A stretch of 64,000 nt of DNA from Cinnamomum chago (taxonomy: Eukaryota; Streptophyta; Magnoliopsida; Laurales; Lauraceae). Each line of letters starts with the position of its first letter. Position 1 is the stretch's first letter. The notes under the pieces were generated by a model. That model was not told where the DNA came from. It did no database searches and saw nothing but the letters and a program-made list of their open reading frames with translations. Location of the stretch: the NCBI GenBank assembly GCA_038049695.1, contig CP142452.1, forward strand, positions 67,151,501 to 67,215,500. Direction: 5' to 3'. This document shows positions 1 to 64,000 of the stretch, one piece after another. Made by a program: the position numbers and the translations under genes.

Positions 1-1018
1 TTTTTAAGATTCTATTTGAAAGATTCCCTTGAACTTTGTGAAAAGTATAAAAAAAAAACTCAAATTTTAATATTCATTCTTGATCCCATCTCAAATGATG
101 ATAGATGCTAGTATTAAGCGTGCGTGCCCCCAAATATTTTTTGCATAAAAGCATCATCTTTCTTATCTATTTTATTTGATAAATATTTTTTGCTAAGTAA
201 CCTTTTTTTTTTATATTTGCAATGTGATGTGAACAGGAAATAGATGCATGGATAGCAAATTCCCTCCATCTTTTTTCAAGAACAAAGTAAAAAAGCAACA
301 TCTTTTCTCTACTAAAAGACAAAAAAACTCCACTTTTCTATACAAAAATAAAAAAGAGTTCATACCAAATAATTAAAAATAAAATATCATCATAACCCTA
401 TTATGTTTTATTCTCTTTTGATTTGATGCTTCATTGCACTTTATTTTACATGTAAAATGACCAAACGAGCCCTAGGATCTGTTTGGGAACTTTCCATGTA
501 GATTGAAGTGAAGTAAAGCCTCAACTAGTGAATTAAGAAAGTATAAGTGGGTTATATGATGATTCCGTGCACCTATCCTTGATGCCTAACACTAATTTCC
601 CACGGTGCCTAAGTACTTGTCCCAATTTTTTTAATTAGAGTGATATAAATCATTGAATTGGTCAAATAAATAGAAAAGTGTGAAACTAAATAAAGTTAGA
701 GTCCGGATCTAGTGAGGTTTTATCCCATGGTGACGTGGTGGACCGTGGTTGATCCACCACAGTCGCCGTGTGTAAAACCCCTCAAAGGTTCTCGATTCAT
801 AAAGTTAAAGCACTCTTTTGTTTTACATTAATCATAATAATTGTGTATTAACTCTAATAGAATAAAAGTTGGAGACTAGGTCTTCACGAGAAGGTCTACC
901 ATATGAATGGCATGGATCAAATAAAGATGAACCTCACCATATTTGACTTGACATGCATGGAAGAGATTAATGTGATCGTGAGATCATTCTTCCTAACCAA
1001 GGATATGTGTATTTTTAC
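1..1018. other. Left-edge noncoding region, presumed intron 1 side of a TPS gene
   Basis: AT-rich sequence. If the TPS first exon at 1019-1162 belongs to a real gene, this is its first intron and exon 2 should follow on the minus strand. I find no exon-2-like coding (no [11 protein letters not shown]-type block) in these 1 kb, although TPS intron 1 is usually short. At about 465-490 two transposon-end-like words sit back to back (CCAAACGAGCCC and GGATCTGTTTGGG), too weak to call an element. Confidence 0.5.
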
Positions 1019-1162
1019 CTTGTGATCTTCACTGTAAGAAATGAAGAAATCTCCCCAAACAGAAGGATGAAATGGTGATGGATGGTCCGCACCATTTTTG
1101 TTTCTATTCAGAGGTGGGGGATGGACAATAGAAGAAAGAGGAGAGGAACTCAGGGAAGCCAT
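1019..1162 (-). CDS. Terpene synthase exon 1 (partial gene)
   Basis: The minus-strand frame starts with ATG at 1162-1160 and encodes 48 residues ending FHPSVWGDFFISYSEDHK. It then meets a clean donor (CACAAG|GTAAAAAT) at 1019/1018. FHPSxWGDxF is the conserved end of exon 1 in type-a sesquiterpene synthases, cytosolic enzymes that cyclise farnesyl diphosphate. There is no plastid transit peptide, as expected for that subfamily. The arginine pair of the RRx8W motif is replaced by Asp-His, which is tolerated in some type-a enzymes. A TATA box lies about 80 nt upstream. No exon 2 is visible before the window edge, so this is either the start of a gene running off the left side or an orphan exon. 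Confidence 0.8.
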
Positions 1163-1225
1163 ACTCCTTGAAAGTCTTGTGTAAGAAAAATCTGTTTTGC
1201 AGTGTGTAGGAATCTAGGCACTGCA

Positions 1226-3645
1226 TTACTCCATTAATGGCTATTTATAAACACAGATGGAGATGCATATTTTTCAAAGCTTATCAAATCAAAATTTTGA
1301 TTTGACTTTTCAAATACATTTTTTCTCCCTTTCACATATCTCAGGACAGAGTACTGGTACCGACCATGTGATAGATGACATGGCCACAGTAACTTTCACA
1401 TATCACAGGACATAGTACTGGCACCGACCAGGTGATACTTGACATGGGCCCAATGACTTTCACAAATTACAATACAGAGTACCGGCCCACTAAAAAATGA
1501 GATGTTTAAAAAATCCTTCCGATTTAATACACGATTCATGAAATGGATGTGCCACAACCAATGACACTGTCACGTAAAATGATTAATTCGGTGATTAGAC
1601 AATATAAAAGATGGGTCAATCAAATTATATCAACCATTTAATTAGATCTAAATAATGAAAACAAAAGTTGACAAAAAATGTGGTAGTATAGAATGGTAAA
1701 AGTGGACAAAAGTATAATATGGTATGAAAAATGAAGTGGACAGTAAAAGTGGACAAAAATGGACAATAAATGTATATATATCGGGGAGTGCTACACAACT
1801 CCCAAACAATTCTTTTAAGAGCAAATACCTTTCCTAATTGGGCTCATTGGATGCATGATAATCATGCAAGGCCATTGAACAGAAAAATTCATATGCAGCC
1901 TATCTATATGCAAGATCTTGAATTAATAAGATCATCCTATCCTTTAGATCTATGACTCTAAAATTTAATGGTTTAAAGGCATAATTTTATTGTAATTTCA
2001 ATCCTAAGGTGGGCCCCATGACTCAACAAAGAGGTGCAAAAAAAGGAGTGCTTTTAAAGTGGCGCTTTTTTTTCTAAAATTCCTGATGTAAGGGCCCCCA
2101 CCATATCTCTTATAATAAGGTGAGATCTTCTCCCATATATATATATATGGAAAATATTCAAGTGCATCCATCCCCCACAATCCCTCACCTAAAATTCAGA
2201 TGGTCCTTCCAGTTCAAAGCTTTAAATGACGAGAATGGCAGATGAGAAGATTATTAATTAATGATTGATGGCATGGACGTACGCACACCCAATGACAGTC
2301 ACATAAAATTAAATTAATGAGTACATCTAAACACATATGTATTTTTTCTTAATGGAGATGCACATTTTTCAAAGCTTGTCAAATCAAAATTTTGTTTTGA
2401 CTTTTCAAATACATTTTTTCTCCCTTTCCGTACGGATCATTATGGGAGATTTGACTTTCACTTGCACACACTCCAAAACTTTTGATTTGATAAGTATTAA
2501 ATGACGAGAAAAAATGGTTTAAGTTATGGGAGATCTGTGTTTAGATGTACTCATTAATTTAATGTGACTGTCATTAGGTGTGCGTACTTCCATGCCATCA
2601 ATCGTTAATTAATAATCTTCTCATCTTCTATTCTCGTCATTTAAAGCTTTGAACTGGAAGGACCATCTGAATTTTAGGTGAGGAATAGTGGGGGGTGGAT
2701 GCACTTGAACATTTCCTATATATATGTGGGAGAAGATCTCACCTTATTATGAGAGATATGGTGGGGGCCCTTACATCAGGAATTTTAGAAAAAAAACGCC
2801 ACTTTAAAAGCACTCCTTTTTTTTGCACCTCTTTGTTGAGTCATGGGGCTAGCCTTAGGATTGAAATTATAATAAAATTATGCCTTTATACCATTAAATT
2901 TTAGAGTTATAGATCTAAAGGATAGGATGATTTTATTAATTCAAGATCTTGCATATAGATAGGCTGCATATGAATTCTTCTATTCAATGGACTTGCATGA
3001 TTATCATGCATCCAATAAGCCCAATTAGGAAAGGCATTTGCTCTTAAAAGAATTGTTTGGGAGTTGTGTAGCACTCCCCGATATATATACATTTATTGTC
3101 CATTTTTGTCCACTTTTATTGTCCACGATCATTTTTCATACTATATTATACTTTTGTCCACTTTTACCATATTTCTATACTACCACATTTTTTGTCAACT
3201 TTTGTTTTCATTATTTAGATCTAATTAAATGGTTGATATAATTTGATTGACCCATCTTTTATATTGTCTGATCACCGAATTAATCATTTTACGTGACAGT
3301 GTCATTGGTTGTGGCATATCCATTTCATGAATCGTGTATTAAATCAGAAGGAGTTTTTAAACATCTCATTTTTTAGTGGGCCGGTACTCTATACTGTAAT
3401 TTGTGAAAGTCATTGGGCCATGTCAAGTATCACCTGGTCGGTGCCAGTACTCTGTCCTGTGATATGTGAAAGTTACTGTGGCCATGTCATGTATCACATG
3501 GTCGGTACCAGTACTCTGTCCTGTGATATGTGAAAGGGAGAAAAAATGTATTTGAAAAGTTAAATCAAAATTTTGATTCGACAAGCTTTGAAAAATGTGC
3601 ATCTCCAGTAAAAATACATCTGTGTTTAGATGTACTCCATACTTT
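1226..3645. mobile_element. 2.4-kb fold-back (long inverted repeat) transposable element
   Basis: The left arm (about 1226-2340) reads as the reverse complement of the right arm (about 2525-3645) over roughly 1.1 kb with few mismatches; the loop is about 190 nt. Examples are the GGTACCGACCATGTGAT block at 1355 against its complement near 3500, and the CAAAATTTTGATTTGAC block near 1290 against 3570. A third copy of the end sequence (TGGAGATGCACATTTTTC) lies inside at about 2354. No open frame encodes a transposase, so it is non-autonomous. I see no convincing target duplication. Arm-related sequence recurs at 22.49-22.98 kb. Superfamily unassigned; a Mutator-like fold-back is possible. Confidence 0.85.
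1241..1249 (-). promoter_or_regulatory. TATA box of the TPS exon 1 gene
   Basis: TATAAATAG on the minus strand, about 80 nt upstream of the exon 1 ATG, a normal spacing for a plant core promoter with a 45-50 nt leader. It sits at the edge of the fold-back element, whose outermost repeat reaches about 1226-1259, so the element's end may form part of this promoter. Confidence 0.55.
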
Positions 3646-3689
3646 ATATGGAGTGGTGCTATCGGTACAATTTAAACAAAAGGTGGCTG

Positions 3690-4395
3690 GTAGATTCTTC
3701 TTGTCATACAACTTGTGAGCTTTCGATAGTTATATCATTAATAAGTTAATTTTTTAAAAACATGTGATTAGCATGCTTCATGCTTCAATCGAAATATTTG
3801 TGATTTAAGCTTTTAAAAATTTTAAACTTACTTTCATTGAGCATCATTTTTAACTTGATGAAAGTTTTCATGCATACAAATTATTCATTCATCTTTAGAT
3901 TCATATAGTGTGTGTTGAGTTAGATTCTTACTTTTATATTCGCCTAATTAAGAGTTAATGTAATTGAGCTTAATTTTTATCTCTTCAAGTGTTTTGTAGA
4001 CACATCTTAGAGATAACCATTCTTAGGGTCATAGTTAGTGCTTAGCCTTAGAAAATCATAAGTGTAAAGATTATGGGTCAACCATGAAACCCAAGAGGTT
4101 ATTGCTTAGCATTGGAAGGCATACTGTAACTTGAAAGTCATTTTGTAAAGGTTATTGCTTAGTCTATTGAAAAGTATAAATAGTGGAATGCCGTTGGGTG
4201 TAGGAGCATAAGCCAGGAGTGGACGTGGGCATTAAGGCCAAACCACTATAAATAGTTATGTTACGGTGAATGTTTTTTGGTGATTGTTTTTGTTAGCTTC
4301 CACACTTTAGTTTGATCCATAATTGGTCACTAAATGAAGCTCACCCTATTCCAATCACATCAACCCCCCCAGGGGTTCGGATCCCAGACTTTCAA
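3690..4395 (+). repeat. Truncated LTR fragment (3' part), related to the LTR at 55.7 kb
   Basis: Closely parallels 57345-58045: the ACAACTTGTG start, the AGAGATAACC and AGGTTATTGCTTAGC blocks, the ACTATAAATAG stretch and the final CCCCAGGGGTTCGGATCCC all occur in the same order. No primer-binding site follows at 4396, so only the LTR's 3' portion remains. Most likely a relic of the same Copia-type family. Confidence 0.7.
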
Positions 4396-6157
4396 TTTAA
4401 AGAGAAGGTTTGTAGTTGATTTGAACCATCCACTGAATTGTTCCAGTTGCATATCATCAATCAATGGTCACAGTGGTTCCATTCTCAAATTATCAGAACC
4501 ATAATTTGACTCATTTTCTATGATCGACTGTTTATTGAAGGAGTCTAATATTTTGGGTTAAAATCTTGTATTCTGGCTTATTCGGTCTTCTAAGTTAGCC
4601 AGAATCCAAGTTTAGGATTCAGTGGTCTTTTGATCTTTATATCAGATTTCATAGGATTTTTGATATTTACATGTATATGTGACATAACTTTATTAGTTTT
4701 TTACCGCCTCTAATATTGTATCTGATAAGGAACCACAAGTTGATTAAGTTAATGAGGGAGGAAGTTTGGCAAGCTGCCCAACACACATCGGCACACAAAG
4801 CACAACCTGATTCACCAAGCAAAATCAGATTCACCAAGCTGGACACGCTAAGAAAAATCAGAATAGAGACTGTACGAGAGCTGGCCTGGGCTAGTGTTGA
4901 TATGATTTTTGTTTACGCTTTCTTAAGAAATATCATTGAAAGACTTTCACAATACTGTATGTAAATCTGATTATTCACTATTTAATGAATGACAGGGGTG
5001 AGGGTTAAAGAATGGATGGTTTTGGAAACACTAGCAAAATAAATAGGACCACATCATAAAACATTTGAATTTCCATCCATAAATCTGAATTGGTAAAACA
5101 CATGTAGGGACATTTTCTAGCAATAATTCAATTTTTAAATATATATATATATATATAAGTGCGAATACCTGACTCATATTATTAATGAATACAAACCAGT
5201 TTATATGATCCAAACCATTGATTTCATTTTATGGAACATAAGAAGAATAATTTCAAGTAATGGCCAATTTAGGTCATAAAAGGAATATCGGATCCTAATT
5301 CATTCAAAACATATAAATCATTAAGGAAAATATATAAGATCATTAGAGTTAACCAAGAAAAATCACAACCATTTTGAAACAAAGCATGGTTTGGCTAATA
5401 TGTAAAACCAATTCAAATCAAATTACAATGAATACAAAGAATGATTAATTGAATTTGACCACTTACCTGATGTGGCACAAAGCATTCAAAAAGAGTGATG
5501 GTAATAGATGATGAAGACGACGATGGTGCTCCACAACTGAGCCAATGTCGACCCTCCACTAGACCCCTGTTCATCACCTATCAGCTTTTGGATGGGTCAG
5601 ATCAGATCTAAAATGGTCCAACTGGAAGTATAAACATGCATCAAATAGCTTGGGTCTTAGACCGTCAGGTGATGGATTGGGCATGATTCAGGTCAGTTAT
5701 GTATTTTAGCGGATGGAAACTCTTCCACATATACATGCTAATGTTTACACTGAAGGATTTTTTGCATTTATTATTATTATTATTAGATACTATAAGGACA
5801 GTGATATATGGGCCGGGCGGGCCGCGGATCATAGGAGAGTGGGTCGACTAACCCAACCTAGCCAGCAACCAAGGAGCAACGTGCCCAGCTAAAAACAAGA
5901 CTTAATTAAAGTGGATCAAATCAAAACATAGGAGTAGTGGTCATCGCCATGATCCGAACAGTGTGATGACAATTAAAAATTTATGTTATTCCATCAGCAT
6001 GCAATCAATAGGAGAAATCATGGGACCAAGGATCTTGACCAATCGATCACAACATGCATGCCTAACCATGTGGGCTTGGGTTCATAATGGGTTCAGGTTC
6101 TGTTTTTTTTTTCTAACCCAGTCTAGTACACACGTGGGCGGGCCGCCCAGACAATTG
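4396..6157. other. Intergenic region without recognisable genes
   Basis: Short frames only, none with family resemblance. Contains a short (TA)n tract at about 5141-5157 and an ATT triplet run near 5770. Confidence 0.5.
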
Positions 6158-6803
6158 CTAGAGAGAGATGACATGAGGGAGACCCCTTTTATGGAAAGAG
6201 AGAGAGAGTCTAAAAGGAGATAAAGATGAGAGAGAGAGAGATGACATGACGGAGACCCCTTGTATGGAAAAAGAGAGAGAGTCTAAAAGGAGATAAAGAT
6301 GAGAGAGAGAGATGACATGAGGGAGACACCTTTTATGGAAAATGAGAAAGTCTAAAAGGAGATAAAGATGAGAGAGAGATGACATGACGGAGACCCCTTT
6401 TATGGAAAAAGAGAGAGAGTCTAAAAGGAGATAAAGATGAGAGAGAGAGAGAGATAACATGACGGAGACTCCTTTTATGGAAAAAGAGAGAAAGTCTAAA
6501 AGGAGATAAAGATGAGAGAGAGAGATGACATGACGGAGACCCCTTTTATGGAAAGAGAGAGAGAGAGAGAGAGAGTCTAAAAGGAGATAAAGATGAGAGA
6601 AAGAGATGACATGAGGGAGACACCTTTTATGGAAAAAGAGAGAGTCTAAAAGGAGATAAAGATGAGAGAGAGAGAGATGACATGACGGAGACCCCTTTTA
6701 TGGAAAAAGAGAGAGAGTCTTAAAGGAGATAAAGATGAGAGATGACATGAGGGAGACCCCTTTTATGGAAAAAGTGGGAGAGTCTAAAAGGAGATAAAGA
6801 TGA
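6158..6803. repeat. Purine-rich minisatellite, nine units of about 66-80 bp
   Basis: The unit is GAGATGACATGACGGAGACC, then CTTTTATGG, a variable GA run, and TCTAAAAGGAGATAAAGATG. The last block occurs at about 6209, 6281, 6352, 6420, 6494, 6577, 6646, 6718 (one change) and 6784. Length variation comes mainly from the internal (GA)n runs. The plus strand is almost pure purine between the CCCC(T)TTT blocks. Minus-strand frames through it are repeat translations, not genes. Confidence 0.95.
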
Positions 6804-6904
6804 TAGCTGTCTTCTTTCCTTTCGAATGGCTCCCATAAGGATTGTCCCAAGAGAGGGATTAAGATGGAAAAATATTCAAAAGAATAAAGGTGCTCACTTA
6901 TCTA

Positions 6905-8147
6905 TCAATTATATCGATCAATTATGTAGTGCAAACACCATACTAGCGATAATGTGTGCAATAAGCTAAACAGTCTTACCGAGCTATTAATTAGTCAAGG
7001 AACCATTAGAAAGGTCCATCTTACAATGCGGGTTGCCTTCGATACCCCAAGACCACATCATTTGTGGCGATGTGCATCTAAGATATCTATGTCCGAGAGA
7101 ATTAGCTACTTGGTGCTCTTAAGGTATTTGATCGTGAAGACCTTGGATTCGCACCCTATATATTGGATATGATTTCCTTTGTATATCTAGAAAACTCTCG
7201 GGAATGATGGTTAGTTCTTACCTCATCCCCGTAGTCCAATTTTGATGTATTTCAGAAATTCGGGTTCCAAGTAAACTAACCATGCCTAAGCCAAACCCAA
7301 GGAACATTGAATTTTTAATCACACCAAATGATCAATTTGTGGGGCACCCAATGGCCCAAATCCAAGCCTCACAAGTCCCCAAAATAATACCCAAAAAGTG
7401 GGCGAAGATGGGCTTGTGGGTCGTTCTTCTCCTTCTTGTTTAATTTTTTCTTTTGTTTCTGTCGGTCTTCTGCTTCGGTGGGTTTGGGCCAAGATGGGCG
7501 TGCGGATCCCTGGAATAATTGGGATTTTGTTGATATCAACTAAGCAAGGGCAACAGGGAAAACAAAAATTGGATTTTGGGAGGGAGGTCGTTGGTTGATA
7601 TTATTAAAATCAAGGGTCTACAGTTGTGGTTACTCTATTCAAGGGAATATTTTTTGGAAAATGTCCCTAAATAAAATTAGATTTCCCACTTTTTGTTTCT
7701 TTTTTCCAGGAGACCGTACTTCAAACAAGCAGAGTTAGAGCTTGTGACAATATTTATTCTTACTCTTATGCATTGTACACTTCCTATGACCGGTGGAAAT
7801 GCACAACACAATTTATTTAATTTCTTCTTTTCACTTTTAGGCCCTATTATAATTTTCTAGAGTTCAAAAGAATTTATGTATGAATAATTTATAAATCCTC
7901 CTCTTAGGTGGAGGATCTACAAATGCCAAGAATGTTGGAATTATGAGAATCACAAAGGACAGCTTATCAAATGGCAAAGATTTGGGATTTTAACAAAGAA
8001 ACATGGTATTTACAAGTACCAGGGGGACAAGCCTTCACATATAGTATGTAAATTTTTTAATATCTCAAATTTCATAAAAATTCTAATAAAAAAAAGTGCC
8101 CTTAATAGCTAAAGCAGGTCCGTTCCGTTCCTTTCTATTTTCGTTAC
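6905..8147. repeat. Duplicated segment, copy 1 (also at 40.5-42.1 kb)
   Basis: About 1.2 kb matching 40920-42135 almost throughout: the GAGCTATNAATTA block, CTTGGATTCGCACC, AATGATCAATTT, GGCACCCAATGGCCC, and the final AAGCAGGTCCGTTCC. The match stops at GTTACA (8143-8148), just before the Harbinger-type end at 8151. No coding capacity recognised. Confidence 0.85.
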
Positions 8148-8511
8148 ATTAGGGCCCGTTTGGATACATGTAGAATATAATATTTTTAGATTTAAATAGT
8201 AGCAGAATCAAATGATGTAGAATATAATAGTGCAATATTATAATATTGCAGCATTTTCGCTGTTTGGCATTTTTTCAAAAAATGCACCAGATTTTAAATT
8301 GAGTTGTTTGGCAGTTGCTGAAGATTATTATATATGCTAAAGCAAAGACATCACAGATTTTAGAGTCAAACAAATAATCTTATGTAAATTTATAGTTAGC
8401 TGTCAAAGTTCATAACAAAAGAAATCAAGACGATAACTACAATCCATGATAAGCTTTTTATTGATGCTCATGCCGATCTCTTAGCCTTCTAGTGCGAATG
8501 CTGTATTCATC

Positions 8512-9826
8512 TCACATAGCATTTGCAATTGCTTCCCGCATTCTATTGCCCTCCCGACGTTGCCCATCCATGCTATAATCATCATCTGGTTCATTGATAT
8601 CCTCCTGTTTAGAAGATTGATTCTCATATTGAAGGTCATACTCTTCAAATATCCAATCTTCATCGTTAGAGTGGATGTGAATGAAGTTGTGTAAGGTGCA
8701 GCATGCAATTATTACATCTGTAACCATGTCAAATGAATGAGAGGAAGTGTTCTTCAATATCGGAAAGCGATTTTTTATTACACCAAAAACACGCTCAATT
8801 GCATTCCGTAAGGAAGAATGGCGAAGGTTGAATAGTTCTTTGGCATCTTGTGGTCCTATACTTCCACGAGCAAACTCTCTCAAATGATATCGCACTCCTC
8901 GGTATGGGGCAATGTAATTAGGAGTGTTTCCATATCCCGCATCAACTAGATAATATTTACCTGATAAAATACAAGTAAGATTTTGATTAATAAACAAATG
9001 GGATTATTTGTTCGAAGCAAAATAAAATTACATACCTCGTGGTACTTTAAAGCCATCTTTCTCTGCGACCCTTAAAAAAATAGCGTTTGATGCTGAACCC
9101 TCCCATCCTGCTTGAATATGAATGAACTTCAAATCAAAAGTACAAGGGGCCATAACATTTTGTGATAATAATCCGTGTCAATTTCAATACGGTGCTTGCT
9201 TATGGGACTCAACGAACACAGGAATATGTGTGCCATCAATTGCTCCGATACAATCATATATTACGTAAAATGAATCATTAAACTAATCATAAGCACATCG
9301 TCTAAATTAAAAGGATATTATTTACCTTGGAAAAAAGGTTAAAACGAGTATCATTTGCAATTTCTATTTGAACATCGATTGATGGATCACATATGTATTG
9401 TGTTGAAAGAGAAAGTATAGCTTGAAGAACTCCATTGAAATGACGACTGATTGTTTCACCTGAATGTTGAAAACATTTTTGAACTTGACGATTGACAGCA
9501 TTATAACCGATCGTGAATAGGAACATTATGAGTTGTTCTTCGAGAGTTATATCTCGTGTATCACATAAAAGATTTTTTCTACGAATAACATTGCACAACT
9601 TCGTAAATATGAGCCTTTCCATACGACAAACTTGTCGAAAACGCTCCAAATAACCAATTAATAATTCATTACATAAGCAGCACCAGAAAGTGCTGAATCA
9701 CAACATGACTTTTTATCAAAATAAGTGTCTACGTACCAACCATCAATAGCTACTACAGTAAGCATATTAAGTTTAAGCTGTTCCCTTCGAAAAATTGAAG
9801 CATTAATGTCATCATTAGACATTATT
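8512..9826 (-). pseudogene. PIF/Harbinger transposase (HARBI1-like DDE), broken
   Basis: The start is ATG at 9826 (MSNDDINASIFRREQ). The helical N-terminal domain (LERFRQVCRMERLIF...) runs to about 9302 after a small frame slip near 9667. The DDE core comes next: AIDGTHIPVFVESHKQ has the first Asp, FDLKFIHIQAGWEGSA the second, and RNAIERVFGVIKNRFPIL the Glu. An intron is well defined (CCACGAG|GTATGT ... TTATCAG|GTAAATA, about 8959-9030). Two stops at 9184-9186 and 9178-9180 replace the two arginines of the usual YRNR(K/H)G motif, both readable as CGA to TGA. The nuclease is therefore dead, although its catalytic residues remain. Its Myb-like partner lies upstream at 10212-10676. Confidence 0.85.
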
Positions 9827-10211
9827 TTTTTTATAATTTCTGCAATAAAATTAATATTTAATATTAATAAATGTAATCCATCATAGTAAAATCAAATAAT
9901 ATCTGCAAAAAAATAAATACAATATTAAAGACATTCTATTAAGAACCACTAAAAAATAACAAGCATTGATAAAATATTATTTGAAATCACATAATGAATT
10001 ATTATTAAAAAAAGTAATGAACAATGTTTTAAACTTCCTCAAACCCAACTTAAACGACGCAATGAAGCATTATTAAAAGAGTAACTAACAAAGTTCTTAA
10101 CATCATCAAACTCATAATAAACCATGCAAATTTTTTTATTAAAACCATTATAAAATTATAGAGATTTATGCATCTGGTCACGCTCCACGGTTTTGACGAA
10201 GCCATCACAAT

Positions 10212-10676
10212 CGCAATGGTCCTTTAAGGGTCATAAACGCGATTGCATTTTGTCGATCTCGAAGAAATTTTACTGCTTCTATGATAGTGTCTTCATCTAG
10301 TTCTTCTATTTTTTTGAAGTTCTTCTAGGCATATTTCATACAAATCTTTTGTTGATGTAGGTGGAGTTATAGCACATAAGCGATCAGATGATGTCACCAT
10401 TCTTGAGATTTCATCAGCTATTCTCTCACCAACACTTGTTCGACCACTTTTTTGACGATTTAGTGATTTTGGTACTGCAGAACAACGTTTGCTTCGATTA
10501 TCCTTTTGTGTCATTATCACTACATTCTCTGAGCTTGAACCAGACTCTTCCACTCGCTCATTAGATGATGGTTGAGATATACCTGGAGTAGCACAATTCT
10601 GAACATGAATTTGCTCTTCTACACAGGGTTGTGTATTTGGAGTCAAAAGGCAATGAAGACATCTTTTAAGTGACAC
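10212..10676 (-). pseudogene. PIF ORF2, Myb/SANT-like partner (C-terminal part)
   Basis: Open frame from 10676 to 10293 with a Ser-rich linker and a basic stretch (RSKRCSAVPKSLNRQ). Within an A7 run near 10313 the frame changes. Reading on by one base gives IEELDEDTIIEAVKFLRD and QNAIAFMTLKGPLRL down to about 10212, which looks like the C-terminus of plant Harbinger Myb-like proteins. These bind transposon ends and help import the transposase. The N-terminal Myb/SANT domain is not recognisable here, so the gene is partial as well as frameshifted. Confidence 0.5.
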
Positions 10677-11060
10677 CGGATCAATTAAAGTTCTGATTTT
10701 TAATACCTAAAGTAAAGCAATTCACATAGTAAATTAATACCTAAAGTAAAGCAATACCCAATTAAAGTTTCTTTTCACCCACTCTTGTTAAAATATTAAA
10801 TTAATTCAAATGCCATGCTGTTTTGTCAAATGTGTTGTTTTTTAATAAGTCATTTGTTAAATGGGTCCTTGGAAGAAGTCACTCTACGTAGTGTACAAGT
10901 GTTTTGTAGTAGGTTGTGTTAATTCTAAAGTCAAGGTGTACATGGGACACTTGGTTGTATTAGTCCTAGAGTCAAGGTGTACATGGGACACCTGTCCTTG
11001 GTTGTTAGATACTTAACTCTATTTAAATATCTTCTGTAAAGAAGCTTATGGAGGAAAAAC
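10677..11060. other. Noncoding, LTR-promoter-like stretch with a short tandem repeat
   Basis: Holds two copies of GTCAAGGTGTACATGGGACA (10931 and 10971), then a TATTTAAATA box at about 11020. It resembles an LTR U3/R region, but I could not fix both ends or a target duplication. Confidence 0.35.
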
Positions 11061-11286
11061 CACAACACCAAAAACAGGAAATTGGAACAGAAAAGCGTTC
11101 CCAATCCTTCCGTTCCTAATCCGTTAAAGCGTTCCAAAAACAGGAAATTGGAACGCTTTAACGGATTAGGAACGGTTGGTACCAAATTGGAACGGAAATT
11201 GGAACGCTTTAGGAACGGTTTAACGGATTGGGAACGGAAGGATTAGGAACGCTTTTCCGTTCCAATTTTCTGTTTTTGGTGTTGTG
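11061..11286. repeat. 226-bp near-perfect palindrome built of CGTTCC/GGAACG words
   Basis: The sequence from CACAACACCAAAAACAGG (11061) reads back from the other strand starting at 11286 (...GGTGTTGTG). Inside, GGAACG, ACGGATT and AATTGGAAC blocks repeat several times in both directions, so the arms can also pair internally. No coding content. Confidence 0.9.
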
Positions 11287-11639
11287 AACATTTAAATTTG
11301 ATTCTCAATTCATCAATCCACTCAATTCTTCTTTGTGTCCTCAAGAAAAACCACTACTGATTGGGGTCTAAAAGGAGTTTCATAACAGGATTATTTAGAT
11401 CTCTCCCCTTCAATATGCTTTCTATAATCGTGTAATAGTTGGTGAAGATGACTCCATCTAATTTGGCAGGGCAGTTTGGAGACACTGCTTACACTAAAAG
11501 GTATTTGTTGGGGACATTGCTTGGGAGACTCAAAGATGTTAGCAAAACACAGTCCAATCTCAATGGTCATGTCAGCTAACAGGTTGGGAGAATTGTAGAG
11601 CTTGCAGACGAGACAACTATCAGTCATGTCCTTTTCCGT

Positions 11640-11848
11640 GTTGATTTATATTTTAACTAATCAAGGATTAGTTGAGGGTTCATTAAGGATTAGTTGATGC
11701 CCAGTTACTAATTATCTCTTCTTGTATAAATAGCACAAAGAGCACTTGTATTCAATAAGATTCAAGGAATAATATCTGAAGCTTCCTATAGAGGTTTTCT
11801 CTGCAACGCCTCTACATCTCTTCTTCTTCTTCTTCTTCTTCTTCTTCT
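11640..11848 (+). promoter_or_regulatory. LTR-like promoter region abutting an RRM exon
   Basis: TGTATAAATAGC at about 11722 followed by GTATTCAATAAGATTC and a pyrimidine-rich (CTT)n run. This TATA-then-ATTCAATAAG order is typical of Copia LTRs. Ends and target duplication not resolved. Confidence 0.35.
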
Positions 11849-11851
11849 CAG

Positions 11852-11956
11852 TTGTTAAAAGAGACTATGAGAACATACTTTGAGCAATTTGGAGAGATTT
11901 TTGAGGTTGTCGTCATCACAGATAAGAACACCGGAAGAGAAGAAGGCTATGGATTT
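11852..11956 (+). pseudogene. Isolated exon of an RRM-type RNA-binding protein
   Basis: 35 codons with no stop, containing TMRTYFEQFGEI and VVVITDKNTG, then GYGF (RNP1-like). This is the second-exon block of plant single-RRM proteins of the ARP1/RBM24-like group. It is framed by a textbook acceptor ((CTT)n run ending CTCAG at 11851) and donor (GGATTT|GTAAGT at 11957). Where the family reads GRSKGYGF, this has GREEGYGF. No other exon was found on either side, and the upstream sequence looks like an LTR. Orphan or captured exon; a gene with very long introns cannot be excluded. Confidence 0.65.
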
Positions 11957-12828
11957 GTAAGTTCTCTTTTGTTCTATGAATACATGAGGTTTCATATCTT
12001 AGAACCTCACAAATATCAAGAAGCATGTGAAAAAGTAAATCTAAATCTCAGTTTCTATTATTTGCACTTTTTTGAGCCCTGAATGCATGGTTCCTAACTA
12101 TTCAATTTTCTCAGAGGTATTAATGCTAGAAAGAAATGTATAGCTTAGATCGTCAAGGATTTTGAGAAAAAAAAGAAAAGAAAAACAAAGAAACAACATA
12201 ATCCATGTTGTTGTTGGCGGAGGGGAGGTTCTAAATGGACCCAGTGACAAACTTGCATCCTGATGCAAAATAATGAAGACAAAGTAGTACCACAGCAAAG
12301 AAGAGGGAAGAGTTTCACAGAAGCCCCTTATTTGGTTTATGATATGAACCATTGGATGTTCCACCGTTCAAGAAATGAGACCAGCCAACCAGCTACCCAA
12401 GGCTCAGGCCTAGGTATATGTAAACCAGAGTACCCTGTTAACGGGAGTCCCCTACCTTCAAAGCGTGTTTGAAGCCTTTTATCCGAATGTGGGAGAAATT
12501 TAGAACCAGAACGTCGGAAGATCAAAACATAATTTTTTAAATTTCTGAAATTTCTGTAAAGAGATAGGGAAAAATGAAAGAGAGAGACAAGCAAGAGAAA
12601 GAAATGACGTACATTTCTTCCGTGAGAAATGATATCCAAAGAGGGGATGAGAGGAGAGGAAGAGCAGACGACGTGGGAGAGGGAAAGTGAAGAAGACATG
12701 GGAGAGGGAAAGCTAAGGATAAGGAGTGGAACAGATGAAGCGGGAGAGGAAAAAGAAAAGGAGAAAGAGGAAGCGGGAGGGGAAAAAAATTAGGAAGATG
12801 ACGCGCAAGATGGAAGCCGTGAAATCAC
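11957..12828. other. Noncoding, purine-rich
   Basis: No coding recognised. 12550-12790 is strongly purine-rich (GAGAGG/AAGAGG runs). Confidence 0.5.
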
Positions 12829-14508
12829 ATAATTGTTAGATTGTGTGGTCTCAATCCATCAGTTGATATAATAAATTGATTAATTTCTTTATTTATTAAT
12901 AAAATCATGCTTTCCTTTCATGAGATGAATGGTGTTTTATTACTTAATGCAAATGACCAATACATATGACATAATGGTTCATGAGATGAACCGGGTCCCA
13001 TTAGTATATTAAATGTGATATATGTATATGGATGAGATCCACATACAGGAGACATGTGTCACAAATCTTATACTTAAAAACATCTCAACAACCAGTGATG
13101 AGACTGGGCATCTCATCTGATAAGGTAACAGCACTTTGATCACTATGAGATAGTGTGATTTGTCTCGATCGTCAAAATGAAAGATTCTGGATCATAGTGT
13201 TGGTACATTGGATGTATTGAAGGACCATGAGAAACACCTTATGAAATACTGTCTCGATTTTAAGGTTTGCTCTCATAATTCCCTAGCAATAGGCTCTCAG
13301 TCTCGAGACATTGATGAACTCAAGTTTCTATCTATTCGTTGGTTTTGAGTCACCAATGAGTGAGGCCAACTGTAGGTCAACACCTCGGTGTCTTGGGTAA
13401 GTGGTAGTAGGACTGTGGGAACATCCAATGGTCAAGATAGAATTTATCTATATTATCCCCTTGTGCCAATTAATGGATTTATCATTAGTAAGTGTGCATC
13501 CATCTCAATTAAGAGTTAATTGGATGGTATTGATGATCACTGTGAATAATTGGGGCTAAAGGATAATAAGATGTGGATCTAGGATTGGATGTGACATATT
13601 TATTCCAATTGATCCATGGATAATGATAAAGGGGTCTACTTTTGGTAATTGGGAAGTTTAAAGTCTTCATTGTAATTTATTCCTAAGACTGAAGTGCAAT
13701 TGCATTTATATAGTGATGTTATTTGCAATTAATTGTGAACTCGGATTGCACATGAGATGCGGGGTCGCGTGTTCCAGTTGGACCTAGTTTTCTTTGAAAT
13801 CCCTAGTGGTCCCTACGCTAGCCCAAGATTGGATCATTACTAATTCTACTTGAACTCCAAAAGAAAGGAATTAGAAAGTTACTATTTCTATTTGAAGTGA
13901 GACTTCTAATAGTGGTAATAGTAAGCTACTAATTAGTGTGGAAGTATGACTTCTAATACAATTAGTAAGAGAGAAAGAAAAGGAGTTTTGAGGGCTATAT
14001 AAAGGGGAAGAATCCCCCTTGGACGTCCAATATAGTATCCCACGCCCAACCCCTTCTCTAGTGCAAGAGTTGCATAAATTTCATTCTCCTCTTTCTCTTC
14101 TAGTTCCTTGAAGTTTCTAGTAGGGTTTTCTCTTGGAGATCTCACCTATCTTCTTGAGAAAAGAGATTTGATAAGAGGGTCATAGCGTGGAAGATCAAAA
14201 GGTCTTGAAGATTCTTATTTGATACGTGAAAGAATTTCATCATCAAAGAAAGACACAACTTCTCCATTAGAGCACAACCGAGCTCCAAAGGTATAATCTA
14301 CTTCCTTGCATGTTGTAGACTTTTATGGATGCTTGTTGGCTACTGTTCTATCTTCTTGATAGGTTTAGTTACTGATCATGATGGGTGAGATTGAGGACAT
14401 GGATCCTGAATTGGGTTCTATAGCCTTCTGGATACTTGATCCATGAGTCAAGTGGGTCAAAAAGTTTTGAAAACCTATCCACGAGGCCCACTTATTTCCA
14501 ACAATAAT
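12829..14508 (+). mobile_element. Solo LTR (1670 bp) with 5-bp target duplication ATAAT
   Basis: The LTR runs 12834 (TGTTAGATTG) to 14503 (TTTCCAACA): TG...CA ends with TGTTAG/CCAACA terminal inverted repeats. It is flanked by identical ATAAT at 12829-12833 and 14504-14508. A TATA box (GGCTATATAAAGG) lies near 13990 with a pyrimidine-rich leader after it. No primer-binding site, gag or pol. The intact target duplication means recombination between the two LTRs of one inserted element. Probably Copia, from the terminal sequence. Confidence 0.9.
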
Positions 14509-14690
14509 AGTATCTTGCAAGATTCTTTCCTACACCATAGGGCTGAAGGAAGAAATCTCTCAATATTTTAATAGTGGATAATTGTTTCGATTCCCAAGTT
14601 ATATAAACAACCCATTTTTAAAGACAAGAAAACTTTCTTAAAAATAAAAAATCTTATACTTTTTTGTACATCCAAAGAGAGGCCCTTAGG
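14509..14690. other. Short spacer
   Basis: Sequence between the solo LTR and the TPS-linked duplicated block; nothing recognised. Confidence 0.4.
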
Positions 14691-14747
14691 AAGTGAAACT
14701 CGGGCATTTCTAAACAACCTTTTTCTTTCTAACCCAACATATACTTC

Positions 14748-14749
<2 letters not shown>

Positions 14750-14789
<40 letters not shown>
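14750..14789. repeat. (GA)n microsatellite, copy A
   Basis: About 20 GA dinucleotides at the same position relative to TPS exon 7 as the run at 44965-45000 in copy B. Confidence 0.95.
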
Positions 14790-14793
<4 letters not shown>

Positions 14794-14958
14794 CACACAA
14801 CACACCCACATCGAGACAGAGAGATTCCATAAAAAGGTAAACTCATGATTACATGATTTTTGCATCAATAATCATGAGGTAAATGTCCCTTTACAATAAT
14901 AGTGCATTGATATGAAAACAAAAGCGGATATAAGTACTTATGACAACATTAATTCTTT

Positions 14959-15252
14959 TTACATAGGAATAGGATCCACGGGCATTGAACGGATATTGTC
15001 TTTTGTGTCATGCGAAGAGGGAGTGTATCCATCTCCATACAAGTAGATGACTTCTCCCATGCTCGTGAGATTGACCACTCGCGTAACTAGAGAAAAAGGA
15101 AAAGGAGTTTGTTTAAGGCAGAACTTGTTCATGTCCTTCCATGCTAATGTAATCATTTCTCGAATCTTTTCACACGCCTCCGACCTCGATAAGCCATGTT
15201 CCTTCATATAGCACTCGAGAGTAGATGCAACATGTACTCTTTTTTGCTCGTG
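14959..15252 (-). CDS. TPS copy A exon 7 (C-terminus)
   Basis: 294 bp, identical in length to copy B exon 7. Encodes HEQKR, VHVASTLECYMKEHG, EACEKIREMI, and ends DTKDNIRSMPVDPIPM-stop. This is the C-terminal helical exon of type-a terpene synthases; GDGYT and a short I-PM tail are typical. Open throughout, but stranded in a pseudogene. Confidence 0.85.
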   Translation of the reverse strand, partial: HEQKRVHVASTLECYMKEHGLSRSEACEKIREMITLAWKDMNKFCLKQTPFPFSLVTRVVNLTSMGEVIYLYGDGYTPSSHDTKDNIRSMPVDPIPM

Positions 15253-15299
15253 CTTTGAATACAGTCAATGCAAACCACTAGTTTAGTACACCCAATATT

Positions 15300-15371
15300 C
15301 ATAAGTAGCCTTCCACCAATCGATCTCTTGCAAAAGGATACTTAGCGGCAAGGCCTATGTCCTTCTACCAC
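15300..15371 (-). pseudogene. TPS copy A exon 4 stump with nonsense codon
   Basis: Starts at a normal acceptor (GGTAG|GTGG). Reads W-stop-KDIGLAAKYPFARDRLVEGY, then a second stop, and breaks off into sequence that in copy B lies just inside intron 6. The DDxxD metal-binding block is deleted. It retains the RDR form of the RxR motif, unlike copy B. Confidence 0.85.
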
Positions 15372-15464
15372 CTACCGGAGATAAAATCACAAGCCACAAT
15401 ATTATAGGAATGAACAATTTGTGTTTTCCACGAGTAACAGTTGGATGAATCTGACTCAAATATA

Positions 15465-15573
15465 TCAAGCCCATGTAAACAATATATAGGAGTTTTTATC
15501 CATGCCATCTCTAAAAGCAGAACCGCCTAAATTAAGGGCATGGACCGAAATTTCTGTAAGCAGATCCAACTTA
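15465..15573 (-). other. Unexplained open stretch in intron 3, shared with copy B
   Basis: Minus-strand reading KLDLLTEISVHALNLGG then SAFRDGMDKNSYILFTWA-stop, equivalent to 52561-52668 in copy B. Not part of any TPS exon I know. It may be a relic of another gene or a chance open frame kept by recent duplication. Confidence 0.3.
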
Positions 15574-15767
15574 CCTATATATGGTAATATTTGACATGCA
15601 TACCGGCTATTGAGGCTCGCCTGGGCCCCACAAATTATCGGACATTGGGGAGATGGAAAGATCCATTCATGAAGGACCCAGAAACTAGAAATAAGTTTCA
15701 ATCTAATTTGTTAAAATAAAGGGGCGTTTATTTCCACAAAATGCAGGCATTCTTTAGAATGACTCTA

Positions 15768-15794
<27 letters not shown>

Positions 15795-15805
<11 letters not shown>

Positions 15806-16112
15806 GAAATATTCAATTGAGAACTAGGTCTCACCATGCTTCCGTGAGAACTATTGGTGGGGTCCATCTAGAACCAATCCAAACCGTGCATAAACAGTGA
15901 CCTCCCTTGATAGTTACTAATATGAAGCCATTAAACTCGTGGGCCATAGATGAAGCTGTTAGAGGCATGGGACTAGGGTCAAACCTTTTACTTGGGGTAC
16001 TCTCATATAGATCTTTCCATCCCGTCTAGTCCCATCCCTAAATGGCCCCATAAAAAGTTTTCACGGTGACTATGTGAGAACAGTTCTCACTAGAACAAAG
16101 CCCGATATATAT
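15795..16112. mobile_element. MITE with imperfect 58-bp inverted ends
   Basis: Left end CATATATATATGGGAAATAT ... GTGAGAAC matches the reverse complement of the right end (CATATATATCGGGCTTTG ... GTGAAAAC). Lies in intron 3 of copy A and is absent from the matching place in copy B. The TATATAT-GGGAAATATTCAA end style recurs in the fold-back element. Confidence 0.6.
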
Positions 16113-16115
16113 GAG

Positions 16116-16354
16116 CAGGGCTTTCATAAACTGAAGCTTCGCTTATCTAAGTTCAAACGGTGTTAGTCCCACAAATCAAAGTCGATTATTATTGTTTTTT
16201 GCATGATGGAACTGAAAAATCCAATTCTGATTGGATTTATTTTGATTTGGAGACGATCATCATGCAAAAAACAATGATAATCGACTTTGATTTGTGGGAC
16301 CAGCACTGTTTCCCCTTAAGATAAGCTAAGCTTTAGTTTAGGAGAGCTAGCCCC
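16116..16354. mobile_element. MITE with about 90-bp inverted ends
   Basis: CCCACAAATCAAAGTCGATT at about 16170 is repeated as its complement at about 16279-16298, with pairing extending outward to GGGCTTTCATAAACTGAAGC against GGAGAGCTAG-CCCC. Hairpin-forming, no coding. Abuts the previous MITE. Confidence 0.75.
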
Positions 16355-16622
16355 ACTTGGATCTTTCGGTCCCCCTCTATCCCATGACAAGTGGGCCCAA
16401 AATTCAAATCTATAAAGATTTTATAGGGCCAATTTTTGGGGTATCCTTTGCCCATCCATAAACCTATCCAGTGGGCTCCAACAACAACGATTTGTTCAGT
16501 AATCACATGATCATTACAGCCTTATCTAATCCATCAAGTAATTGCCTTTTAAGCTAGTTTGTATATAATATGTAGAATAAAGCGATGTGTCATTCATATT
16601 AAGTGCGGTGTGTTATACTTGC

Positions 16623-16970
16623 CTTGTTAGCTCCTTTAGCTCTTTTCGATTCATTGACTGTATCAAATTGATATCCAATTTTGCAAGCTCTAAGATAACA
16701 TCATTCTGCTGCTTATGTTGCTGGAAGAGTGAGATGTAAAATCTTGCATCCAGCCTGGCAATGCGCTTAAGCGTAGGTAGCTGAAGAGCATGACCTACTT
16801 GTGCTGCCAGAGGACCATCAAGATGGGTCATGAGGGACGTAAGCTGTCCTTTTGTGAAAGAGATGCCCTCATCCAATGTATCTTCTCCATGAGTGCCATA
16901 AAATGCCGCTTCATAGAGACTTAACAGGCCCTCCACATCACTACATAAACCTTCCTTGAAGTTGCCTTCA
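16623..16970 (-). pseudogene. TPS copy A exon 3 (5'-truncated)
   Basis: Encodes EGLCSDVEGLLSLYEAAFYG, HGEDTLDEGISFTKG, LARLDARFYISLFQQH-type sequence to KELKELTR. The donor is AACAAG|GCAAGT, a GC-AG intron. The first ~25 bp of the exon and the adjoining intron are deleted: homology to copy B ends at 16970 and resumes at the equivalent of 54560. Confidence 0.85.
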
Positions 16971-17000
16971 ACTCTATTTCATCATGAGAACTTTCCTTGT

Positions 17001-17438
17001 TGTTAGGTTTATGTCTTGTATTCCGGATTGACCGGATTGCTTCATTGGTTTAATCAATGACGAGGTTCAGCTTAGGGGTATTTTGGTCATTATACTGGGG
17101 ATTTTTTTTAGGCTAAGAAAGCGGAGATTATATATTGATGTAATCGATAACCCTTGACTATGAGTGAGAGAGGTGGGAGCTCTATCTCCCGTGCTATCGG
17201 AGTTTTCCGAATGGGAGGGGAAGATGTGAGAGCAAGATTGAGACCTATGGGGAGAGAGTAGCGTAACTGTTAGATGGTTTGGAATCCTTGTAACAAGTTG
17301 CTCAATTTCTTGCATAGTGAAATCCTCATGACCCAAAGGAAGTAGGCAAGTTTGCCGAACCACATAAATCTCTTGTATTCTCTCGTATGCTCGTGGTTGA
17401 TTGATCATACATGTTCTGCCCTAATTAATTCCGCAACA
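17001..17438 (-). repeat. Copia-type LTR in TPS intron 2, copy A
   Basis: On the minus strand TGTTGCGGAATTAATTAGGG ... CATAAACCTAACA, 438 bp. The same sequence sits at 54577-55016 in copy B, so it was inserted before the duplication. No target duplication is recognisable at either copy. A minus-strand ATATATAAT is the likely TATA. Confidence 0.7.
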
Positions 17439-17600
17439 CTGCTCTCTAGTCTTACTACTTTGCATAAGTCTGCCTCACAAGATTGTTCACGAATTTAAGA
17501 TTTTTGAAGTGTTTAAAACTATTCCTTTATTCATAGTGTGTAATAAAGTTCCATGTCAATAATAACAGCCCCTCACACCTATTACACTTGACCATTGTAA

Positions 17601-19493
17601 CATTTTTTTTTTGGAACTCCATGGTAGCATCCCTCTACTAATATATCCTCAAGTTTCAATTCAAACGGAGTGAGTCCCATTGTACAACTGAGCACAACGA
17701 TAGAAACCTACTCGGCGCTGACATGGCAACGTTGCTAACATGGTATTAATCACATTTCCATCATGGTTAACAATCATAGATTGGGACCCCCTCCTTCTTA
17801 GCAGAAACTTGAAGATATGTGACTGAAGGGGATGTGATTTATCTTGAATGGTCCAGATGATCTCCACATGAGCCCGAGGATGGAGTTCCAAAAAACTGTT
17901 ACACGGATTTGTGTAATAGCTGCGACTGAGGATGGACTCAAATAATAGTTGTGAGTATAGAAACACGAGAAGCTTAAGAGGAAGGGAGCATCGCATCTCA
18001 AACAGATACTCATGGATTGATCGTGTTGGGTATGTAGTTTCACAAGTAATGCCACTATCTAGCTCAACTTATCAAATATATCAAAAGTAAAAATAAATAA
18101 ATAAATAAAAAACAATAGGTGCTAGTTGTGGCAATAAAATGAGTACTTTACTACCTTTTGACATATATCTTTTCAAAAAAAAATTAAAAATTAAAGCTAA
18201 TGATAAAATGAGATAAGTTCCTAAAACATCACAGGGAGAATCGGTCCTGGGGCTTGGGTTTGAATGGTCTCCCTAAAAAGTTTTAGAAACCTTCAAGTTT
18301 TTCTAAAGATTGTGTCTTTGTTTTTGTATGCCAACCCTCCCCGAAAAGTAAGTATAATGGCTCCTTCAAGGAAAATGTATTGGTTTCGCCATTGATGTTA
18401 CAAGATTCATGTGTTGGTCTCACCATGAAATAATTTACAATAGGATCTTGTAATGGATGTGTGCTCCGGTGGCGGAGGGCTTGGGGACTCACAGTGAATG
18501 CTTAGATCTCTGGATGTCCTGGTAATAAATCAATGTCCCCCACAAAAAAGTAGAGTCTAGAAAAATCAGTTATTGAGAACGGCAACTTACCTTATTGGTA
18601 AGTGACCGCAGTTCTCACTTGGAAGCTAGGGTTTAAATCGTGCTACGTCACCTCTTCTCACTTGTGTAGGCTTTTTTTCGTTTGTACATGCTTCTTTCCC
18701 ACTTGTGTGGACCTTCTTTTTGTGTTTGGTGTGTGCTGTCTCTTGGATCTCAGCCCCCTTGGTGGAGTTACCCCAAAAACCAAAAGGGAAAATCAAATCT
18801 TTCTACACGATACAAATGTTCCCCAAAAATTCCTGCATTGTAATCAATGTTTAAAACCTAAAAGCTTGAGCAAAGTAATTTGGACAAGTCAGACTCAATA
18901 CCCACTCGGTGAATTAGAAACCATTGTTTAAAAGCCGGACATAAGGTCATAGCGCCAAGTACATTGTCCCCTCCTTAATTGCCTAGGCCAATGTCACACT
19001 AAACTGAATCAACTCGATCAGCAGAGGGTTTTTATTTTTATTTTATTTTTTGCCTAGCCAAGTGGGCTAGGACACATGCAAATTTAGTAAGAGTTTTATG
19101 GATTAATTCTTGGTCATCTTAGTGAGAGGCAAGGTTCCCGACTCAAATATTAGTGAGAGGGAGCACCAACAACCCCTCATTCTCTATCCAACTCTACGCC
19201 GAAAGAGAGCAAACACATGATCAATCAACATCCTTTGTTATTTCATTTGTGTTTAACTCGATTTCCTTAAAATTTTCCTTTTCCATCATTCTCATGTATA
19301 TATATATGCTACAAAATTCCCTGGATGTTTCCCACAAAAAAGGTCCCTTTTTTAGCCAATGAAAGTGTGACACATGTCATCAATGATACACTTATCCAAT
19401 CTCTCTCCTAAATATCCTCCTACAAATGAGGAGCTTTTATAGATTCTCTTAAATCATTGGCTATTAGATAGGGGCAGAAGCTCTCTCTCTCTC

Positions 19494-19525
<32 letters not shown>

Positions 19526-19529
19526 CATA
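17601..19529. other. Noncoding region, possible SINE-like and MITE relics
   Basis: No coding similarity. Candidate Pol III B-box-like words (GGGTTTAAATC near 18630, GGTTCCCGACTC near 19135) hint at tRNA-derived SINEs, but I cannot align full A/B boxes or a tail. An (AT)n tract runs 19492-19526. Confidence 0.35.
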
Positions 19530-19949
19530 CTAGCGCTCGAGGGCCCATGCCCAACGCGGGCCTTGTTTAAAGAGTTATTGACATATTAAATAGTAGTATT
19601 CATTTCATTTAAATGAGATGTAAATGACTATTTAAAGCATATATCCATGCATCAATTATACTAAATCAATGAAAAGATAAACACACATTCGTTCAATGTA
19701 AAAAATATTGCACTAAGTTTCAAATTTCTACTTGTTCAATAATTGTCACATTGTTTGATGTCAGAAGCAGAAAATTAAATTACTAAGCTCACACTAATGG
19801 GATCGTAAGAGGAAATTTGGAAAAAGAAATTGGTTTTATTTGAAACTTAAAATTAGGTGAAAACTTTTAGATTTTATGGCTATGATTGGGTATCCAAGTA
19901 AGTATTCTAATGGGGGAGTTCTGTTGTTCACAGTGATAACTTGCCTCTA

Positions 19950-20280
19950 CAAACATGGATGACCCAAGCCTCACTGTGTGGACGTTTAGCATGTGGTTCT
20001 TGGGGCTGATATCATGCACACTCCTCTCCTTCCTCAACCAGTTTTTTGCCTTTCGTACTGAGCCCCTCATGACCATCTAGATTTCAGTGCAAGTGGCAGC
20101 GCTGCCCATATGCCACTTCATGGCCGCTGTGCTCCCTAAGATCACCTTCAGGATCGGGTCAAGGAAGATTTTGATCAACGCGAAAGAGCATGTCTTGATC
20201 TCTGGTTGTGCATTGGAAGCGGATTGGCTTATGCGGTTGGAGTATAAACACAAGCATAGGAAAGATTATGTTATTGATCT
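19950..20280 (+). pseudogene. Oligopeptide transporter (OPT family) gene fragment
   Basis: Plus-strand reading [40 protein letters not shown]-stop-ISVQVAAL, PICHFMAAVLPK, KEHVLIS, then after a frame shift GSGLAYAVGV. This is the first two membrane segments of plant OPT proton-coupled peptide transporters, whose hallmark is the DDPSLxxWTFRxW start. An in-frame TAG at about 20076 and a frameshift near 20205 make it dead. It lies antisense inside the Helitron. Confidence 0.8.
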
Positions 20281-20286
20281 CAAAGA

Positions 20287-20443
20287 TTGATTGACGGAGA
20301 AGATTTAGGAATTTAAATCAATTCGTTGGTTGACTCTAAATTACAAGGATTTCACGGGCAAGGGATAAATATTGATTGATTAAAGGAAAGTTTAAAATTG
20401 AATGAGAGGGATTTTAGCGGAGTTGGAGAAGATTTAGGACCCA
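20287..20443. repeat. 150-bp direct repeat, left copy
   Basis: GAAGATTTAGGAATTTAAAT ... GGAGTTGGAGAAGATTTAGG, repeated with about 10 percent changes at 22208-22365. Inside the Helitron; the right copy lies directly upstream of the captured oxidase fragment. Confidence 0.85.
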
Positions 20444-21165
20444 CGCCACATCTTCCTCACTAATCAACAGCCTGATAGGCAAGCTCCTAGGGATGTCTTC
20501 AATATCCATGGCATGGCTCCGACATGAGTTTGTTTTGTTCATGTGGCATATAAATTGGCTGTCAACAAAGGAGGGAGAATGGAAAGAATTGAATATAGGC
20601 TGATATCTTGTACATCTGCAGCACAAGACAAAACATATGAGAGAACTCACAAAAGATATACTTGTGTGAGACAATTGGAAAGCAAGATATCATAAACAGT
20701 ACCTGCAAAGATTACCATCAATCTGATCTTCAATTTCTTCCGCGATTGGTTGTGACATCAATCCATGCATGCTCATTATCTGTGATAAAAAAAGAAAGAA
20801 AAAGAAGTTGGCAATCAAACATGTAGAATGAAAATATGGTTAAAGGACTTAGAATTAGAACTTAAAAGCCATTTCTTGTAGTTCAGGTATTAGCTCTCTC
20901 TAGAAGCATTGTAAAAACGAATAATTCTATATTAACAATGGTCTACATGATGTACACTGATCATTGTCCTGGCAGACGAATGACTATTATTTAATTATAC
21001 TTGGTGTATAGGACAGGGAAAAAATAAGAAAACAATACCCCGCCTACATCTTTCTGCCATAAAAGGTCAATGCGGGTGCATTTTGGGCAGAGTTAAATGC
21101 ACCCTTGAATTCACAAGGGCAGACATTGTGCATGGTGACACGATAAAAGTCATTATATACATGTT

Positions 21166-21351
21166 AGGGGAAGTTTCAAGTGCATCTATCCCTCACCATA
21201 GGGTGAGGGACACTTCCATAATTGGGAATTTTCAAGTACAAAAGTTACTTTTCAAGTACATAGGGTGGGGTACACTTCCTTGTCTTCCTGTGCAAAAAGG
21301 GAAGTGTCCCTCACCCTATGGTGAGGGATAGATGCACTTGAAACTTCCCCT
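21166..21351. mobile_element. 186-bp MITE with perfect 52-bp inverted ends
   Basis: Starts AGGGGAAGTTTCAAGTGCAT. The first 52 bases equal the reverse complement of the last 52 with no mismatch. Flanked by CATGTT at 21160-21165 and 21352-21357, a plausible 6-bp target duplication. Each arm itself holds CCCTCACC-ATA-GGGTGAGGG. Confidence 0.9.
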
Positions 21352-21796
21352 CATGTTATGTGTATGGAGAGAGAGAGAGAGAGACCATTGTAAGACAATT
21401 ACAAACCCACAACAGGGAGAAGCTACTAATTACTGATGCAAAAGGAGCAACCCGGTGCACCCACTCTGTATTAATGTGGCCTATGGTTTACGTACCTATT
21501 CCCCTGATCTGATTAGACTTCCATCATGAGGGATGCCCCCAAGATGTTGACATTCAGTTAATGAAATATAAGGAAGGAGAAGCGAATTCCCTACCACGAT
21601 GCCTATAAGAAGGGGCTCAAAGGAAAAATCCGATAAAGTAAACTTCACTCTCTCTATAGCTAAGCATCACTTTGCTGATGCTGTCCTAAAAAAACCCACC
21701 ATGAACATCTGCACATCCACAATCACTTTGAAAATAAAAGCAATTCATGAAAAAATCACCAACAGTGTATAAACTAAAAAGAAAAAAGAAAAAGTT

Positions 21797-22207
21797 CTAC
21801 AGTTGAAGAGAAACAGGGACACCCATCTGGAGATCAACTCGACTCACCATCCCAGGAGTGTGGAATCCACACTGGGTGCCATTATCATCAACAATAGCTT
21901 GTTGTATAAAAGAGAGCCCAGTCTTCAAACTCCCAACTTCTTCAATGGTTGTGAGGTGCATTCCACCCACAAAACAGAAAGGCATCAAACATGAACACAA
22001 ATTTACATGGGCAGCAGCATCAGAAGAAATGAGAACAGTGCAAGCCTCACAGCCACCTTGCTTGCTTGGCATCTGAAGGTCCTTCAGACCCATCTCTTCT
22101 CTAAGAAAGTCCCCCAATAGGGTCTTGGGGTCTGGGTTCTTGACACAGATCCTTTTCCCATTGACATGGAAACTCAGGGAGCTCTCAGACATGAGTGGTG
22201 TATTCAT
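21797..22207 (-). pseudogene. Aldehyde oxidase/xanthine dehydrogenase N-terminal fragment
   Basis: 136-codon frame from ATG 22207: SLSFHVNGKRICVKNPDPKT, LLGDFLREEMGLK, GGCEACTVLIS, TTIEEVGSLKT, GTQCGFHTPGM. This is the 2Fe-2S N-terminal region of plant molybdo-flavoenzymes. The first cluster expects GC-x4-C-x2-C, but its first Cys is Ser here. In the second, QCGFCTPG has become QCGFHTPG. With ligands lost and FAD and molybdopterin domains absent, it cannot be an enzyme. The frame runs 5' to 3' with the Helitron. Confidence 0.8.
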
Positions 22208-22489
22208 TTTTGGTTGACGAAGAAGATTTAGGAATTTAAATCAATTCATCGGTTGACTCTAAATTAATAAGATTTCACGGGCAAGGGATAAAGATTGATT
22301 GATTAAAGGAAAGTTTAAAATTGAATGGGAGGAATTTTAGGGGAGTTGGAGAAGATTTAGGAGTTTTATTTGTGATGCCACGTGTCATTTTTTTTTTGGA
22401 TACCCACATGGCGTCCTTGAAAAATCAAAAAAATTGAGGATGCGCCACGTGTCGCTCTCCCACGAATTTACCTACTGTCTTTTATTATA

Positions 22490-22985
22490 TATATATGGTA
22501 GTTGAAGATGTTCTTGTGGGAGTAACTCTCGCAATACTGTGAGAGTAAGGGTTACGAGGTACGCCACCCCTTACTCTCACAGCACTACACAGAGCTCAGG
22601 CATTTTTTAAGAAAAAGATGCCCCTCCTACTTGGGCCCACTGAGATTTATGATGATCATGGAAACTCATTGGATGAAAAAACCTATATTAGGCCTACATA
22701 TATGCAAAATCTTGAGTCATAATTAAGATCATCCTAACCTTTTGATCCATGGCCCTAAAATTTAATGGTTTAGAGGCATCATTTTATTATGATTTCAATC
22801 CAATGGTAAGGAAAAGTGCGATAAGTGCCAAACTTGGACTTGTGACTATTCATGGGAGGGTAGCATGTGAAAAGATTAAATTGACTCAACATGGGCCTCA
22901 TGACTAAAACAAGAGGGGTGAAAAAGGGTCATTTTTGAGAATTTGCCATATATACGCACATAAAGAGAGGGTATATGAGCTAACT
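22490..22985. repeat. Degenerate relative of the fold-back element arm
   Basis: AAATTTAATGGTTTAGAGGC, TATGCAAAATCTTGA, AAGATCATCCTA and CATGACT-AACAAGAGG blocks occur in the same order as in 1820-2040 of the fold-back arm. At its left, CTGTGAGAGTAAGGG (22537-22551) pairs perfectly with 22568-22582 across a 16-nt loop. Confidence 0.7.
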
Positions 22986-23046
22986 TTTTGGGGAGATAAC
23001 ATTTTTCAACGGTTGCAAATGTGGACAATTAAGATGAAGGGGATAG

Positions 23047-23118
23047 GATGATTTCATACTCCAAAACCACACCGTTCGTAGCGATGTGCTTCTAAGGTCT
23101 CATGTCCGAGAGAGTTAT
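23047..23118. repeat. Left stub of duplicated-segment copy split by a solo LTR
   Basis: CCAAAACCACACCGTT...GCGATGTGC...CTAAGGTCTCATGTCCGAGAG matches about 7047-7102. The segment continues after the inserted LTR at 40484 (GTTAGTTCCTTGGTGCTCTT). Confidence 0.75.
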
Positions 23119-25339
23119 TGTCACGCCCCGAGCCTGAGATTTCACCCATCCCGAGGTGCGACGTACGCCCGCGTGGGGATTCGAGTAAAACTCGTTGAAA
23201 ATATGTGTCCCCACGAACGGGATTCCCACAGGATTTAACGTGTGAGGTAATAAATCCTTCACATTAGGGGTACCTTTCAAATTCATGTGAACTTGTATAA
23301 TTAACCAAAGAGGCATCCCTTTATATTTACCAACCATGTCATATTTGAATCATAATCAAGAGCATAAACAGTCCATAGAGTGAATGCTTAAGTTCAAGTT
23401 AGGATTAAAGAAAAGAAAATGAAAAAAAGAGTAGTGGAAGCTAAGTATTAATTAAGGCTTACAATACCAAAGACAGTTCAAATCTAAAACAACTAATCAT
23501 CATGACCATCCAGGCCATAAGTCTAGGGTTAAATGACGTCCACGAATGCTCAACGCAAGTGATGTCTGCTGGACATTGTCATAAGTCCACTCAGCTAATT
23601 ACTGGGGAGTTTCTTATTCCTCCTTAGCGATCGAGGCAATGACATCGAGGTCCTCGCCTGTAACGCCAAGTGTAGCACCATTAGACTAGGCTAAGCAAGA
23701 TAAACAGATATAAATCATATAACATGTGACAAATGAATTGTTAGATAGATATAAATCACATGAGGTCTAAGCATAAACACTAGGCAAATCTGAGCATGAG
23801 ACATACGAATCATAGATGACAGATATACACAATAGCACAACTAAATGACACATCCACATTAGCTATATTCTTTCAAATTAGCAATGTAAACATGAATGTA
23901 AAGTGAGAGCAAAAATAGAACCGAACATAACAGGGCGTGCCACTAGGAGACAGTGGGCCCAAAACTCCTCATCGTGGACCTAGGGTGCGGGTCAATCCTC
24001 AGAATATAATCCCATCTGCAGAGGGGCAGAAATATATACTAAACCCACACTTAGCCAGGTCTGACTTAGATAGGGTTGAAGCCAAGTGGTGTCAACTCGC
24101 GGAATAATAGTATAACTAACAGAACATATACAGAACATATCATATCATGGTACATAATTCAGAACTTATCAAGATGTAACTGATCAAAAGCGAAAATAGA
24201 TATAATATAAATAGGTACATAAGCAAGACATACGTAACTAGACAGAAGTATGATCAAGTCATATGAGAGTACTGGAACGAAATGCAATGCATGTACATAA
24301 ATCATAGACGGAATCAAGATATGAAGCAAGCCAATCCTACGGTCTTGGGAACGCTCGTGGTCTTCACCGTCCAACTCGGTGTAGTACTAAGGATTCCGGT
24401 GTTAGTGGCCTACAAAAGAACCCTTGGCGTTACTTAATTTGTGCATCGAATCCCTTAGTATAACACATTTGGTTCAGATCTCAATTTCGAAGAACCCGAG
24501 GCCCCTTGTGATGCACGGTTGGTCAAACGCACCCACATAATATACAAGTCCACTGATCATGATAAAGGGTTCAAGGTATCCATCCTTAAGGTCCAACTAT
24601 CAGGCCAAAGCAATCTAACATACTACGGTTCAATGCTTGGCTCGCAGTACCATCCGGTTGCCAAGATTTATAAGAAATCCAATATCCACTTTATTCTCGA
24701 ATTTCAAATCAAATATATGTAAGGACCATTGGATTCGACGCTTAAAGAGCTTTCCAACAGTATGTGAACCTCCAAAAACGGACGTACGGTTAAAAAGATA
24801 TGGTCGTTGGAAGTTGACATAAAATTGTCATACATCAGGTACGCTCGAGCGGACACCAACCAGAGGTCATGCGCGCTAGAGTGGGGAATCACGCGCTCGA
24901 GCAGGCACCATCTAGATCAGTGCATGCGCGCTAGAGCGGGGAATCCTGTGCTCGAGTGGGCAGTCTAGAATTATGCACTCTTAGGCGATTTTGAGCTTAG
25001 AAATGCTCTGTTTCACCTGATGTCTCATCCCTATTCTTCTCATCTATAACCATGGAATAAAAGCTTACACCAAGAGCCTCCAAATGCTAATAGACATCAC
25101 CATTTTTACCACCAATAAATCAAGCCATACAAACCCTAATTTACATAAATTTGAACCAAAAATCAAATTGAGCTAAGAAATGGGCAGTCTAACAAGAAGG
25201 AACATATTCATGGAATCAAATGAGGATGCATGCATAGATTTATAAATGTTACACTTGCCTTGGGTCTAAAATTTGAATCCTACACCAAATCAACCTCTCC
25301 TAGCTAGTCCAAGCTCTCCAAACACTACTAGAAAAAAGG

Positions 25340-25680
25340 GCTTTTATATCGGTTGCAAAAAGTGCCCTATATCGGTTTTTCATATAACCGATATAATATC
25401 TTCAGTCAAGGTATTTTATATCGGTTAATATTTTATTATATCGGTAATTTTTTTTATATCGGTTACACAGGAACTGACATAATAATGTCTATATATAATA
25501 TCGGTTAGGAAAAGATGTGATATTAATATCAATATTTTAGATCGGTTATTATAAAACCGATATTATAGAAAAATATTATATATATATATATACATATTTT
25601 ATATCGGTTGTATACACATATTTTATATCGGTTATTATGGAACGGATATTATATGTACATATTTTATATCGGTTATTTCC
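25340..25680. repeat. Left subterminal repeat array of the CACTA element
   Basis: About a dozen TATATCGGTT words or their complement, mostly direct, in 340 bp. Mirrors the array at the right end. Confidence 0.85.
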
Positions 25681-25689
25681 CTCCTTTTT

Positions 25690-27410
25690 ATTTTTCCTTC
25701 TTCCCTCCCTTTTCAGGACGTCCTGCGGCTAACCGCAAGTCCACATGCGGCTAACCGCAAGTGTTATATAATATTTTATATCCGTTATTCTGAAACCGAG
25801 ATTATATATCCAATCATATTACATCGGTTATTCGAATCCCTTGATCGCCCGCGCGTGCTCGATCGATCAATACTTCTTTCCCTCCTTTTTATTTTTCCTT
25901 CCCTCCCTTCTCTTTCTTTCTCCATCATTCCTTCTTTCCTCTCACTCTTGCTCTCTTCTCTCCTCACTCTCGCCTCTCTTCCCAGCGCCTCTCTCCCTCC
26001 AATAACCCCTTTCCTCTCACTCTCGCTCTCTTCTCTCCTCACTCTCACTCTCTCTGCTCTTCTCTCACTGTCGCTTTCTCTACTCTCTCTGCTCTCCCTG
26101 TCTCTCTCGCTCACTCTCGTTCTCTTTCTCTCTGCTATCTGTTGGCCGTATGTTAATGTGGATGAGAAGAGAGGGAGGAGTCTCTTTTACTATTTTGCTG
26201 AAGCAGAGGAGCATCCTTAGAAGAAGCCCCTTACTATCTGTATGAATGGAGGTTGGTTCTTCTTCTTTTGCTACTATTTTATAAGTGGGTCTTTTTATCT
26301 CCTTTTTTTCCTGTTTAATTTTTGGGTTGTAAAGATGAGACATTGGAGTTCTTTTTTTTTTGCAATTTTGGAAGATGGACCTTTTTTTTTTGTTTTTTTC
26401 ATTTCTCTCCTAACCATCTTATCTTTTTGTTAGTTTTATCTCAATTTCAAAATGGTTGTTTCTTTGTTTCCTTTTTATTTATTTTTATTTTTGGATTCTT
26501 GCTGATGGTACTTATGGTTATGGTTATGGTTATGTTTTTTTTTTCCCTAACTTAATTTGTTTGGGCTTGTTAGCTCTACTCAGTATTTTCATTCCAGGAA
26601 GAAGCTTTATGTGCCTCTTTGACTGTGTAGTTTCTGTTGACTGTCAATGTTTCTCAATCTGTTTTAACCTGTTACGTTTGGGCGTTTGGGTATTTGGGTT
26701 TTATGGTATGGGATTTTGGTTTGCACTGTAGGTGTTTTGTAAGGGGGCTAGCCGCCAGACCCACGGTCAGCTTTCCAGGAAACCTATTCTCTCAGGATGA
26801 TTTTCAGCACCTGCGGCTAACCGCCAGTGCACCTGCAGCTAGCCACAGTGCTAACCGTTGGAGTTCGGATTGATTTCCAAAGACAAGTTTTTTATTCCAG
26901 AGACAAGTTTTTTTGAGCTAGTTGTTATTCGTGACAAACCCAACTTATTGAATAGTTCATTGGGGCCGTGCAGTTGTCATCAAATTTTGTGTGCAGCTGC
27001 ATTACTCTTCTCAGGCATTTGTTTGTCATTAGATCTTTTTATTTCATCTTATTAATGTCAGTCATTTTTTTTCTGTGGATTATCTACATTACTCTTCTCT
27101 GTGGGTTAATTTTTTTAAATATTTGTATCTGGTTTAATTGTGAATTTTTGAACTTGGTTGCTTTTGTATTGTTGTTTGGTGAATCTCTGTCCATGGATTT
27201 ATTTCTACAAATCTTCAGCCAATCTGAAAGCTTTGCCCGAACGAGAATAACCAAGGTTGGAAACAAGGATATTCAGTTCGTTTGGTGCACACCAACCCAG
27301 GTCTCTCTCACATTAATTGGTTGTACATTAATTGGTTGTAATATTAGCATTATATGGCAATGACTTTCTGATTATTGCTTGTCTGTAGCATTTTATTGGG
27401 CTATTCAGAA
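25690..27410 (+). other. 5' region of TNP2, with GC palindromes and an LTR-derived patch
   Basis: GCGGCTAACCGC occurs at 25725 and 25747. Next come a CT-rich leader (about 25870-26130) and T-rich DNA. 26735-26890 is similar to the nested LTR at 37790-37935 (GGGGCTAGCCGCNAGACC ... CTAACCGT). No separate gene; plus-strand short frames are chance. Confidence 0.5.
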
Positions 27411-30400
27411 ATGGACAAGTCTTGGATGTCATTGAATCGGTTTTCTATTGCATACGGGGAAGGGGTTGAAAGTTTTTTGATGTTTGCCAAAAAGAAGTTT
27501 GGTGATGGGAATCCCATGCCATGTCCATGCAAAACATGTGGGAATCTCAATAAATTTGTAGCTAAGGATGTTGAGTACCATCTGTTTTTCCATCGTATCG
27601 ATCGAAGTTATACTAGGTGGATATGGCATGGAGAAGCATCTTCTGGTGAAGCTCCCTCAAGTGTGCCTTTAAATAGGTCCACCCAACACCATTTTGGGAG
27701 TGATGTCCCAGATGATACTACACCCCCAGATGATGCTGCAAGCTCATTAAAATTGGCTCAGACCGCTTGTGACCAGTATTCATCAAATCCTGAAAAGTTT
27801 CAAAGAATTCTTGCAGAGGCTGAGGAACCTTTATACAAAGGTTGTCTAAAGTTTACCAAATTATCTGCAGTAGTTACATTGTTTAATGAGAAAGCAAGGA
27901 GTGGGTGGTCTGACATAAGCTTTTCACGGTTGTTGAAAATCATTGGAGACATGCTACCCGACGATAATAATTTACTGCCCGGAAGTATGAAAGAGGTTAA
28001 AAAGACATTGTCTGTGTATGGGATGAGCTATGAGAAGATAGACGCATGTCCGAATGATTGCGTGCTTTATAGAAAGGGATCTGATAATGAGAATAAAACT
28101 AGTTGCCCTACTTGTGGTGAGTCAAGATACAAAGTGAATAAGAACCTGACTGAGCAACGTAAGGGGGTGCCGGCAAAAGTTCTATGGTATTTTCCACCTA
28201 TCCCTAGGTTTAAGAAATTATTTCAGTCGGTACAGACATCGAAACAGATGACTTGGCACGCTGATGAGAGATTGGTTGACGATAAGTTACGCCTCCCAGC
28301 TGACTCCCCCGCATGGAAGTTGGTAGATGATAAATGGCCGGAGTTTGCACAAGAGCCAAGAAATTTACGCTTAGCACTTTCAGCGGATGGGGTCAATCAG
28401 CATGGTTCGATGAGCAGCAAGTATAGTTGTTGGCCAGTAATGTTAGTCACTTACAATCTCCCGCCTTGGTTGTACATGAAAAGAAAGTTTGTGATTTTAA
28501 CGATGTTGATATCGGGTCCACGACAACTTGGAAACGACATCGATGTTTACCTAGAACCATTAATCGATGACTTGAAAACACTATGGGATACAGGGGTTAA
28601 AGCTCATGATGCTTACCGACAAGAGGCTTTTACGTTGAAAGCAATGTTGTTGTGGACCATTAATGATTTCCCTGCATATGGTAATTTGTCTGGTTGTGTT
28701 GTAAAAGGCTATCATGGTTGCCCCATATGTGGCGAACAGACACAATCATGCAGATTAAAACATTCGAGGAAGAATGTATACATGGCCCATCGAATGTTCC
28801 TTCCAGAAGATCATCCCTTTCGGAAACAGAAAAAATCATTTAATGGTGAGCAAGAGTTTCGAAAAGCACCAATGACTTTGACTGGTGAAGAAGTGGCAGA
28901 AAAGGTTAATGGAATCAAAACCTTGTGGGGGAAACCAGTACCAAAAGAGAAGCCCAAGAAAAAGAAAAAAAAATCAAAAAGATCGACTTCATTGAAGAGG
29001 AAGCGAGTGGAAGATGGTAGTGATGATGGTGCTAGAATTTGTTGGAAGAAGAAGTCAATTTTCTTTAACCTCGACTACTGGAAATACTTGCTTCTTCGAC
29101 ACAACTTGGATGTGATGCACATAGAGAAAAATGTTTGTGAGAGTCTTATTGGAACCTTGCTGAATATTCCAGGTAAAACAAAGGATGGACTGAATAGTCG
29201 CCTTGATTTGCAGGATATGGGTTTAAGGGATGAACTGGCACCTGATGTAAGTCAGAATAGAGCGTACTTACCACCAGCTTGTTTCTCATTATCCAAAGAA
29301 GAGAAATTCAGTGTGTGTGAAACATTGCATAAGTTAAAAGTTCCAGATGGATACTCATCAAATTTCAGAGCATTGGTTTCTATGCAAGACTTAAAGTTGG
29401 GGGGTATGAAATCTCATGATTGCCATGTGTTGATGCAGCAATTACTTCCTATTGCTATACGATCCGTGCTACCAAAACATGTGAGAGTTGTACTTATCAG
29501 ATTTTGCTCATTTTTAAATGAGTTATGTGCGAAGGTAGTAGATGTACCTCAATTGCTTGAAGTTCAGAAGAATCTGGTGGTCACCTTGTGTTTGCTAGAA
29601 AAATATTTCCCATCATCATTCTTTGATATTATGGTTCATTTAACCGTCCATCTCGTTCGAGAAGTCCAGATTGGGGGCCCTGTTTGTTTGCGATGGATGT
29701 ATGGATTTGAGAGGTATGAATAACTTTAAATATTCTTCAAGTGCAATTTACTAATTTAAATTATTTAAAGTAATCAATGGTTTACTATGTTTTAGGTATA
29801 TGTCGGTTTTAAAAGGTCAAGTAAGAAATCGTTACCGTCCAGAAGGTTGCATGGCAGAGTGTTATATTGCAGAGGAAGCAGTTGAATTTTGTAGTGAGCA
29901 CTTCTCTGGATTGGATGCAGTTGGAATTCCACCATTTGAAGATAAAACTTACCCTGAAATTGTGACTGGCAAGAAACCTCCAGGAGGTGATTTTGTTGAA
30001 GTTGATGCTAAGTCCTTGGAGCAAGCACATTGTTATGTATTGCACAACACAAGTGTTGTTCAACCCTATATTGAGTAATTGTATTTTAACTTCTTGACTT
30101 ACAAATTAAAGCGTTACACTAGTTTTAGAGCTAACATGCGGTTCGTATGGAAAACTATGCAGGAGACACATGAACCACCTAACGAAAACATTTCCTCGGT
30201 AGTCCAAAATTCAGAAATGGTTACAAGATGAACATAACCGTTCTTTTAGTTCTTGGCTCAAAAACGAGGTAACAATTGTCAATCATAAGACTTGTGTTGT
30301 GTCTATTTACTAAATGTGACTAACTTTCTTAGGAACACAAGTTTTTGAAGATCGGCGTGTCACCGGTAACAACATCTCAGAAATCTTGAGATGGGTATCA

Positions 30401-30958
30401 CAAGGTCCTCGTATACATGTTATAAAATATCATAGTTATACCATTAATGGTTCTCATTTTACCACAAAGGATCGCGATGCTTCACATGTCACTCAGAATA
30501 GTGGTGTAAGTCTAGTGGCCACGGCGATGAACGTGTCTAGTGCAAAGGATAATAATCCTATTTTCTGTGAATCAGGGTACTATGGTGTTATTGTGGAAAT
30601 ATGGTTGATTGATTATAGTCATTTCAAAATACCATTGTTCAAGTGTGATTGGGTTGACAACAAGACTGGCTTTAAGGTAGATGAGCTGGGATTCACCATA
30701 GTTGATCTTGCTAGAATTGGTTATAAATCTGATTCTTTCATTTTAGCCTCTCAAGCAAAGAAAGTCTTCTATGTACCTGATCCAGTCAATCATAAATGGT
30801 CCATTGCTCTAGCAACTCCTGAAAGAACCTATAATGTTGATGACAATGAAGAAGTCCTCTTTGATGCTGGCATTGAAGATCAAACTCGTCATGAAGTAAT
30901 GCAATTGGATGAACCATTGGATGCTATAAATGAATCTGAGGCAATGTACACGCGTTAA
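27411..30958 (+). pseudogene. TNP2-type CACTA transposase, interrupted
   Basis: The start is chosen at MDKSWMSLNRFSIAYGEGV, where family members begin. Exon 1 (27411-29713) encodes the transposase-associated domain (residues 1-75, CPCKTC then VEYHLFFHRI), the TNP2 catalytic region (about 267-500, LALSADGVN, GCPICGEQT), a Lys-rich stretch near 515 (probable nuclear signal) and the start of DUF4218. Exon 2 is 29796-30074 (RYMSVLKGQVRNRYRPEGC, after GAGAG|GTATG). Exon 3 (from 30163) reads QKWLQDEHNRSFSSWLK but has TAG at 30200. Exon 4 encodes RWVSQGPRIHVIKYHSY and the DUF4216 domain (KVDELGFTIVDLARIGYKSD), ending at 30958; its frame does not join exon 3 cleanly. Nearly full length (about 1,100 residues). 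Confidence 0.88.
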
Positions 30959-31212
30959 GATGCTGAGGGGACTTGGACTGACATTGATATTTGAAAATGT
31001 ATTATAATTGTGTTTTTTTGTGTAAGTGTTTATTATTGCTAAATATTCCCTCATGTACTTTTTTGTAAGAAGCATATATAGGTTATTTGAACTGATGTCA
31101 CACTTAGTGGTAGTGTTAGTATGCTATGCATTGCATTGTTGTATGTATTACCTATTCCATGACATACACAATATATTTATTGATATGTATGTTTTTTTTT
31201 TCACAGCTAGTA

Positions 31213-34200
31213 ATGGATCCAGAAAGGCATTTTCGTGAATCACACGACAACATAAGTAATGTTGGTGAACACCGCATTCAAAAAAAAAGGAAAGCTAGGG
31301 GGACAACTTTAATGCTTGAGTTGACCAAGAATTGGGATGGAAATGTAATTACTGTAGAGTATGATCAAAAGGGTAGGCCTACACCACAAGAAGTACGCAG
31401 AAAAATAGCTGGTTATGAAGGGGCTTTGGCAAGAGTGATGGTCCCACTTAACGCAGTTAGTGATTGGCGTAAATTGAAAGATCTTAGGGAAGGACAACTG
31501 GAAAGAGATTTATGGGATACAATGAAGGTAAATAAATATGTGATTTCCTGTTACTTTTGGAAGACCTTAGAATAATATGTGCCTTACTAAGCTATTTATC
31601 ATTTTTTTCTATTTAATTCATTTGGTATAGACCAGATTTGTCTTGGATGAAAATACTAAGGCTCAAGTTATATCTGATATTGGCCTCAAGTGGAGGACAT
31701 TCAAGACAACTTTGACTACTAAGTACATACTTCCATTCAAAGATAATCCCGAACTACTTGTGGAGCCACCTACAAAGTATAAGTTTATCGATAAATTAGA
31801 TTGGACTAAATTTGTGCAATCAAGGTTGACCCCAGAGTTTCAGGTATATATCTACTTCTATAGATTACTTGTGGAGCCACACCATTGCACTCACTCACAC
31901 AACACTGAGCACACCACACACAGCCCACAACTGCACTGCAGCACACCCCTGTACACTGCAGCACACCCCGGCACAATAATATATTTTCTTCTTTGTAATT
32001 TTAAGGAGTTAAACATTCTACAATCTAAAAGGCAGTCCAATAATGTGTATACACACCGACTAAGCAGATCAGGCTATGCGGGTCTTGAAGAAGATATTGT
32101 AAGTACATTTAGTATAGAACTATTTTAAATAGTTTCTTACGGTTGAATTAAACTAACTTAGATGTTTAATTGTGTTTTCATATTTAATGTATAGAAAAAA
32201 AATCCAAAGAGACAGGCATTTTCGTTGATCATGAAGATAGGAGTGTCAAATGGAAATTGGCTCGTCAAAACAAAAACGGGGAATATTCAAATGATTCCAC
32301 AAGGGAAGTAGTAGGAAAAATTGTAAGTTTCCATTCTTTGAAAAATTGTAAATTGTTTTAGACTTTTTGTAAGAGTGCCCAAGGTAGATGAGAGGCATCA
32401 AATGTCTTCACTATAACTTGTAGGTTGAGTATTCTCCCTAAGTGCCTTGCATGACCATGCATCAAGGTATTTGAATATTAGCTATATACATATGGCTCCG
32501 GATTCATTGGTGTCATGATTATTGTAGGATGATCTGGAAAAGAAAGTAAATGAGGGGGCTGTAATGACTGAGGGGAGCAATGATGTTCTTACTATGGCTT
32601 TGGGTACCCCGGAGCATTGTGGACGAGTTAGAGGGGAAGGGAAGCATGTCACTCCAATGGCCTATTTCAAAATACCAAAACGCGGAACGAAGAAGTATAA
32701 TGAGGAGTTGTTGGCCCAGTTACATGAATCTCAAGGAAGGGTGAGAATTTTAGAACAAGTTGTGAAGGATATAGAGACACGTCAGAACTCTCCCCATTCA
32801 GAAAATATTGTATTAATAAATTAATAAATTAGTTTCATCGTATTATATGCTACCATTAATTAATAAATTAATAAATTACAACTAACATTAGTTTCATCGT
32901 ATTATATACATTAGTCGATGTAAGATTTAGTACTTATATATTATTTGAAGATGCAGAATTGTAGATTGGCATTGGGATCACAGGACAAGATTGTTGCGAA
33001 AGGAAAGGTTTATGGGAAGACTGGACCATTGGAAAAGATTCACAATATTTCTTTAGGGGAGCACAATGTACGAGTGTCGATAGATTGTGTATTGTGTCCT
33101 GATTCCCCTCTTCCTATACCCGTACGTGGTATTTTGACCACTATTTTAGATGCACACAACTCATTTGTGGCTTGGCCTGAAAAACGGGTGATATTAGATG
33201 ATAAGGTAAAGTGTATTTTCCAACTCTTATTAGTTATGCTTAAGTTAAACTACCGTAATTAACTTTTTCATTTTAATTTGGATTTCCATGTAGAGTGTGG
33301 TTGATGATTCTTCTGCAGCTAATGGTGATGCAACTAATGGTGAAGGGGCAAGTCAGCTCCAAAAGTTTGGCAAGATTATAGAAACGATGATGAAATCAAG
33401 TCAGATAAGTATTCCACTTGAGAAAGGGGTATTTGAAGAAGATATAGAATTCAATTATTTTTTAAAATCTGATTTGTTAGATCTTTGTAACATGAAGAAG
33501 CTAGAGGTTAACTCAATGACTGCATACCAAAGGTAAACTATTTGTCTTTTCCTAAGAAATATCAGTCTCTAATATATTTGATGTTATGACCATTTTATTT
33601 ACCTTATTTCTTTAGGTTTCTCTACGATCGATTTGAAAATTCTCGAGCAAGAGATGGATTTTCCCATCCTGCACATTTCAATGATTTTGGAGAGAAAGAA
33701 GAGATGAAACGCAACATGATAAAGCGGTTGAGATTTGCAAAGAAGGACCAACTGATTTTTGTTTCATACTCCACCATGTAAGGGCGTACTATATTTTCAC
33801 GTGTCTTCAATTTATCTTTTTAGTCATTTTATATCCACTTGTGTGTAATTAAATCTTATTTGTCATTTAATCCGTCCGCTTTTATGGAATTAGGGGTCAT
33901 TGGCTTCTATTAGTCATTGATATGACATCAATGGAAGTGTTCTGGTTGGACTCCTTGGTACGAAAGGTTGTTGACTTGAATGTAAAGTTCATAGTGAATG
34001 AGTGAGTAGTCCATTAATTCTTCTTGTTCATTTGTTTTCAAGGCTTCTCATTTAAAATAGTAAGTCTAAATGGATATCGTTGTGTGAAGTGCAATGAAAG
34101 TGGCAGCTATGGAAATGGGAAAAAGAATTTAAGGAAATCCAACTTGGGAATTGGTGAAGGTGAGCAATGAATAATTGTGTTTATGATATCACACATACAA

Positions 34201-34440
34201 CATAATCCTTTTTGTATGCTTTTTATGGTCTCTATGTAGTGTCCTAAGCAAACGGGGAAAAAGGAATGCAGGGTTTATGTAATGAAATTTATGAAGCATC
34301 TTATGGAAGATCCTCTCGTGTCGACAAAATCTAAGTTGAAAGAACTTGGGGAGGCAGCGACATATGGCGATGAGGAGCTTAATGATTTACGTTTGGAGTT
34401 AGTTGAATACATTTTAGATTTTATCAACAATGGAGACTAG
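31213..34440 (+). pseudogene. Second CACTA gene: En/Spm plant transposase domain + ULP1-like protease
   Basis: About eleven exons joined by normal splice sites: 31213-31527, 31631-31843, 32006-32098, 32195-32322, 32528-32809, 32951-33205, 33294-33532, 33616-33777, 33894-34001, 34090-34159, 34240-34440. The first half is the plant En/Spm (Ptta) domain, ending DVLTMALGTPEHCGRVRG. It continues as LALGSQDKIVAKG...VRVSIDCVLCPDSPLPIP, a linker domain common in these proteins. The C-terminus is a ULP1/C48 peptidase: GHWLLLVIDM (His), VFWLDSL (Asp) and KKECRVYVMKFMKH (Cys). The usual ECG is ECR here. Exon 4 needs one more or two fewer A in its opening A8 run, and exon 10 has TAA at 34130. Role in transposition inferred only. 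Confidence 0.75.
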
Positions 34441-35280
34441 GTACATTCTATGCTTTTGCCTCTAAATTGTCATGAATGCATGTTTTGTCTTGATTCATCG
34501 AATAGGGAAAGTGTCAACTTCCCACAAGCTTTTACCATCCAAAATTTTCTTAAAACTTACTACTATGTCATTTATGATAGGAAGCATATACATATTAGAT
34601 AGGCTTCTCTTGCAAAGTATTGATTGATGAAGTGATTTATGCCTTGTAGGTCCATTTTTCATTGGACAACTAATCGGGGAGCAGCGGTACACCAGGGCAT
34701 CATATGCTACATAGTACATATACATACTTTTGGTAAATTTGTGCATATATAGTTCAACTTTTTGTACAGCCCATGGAAGACAATGTAGATACTATATATA
34801 TATATAATATTTCCATAGAGATTTGCCTAGTCAAGCTTTATGTTAAAACAGAAAGAAGTTATGATTCCTTGTTGTAAGATAAGCCTCCATCCAATTATAA
34901 GATCTCTTTTATATGTGATTTAGTACTTGGGTTGGCTAAATTAAGTTTCAATTTGAATCTCATGGAATGGACATGGATTTTTTGTTCTATACTTCGATTG
35001 ATGTGACCTTCAGATTTGGAATGGTGGTACAAGTTGAAAATGCATGTACAAGTTGTATGAAGATCAGAAAGAATTGAGAGATTGAATGTAGAAAAGATGC
35101 AACCAACAGAACTCAGCGTTTGAATGTTTTGAATGTTGGTACAAAGTGGAATGTTAGCATGAATTTTTATTTTGTAATGGATATAGTAAAGTGCAGGGTG
35201 TTCAATAGATGGTCCATCCTTAACTGATTTACACAATATTCATCCTGCAGTTACTCTTTAAAAAAAAAAAAAAAAAAAAA
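34441..35280. other. CACTA internal noncoding DNA ending in a poly-A tract
   Basis: AT-rich. 34747-34845 is repeated at 38845-38960, on the far side of the retroelement piece. A run of about 23 A lies at 35258-35280. Confidence 0.5.
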
Positions 35281-35724
35281 AGGGGCTTTCTCGGCTAGCC
35301 GTGAAAATTCATGCGGCTAACCGCATTCTGGGCCTGCGCCCTTTTAAGTTGCATTTCGTTTCCCATTGTTCGCTTTCGGTTAGCTGCGGTTCTCTTCCTT
35401 CTTTGGTCTTCTTCATTGCTACGTATTTGATCCTCTTCTCCCTTCTTCCTCCAAGGTAGCTTCCCTTCTTTTTCTCTTATATTTAAGTTGTGTAGAATTA
35501 ATTTCTTTTCCATTTTGTTAACAGTATCTGTTTCGTTTTTGTGTTTCTCTTTTCTTTCTCTCTTTCCAACTTCCTCCATTTCTCTCTTCCATTGGTTTCT
35601 TTCTTCATATTACTTATTGTCGTGTAATTTTCTCTTCCTTGTTTCTTCTAAATCCTGCCGTTTTGCTCTATGCTGTGTTTTCTTCCTTCTAGTGTTTTCT
35701 TGTGCACTCCAGGTGTTTGTAAAA

Positions 35725-36921
35725 ATGCCTCCACGAATGAAAACAGCTGTGAACCGCCCTGCTAAACGAAGACGATCCACTGCTGCCTCCTCTTCTCGTA
35801 GAACTAGATCTCCCTCACCCTCTCAGTCTGCCTCTCAGTCCACCTCTCCTTCTCTTACCCCTCCTTCTTCTCCTCCTCCACAGCCGGGCTCTGCTGTTCT
35901 CAAACCCAATGCCCAAATGCTGGATGCTTTGAAAAAAAGATCAATCATGGTTGAAAGACGCACTTTGCGTAGTGTTGTAAATCCCCATGAGTCAGCAGCC
36001 ATTCTTGCTCAGGTCAGATGGGAAAACATGTTAGACTGGGGGGACAAAGCATATCCGTCTCTTGTTTTTAGCGTGTTTGCTTCAATCACTGGTGCTGTAT
36101 CTTCCGTTGACTCATGTTCCTTCACAATTGCCTTTCGAAACAAAGAAGTTACGGTTGATCCCGATCTTATCTCTTCAATCATGAATATTCCAGTGAACCC
36201 TGATGGTCTTTCCATGGTGTCTGACACCCTCACTGAAGCTGAAAAGGCCCAAGCTACTATTGTTCTATGTGGTCGTTCTGTTAAATGGGATCCTAAGAAC
36301 TTCCTTCCATTGGGATCCCTCATTCCAAAATACAGGCTGTTGCACCACCTATTCACCTTCAATGTCTATCCTCGTAAAGGAAATCGGACTGAATTAACTG
36401 CGTATATGGTAAATGTTCTTTCTAAAGTGGTGTCAGGTGTTCAAATGTGTCTTCCCTCTCTTATCTGTAGAACCATTGTTCGCTTTCACCTCTCCACTGC
36501 CTCTAAGCCAGCAATCCCTTTTGGCTTCCTCATCTCTCAAATAGCTCGGTCTCTTGGTGTTCTCTGCCCAAATGAGCCTACTATTTCCCATACACCTTTT
36601 GGCGCTGCTAATCTAATTCAGATGAATCTCTTTCCATATGAAGAAGAAGGGGATGTACCCCCTCATCCTCAACCCCAAGCCCCTTTAGCTCCTCAACATC
36701 AGGCACCTTCAGGGCTCGCTCCTTCCTCTTCACATCGACATGCTTCCTCTTCATCGGTTCCCCGGAGTATTGAAGAACGGATGGATGCTTTCGAACGCAA
36801 TCAGTCCAAAACCGAAAAGCTTCTAAAGAAGACTTTCAAATATCTCAGTGGACTGTCAAAAGCGTGCAGAACTCAAGATGCTACTATCATGCCTCCGTCT
36901 CCTTCACCTCCGTCAGATTAG
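35725..36921 (+). CDS. Retroelement 3' ORF with 'putative plant transposon protein' domain
   Basis: 398 codons from ATG 35725. The frame is open further upstream, but that part is a Phe/Leu/Ser-rich translation of a T-rich leader, so I choose MPPRMKTAVNRPAKRRR as the start. Order: basic Ser/Arg/Pro-rich N-terminus (about 1-55, likely nuclear signal), globular core about 90-300 (WENMLDWGDKAYPSLVF; EVTVDPDLISSIMNIPV; PKYRLLHHLFTFNVYPR; PFGFLISQIARSLGV), Pro-rich linker and a short coiled coil (IEERMDAFERNQSKTEKLLK). The core resembles the domain found as an extra ORF in many plant retroelements, often where an env-like gene would be. Function unknown. A TGCACTCCAG acceptor-like sequence lies 12 nt before the ATG. 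Confidence 0.65.
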   Translation: MPPRMKTAVNRPAKRRRSTAASSSRRTRSPSPSQSASQSTSPSLTPPSSPPPQPGSAVLKPNAQMLDALKKRSIMVERRTLRSVVNPHESAAILAQVRWENMLDWGDKAYPSLVFSVFASITGAVSSVDSCSFTIAFRNKEVTVDPDLISSIMNIPVNPDGLSMVSDTLTEAEKAQATIVLCGRSVKWDPKNFLPLGSLIPKYRLLHHLFTFNVYPRKGNRTELTAYMVNVLSKVVSGVQMCLPSLICRTIVRFHLSTASKPAIPFGFLISQIARSLGVLCPNEPTISHTPFGAANLIQMNLFPYEEEGDVPPHPQPQAPLAPQHQAPSGLAPSSSHRHASSSSVPRSIEERMDAFERNQSKTEKLLKKTFKYLSGLSKACRTQDATIMPPSPSPPSD

Positions 36922-37450
36922 TTCTTTTGGGGATTCATAGCCACTTGTGTTTTTATTGGTTGTACTCTTATTGGTGGTGTTCTTTTGGCTTGTGGCTGCC
37001 CCTCCTATGGTTAATTGGTTTAAACTTATGTTGGTTACTCTCTATGGATGTTCACTGGATATGGATGTTTTTATGGTCTTAGTGATTAACTGCTTTTATG
37101 CTTTAATTGTCTATTATCTTCTTGCATTTATTGTCTATCTTCTCTACATCCATGGTTATTCTGTCTTGTTCAATTTGTGACAAAAAGGGGGAGTATGGTT
37201 TAAGTTTGCAGGGAGAGAATCCATCTCCATTCTCATGCTTTTAATCTTTGTTTGTTAGTGTTGTGCTTTTACAGGTTCATCTTCTCAATCTCATATGAAG
37301 AGCTATGCATACTAGTCTTGATGCGTTTTTGTTCTTGTATTCGTTTTTCAGTTGTAAAAGGTCTTGTAGATAGTATATGGTTGTTCTTTGAGTTGTTTTG
37401 GATATCTTTTGTAATCTTGTATTAGCTAAATGATTTTGTCACGAAATTGA

Positions 37451-37463
37451 CAAAGGGGGAGAT
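37451..37463 (+). promoter_or_regulatory. Polypurine tract next to the nested 3' LTR
   Basis: CAAAGGGGGAGA directly before the LTR start (TGTAAGTG at 37464). Primes plus-strand DNA synthesis in LTR elements. A similar tract (CAAAAAGGGGGAG) lies upstream at 37182, as in SIRE-type elements with more than one. Confidence 0.7.
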
Positions 37464-38627
37464 TGTAAGTGTCACATGTCTGTGTGCACTGAGTTTTGTT
37501 TGTCAATTCCGCGCCAATGAGGTCCAAAGTTCTTGCCTCTCAAATTGACTCAAGGAAGATCACATTCAGAAGGATTATCAAGCTTGTGGGAAAGTCCGGA
37601 TTAATCAAAGAAGGTCTCCATTTGTGTTTGACAACCTTTTCAGGTAATTCATACCCAGACCAAACCCTTAATTAGATCCCTGGGAAAAGTTGTGTTTTAA
37701 ACTCATGTTTTTTATCCTTGATAATTAGTCCCTGTGGAAAGGGTCAGGTGACCCTACGGTCACCTGCGGCTAGCCGCCCCTTGCAAAGGGGCTAGCCGCT
37801 AGACCTGCGGCTAGCTTTCCAGTAAGCTGTTTCTCATATTTTTTTTCTGTGCTTCCTGCGGCTAGCCGCCATGTGCACCCACGGCTAGCCGTAGAGCTAA
37901 CCGTGGGATTTCGTTTTGCTTTCCAGAGGCTGTGTTTTTGTCAGATCATCTTGCGGCTACCCTTGCGGCTGCCTCACGGCTAGCCTCCAACTGTTCCTGC
38001 AACTAGCCGTGAGCTAACCTAATTTGAAATTTTAGACCGTTATTTGAAATCGGCTAGGTTCTGGTCTAAAGGGGCTAGCCGCCAATATAGCCGTTAGATC
38101 TTTTCTAAAAATCTGGAGCTTATTTCTCCTTTCACAGTGACTCTTTTGAAAGAGCTTTTGCAGGCTATTTTGTTCCCAACATATCTTAGGTCTCAAATCT
38201 TGTTCCAAACACTCATGTAGTACATTTAGGAAAATCCTAGAGCTCCATTAGCTCCAAGATGAGTGTGTTGTGTGAGAAGTTGCCTGTGTCTATTCTTTGT
38301 GGCATGATTTAATCATTTCTATATCTATATTGTGGGATTTGTTATGTATGATAGGTCATCATGACTAAGATTCAATAGACACACACTTGAGCTTATCTAC
38401 TCTCATCTAATTGTATCTCTTTGCTTGGTATTGTTTAAGCTGTCTTGTTGAACACATATGCTACTTAAGTCTTTCTGATCTTCTTACGTTTGTTCTGTTA
38501 TCTGTTCTGGTTTTATTATAAGTGCCCTAAAAAGTTTAAAATTGGTATAATTGATTCCCTTAGTCCTATTCACCCCCCCTCTAGGACTTAGTCATTGGCC
38601 CTAGCCTGCACTATCAAGGACAACCTA
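37464..38627 (+). repeat. Nested 3' LTR with GCGGCTAGCCGC / GCC-box cluster
   Basis: TG start after the polypurine tract. Contains perfect 12-bp palindromes GCGGCTAGCCGC at 37766-37777 and 37858-37869, and AGCCGCC at 37772, 37864 and 38077, with many variants between 37760 and 38100. The 3' end is not exactly fixed. Confidence 0.6.
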
Positions 38628-38720
38628 CATTACAGGTAGGACCTTCAAACCCTACATAGGTTGAGTCATTTGTTCCATTGAGTGCAATTTCACAGATGAT
38701 TCAGTGTAAATTTTTTTCAG

Positions 38721-38801
38721 AAACTGATCATAGCGCCAGTAAAAAAGGAGTTAGGTCTTGCCTTCAAGGGAAGCGAAAAGATGGTTGTTGAAGCTCTGGA
38801 G
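38721..38801 (+). pseudogene. Captured exon, glycyl-tRNA synthetase-like
   Basis: 27 codons in one frame, KLIIAPVKKELGLAFKGSEK then MVVEALE, between a clean acceptor (TTTTTTTCAG) and donor (GAG|GTAAAT). The KKELGLAFKG-VVEALE block resembles an exon of plant cytosolic/mitochondrial glycine-tRNA ligase. The assignment is from memory of that family and needs a search. No other exon of that gene is nearby, so this looks like a host fragment carried by the CACTA element. Confidence 0.5.
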
Positions 38802-39089
38802 GTAAATTATGATTATTTATCTTTTGGTTTTTTTGTTTATATATATATAGTTCTAACTTTTTGTACATCCCATGGAAGATGATGTAGATATATACTCTAT
38901 ATATATACACACACAATATTTCCATAGAGATTTAATTTGTCTAGTCAAGCTTTTTTATGTTAATTATTAATTAGTTATATATATATATGATCACTTTATT
39001 AATGTGTATATATAGTGCAAAGTTTTATTGGTGTACAGTGTGCTGCAATGGTACTGCATCAATGCAAATTCTTTTGATAAAAAAAAATG

Positions 39090-39600
39090 CATATATAATA
39101 TTAAATCGGTTACAGAACAAACGATATAATACAATCCAAAAAAATTGATATAACAAAGCCCCTTATAACCGATATTATAAATTATTTTTATATCGGTTTC
39201 ACTCTTTTTTATATCGGTTTTCAGTCTCAAAACACATCAGTTCTCCGAAAACCGATATTATAAATAATTTTTATATCGGTTTCACTCTTTTTTATATCGG
39301 TTTTACAGTAATGTTGCTAGAATTTCAGTTTCAAAACACATCCGTTTATCGAAAACCAATATGATAAATATTTTTTATATCGGTTTTACTTTTTTTTTAT
39401 ATCGGTTTTACAATAATATGTGTTATAATTCCGGGTTCAAAAGACATCAGTTGTCCAAAAACCGATATGAAATATTACACATATTATATTGGTTATTGTT
39501 GTTTATTATATTGGGGGTACTTATATCGGTTTGAAGTTTACTGAAAAACCGATATAATAGGTCTTTTATATCGGTTTTTAGCCGATATAAAAACCCTTTT
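39090..39600. repeat. Right subterminal repeat array of the CACTA element
   Basis: TATATCGGTTT and AAACCGATAT words in both orientations. A unit of roughly 115-120 bp (AAAACACATCNGTT...CGAAAACCGATAT...TTTTATATCGGTTT) is repeated about three times. Confidence 0.85.
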
Positions 39601-40483
39601 TTCTAGTAGTGAAAGTAAAATCCCCCAAAATGAAATGGTGAAGATGAAATCCTACAATGGTAAATGAAGAGAAATGGATTGAAATCCACATGCAACACCA
39701 ACATAGCCTTCCAAATTCGGATTTGAACAAGGAGACTTGAGTCATGAATCAAAAAGCTTACCAAAAGTGTTGAGAAGTGAAAAATAGAGTTGTACTTGAC
39801 TTGGGAGTTCAAACCCTTGTTGTAGAGAAGAAGGAATATGCAATGGAGATGGATTTATTCACATGCAAGAGGTCTCCTTGGCTGGTTGCTTGAAATGAGG
39901 AAGGAGATGAAGTTCTCTAAAAAAATCACACCATTAAATGGGTATACGAGGAGTGCTTGAAGAAGATGGAGTTGAGGGATCTCACATGCAAGCTCTAGAT
40001 TTAGTAGAGATGAAGGAGAGAAGAAGAAGAAGATGTAAAGAAATAGAGAAGATGTAGAGCTTTCAGCTGGAAAAATGAAGAAGAAAGAGGCCGGTGGTTG
40101 TGTGAGATGACCACTTTCAAATCAAAGTTTTTCCTGGATTTTGCATGCAACTCGCGTTAAGTTATAGAATTTTCAGAACGAGCCTTTATGCAGGAAATGG
40201 GCTTAAATGGGCTAGGAATGGGTTAGTTTGGGTTCAAATGGTTTGTCTTGAAATATGAGAATTGGAATTTATGACATGCTTCATGTAATTCACCCAAAAC
40301 CCACAAAAACCTAAATCCACACATAAACCAAAAACACTCCCAAAAGGTCGTAGTCTACCTAGTAAAAGGTCAAACCCAGCTAATTCTACCTAATCAAGCC
40401 CAAATACATTCAAAACATCCATTAAGCTACTAATCTAAATTAATTAACACTAAAACAAAATTAAAGCGGGTCAGGGTGTTACA

Positions 40484-40800
40484 GTTAGTTCCTTGGTGCT
40501 CTTAAGATATTTGACCGTGAAGACCTTGGATTCGCACCATACATACTTGATATGATTTCGTTTGTATCTCCGGACAACTCTCGAAAATGATGGTTAGCTT
40601 GTACCTCATCCCTGTAGTCAAATTTTGATGTATTTCACAAGTTTGGGTTACAAGTAAACTAACCATGCCTGAGATACTTTTTCCCAACTGAAGGAGCATT
40701 GAGTTTTTAATCACACCAAATGATCAATTTGTGGGGCACCCAATGGCCCAAATCCAGGCCTCACAAGTCCCCAAAATAATGCCGAAGAGTAGGGCCAAGC
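40484..40800. repeat. Duplicated segment, copy 2 (right part)
   Basis: GTTAGTTCCTTGGTGCTCTT ... AGTCCCCAAAATAATGCC matches 7101-7390 and 41100-41395. Continues the stub at 23047-23118. Confidence 0.85.
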
Positions 40801-40919
40801 CACCAATGGTTAGGCAAAGGTTGCATGGTCCAAATCCCAAGGAATGACATTCGCAGGCCATCAACGGTTAGGCAAAGGTCGGGTGGTCCTCGAGTGAGGA
40901 AACGGTGAGAATAATATAA

Positions 40920-42140
40920 TATATGTGGTGCAAGCACTGTACTCGTAAAAATGTGTGCAATAAGCGAAACAGTCCTGCCGAGCTATGAATTAATCAAGGA
41001 ACCCTTACAAAGGTTCATCCTAGGGTTCGTGTTGCCTTTGATACGCCAATACCACACCATTTGTAACGATGTGCATCTAAGAAGTCAATGTTCGTGAGAA
41101 TTAGTTACTAGGTGCTCTTAAGATATTTGATCGAGAAGACCTTGGATTCGCACCCTATATACTTGATATGAGTTCGTTTGTATCTCCTGAAAACTCTCGG
41201 GAATGATGGTTAGCTCGTACCTCATCCCTGTAGTCCAATTTTGTTGTATTTCACAAATTCAGGTTCCAAGTAAACTAACCGTGCCTATGGTACTTATTCC
41301 AAACCCAAGGAACATTGGATTTTTAAGCACACCAAATGATCAATTTTTGGGGCACCCAATGGCCCAAATCCAAGCCTCACAAGTCCCCAAAAAAGTGGGC
41401 CAAGATGGGCGTGCGGGTCGTTCTTCTCCTTCTTGGCTTTTCTTCTGTTTCTGTCGGTCTTCTACTTCATCTGTTTCTGTCGGTCTTGGCCAAGATGGGC
41501 TTGCGGATCCTTGGAATAATTGGGATTTTGTTGATATCAACTAAGCAAGGGCAAAAGGGGAAACAAAAAATGGATTTTGGGAGGGTGGTCATTGGCTAAT
41601 ATTATAAAAATCTGGGGTCCACAGTTGTGGTTACCCTATTTAAGGGGAATTTTTTTGGAAAATGTCCGTAAATAAAATTAGATTTCTCCCTTTTTGTTTC
41701 TTTTTTCAAGGAGACTGCACTTCAAACAAGCAGAGTTAGAGCTTGTGGCAGTATTTACTCTTACTTTTATGCTTTGTACACTTCCTATGACTGGTGGAAT
41801 TGCACCACACAACTTATTTAATTTCTTTTTTTTCACTTTTAGGCCCTATTAATTTTCTAGACTTCAAAAGAATTTATATATGAATAATTTATAAATCCTC
41901 CTCTTGGGTGGAGGATCTACAAATGCTAAGAATGTCGGAATTCTAAAAATCACAAAGGACATTTTAGACGTATCAAATGGCAGAGATTTGGGATTTTAAC
42001 AAAGAAACATGATATTTGCAATTGCCAGGGGATAAACCTTCACATCTTGTCTCTAAATTTCTAATATCTCAAATGTCATAAAAATTCTAATAAAAAAATG
42101 GCCTTAATAGCTAAAGCAGGTCCGTTCCTTTCCTTTCTAT
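40920..42140. repeat. Duplicated segment, copy 3
   Basis: Full-length match to 6905-8147. Tandem to copy 2 with about 120 bp between. Ends at GTTACA, beyond which a LINE 3' end begins. Confidence 0.85.
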
Positions 42141-42149
42141 TTTTGTTAC

Positions 42150-44890
42150 ACTTTTTATTTTTTATTTTTGCTAGTTGGTAAATTGTATTAAAAGAAGAAA
42201 AGAAGGCCAAAGGCCCCAAGAGAAGGAGAAAAAAGAATACATCCCAAAAAATACAACAAGAAAGCCCATCCCTTAAACAAGAGGGTCAAAATTCGAAAAA
42301 ACAAAGGTAGGGGAGAGCTCAAACCAACAGTAAGGAGGAGCAGAGCAGATGGGAACCTAGCTGCTGAGGGAAGAGAAGGAGAGCTAATCAGTCCACCCAA
42401 AAGACTTCAAAATGGGGTGAGAAGGACTTCTCTTGCCTGAGACTAAGCTGAATAAAAACCTCAAACTGTCCAAAATAACCAACTGAGCTATCATCAATGA
42501 AGGTTGCTTGCTTCGGAGCTTTGTTTCATTACAGATGAACCAGAGGACATAGATGGCTTGGAAGAATAATGCTGCTGCAGACTTTCTTCCTTGGACATCT
42601 ACTCCCTGCTCTTTTAGTACTGCAAACAGCAATATACTGCACAAACCAGCAGCACCAGTATTAATAGGGCACCAACACAAGACAAAACAAGGGACAACAC
42701 AGCAAAAAGCTTCTAAACCAGCAGCAGGAAGACACAGAGCCACAGCACAGCTCACACAGAGATAGGCATTGGAGAGTACTACACTACAATTTTGCAGAAG
42801 ACTGCAAAGAGGCAACAGAAAAACAACAACTCTCTGAGCAGAGAAGAAGCAATACAAGGCACTACCCGAGCACTGCAACAAAACAAAGAACCAGCCAGCT
42901 GGGCGCTACTCTACCAACAGAAATCAAAACTGCTGAAAGAGAGATCCAGCCGACAGGGAGAAGAAGAGAGCTGCACAACATCTTATGGCACTGCAAACCG
43001 CAAATTACTGCACAAACCAGCAGCATCGGCACAAAGAGGGCACCAACACTAGACAGAACAAGGCACGACACAACAAAGAGTTGCTAAACCAGGAGCAGGA
43101 AGACACAGCCACAGCACAGCTCACACTGAAATAGGCATTGGAGAACACTACATAACAACTCTGCAGAAGGTTACAAAGAAGCAGCAGAAAACAGAACTAC
43201 TCTGGGAAGCTTCTGCAACATAGCCCACTCCAATCACTCAACTCAGCAACACTCAGCAGCCAAATAGAGGAAAAAAAAACTATAGGCCTGCACTGGGAGA
43301 TAAGGCTACAATCTCTCCCCATGCGGTACCACAGAAGATCACTCAGCAAAGAAGAAGTTGCGGGACTTAGATTCTTTACGGAAGAACCAGGGGACGATGA
43401 TGGCTAGGAAGAAAAAAGATGCTGCAGACTATCTTCCTTGGGCATCATCACTCTGCCGAAGAGCTGCCCAGACTGAAGAGGAAGAGAAAGAAGAAGGAGA
43501 AAGGCCTCATTGATTGAGAAGCCAAGAATAGAGCTAGAGTGAAATCAGAGCAAGACTACATGAAATTTGTAGCTCATTCAAGAAATCTGTGTATAAAGAA
43601 TAACAGGCCCAATTTATGATTGTCTCAACATAGCAGTCCTTAACAGAATTAATGAAGCAGTTCCAGCTAAAACTCTCGGAGCACCATCAGCTGCACTAAA
43701 AGGAGAGTCCATCTTCCAAAACAGAGCTTCTACTTTGCATGAGGACTACCCAATGCAAGATAAATTAAGCTGCTGATACCAAAAATGCTACTCTAGGCCG
43801 AGCTGCTGAGAGAAAGATCAGCCTGGAGAGTAGGGGAATCATTCCACCCTAAAGCCCTTAAAATTGGATGGGAGGGAGGGGTCTTTACTAAAGAGGAACA
43901 AAACTTACCACTGCAGTAGTCGATGAAGAGATTCTGAGCTTTCAGCAGGGAAGGCTTCTTACTGTGGTGTTTGGCTTCATTCCTCAAGAACCAAAGGATA
44001 TGGATGGTTTGGAGGAAGATAGTTGCTGCTGATTTTTTTTCCATTGGTATCTACATCGTTGATGAAAGCTGTCAATACAGAAGAAGGTGACAGAAGAAGA
44101 GGAGTTGAGGTGTCCATTAGACTGAGAATCCAGGACCACAATTGCTGGGCCGTGTAACAAGAGAAGAAGATGTGCAAATCTGTTTCACTGTTGCAGTGGC
44201 AAGAATAACATCTAGAAGCCATGGAGATCCCTTTGAGCATTGCCCATTGATCTGTTGGGGTTTTTCTTAGAAGGCGCCAGTTGAAGCAAGAAAGTCTTGG
44301 GTTAATGATCTTATTCCAAACTAGCCCATTCCACTGAACTTTTGCTTTTCTAGACCTAAGTGAATTCCAAGCTTGTTTAAGAGAAAAGGCCCCTGAAGAT
44401 GAGCCTTTCCATGTAAATTTATCCGGAGTAGAAGGGCTAATGAGATCAATTTGATTTCTATGCTGAAGGAGGAAACACTGAACCTCGGCTGGGATGGAAG
44501 GTGGGATGATCCAGGAATTGTCTTGAATCAGGTCTGCCACCCTATCATTTTCAGAGAATTGAAGGAGGGGAAAACTTTTAGCTATGGGGTCATGGTCTAT
44601 CCAGTTATCATGTCACAACAAGATGTTATGACCGTTCCCCAGAGCCCAACGACTGCCTTGTTGAAGGACAGTGGCCAAAGTTCTTACCTTTTTCAAGATG
44701 CAAGACCCAGCCTTAGGATTTCCGGAGAACCAAATTGGGGAGTGCCTGAAGTATCTGCCCCTAAACCAAGAAGCTCGGAGAGAGTCCGAGGTTGCCGCTG
44801 ACCACCCCAACTTCATTAGACAAGCCTCATTAAACTCCTTCATCCTGCGCAGGCCCAGCCCTCCCTCAATTTTAGGCACACAGTACAATA
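42150..44890 (-). mobile_element. 5'-truncated L1-type LINE
   Basis: Minus-strand frames encode the end of reverse transcriptase and the RT zinc-binding domain: CVPKIEGGLGLRRMKEFNEA (44.88-44.61 kb), GAFSLKQAWNSLRS and NWRLLRKTPTDQWAMLKG, then CYSCHCNSETDLHIFFSC (44.54-44.05 kb). A TGA at about 44622 stands where LINEs have W in LWHDxW. The 3' portion (42.4-43.8 kb) is internally duplicated. The 3' end lies at 42150 near an A/T-rich tail. The truncated 5' end meets the TPS-linked block at 44890. Confidence 0.85.
42600..43250. repeat. Tandem duplication of about 380 bp in the LINE 3' region
   Basis: CTGCACAAACCAGCAGCA, GGGCACCAACAC, AGGAAGACACAG and GCACAGCTCACAC occur at 42637-42760 and again, in order, at 43010-43130. 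The coding-like block near 42400-42550 also resembles 43850-44040. Confidence 0.75.
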
Positions 44891-44962
44891 GGAAGTGGAA
44901 CTCAGGCATTTCTTAACAGCCTTTTTCTTTCTCAGAATCCGACATATACTTCCAGCATGTTC

Positions 44963-44964
<2 letters not shown>

Positions 44965-45000
<36 letters not shown>
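44965..45000. repeat. (GA)n microsatellite, copy B
   Basis: About 18 GA units downstream of TPS copy B exon 7, at the same relative place as in copy A. Confidence 0.95.
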
Positions 45001-45004
<4 letters not shown>

Positions 45005-45164
45005 CACACAACACACTCACATCGAGACAGAGATTCCATAAAAAGGTAAACTCATGATTACATGATTTTAGCATCAATAATCAAGTGGTAAATGTTCCTC
45101 TACAGTAATAGTGCATTGATATGAAAACAAAAGTGGATATAACTTATGACAACATTAATTCTTT

Positions 45165-45458
45165 TTACATAGGAATAGGATCCACGAGCATTGAACGGAT
45201 ATTGTCTTTTGTGTCTCGCGAAGAGTTACTGTATCCATCTCCATACAAGTAGATGACTTCTCCCATGCGCGTGAGGTTGACCACTCGTGTAACTAGAGAG
45301 AATGGAAAGGGAGTTGGTTTAAGGCAGAACTTGTTTAGGTCCTTCCATGCTGATGTAATCATTTCTCGAATCTTTTCGCACGCCTCCGACCTCGTTGAGC
45401 CATGTTCCTTGATATAGCACTCAAGAGCAGATGCAACATGTACTCTTTTTTGCTCGTG
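45165..45458 (-). CDS. TPS copy B exon 7
   Basis: HEQKRVHVASALECYIKEHG ... LYGDGYSNSSRDTKDNI, ending VDPIPM-stop at 45165. Acceptor TTCAAAG. The leading H-E completes the NSE/DTE motif begun in exon 6. Confidence 0.9.
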   Translation of the reverse strand, partial: HEQKRVHVASALECYIKEHGSTRSEACEKIREMITSAWKDLNKFCLKPTPFPFSLVTRVVNLTRMGEVIYLYGDGYSNSSRDTKDNIRSMLVDPIPM

Positions 45459-46812
45459 CTTTGAATACAGTCAATGCAAACCACTAGATTAGTAAGTTAT
45501 CCATTTGTGCGTTCGTGTCTTTGTATGTGCGTATAATACATGGAGACTTAGCAAGATTAGCCACTGATGATTGATACTAAGGGGCTCTTTGGAAACTATT
45601 GTCTAATTAATAAGTAGCAAAATACCTCCTACTTAGCACAGGCAATAAAAGTTTTAATATTAAACATTTACAAAAGTAAAACTTATAAAAATTCAAATTA
45701 ATGCTACCTTTTATTGCGATGTTCAAGATTTCATGATCCATACAGAAACATCATTTGTATTTACTCTGAGATCAATCCCCTATGGTCATTAAAACGAACT
45801 AAGAACATGGGTTTTACAATCTCAAAAAAACATTACTTCATTAACCTAGAAATCAACAACAAAATAGCCGGACAGGCAAGGGACACGCAATGGCACAAAA
45901 CATGGTGATTGGATAATCCTAAACGTCTAGTAGCTACAAAGATCTCTCCTTCGAATGTGGACAACCGCTCTTTTTTCTCTCATTCTTCTGTCACCGTCAA
46001 GTTTCACACCATTGGTACCATAGCTAATATTGTTATGTGGCTTCTTGATGGCTCATAAGGTGGCCCATTGGAATCAATCCCGTTAGAATCAATAATTCCA
46101 ATCAACCCTAACATTTGCCACCATTCCAAATATCTTCTCAAGAGATCTCATACTACGTAAAATTGTAAACATGAAGAGAAAAAAGTTAAATAAAATGGAC
46201 TATTTGTGCAATAATCCTTCATGATTGGCCATGCCCAGATGAACAGAGAACATAATAAATTCTCTAGGACAAACAAAACCTCAAATTTACTTAAGTTTCG
46301 AAAAGAGAGATATTTAATGTAAATGAGGTGAAATTAAAAAGAAAATTTTCTAGTACATTAGCACCTTGAAGCTTCAAATTTTAATAGAAATACTTAAAAA
46401 TAGAAAATCCAAGGACATCTAGAAACCATAACCAAATTTGTAAATATTCCGGGATTTTTCCCGTAAAATCCTCTATTTTTTTAAGGCAAAAGTTCTAAGT
46501 TATTAATAAGCTTCAAAAATAGAAAATACAATTGGAGGCTTACAAAAACCTCTAATATATAAAATAAGCTCTAAATCATAAAGTAAGAGCTTATGTTTAG
46601 AGTTTCCAAAAGCCCCTTTAGTAGCAGTGTTGAAGACTGTGGGACGCTTTGATTGATGATGCAAAATTTGGGACCCTTCTCACTTTATCTAACGTTTAGG
46701 ATTTTTTCAAAGTAGAAGCCCAAAAATTGAACCTCTAACGTCTGGTTCCCAATTTTCGCATAGGTCACTTGAATTTTTAGAACTATGATAAAAAAAATAC
46801 ATTAGATTTTAC
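45459..46812 (-). other. TPS copy B intron 6
   Basis: AT-rich; nothing recognised. Confidence 0.6.
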
Positions 46813-47061
46813 CTCATTTGATTGGATATCATCACTGAGCCGACCAATTAAGCTTGAATCCATCATAAACTTAGGACGGGTCTTCAGCCAATCAAATGCT
46901 TCCTTAGTTGCCTCTTCTCCCATACCAACAAAGGAAGCAGCTGGCAGATAAATATAACCGGCCGTGACTAGTGAAACTTTAAGATACTCTCCTAGTGTAG
47001 GCACATAACCACTGTTAAGCCACACAGTTTCCTTGAAGTATCCTTGAACTATAGCTTTCGT
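46813..47061 (-). CDS. TPS copy B exon 6
   Basis: TKAIVQGYFKETVWLNSGYV, PTLGEYLKVSLVTAGY, GRLSDDIQSNE. 249 bp, the usual length for this exon; GTAAAA donor. DD-x2-S-x3-E starts here. Confidence 0.92.
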
Positions 47062-49253
47062 CTAATCAATACAGTCAAACCATCACACCTTTAGACATCT
47101 AAAATAAAAATAATACAGAGGTAGCTAGGTATAATGCCCATGACATCACAAGAATAAGAGGGGTAAAAAAGGAAAGAAACAATACCATGATCACAAACAC
47201 AAGATAATAGAAAGAAGCAGGAGCAGCACTCCAAAAGGTCCATGACAAATCATAGGCACGACACGATTGCGCTAGGCACAAGTTTTTTTTTTTTTTTTTT
47301 GTTCTAAAATTTGGAAGAACCCATATTACAGGTTTATTAAATATTAAAATGCATGGCCCTAACCCAACTATAACCTAATGTATGTCATAGATAATGCAAT
47401 TTAAAAGGGTTGTGGGTGTTAGTTACAATTAGGGTTTTTTTACTTGAATTATTAGGATATTATCATTCATATTGTTATTAGTTAGGATAAGAGATGACCT
47501 CTTACTATTGTAACTAAGGTTAAATTAATCTTGTGATGTGATTAATTTTTCTAATTTATCTCATTGTACTCCACAAATATCTCCAGTTGTCTGGACTATA
47601 GTCATTAGAGAAAAAGTTGTAGGACTGGATGCCTTAGAAGACCATGCTTAGGGACTATTGGCTAATTTACCCAAAAAAAATCGCACCATGTATTTCTAAA
47701 CAGTCCTAGAATCCCTATTTCTTCAATTTTCCTGAAATCACGCTTTCAAGAAAAGATAGTTTGGTTTTTGCTACGGCTTGATTATGCATCGGTCTGCTAC
47801 ACAGATAGGATGTAAGCACAATATTTCTCTTGGTTTTCTCGATCCGATCTACGAAGAAGAGTGCTAGGAACAGGGGTAAGAAGAGAGAGTAGTGACTTTT
47901 CTTGGTTTTACCTCTTGGTGACTTAGAAGAGCGAGAGGGTCTTCGTCTTTGCTGATTGGTAGATCACAAATAGAAAAATAAAGGGATTGATGAATGACTA
48001 GTTTTAGAAAGGTACATTAAAGTTGATCTAAATTATTATGTCTTCTTGTCCCTCTATATTGTAAGTTTGGATATCTAAAATCAATGTTAGAATCATTTTT
48101 TATCCATCTGATATTTTTGATACCTCTTCGTTACCCTATCTCCAATATATTTGGTGCATCTAGTTGAGTTCCATATAAGTTAGTCATTTTCTAAAGAAAA
48201 ATGTGTTGATGCCATTACTACGTAGAACCAAATCATTTATCAAAAAACATAATCCATATAGCACAATCGCTGAAAACCCATTGGGTTCAGTCTAGCTATT
48301 TAAATTCTTTTCATTTAAAAATCAATCGTAGAAAAAAGGGCCACCCATGCTCTTTTCCATAAGCACTTATGGATTGTCTGCGTGAGTGAGCTATTTGGAG
48401 GATGGAGCTTTAGTATTTTTCTTGTAAAAAGGAAAGAAAATAACAAAAGAATTATATAAATTGGGCTTTAACAACTTATTTCTTCTTCTTCATCTTCTTG
48501 AGTTTTTTTCTTTGACCATAATATGATGTGGTTTCATTTGGATTCATATGATGGAGAAACAATTAGGAGTTGAAGGAAATGATTAAGCCTGAGGAAGTTC
48601 TGACTTTCACATGATAATGATGATTACTTCTTTGGTACCTCCCTAGAGTTTATTTATTATTGTTGCATGGTTGCGAGTCGATGTGCTAATTTAATTTCCT
48701 GAAGAATTAGGATCTAGTTGTATATCATTTAGTTAATTTTCTTTTAAAGTTAGGGCTAGTCCTACCAGTTGCCACTATTATTGTTGAGAGAGTATTTTTT
48801 GCTATGAAAATCATGAAGAATCGATTGTGCGATTGAATGAAAGATGACTGGATGAATGATTGTTTGTTTGTATGCATCGAGAAGATATATTTAATAGCAT
48901 GATAATGACACAATCATGTGACACTTTCAAAACACGAAGAACCATTAAGGGCCATTATAAAAACTCCTTTTAGAGTAGAGCGACTTTTTGTGTCTATTCA
49001 AATGTAATACATTTTCTTTTTTTCTATTGTTAATGTAAAAAAAGATTTTGGCAAAATCTAGTAAAAGTTCAGCCCCGCTCAAACGAGAATCTCGAGTCCA
49101 CCACTGCCTCTACAAAAAAGAACCTTAAGTTGGAAGGCGAATTATGTCTTCCTTTAATTTATGCTTCATAAGTTTCAAAATTTTGGGGGGAAAGAACTTC
49201 GAGCATGGAATAGAGATTTTTAAAGAATTTGATGTGGTAAGTGTGCGACTTAC
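47062..49253 (-). other. TPS copy B intron 5
   Basis: 2.2 kb, AT-rich, with a T20 run at 47282-47301. No coding recognised. Confidence 0.6.
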
Positions 49254-49392
49254 TTCATATTTCAAGTGGTCTGTACGGTACAACTTTTCTCCGGGCATCA
49301 ATTCGTTCTCTATTTCATCGACAGTATTTAGAATTGCAACATAACAAGGCCTCAGATATTCTGGCAGTTGATCCACGACACTGAGATCCCAC
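49254..49392 (-). CDS. TPS copy B exon 5
   Basis: 139 bp: WDLSVVDQLPEYLRPCYVA, ILNTVDEIENELM, YRTDHLKYE|GTAAGT. WDxxxxDQLPEYMKxCY is the family signature. Confidence 0.92.
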
Positions 49393-49785
49393 CTGAAAAA
49401 TCAAGTACTCAATTGCTATTTTTTCTCTTAAAACACACTTATAATGAGTATGAAAAAAAAAAAGTTCACCCATGAGGAATTAGAGACTCCTAATGTGGAA
49501 TGGAGATTACATAGAATTGGGAGCATATGTTTGCAACCAAAATCATTGATTAGATGATAATCAGCGTAGATTATTTTAATGCTAGAAAATACTGGGTCTT
49601 CAATTTGTTTGGTATACATATTAGAAGGTTCTTCAGTTCTACGGGCCTTCACAAGAAAATATAGGGGCCAACAACTACTTAAAATTAATGGAACGGTTTG
49701 AAAGGAGAGTGAAATGGTTTTGGCTACTTACTTTTCAGTTCAAAATGGATCATCTTGATGAATTTCTAGGGTTGTTTCCACTAAT

Positions 49786-52050
49786 TGATATGGGTTTTAC
49801 TTCAAGAGATTCTACAGTTTGAAACAAATCTCATGGCATTTCAATCTTTAAATAAGTTCTTTTTCTTTCCATCTCAACAACTTGCTATTTTCTGACTGAG
49901 CTCAACTAACCTAGTTGTGGGCTAAGACAAGGAGATCCATCCTCTTTCTTCTTATCTCTTAACTTTGGCTGAGGAAGTCTTGCGCATAAATATATCTAAT
50001 CTTGTTCTCGATCACAGGAGAATTAAATCCTATATACACTTGTAATTACTCTACACCTATATGTCATTTTTTTTATTTTCCATTTTATTTTCTTTTTTTT
50101 TTGCTGATGATGTTCTTCTCCTGCTCGATGCTCGCCCTAAAAGCCTCAAAGTTCTTGAAGCAGTCTTGAACTCCTACCAAGACATCTCTGGTCAACATAT
50201 TAATTTCTAAAAAAGGAAGTTATTCTATGGAAAATGTAACATTGGAACCAAGGCTAAAGCTATGGATATTCTAAACATCCATCCCAATGCTCTTCCCTCA
50301 AAGTATCTTGGAGCTCCTTTCTTTCATGGTAGGTCTAACAAGGACCTCTTCTCTCCATTGATTGATTCAATCCGTAAGCGTTTGACGGGATGGTGATTCA
50401 AGTCCCTCTCTTTTGTAGGAAGATTACTTTTGGTTAGACATGCTTCAGAAGCATCCCAATTCATTCCCTCATGGTCTTCCCCCTACCATAAAGCATCATC
50501 AAAGCTATGGAGTCCCTTTGTCGTAATTTTTTGTAGTTGGGAAGCGGCCAAAAGATCAAAAGCAACCTAATTGCTTCGAATACCATTATCCTTCCTAGAT
50601 TTGAGTATTGTGGGCTCATTCTTTGGAGGACGGTTGAAGTTAATGAAGCATCCTCCCTCATGTTGGCTTAGAAAGCTATGGTTCACAGCTAGAGTGTTGC
50701 GATATGAAACTCTCAAGTTAGCCCCTTCCTTAGGGTTTTTCTCATGCATAGGAAAAATAATGAATGCTCTATAGCTTCTATCCTCCATAAAAGTAATATA
50801 TAGAAAATAGGGGTGGTTGTTCGGCTGCTGTTTAGAAAAATAACTCGTTATTCAATGGTCCTATTGTTGAGTTTTTTCCCAACATTTCTTTCAACCCAGA
50901 TGATCGTGTGAATGCCTTTATTTCTTAGGGATTATAGATTTTTCCTCCTGACTTCAACTTGGAAGTCAAGACGTTTTTGTAAGGATGTTGCATGCAGCCC
51001 CCCTGTTCTTGCTTTTTCCTCGGATTAGCTCTACTAGGCAGCTACCACCTCTAGCTTGTTGCCACTCAAGACTTCTTGGGATGCGATCAGATGAAATGGT
51101 TTCTATCAACCACGGGCCTCTTTTATTTGGAATTCTCTAATGCAATCGAGAATCTCTTGTTTCAGTTGGAAACTCTTCTATTGAAGACTCCCCACTTCTA
51201 ATTGGGTTCAGATGAGAGGAATCAATCTTGCATCTACCTGCCCTCTGTGTTTGATAAATTCAAACTTCAGTCCCCATTGCTCTATTGTCGTTGACGTTTA
51301 GAAGCCGGTTCTTTCTATGGGTCATTTGAACCTCCCTCCCAACCACTCGGTCTATAGACCAACCTATCTAATGGAGTAGATGCTAAAGTCATGAAAGGCA
51401 TTGGAGTAATTTTCCTATCCACTAGTTTCTCCATCTGGAAGGTGAGATGCACTTAATTCTTCTCCAATAACAATATGGCTCCCTTGCAAATCCTTGATTA
51501 TGCCATGGCAGACATATCCTTCTCTCTCAAGAGGCCGAAGGGAACCTCATCCAATAATATCTTAAGAAGCTTCTATAGTGCTCTCAACATCCAAGAATGA
51601 CCATTTGATTTATGTTTTGCTTTTCTTTGCTACATTCCCCCTTTCTCTCCTCTGTTGCTTAGTAATGTTCTTCTTTTGGACCTCTTTGGATTGTTTCTTT
51701 TGGATCGGTCTTTTAACCCCTTTCCTTAATGGCATACTTTTGTAACTTGGAAAAAACAAAACCAAGAACAAGTCGGAGTTTGTTCTAATACTAGTTCAGA
51801 TTCAGTCAGGCTTACTGTTTGAGAAATTCTACTAGTCAAAATTTTACTAATCCATATGGGTTTTATTACTTCAAGAAATCTTACTGTTCGAAACAGATAT
51901 CAAGGTATATCCATCTCAAAAAAATTTCTTTTTCTGTCCATTTCAACAACTTGCTATTTTCTGACCTTACTCAAGTAAGCAAGACGAGTTTGAGTTTGAT
52001 CTAATATTTGTTTAGATTCAATCAGTCTTGTGTGACTCATTTAACTTGCT
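49786..52050. repeat. Tandem repeat split by a LINE in intron 4
   Basis: TATGGGTTTTACTTCAAGA ... CAACAACTTGCTATTTTCTGA at 49786-49905 recurs at 51855-51970. The block after it (GAGTTTGTTCTAATACTAG ... CAGTCAGGCTT, 51776-51812) recurs at 51984-52030. Order A-[LINE]-B-A'-B'. Confidence 0.7.
49910..51765 (+). mobile_element. L1-type LINE fragment in TPS intron 4 (antisense to TPS)
   Basis: Plus strand: GLRQGDPSSFF at about 49919, FADDVLLLLDARPKSL at 50100 (the YADD active-site box as FADD), KYLGAPFFHGRSNKDL, then the RT zinc-binding region near 51170-51250 (RLPTSNWVQMRG). Several stops. 5'-truncated; no ORF1 or endonuclease. Confidence 0.85.
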
Positions 52051-52247
52051 GATCACAAACTTTTTCGACTAGCCCTAACTCGTACAACTCGAATTTAATT
52101 TTATAACCATGCTTGAAATACTTGGCCCCCTTGGCCAACTGATTATGGACAATGTGCAACCTAGAAATATAGTCTATACATAGTTATTTCATCTACTTTT
52201 CAAGTTTGTAGGTAAAGGAGGAGAAGGAAAAGTGCATAATATCAAAC

Positions 52248-52466
52248 CTTTTGATTGCATCAGTAAATACTTTGAGATCCTCAAATCTTCCGTCAACGTC
52301 GAAGTTGTCATCAATGATAGAAACAAGCTTAAACATTCTTACAACTATGTTTCTACCTCGGGCATATTGTGGTTCAAAATAAAAACCCAACATCCAGTAG
52401 TAGCCTTCCACCAATTGATCTCTTGCAAAAGGATACTTAGCTGCAAGGCCTATGTCCTTCCACCAC
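52248..52466 (-). CDS. TPS copy B exon 4
   Basis: 219 bp, family-typical: WWKDIGLAAKYPFARDQLVE, GYYWMLGFYFEPQYARGR, FKLVSIIDDNFDVDGRFEDL. Carries the DDxxD magnesium-binding motif (DDNFD). RDQ replaces RDR of the RxR motif thought to hold the diphosphate (CAA for CGA). Confidence 0.92.
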
Positions 52467-52560
52467 CTACAGGAGATAAAATCATAAACAATATATATTA
52501 TAGGAATGAACAATTTGTGTTGTCCACGAGTAACAATTGGATGAATCATACTCAAATATA

Positions 52561-52668
52561 TCAAGCCCATGAAAACAGTATATAGGAGTTTTTATCCATG
52601 CCATCTCTGAAAGCATAACCGCCTGAATTAAGGGCATAGACCGAAATTTCCATAAGCAGATCCAACTT
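52561..52668 (-). other. Unexplained open stretch in intron 3, copy B
   Basis: KLDLLMEISVYALNSGG then YAFRDGMDKNSYILFSWA-stop; counterpart of 15465-15573. No family recognised. Confidence 0.3.
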
Positions 52669-53066
52669 AGATTGACCATTTATGCATCTCTTATCATGCA
52701 CACTCAAGTGTAACAATTGGGGCCCCACCGCTCAAGAGGAATGTGGGGGATCCAAAGATCTTGATGGGCCCTACCTTTAGATAAAACTTCAAGCTCATCA
52801 GATCATCATATCCCCTTGATCTGTGGCCCACAAATTTAATGTATTTATATAAAAATAAAAAATAAACCCTTGATCCAATGATCTTAGTCCATTTGGATCA
52901 ATATAAGAAGAAAATGGAATCAGTGACATTTAGGGGTGTGTTTGAGTGTAGTCCATTTGGACTGGTGATCAAGTGGACCCCACTAGGCGGTGTGCGTGGA
53001 AGCTCCCAACACGAGGTGTGTAACTCAAGATTTGTTTGTATAATATTGTGCTTGTGTGTGAATAGA

Positions 53067-53207
53067 TATATATAGAAATGCTCTCACCTTACTATAAGAG
53101 ATACAGTGGGGCCCTCACATCCATATCCAATGCCAACGACTTAAATGTGAGGGTCGCCGCCCCTATCTCTTACCTTACTATGAGATATACTCTCACAGGA
53201 GCACCTC

Positions 53208-53247
<40 letters not shown>

Positions 53248-53270
53248 GCACATATACACACGCTAGTGCA
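53067..53270. repeat. Imperfect inverted repeat (MITE-like) and (TA)n tract in intron 3
   Basis: CTCTCACCTTACTATAAGAGATA ... CCCTCACAT (left) and its loose complement on the right (TGAGATATACTCTCACAGG) enclose about 170 bp, followed by a (TA)n run at 53212-53246. Resembles the inner part of the fold-back arms (TTATAATAAGGTGAGA). Confidence 0.55.
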
Positions 53271-53691
53271 CATGGTTTTAAAGGCATATGCCAGAACATG
53301 ATCTTTTGCACACCCTAGTTTTCATCATGAACTGTCCTTTATGGTTTGCAAAAATCCAGGTGAGCCCTAACAAGTTAGATCATATACTGCACCATCTCGC
53401 CAGACCCTATTGAGAGAGAGACGGACGAACATGGATATATACAACTACACAAGTTTGTGGCCCCAAAATTCAAATCTATAAAGATTTTATAGGGCCAATT
53501 TTAGGGGTATCCTTTGTCCATGCATAAACCTATCCAGTGGGCCCCAACAACAACAATTTGTTCAGTATTCACATGATCATTACATGCAGCCTTATCTGAT
53601 CCATCAAGTAATTGCCTTTTAAGCTAGTTGTATATAATATGTAGAATAAAGTGATGTGTCATTCATATTAGGTCTAGTGTGTTATACTTGC

Positions 53692-54067
53692 CTTGTTAGC
53701 TCCTTTAGCTCTTTTCGATGCATTGACTGTATCAAATTGAAATCCAACTTTGCAAGCTCTAGGATAACATCATTTTGTTGCTTATCATGTTGCTGGAAGA
53801 GTGAGATGTAAAATCTTGCATCCAGCCTAGCAAAGCGCTTACGCATAGGTAGCTGAAGAGCATGACCTACTTGTGCTGCTAGATGACCATCAAGATGGGT
53901 CATGAGAGACGTAAGTTGTCCTTTTGTGAAAGAGATGGCCTCATCCAATGTATCTTCTCCATGTGTGCCATAAAATGCCGCTTCGTAGAGACTTAACAGG
54001 CCCTCCACATCACTACATAAACCTTCCTTGAAGTTGCCTTCACTGTCTTTGAACGTGTTGAATACAT
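53692..54067 (-). CDS. TPS copy B exon 3
   Basis: 376 bp: DVFNTFKDSEGNFKEGLCSD, SLYEAAFYGTHGEDTLDEA, ARLDARFYISLFQQ, LELAKLDFNLIQS, KELKELTR. The acceptor is GAGACAG; the donor is GC (AACAAG|GCAAGT), giving a GC-AG intron 3. Confidence 0.93.
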
Positions 54068-54576
54068 CTGTCTCATAATCAAATAATTCATGATTTTTAG
54101 TAACCCTAAACATTAATTTGTCTCAGTACTTCTTAACCTCTTTTTCCTTTTTCTTTTCTAAGTTTAAAGAGATAAGGATTTTGACGCCACAACCCCTCAC
54201 TTCAACTCTTAGATATGTTCTTTATCCAGTGGAGTAAACATGTTTTGTGCATTAAAATCCATTTGAAAATTAATCTCTAAAGTAGTTATAAGTAAGAGGC
54301 GGGACAAGGCAACTGAAACCCAGATCCCTCGAGTCATAATCTATAAATATATTCCCGTGTCAAACTCGGGAAGTAAAAAAAGAAAAAAAAACTCTGTGAA
54401 ACCTTCTTCGAATAGGAGTAGAATGGGATAGCAAGTGGCAACCCACCCTCATCTCTAACCTGTTTCATATTATTTAGAGGGATTAAAAAGACGGAAAGGG
54501 ACTGTCATAGCATCATCGATAGAATAGAATGACAACGCTTATGGGGTTGATTTTTATCTCAACTTTATTTCATCGT

Positions 54577-55016
54577 TGTTAGGTTTATGTCTTGTATTCT
54601 GGATTGACCGGATTGCTTCATTGGTTTAATCAATGACCAGGTTCAGCGTTAAGGGTATTTTGGTCATTGTACTGGGGCTTTTTTTTTTTTTTTAGGCCAA
54701 GAAAACAGAGATTATATATTGATGTAATCAATAACCCTTGACTATGAGTGAGAGAGGTGGGAGCTCTATCTCCCGTGCTATCGGAGTTTTCCGGATGGGA
54801 GGGGAAGATGTGAGATTGAGACCTATGGTGAGAAAGTAGGCTAACTGTTAAAGGGTTTGGAATCCTTGTAACGAGTTGCTCAATTTCTTACATAGTGAAA
54901 TCCTCATAACCCAAAGAAAGTAGGCAAGTTTGCCGAACCACGTAATCTCATGTATTCTCTTGTATGCTCGTGGTTGATTGATCATACATGTTTTGCCCTA
55001 ATTAATTCCCCAACAC
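54577..55016 (-). repeat. Copia-type LTR in TPS intron 2, copy B
   Basis: Minus strand TGTTGGGGAATTAATTAGGG ... AAACCTAACA, 440 bp, with TG...CA ends and no coding. Orthologous to 17001-17438. TSD not seen. Confidence 0.75.
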
Positions 55017-55505
55017 CGCTCTCTAGTCTTACTACTTTGCATAAGTGTGCCTCACAAGATTGTTCACAAATTTAAAATTTTTGAAGTGTTTAAAACTATT
55101 CCTTTATTCATAGTCTGTAATAAAGTTCCATGTCAATAATAACAGCCCCTCGCACCTATTGCACTTGAACATTGTAACATTTAGACTCCGAAATAGTTAT
55201 ATAAAAAAAAAATTAAAAAAAAAGAAAAACTTGTGGCCAATGGATATAGCATATGTAAATCTACAACTTCTTTGGTGTTTGTTAAATGTGGTGCGAGGTG
55301 AATCTTCTTTACTAGAAATCTTAGTGAGGACTCCAATTCCCAAACGTGCCCTTAAAGTTATGGTGTAGACTCAACTAAGTTAGTGACTAACTGAATCGAG
55401 TCAATTTGCCAAGGAGTCATCAGGGGCACAAGATCAAGTGTGTGTTGTGGTGAGGGGAGGCACTTTGATGACCCCTTTCTTGTTATATGAAATGGAGAAG
55501 TTTAC

Positions 55506-55708
55506 CGGAGGAGACATTATAGCCCTCTTGTCTTAGTAACCGGAATCGAAGAGTGACAGTCTTTAGATCATCATAATCAACATTGGCATCATATATATGT
55601 TCTAACGCATAGTTGATCTCCTTCTCAAAGTGATAGGCCACTCCAAGTCGTTGGATCTCATCAATCATGTTCATTTCCTCAACTGATCCCTTGGCCTTGA
55701 TAAGCATC
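55506..55708 (-). pseudogene. TPS copy B exon 2, cut by an LTR insertion
   Basis: [53 protein letters not shown] then donor G|GTAAAC. In the family this exon starts about 17 codons earlier; here it ends at the TG of an LTR at 55709. Whether the preceding ACAG acts as a splice acceptor is unknown. Confidence 0.88.
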
Positions 55709-58062
55709 TGTTAGGATTTTTGTAGATTGCAATTTGATGGATGCATAATCATTCTAGCATCATTTGATTTACACACTTGCATTGGTTTAAAGAAAACTTG
55801 AAATCTAGTTTTATACATGCATAGTTTTTAAGTTTTGGAAAAGTATTTGTTTTATGCATGTTTTGGTTCTAAACTTGGATGCATTAGTTTTAGAACCCAA
55901 ACTCTTTTTGAAAACCTAATTCCTTGTGCATTTTACTTGGAAAATCAGTTTGAGATTTTAGGTTTTAACCATGCATACATTCAGCACCTTGAGAATCATT
56001 TATGTATGCATTTGTTTTAGAAAAGAGTTTTAGAAAATCAAGCTAGCCTTTGGTTTTAAAGTTTTGAATCTTTTTAGGCTTTGAGTGTTTCATGTTTTTA
56101 TACATCTTTGGATGATTTAAAACATGTGAAAAAGCTTGATTTTAATGGCCCAAAAGATCCCCAAAGAAAATCTTCAAAAAACCCAAAAATGGGTAAAATG
56201 GGGCTGCAGGCTCGGTCAACCGGCCGTGCATGGCCGGTCAACCAGCCAAGAGGCCCGGTCAACCGGCCACACTGCCGGTTAACCGGGCTCCTGAAGCCAA
56301 ACGGCTCTTTTTATGACCGTTGTGCTTGGCCGGTCAACCGGCCTGTCATGGCCGGTCAACCGGGTAAACTAGCCGTTGGGCACTTTTTGCTATATATATG
56401 AGTTCTTTCCCTTGCCAAAAGTTGGGAATTTTAAGCCCCTCCTTGAGAGGTATTGAGGCATATCAAAAGGGAAAAGAACCAAGGGATGAAGGGGATGATT
56501 AGGAAAGCTAAAGCTTGGATTAATGAAGTTAAACCACCAAGTAGGCTCTTCCTTCCTTAATCATATGTTTTCATGCTTTGTTTTATTTTTGGTAAATCAT
56601 TTCTAGCATGTTAAACTATGTTTGTGTTGTGTCCTTAACATATTTTATGTTTTGAGTTGATTTATTGTTTTGGATACAACATCATATGATTCAATCCAAG
56701 TAGTACTTAACTTTGGTAAATCTAAGTAGATCCTGTTAATGAAAAAACCTTTGAAATCATATGTAACATGATCCATATACTTGGTTGAATCTTTGGTTGT
56801 TGTTTTCCATCATAAGAACATCTCTTTCAAAACTAACTTATGTTTTGGATTCAACTTCTTTACAAATCATATGTTTTCATGTTTTGTTTTATCATTGGTA
56901 AATCTTAGTAACATGTTAATCTATGATTTGTTGTATCCTTAGCATGGTTTATATTTTGAATAGATTTATTGTTTTGGATACTTCACCATTGATTCAATCA
57001 AAGTAGTACTTTATCTTTGGTAAATCTAAGTAGATCATGTTAATGAAATATGTAACATGATTCATATACTTTGTTGAATCTTTGGGTGTTGTTTTCCATC
57101 ATAAGAAAATCTCTTTCAAATGTATCTTATGTTTTGGATTCAACATCATTACAAATCATATGTGTATTATTGTTTTAATGTTTCACAACTTGCCTTACTT
57201 TGATTGGTAAATCATTTTCAAGTTGTCTTTATAATTACATATGATTTGTCCCCTCATTTCAATCAAATCTAATTTTATGTTTTATGAGCTACATGGTGAT
57301 TTGATTGACATCCCTATGCATCACATGTTTAGAGCTAATCCATTTCATACAACTTGTGTAACTTTGATATCATTAACAAGTTGTTACTTTTAACATGTGA
57401 TTGCATTGTTTCCTCAATCATAAATGTTTTATGAGCTAAAACTTTCAAAAGCCTTAGGCATACATTTATGAACTTTCATTTTCAAAATGATTGAGGACCA
57501 CACACACACACTTCATATACTTTCATCTTTGCATTCATAGTGTGAGTGTGTATTAGCTTTTCACTTCCATATCCGCCTATTTAAGAGGCATTGTAATGAG
57601 CTAAATAGAATCTCCATCAAGTGTATGATAGACACTAAATTAGAGAGATAACCAACCTTGTGGTTGAAGAGGTTATTGCTTAGCCTTTAAAAGCATAGTG
57701 TATAGGTTGATGTTTAGCCTTGGAAAAACATCAATGTAAAGGTTATTGCTTAGCCTTGAAAAGCATAATGTAAAGGTTATTGCTTAGCCTATTGAAAAGC
57801 ATAAATAGTGGAAATCCGGTGGGGTGTTGGATCACAAGCCGGTAGTGGATGTAGGCTTTGAGGCCGAACCACTATAAATACTTGTGTGATGGTGCTTGCT
57901 TTGTGGTGATTGTTTTCCTTAAGCTTCCGCATATTGTATGGTTAATCATCACATGTGACTAGTTTGTTTTAAAGAAGTTAAAATTGATTAAAATTGGTCA
58001 TAGTTGAAGCTCACCCTATTCACCCCCCCCCCCTCTAGGGTTCGGATCCCCATGGACTTACA
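55709..58062 (+). mobile_element. 5' LTR (about 2.35 kb) of a large Copia-like element
   Basis: Starts TGTTAGGATTTTTGTAG at the broken TPS exon and ends GGACTTACA at 58062, two bases before a tRNA primer site. It contains a GGTCAA/W-box palindrome cluster (56214-56365), a TATATATATG box at 56391, a tandem duplication of about 300 bp (56566-56866 and 56867-57158), hairpins with a TTGGTAAATC loop word, and the AGGTTATTGCTTAGCC tract shared with 3690-4395. The other LTR should lie right of the window. Confidence 0.75.
56214..56360. promoter_or_regulatory. Phased W-box/palindrome cluster in LTR promoter
   Basis: GGTCAA (TTGACC on the other strand) at 56214, 56236, 56257, 56332 and 56354, plus GGTTAA at 56277; successive spacings 22, 21, 20, 55 and 22. 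Each is embedded in CCGGTCAACCGG-like palindromes, 40-180 bp upstream of the TATA box. TTGACC is the core of WRKY-bound W-boxes. Confidence 0.6.
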
Positions 58063-58064
58063 AG

Positions 58065-58076
58065 TGGTATCAGAGC
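58065..58076 (+). promoter_or_regulatory. Primer-binding site for initiator methionine tRNA
   Basis: TGGTATCAGAGC, complementary to the 3' end of plant initiator tRNA-Met, two bases after the LTR end. Start point of minus-strand reverse transcription in Copia elements. Confidence 0.9.
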
Positions 58077-60288
58077 GGGTTACTCCATTTTAGGGCTTAA
58101 CAACCCGGAGTTGATCCTTGCTAGATTTGAACCCTAGTGTTGTGTATTTATTGCATATCTTTTTAAAGATTTCCACTATGTTTGAAAATGTTTTTCCCTA
58201 GCCTCTTTGCACCACTCTAAGACTTTTCTAAGTTTTATCTTCTAGAGTTGGTGAGTCTCTCAAGGACACATTTTCAAGACCTTAGGTGTATTTTCAAAGG
58301 TAGACTATTTGAGTAACCTTAAGGCCTTGATACCCCTAGACCAACCTATGCTTTTTAGTTATATCTTTTTGTTGGTCATGTTACATTTGCATTTTGTTTC
58401 TTTATAGTCACATCTTTTAAAATGCAATGTTTCTATGTGATCATTTGATTTTGTCTTCATGAACTTTTAAAGTTATATCTCATGGTTTTCAAAATCCTTT
58501 GGTTGCATTACTTACATGATGGATTTGCTTTTTATTCATATAGTTATATCTCTTGTAGTGCATATCTATTCATGATCAATTGATTGTGATTACAAATGCT
58601 TTCATAGCTAGTTTTTCATGATCAATTGATGTTGGAAAATCATTTGATGTTTGTCATAGTTAGATCCTTTTTGGAAATCAAATGATTTGAAGCAACCTTA
58701 GTTTTCCATTGATTTACAAGTTATATCTTTTGATATGGAAAATTTGTAAGTGTCTATTGCTTTTACAAATTGAAAACTTTACAATAGTACACTTCTTGTT
58801 TTTCAAAATCACTTGCTCTTAATTCTATAGATGATTCTTTGTTGGAATTTCATATATTGAAGTGATTTGAGAAACTTTGGAAAATGTTCTAAGCTTTATT
58901 AGTTATATTTATAGAAGCATTTTCCTTGAATTTATTTCCTTGTGCCTAATTATGATTATATCATTTGGAAGGAAATAATTCTTACAAACAATTTGCATCT
59001 TTGCTCTTTTAGTTACATTCTTTATGCAAATTGATTTTGTTGTCTTACATTGCATGGTTGGGTATGGTTTCATTGATTTGCATGGTTGTGCCTATTTTGG
59101 TATATATTCTCATTAATGCAAATTGATGATTGTTCATGTGCTTTATAGTAAAATCTTATGTTCTATTATCATTTGAGCCTAATAAGTACATATGTGATTT
59201 TATGTGCTAAGGTCATTTGGTGTAAAACTCTTATCCATTGTCCATTGCATTGTAAGCTTAGTACATTTGCTAAGAGTGGAGATGTTACATGATAGCTTAA
59301 TGGATCATTTTAGATGAATTGGAATTAAACCATTGTTCTTAATAGGTATATCCATTTATGTGGTCCATCTTCATCTTTATGCAATCCATGTTGTCCCTCT
59401 AACTTCATACCTTCTTTGGCTTGCTTAGTTATACTCTTTTTTTGATGATATGGTATGAGTTAGATCTTGAGTGTCGATTGATCCTCTCTATGCAAATGTC
59501 AAATTGTTCTATGTATGGTAGTGATATTTATTATATTTGTTGAAACCATACTAGAACTCAAATCCATCCTCTATGCTCATTAGTCATTTCTTTTTGGATG
59601 GTTATGATGTTGATTCATGTATTTTCTCTAAGTGATAACATCCTTATACATGTCTTAACTTCATAGTAGTGTCTTGATCATATGAAACTCTTTGAAATCC
59701 ATTCCTCATATTTCTATGTGTTTGATGGATATCTTAGATATTGAATTCATATGATTTAGTCACTTTTTAAATTGCATGCATTTCAAAGTCATATTATTTT
59801 GCATTGCAATTTATCTTGTTCATCACTATGCTCAATAGTTTTATCTTTAAAAGTGATGAATATGCATTTATGATGCTTGATGGAAGTTTGTCACATTCTT
59901 GTTCTTTATCATGTTATCAAATTCAATTGGATTCAATTGGTATAATGTTTGATTGGTTTGATTTCTTGTGAATGTGATAAACCTTGTGTGCATTGGATTG
60001 AACTTGATAAGTAATATGATTGTTCCATGTCACACACCATTAGCATCATAATTTTCATGTTGCCACCTCCTTTGCTCATATAGGTATATCTCATGACCAC
60101 CATGTTTATGTGTTCATAATATTGGTTGGTTATTAGTTGAGGTTGGCTTCATGTTTGAATTTCATTTCACTCATCTTGCACTTTAATAGTCATATTTAGT
60201 GATTGAATGAAATGAGTTCAAAACCTTACATAGCATATGATTTTCATAAGTAATATTGATTGATGCTATGTTTGAGTAAACCCCATAT
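58077..60288 (+). other. Noncoding leader of the LTR element with an array of ~22 hairpins
   Basis: No gag or other long ORF for 2.2 kb after the primer site. From 58210 to 60222 short perfect or near-perfect inverted repeats follow each other, about 50-65 bp apart in the first half. Their loops carry a TTAGTTATATCTTT-like word. Examples (stem/stem): 58637-58648/58677-58688, 58989-58998/59024-59033, 58932-58941/58969-58978, 59819-59827/59852-59860, 58879-58890/58913-58925. The region may be the internal domain of a non-autonomous large retrotransposon derivative. It is interrupted by a CACTA element at 60289. Confidence 0.75.
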
Positions 60289-60438
60289 CACTACACCAAA
60301 ACAGGGCTTTTACGGCGCGCATTTTGCGCCGTAAACCAAGTTTCACGGCGCAAACTAGCGAGCCGTAAAAGCTCCAGCCGTAAAAGGGCATGTGTATTAA
60401 CGACGCGCATTTGCGGGCCGTAACATACTCAAATGCAT

Positions 60439-60714
60439 GCCGTAAGTGAGGTTTACTATGACTTTCCGAACGTATTCACGGCACTAAACGAATGCCGTTA
60501 ATGAAGGTCTTTTACAACGTACACGCGCACGCCGTAAATTAATTTTGTAAATCGTTGTTACGGCGTGTAGGCGTAGGCCGTAAGTGAGGTTTGCTATGAC
60601 TTTCCGAACGTATTCACGGCGCTAAACGAATGCCGTTAATGAAGGTCTTTTACAACGTGCACGCGCACGCCGTAAATTAATTTTGTAAATCGTTGTTACG
60701 GCGTGTAGGCGTAG
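60439..60714. repeat. Two tandem 138-bp units in the CACTA-2 subterminal region
   Basis: GCCGTAAGTGAGGTTT starts units at 60439 and 60577; a third start-like GCCGTAAATGGG is at 60715. The units differ at only a few positions (for example TACTATG against TGCTATG). Confidence 0.9.
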
Positions 60715-60819
60715 GCCGTAAATGGGTTTTTAGAATGAATTTATGGCGTCCAAAGAGGGCCGCAAAAGGATTGGAAAGATCTAATATATGGCGTGCATTG
60801 CGCGCCGTGATTGTGTTTT

Positions 60820-63800
60820 TTTTTTTTTTTAGAAATTGAATGTAAACCATTAATATCCTGTTAAATTGAAACTAAATTCAACCAATACAAAACAGTTGTG
60901 CCCATACATGAATGAAATAAATTAATCTCAAGCTCAAGCTCCAATTCAAATTCTACAAAACAGAACCTTAATAAAAGATTAAAAACAAAATGAACTGGAT
61001 TACACCATCAAAACCAAACCCACATATCAAAATCTTCAATCAGAATTAAACCACCAAAATGCATAAGAGGCTGAAAGTAAAAATATTTCAACATATTTCA
61101 ACATATCAACGTTACCAATACAATTTTAGAAACAAAAAAATTAGTATTTGTTCTTAATACAACAAAAGTGAACCCCAAAAAAAAAAACTCCTGAGAAAGA
61201 TACCCATGAAGCTCGAACTAAAATTGTGTTCTTCCAATACTTATCAGCAAAATCTGCACAAACAAATAAAATTTGATAGAATCATTACTCCAATATTAGG
61301 TAGCACGTAACTTCACCACCCCAAATAATTAAAGAAAAAGTGAAAGCAAGGTTTAAAAATCCAAGTAACATGTAAATCAACTCATCAAGTCATCAGTATT
61401 GCATAAACAAGTACATCATTGTCAAACTACTTATGATCAGCTGGAGGTAACTGCCACAAAATCAAATAAAAATGTATCTTAGGTGCATTGACAATGGGCA
61501 CAAAATAAAAAAAAAATGCACGGCTTCATCATCACAATCATAATCATCATCCTTACCACCATAGATTTGTCCCATCTTAGTTGGGTCAGCAAACAATAGA
61601 ACATATAGCTTATTATATTAAAAAGATAGTTCTGGTAGAATGCTAGTCTTTATGAGTTCATTGAGCCATGTGCTTATCCCCATGTGCTTAAGGATGCCTT
61701 GTGTGACAACGATCACATATAACATCTAAAGCTATACAGCCTCAGGCATTCAATGTCTCACAGCAAAGGAACAGTCTGTGCAAACTGCAAAATGAATGAC
61801 TCTGTAGAATAGAAGGGCAAGTGAATCAAGTGATTTCTATTTGGCCAGCAGTTTGCCCCATGAGAAATTTGTTTACTTTGAAGTAAAAAAAAATAGTGGA
61901 CAGACTGCAAATGTTCTTTTTCCTACCATTAGAAATTGACGCTTCCAACTATCATATACCAAACTCAGAAAAAAAAAAAGGAAGCTATATGGCACCAACA
62001 GAACCATACAGTTTTGTGCAGATTGCTAACCTGAGCACACAGCCACTCCACCAAACCTTTCAAAACATCATCAATTGTCGTGAGCTTGTTCTTTGACTGT
62101 GAGGCGTCTCCATTTTCAACAAGACCATTTTGAATTTTTGGAAAGCAGCATAATAGAAGAAGAGAATATTTTTCTTTATGTTGTAGCAACAATGGTTACA
62201 TAACCTATATGCATGATATCTTTGCAGGACCAGCTAAGCACACTTCAAGATTCCATTTGAAGACATTACCTGCCAATGAAAAAAAAAAGAAAGCATGTCT
62301 CTGTTATGAAGGAATATGCTGTAAAATTTTGTAGCTTTTTTTTGTTTTTTGTGATAGTGAAAATATTACACAACAAAAAATAAAAAAAATAAATAAAATT
62401 CAATACCGAACAAACTATAAGAAATTTCATAGCTGAAGGCCAATGCTGCTACTCATAGATGGCCTAGAGGAAGGCAGATGATCTCGGGTCAGAGGAGAAT
62501 AGAACACTACCAGGCCAATGGAAATTGGATAGGACCTGTTACACTACCAGGAACTGGTGTACAGTTTAGAGTTACTTTAGAGTAATTTACATTCATAGTA
62601 ATGCTCCAATAAAGAGTTCCAGTAAATTCTAACAACTTCCATATTGTTCATGGAGGAATCATTATAAATCAGGCTACAGTCAGTCAGTCCCATCCCTCTA
62701 GATCGGCTTCAAAGGAGCTCTAAAAAAGAAAATCAATCAATCACCAAAGACAGAGACATAAACATAGAAAAGATTTATTTCCCATGCTGTATTGCCACCC
62801 CTGCATGTACAGCAAAGCTCCCACGCAGGCCAAAGCAGTCCTGATAGCTTTCCAATTCCTAATAATTTCTTTTGGGTGATATTGTCCTGTTTTGAATTGT
62901 GGAATTTCTCTCTTTCAGTGTGTGTGTTTTTTGGAGGGAGAGAGCTGTGCGTTTTCCATAGTGCTATTGGTCCAAGGACAACCCCAAAAAATAAAGTCAG
63001 AGCAAGGACAGCAGCCGCACGTTAAGCCAGACTATGCTGCAGTAAACAAAGTGCAGAACCCAGACTAATGAGAACAAAACCTGCAGTAGAGACTTAAGAC
63101 AACACTTGAAAACCAACAAAACAAAGCTATACAGAACAGATTTCCATTATCAGGGAGCAGCAATGTTACTAACAACAACGAAGGTGAAGATGCACATGAG
63201 TCAATGTCCAATCTGAAGTATTCAGAATCCAGTGAGGCTAACAGAATCTGATGGTAAGGTGACTTCTTGCAATTATCAGGACCAAATTTTGAATTCACTG
63301 AGTCTTATAACTGGAATTTTGAATTCACTGAATTCACTGAGTCTTATAACTGGAATTTTGAATTCACTGAATTCACTGAGTCTTATTACTCAATCAGTCA
63401 TTGCTTACACTGAGTCTTATAACTGGAATTTTGGATTCTGTTTTAAAGCTAGTAATGTTTCTTAGGATATGTGAGCTTATAAACTAGGTATCAATCTTTC
63501 TAAGGAGAGTTCTCTCTTGCTGACGTTCCCACATACGGACCATTGTCCTGGTCCCTCTATGCAACAACAAGAGAGAAACCAATTACCATCTGTAAATCCT
63601 CAAATACAAATAAGAGATTCAAATATTAGAATTGGGGTCAGAGTCCATTAGAAAAAGAATGCATGCATGGACACCCAAACTAGCCCTTTACATGGATCCA
63701 ACATCCACCACAGCACTCCCAAGGTGAATAATACGAAACACAACGAGCTGTCCTAATATTCAATAGACAAGTTCATGAAAACTCATTATCATGCAAATTA

Positions 63801-64000
63801 GGCAATAGACAAGTTCATGAAAACTCATTATTCAAACTTTAAACTAAGTTGCAGGTAGCATGAGAAAGGTTTAAAAGTCCAATCCTAATTCCCACAAGCA
63901 GGTTCAAGATAATATAGACTTGAAGATTTGAAACCCAAAAACTCAATCGAAGATTTTTACCTCTCATCTTCTAACAAGGTGCGATGTACTTGATGGGCCA
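60820..64000. other. CACTA-2 interior: noncoding with one exon-like stretch
   Basis: AT-rich. A minus-strand open stretch about 62140-62034 (NGLVENGDASQSKNKL, TTIDDVLKGLVEWLCAQ) ends at CAG|GTTAGC and could be a host exon; family not recognised. 63292-63440 holds a tandem repeat of about 39 bp (AATTCACTGAGTCTTATAAC...), and 63763-63830 a twofold repeat of GCAATAGACAAGTTCATGAA. Confidence 0.4.

Follow-up and report, generated by a model that had tools for sequence, protein, structure and literature searches.

What kind of element carries a run of hairpins in which the stems differ from unit to unit and the loops share a word, and what would such a run do for it? The question is raised by a window of 64,000 nucleotides from Cinnamomum chago, plant DNA that also holds two terpene synthase domains on the minus strand (52193-52570 and 53682-54113; Pfam). 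The original prediction read the run as a repeated module in the leader of a retroelement, perhaps with a role in packaging or translation.

The element and its copies

The array belongs to an LTR retrotransposon, in which an LTR pair, a primer binding site and a polypurine tract are all present, and the finding of these features and of further copies upholds the idea of a repeated module in a retroelement. In the window, the 5' LTR (55709..58062, + strand; 2354 bp) has ends, read in the sequence, of TGTTAGG and ACTTACA, and judging from sequence alone contains a TATA-box-like TATATATAT at 56391..56399 (+), which would place the transcript start about 30 bp 3' of it. The primer binding site TGGTATCAGAGC (58065..58076, +), which we take to be of the initiator tRNA-Met type, is identical in 20 of 23 aligned copies and altered at its final base in the other 3. 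The array itself, with its AGTNATAT-like loop word, spans 58210..60277 (+) on the basis of stems, folding and loop motif, and the element is then interrupted by the start of a CACTA-type (En/Spm) DNA transposon (60289..60830, +, the right limit being arbitrary). The transposon shows CACTACACCAAAA at 60289, GCGCCGTAAA-like subterminal repeats and a 138-bp tandem repeat, and its terminus is presumably that of the CACTA (En/Spm) family.

A scan of the assembly for copies (14 contigs, 1.06 Gb) gave 41 leader matches including the window, mostly 92-94% identical, from scoring the best 40 of 5132 first-look candidates. Several matches on one contig are spaced 5.1-5.5 kb apart, as expected from tandem LTR-internal-LTR arrays. 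In 27 of 30 genome loci the 3' LTR starts 3095-3116 bp past the end of the 5' LTR, preceded by the polypurine tract AAAGGGGGAGATTG and beginning immediately after GCAAAGGGGGAGATTG; the remaining three, the window copy among them, have no 3' LTR start within the stretch examined. The LTR ends and polypurine tract resemble, as we take it, those of the Ty1-copia SIRE/Maximus lineage. Between their LTRs these 27 loci have an internal region of about 3.1 kb, of which the array occupies about 2.3 kb. The earlier placement in a retroelement leader therefore needs amending in one respect, since the array is not simply a leader ahead of gag but fills most of the internal region.

The interior is non-coding where it was checked. 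In 7 of the 27 internal regions, the longest open stretch on either strand spans 71-115 codons, and two open stretches of one copy (L012) have no Pfam match, findings that speak against a protein-coding remnant. Because the checked copies hold no gene and most of the interior is given over to the array, the element appears to be non-autonomous, without coding capacity in the copies checked, and LARD-like; an internal region of about 3.1 kb is not the very short one of a TRIM. All that the family obviously contains is a single repeated RNA unit, which lends itself to testing. At gathering thresholds, Rfam gave no match in the window or in copies L012, L020 and L070, the hammerhead ribozyme included, and a known RNA family was set aside as an explanation after 11 sub-gathering matches in the element (best E 0.2) were judged to be chance. 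An exact-pattern scan of viral contigs for relatives of the array returned none, and a search of open-licence titles and the opening parts of abstracts found no description of an LTR-retrotransposon hairpin array with a common loop word.

Parts of the LTR also have potential to form hairpins. Within R-U5 lie a hairpin-capable duplicated 0.3-kb block (56559..57177, +), 84% identical, and four 34-nt tandem repeats (57670..57806, +), each forming a small hairpin when paired by eye; one of these repeats, again by eye, has both arms altered, TTATTGCTT/AAGCATAA vs TTGATGTTT/AAACATCAA. An LTR fragment elsewhere in the window (3704..4390, +) matches the 3' portion of the main LTR at 70% identity, and its homologous hairpin has the loop ATAGTTATATC.

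Stems and loop word of the array

All 15 stems originally listed are present at their coordinates: 12 are perfectly Watson-Crick, two contain a one-base bulge (58210/58253 and 58879/58925), and one (59071/59128) has two mismatches, both G-U wobbles. When non-overlapping, perfect stems with loops of 12-45 nt are counted in 58077-60288, 13 of at least 8 bp are found, as compared to 2.0 +/- 1.4 (maximum 6) in 100 dinucleotide shuffles, and at 9 bp the count is 10 vs 0.7, so that the stems clearly exceed the shuffled control proposed for them. Local-span folding, with 20 shuffles per region and strand, gives the leader z scores of -14.5 on the + strand and -7.9 on the - strand. In the same order of strands, R-U5 scores -7.2 and -10.1, U3, with its GC-rich palindromes, -5.0 and -7.5, the CACTA stretch -4.9 and -3.6, and the related LTR fragment -1.3 and -0.5; two control regions range from -2.5 to +0.2 over both strands. 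The shuffles and control regions exclude the array as a product of chance. Each copy has about 22 perfect stems of at least 7 bp, with neighbors often 50-70 nt apart, and the units have no column-by-column alignment to one another. Two examples serve to illustrate them, the unit GACCAAC/GTTGGTC with TTAGTTATATCTTT in its loop (58339..58377, +) and a unit with the 12-bp stem AAATCATTTGAT/ATCAAATGATTT (58637..58688, +), neither stem varying in any of the 23 copies.

From the loops of 21 hairpins picked out mechanically (at least 7 bp), a motif search recovers de novo the word CATAGTTATATT, of 60.6 nats vs 32.7 +/- 2.5 (maximum 38.2) in 40 base-shuffled loop sets. A AGTTATATC-like common word is thus recovered, on the + strand, from loops defined by their stems and not by the word. 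Its proposed presence in nearly all loops was too generous, as the motif is loose and is weak or absent in several of the 15, namely those at 58575, 58770, 58806 and 59071. The word sits on the 3' side of the loop. At a score of at least 9, the word matrix finds 17 matches on the + strand of the leader and 0 on the - strand, none in R-U5, and about 0.4 per 2.2 kb elsewhere; at a score of at least 7, the minus strand has 0 matches in the leader and in four copies and 1 in a diverged sister copy, L070. Two ideas about the word were dropped. Kissing of self-complementary loops was suggested by the near-palindromic AGTTATATCT, but by a crude count most word variants are not palindromic, and pairing with the anticodon loop of initiator tRNA would be broken by the word variants. 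A further form, ATATCTTT, resembles what we take to be a minor-spliceosome 5' splice site.

Word and stem are found together. Loose word sites (n=31) have a mean stem score of 15.7, vs 12.1 for all leader anchors (0 of 20000 permutations), and at a fixed threshold strong stems are found around 16 of the 20 words in the leader, vs 31% of its positions. Because the matrix was trained on the window's own loops, other copies and L070 provide a fairer test. In three other copies, strong stems accompany 15 of 22, 17 of 22 and 15 of 21 words, with 24-31% for positions overall across the window copy, these three and L070; in window positions 1-55600, strong stems are found at 3 of 33 words, not above random positions (9.4%). 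The array is also longer than the 58210..60222 first assigned to it, since in other copies it continues beyond the site of the CACTA insertion. In four uninterrupted copies the words start about 0.16 kb inside the internal region and continue to about 2.5 kb, some 300 nt beyond the end of the window's array, with 22-24 on the + strand and 0 on the - strand. The last 0.6 kb of the internal region of L012, which is purine-rich and ends in the polypurine tract, has no words.

The sister copy L070 measures about 3.0 kb from primer site to 3' LTR and is 73.6-74.4% identical over the array, a divergence of 26%. It too has a hairpin array, with 6 stems of at least 9 bp against a null of 1.0 (maximum 3), and 16 words on the + strand beside the 1 on the - strand. 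Strong stems flank 9 of these 16 words, and one unit, TGTGTTC/GAACACA, has a stem unlike any on the window list and the word in its loop.

Change and constraint among copies

Differences among copies can be placed in time by their LTRs. In 9 dated copies of 30 of this recently active family, with LTR overlaps of about 1.4 kb each, the LTR pairs show 0, 0, 1, 2, 0, 0, 0, 0 and 1 mismatches, or 4 in 12.8 kb, whereas from copy to copy the LTR differs by 1-5% and the leader by 2-7%. Almost all differences among these copies therefore predate insertion and arose in the replicating lineage, with the caveat on this dating that conversion between LTRs could have made the pairs alike.

In that lineage, the stems are conserved. 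In an alignment of 23 of 30 leaders (7 were removed as at least 99.5% identical to another; median pairwise identity 0.95), the columns of 21 mechanical stems, which carry a small bias from having been chosen as perfect in the window copy, average 0.054 shared changes and 0.043 private ones. Circularly shifted masks give 0.133 and 0.088, and no such mask is as low as the stems in shared changes, while 0.26% of them are in private changes; loop columns give 0.183 and 0.119, and the remaining columns 0.129 and 0.084. Seven of the 21 stems are free of substitutions across the 23 copies, and a hand list of 23 stems, including a non-pairing one at 59690/59733, shows the same conservation as the mechanical list. 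With structures taken from two other copies, shared changes fall in 5.5% and 5.9% of paired vs 12.8% and 12.7% of unpaired columns. In R-U5 the contrast is weaker than in the leader, with changes in at least 2 copies at 43 of 582 paired vs 117 of 918 unpaired columns. Few changes in stem columns among copies is what was expected of arms that are kept paired; the companion expectation, of varying stems and constant loops, fails between copies, where the least change is found in the stems rather than in the loop words. A-T transversions are in excess in the leader, but also in R-U5 and the tail, and are therefore not special to the hairpins.

The claim that both arms change together holds at a few pairs, with mixed statistical evidence. 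In the unit at 58932..58978 (+), a T-A pair has become C-G in 1 copy. In that at 59768..59813 (+), T-A is compensated to G-C in 4 of 23 copies and 4 copies are unpaired there, and in that at 60228..60271 (+), A-T is compensated to T-A in 4 of 23 copies, with 3 unpaired and 1 gap. The pair 60154/60222 is changed from T-A to C-G in 1 copy; at it, as at 59768/59813 and 60228/60271, other copies hold unpaired intermediates. Over a 446-pair structure of the window copy, double-change cells number 16 vs 5.6 +/- 1.8 in shuffles (0 of 500) and the covariation score is 0.020 vs 0.017 (0 of 500), while the number of pairs with a double change is marginal (7 vs 4.5; 23 of 500). Among six slid controls, that at +1 exceeds the real structure in double-change cells (20 vs 16), but in 4 pairs vs 7. 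At paired positions there are 39 shared variants, of which 18 keep pairing, and 60 private ones, of which 24 do, proportions that differ little.

Comparison with L070 gives a similar picture. Under a null that shuffles changes among paired columns only, all four directed tests show more double changes than expected (18 vs 10.1, P 0.006; 16 vs 10.4, P 0.047; 15 vs 7.4, P 0.006; 20 vs 7.8, 0 of 2000) and fewer broken pairs (P 0.0005 to 0.044). Against a null of all positions, double changes are in excess in the last test only (P 0.23, 0.24, 0.12 and 0.0055), and every one of the four has a deficit of broken pairs (P 0.0055 or less). Structures free of G-U pairs likewise have fewer broken pairs vs all positions (P 0.0015 and 0.0005), with no excess of double changes within pairs (P 0.10 and 0.28). 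Constraint on the stems shows more as few changes than as compensated ones. Outside the leader, the duplicated R-U5 block has 7 broken pairs vs 12.4 (P 0.015) and 8 vs 12.5 (P 0.044), its double changes not being significant, and the related old LTR, at 3704-4304, is protected from pair breakage when compared one way (span 75, P 0.0085; span 150, P 0.084) but not when compared the other way (P 0.50 and 0.39).

The copies are also mosaics of one another. Among 157 informative sites, the proportion of pairs with all four gametes is 27% at distances below 50 nt and climbs to 71% beyond 1600 nt, r2 drops from 0.255 to 0.057, and Rm is 57. These values fit either switching of templates between RNAs packaged together or recombination at the level of the DNA copies.

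What the array may do, and the nearest known parallels

Intact stems in recently inserted copies suggest a docking array by which a parasite borrows another element's machinery. The reading we lean toward, as a good possibility rather than a probability, is that the array is a multivalent RNA recognition platform for packaging by the Gag of an autonomous partner. Transcription would start from the LTR, and each loop would offer a weak site for the partner's Gag or nucleocapsid. Some 20 sites in cis would give the RNA an avidity for that Gag through which, it is proposed, it is packaged, dimerized and reverse-transcribed. The stems would serve as rigid presenters, free to differ between units while pairing holds, and mosaics would arise where two RNAs were co-packaged and reverse transcriptase switched templates. 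In favor of such a platform, words anchor stems in the window copy, in three other copies and in L070, and do not in window positions 1-55600. The role in translation entertained at the outset is less likely, as no gene was found to translate.

The array could instead recruit a host RNA-binding protein, for nuclear export, stability, localization or a shield against silencing, an explanation that we regard as unlikely though well worth keeping in view. Retroviral constitutive transport elements show repeated loops to an export factor, the RNA of a gene-less element would be unspliced and need export, and the anatomy of the array (word, + strand, words in the loops of stems) would be the same. 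AUG triplets are frequent in R-U5 and leader, 124 vs 72 expected from base composition, which makes translation an unlikely use of the RNA and so counts on the side of a host protein. Yet no host motif was matched, Rfam has no family for the window or for L012, L020 and L070, and a need for about 20 sites would better suit the assembly of a particle.

Another unlikely alternative is that the structure is functional in itself, compacting the RNA for reverse transcription or packaging, or protecting it from nucleases or small RNAs, with the word a relic of tandem duplication. The better conservation of stems than of loops between copies is what it would lead one to expect, and word columns have private changes at 15.7% vs 11.3% for other loop columns. 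Shared changes, in contrast, are fewer in word columns, 8.5% vs 15.5% (P 0.03). A mere relic is also at odds with the de novo loop motif and with the lean of polymorphisms to the word, whose letter is the major allele at 51 polymorphic word columns, the minor at 16 and neither at 9. Moreover, a relic should decay like other loop sequence, but the word is kept in the loops of L070 at 26% divergence.

Selection might also have little or no part in the stems, if these were made and repaired by template switching within quasi-palindromes, a process known from reverse transcription and replication (PMC8794818). Such an origin would account for stems that are perfect and different in each unit. It would also suit changes corrected at the level of DNA or cDNA, with no clear preference for G-U over A-C. 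If selection acts on the + strand RNA, G-U is expected to outnumber A-C among single changes. The ratios in leader stems are 11:10, 13:9, 13:9, 11:7 and 8:10 for five reference copies, and the background spectrum of the leader predicts 84:126, so that the leader leans to G-U, not significantly against equality; in R-U5, A-C is the commoner (9:12, 8:15 and 7:14 for three reference copies). Maintenance of the stems is thus observed directly, and selection at the level of RNA is made likely only by the confinement of the word to one strand. Quite improbable as a full account, the mutational origin leaves unexplained the shared + strand loop word and the constancy of stem sequence, beyond complementarity, in 7 of 21 stems over 23 copies, and the two control regions have no excess of structure. 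Repair of stems by template switching could nonetheless act alongside selection.

A device at the level of DNA, whether it would form cruciforms or be bound by a transcription factor or an integrase, is very improbable: the arms are Watson-Crick in DNA and folding z is negative on both strands, but the word is almost confined to one strand, folding of the leader is more extreme on the + than on the - strand, and stems that differ in sequence hold no common DNA site.

In a bolder reading, on which we are slightly more guarded still, the array may be a new kind of cis-acting module, in which a gene-less retrotransposon lives by about 20 loop-word hairpins serving as a high-avidity decoy or packaging platform, its stems turning over between units with pairing and word kept. 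A single synthesized unit could be used as bait, so that the recognizing protein could be found directly, and the answer would bear on how gene-less retrotransposons such as LARDs come to be packaged by another element's Gag. Described LARDs are larger than the present element. Like it, LARDs such as Sukkula are non-coding LTR elements with well-conserved RNA secondary structure, but the portion of their description available (PMC7215508) mentions no row of short hairpins that share a loop word. Cassandra and other TRIMs are likewise non-autonomous, with tandem LTR-internal-LTR arrays and predicted RNA folding (PMC7215508); unlike the present element, with its 3.1 kb and no Rfam match, they have almost no internal domain, and Cassandra carries 5S sequence. 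Retrozymes are also non-autonomous plant retrotransposons that carry RNA structure (PMC4918200), in their case a hammerhead ribozyme, which Rfam does not find in the window, L012, L020 or L070.

The nearest tested precedent for packaging by a partner is BARE2, a copia element that produces no Gag of its own and has its RNA packaged into the particles of BARE1; its defect is limited to Gag, and the available part of its description includes no hairpin array (PMC3735527). For the array itself, the nearest working analogy lies in viruses. The dispersed packaging signals of human parechovirus and hepatitis B virus are many stem-loops with one loop motif on one RNA, thought to cooperate in assembly (PMC5431903, PMC7612645). 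Those signals lie in coding genomes and have reported contacts with shell protein, whereas the present hairpins form a dense tandem array with a putative binder. Should the array prove to be a packaging platform, retroelements would have their own equivalent of the multi-site signals by which viruses package their RNA.

Substitutions and arrangement of element copies

Among the 20-23 copies compared, shared changes in the leader, which holds the element's hairpin array, include 125 A-T transversions versus 111 transitions of all kinds, and such transversions are about as frequent as all transitions in R-U5 of the LTR and in the tail as well as in the leader. This frequency looks unusual for neutral plant DNA, and its source is perhaps a reverse transcriptase bias.

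Within the best 40 of 5132 candidates, the ones scored in the genome search, element copies also occur in tandem (LTR-internal-LTR-internal, and so on) at 5.1-5.5-kb spacing on contig C3 and other contigs, with at least four consecutive matches at G000:C3:56938247-56956398. A related element at genome locus L047 (2217-2440), in which only about 215 bp separate the primer site from the next LTR-like start, is a possible miniature derivative.

Features of the LTR and the surrounding window

Direct and inverted GGCCGGTCAACCGGCC-type repeats occupy 56206-56380 in U3 of the main LTR, close upstream of a TATA-like sequence. In the CACTA-type terminus at 60289-60730, subterminal motifs resembling GCGCCGTAAA recur, and a tandem repeat of 138 bp matches at 96%. 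Elsewhere, the arms of a large inverted repeat at 1320-3540 (1329-1486 and 3380-3536) share a 64-bp tandem repeat in reverse-complement versions, and a terpene synthase gene or remnant on the minus strand (52193-54113) has its N- and C-terminal Pfam domains in different frames.

Other LTR-like sequences

A genome search found five copies (96-97%) of the LTR fragment at 3690-4320 on the same contig, at G000:C2:67235495-67739312, and their clustering within 0.6 Mb suggests local segmental duplication. Another LTR-like stretch at 37460-38610 contains GGCTAGCCG repeats and, like the main LTR, has ATTCACCCCCCCTCTAGG near its end.
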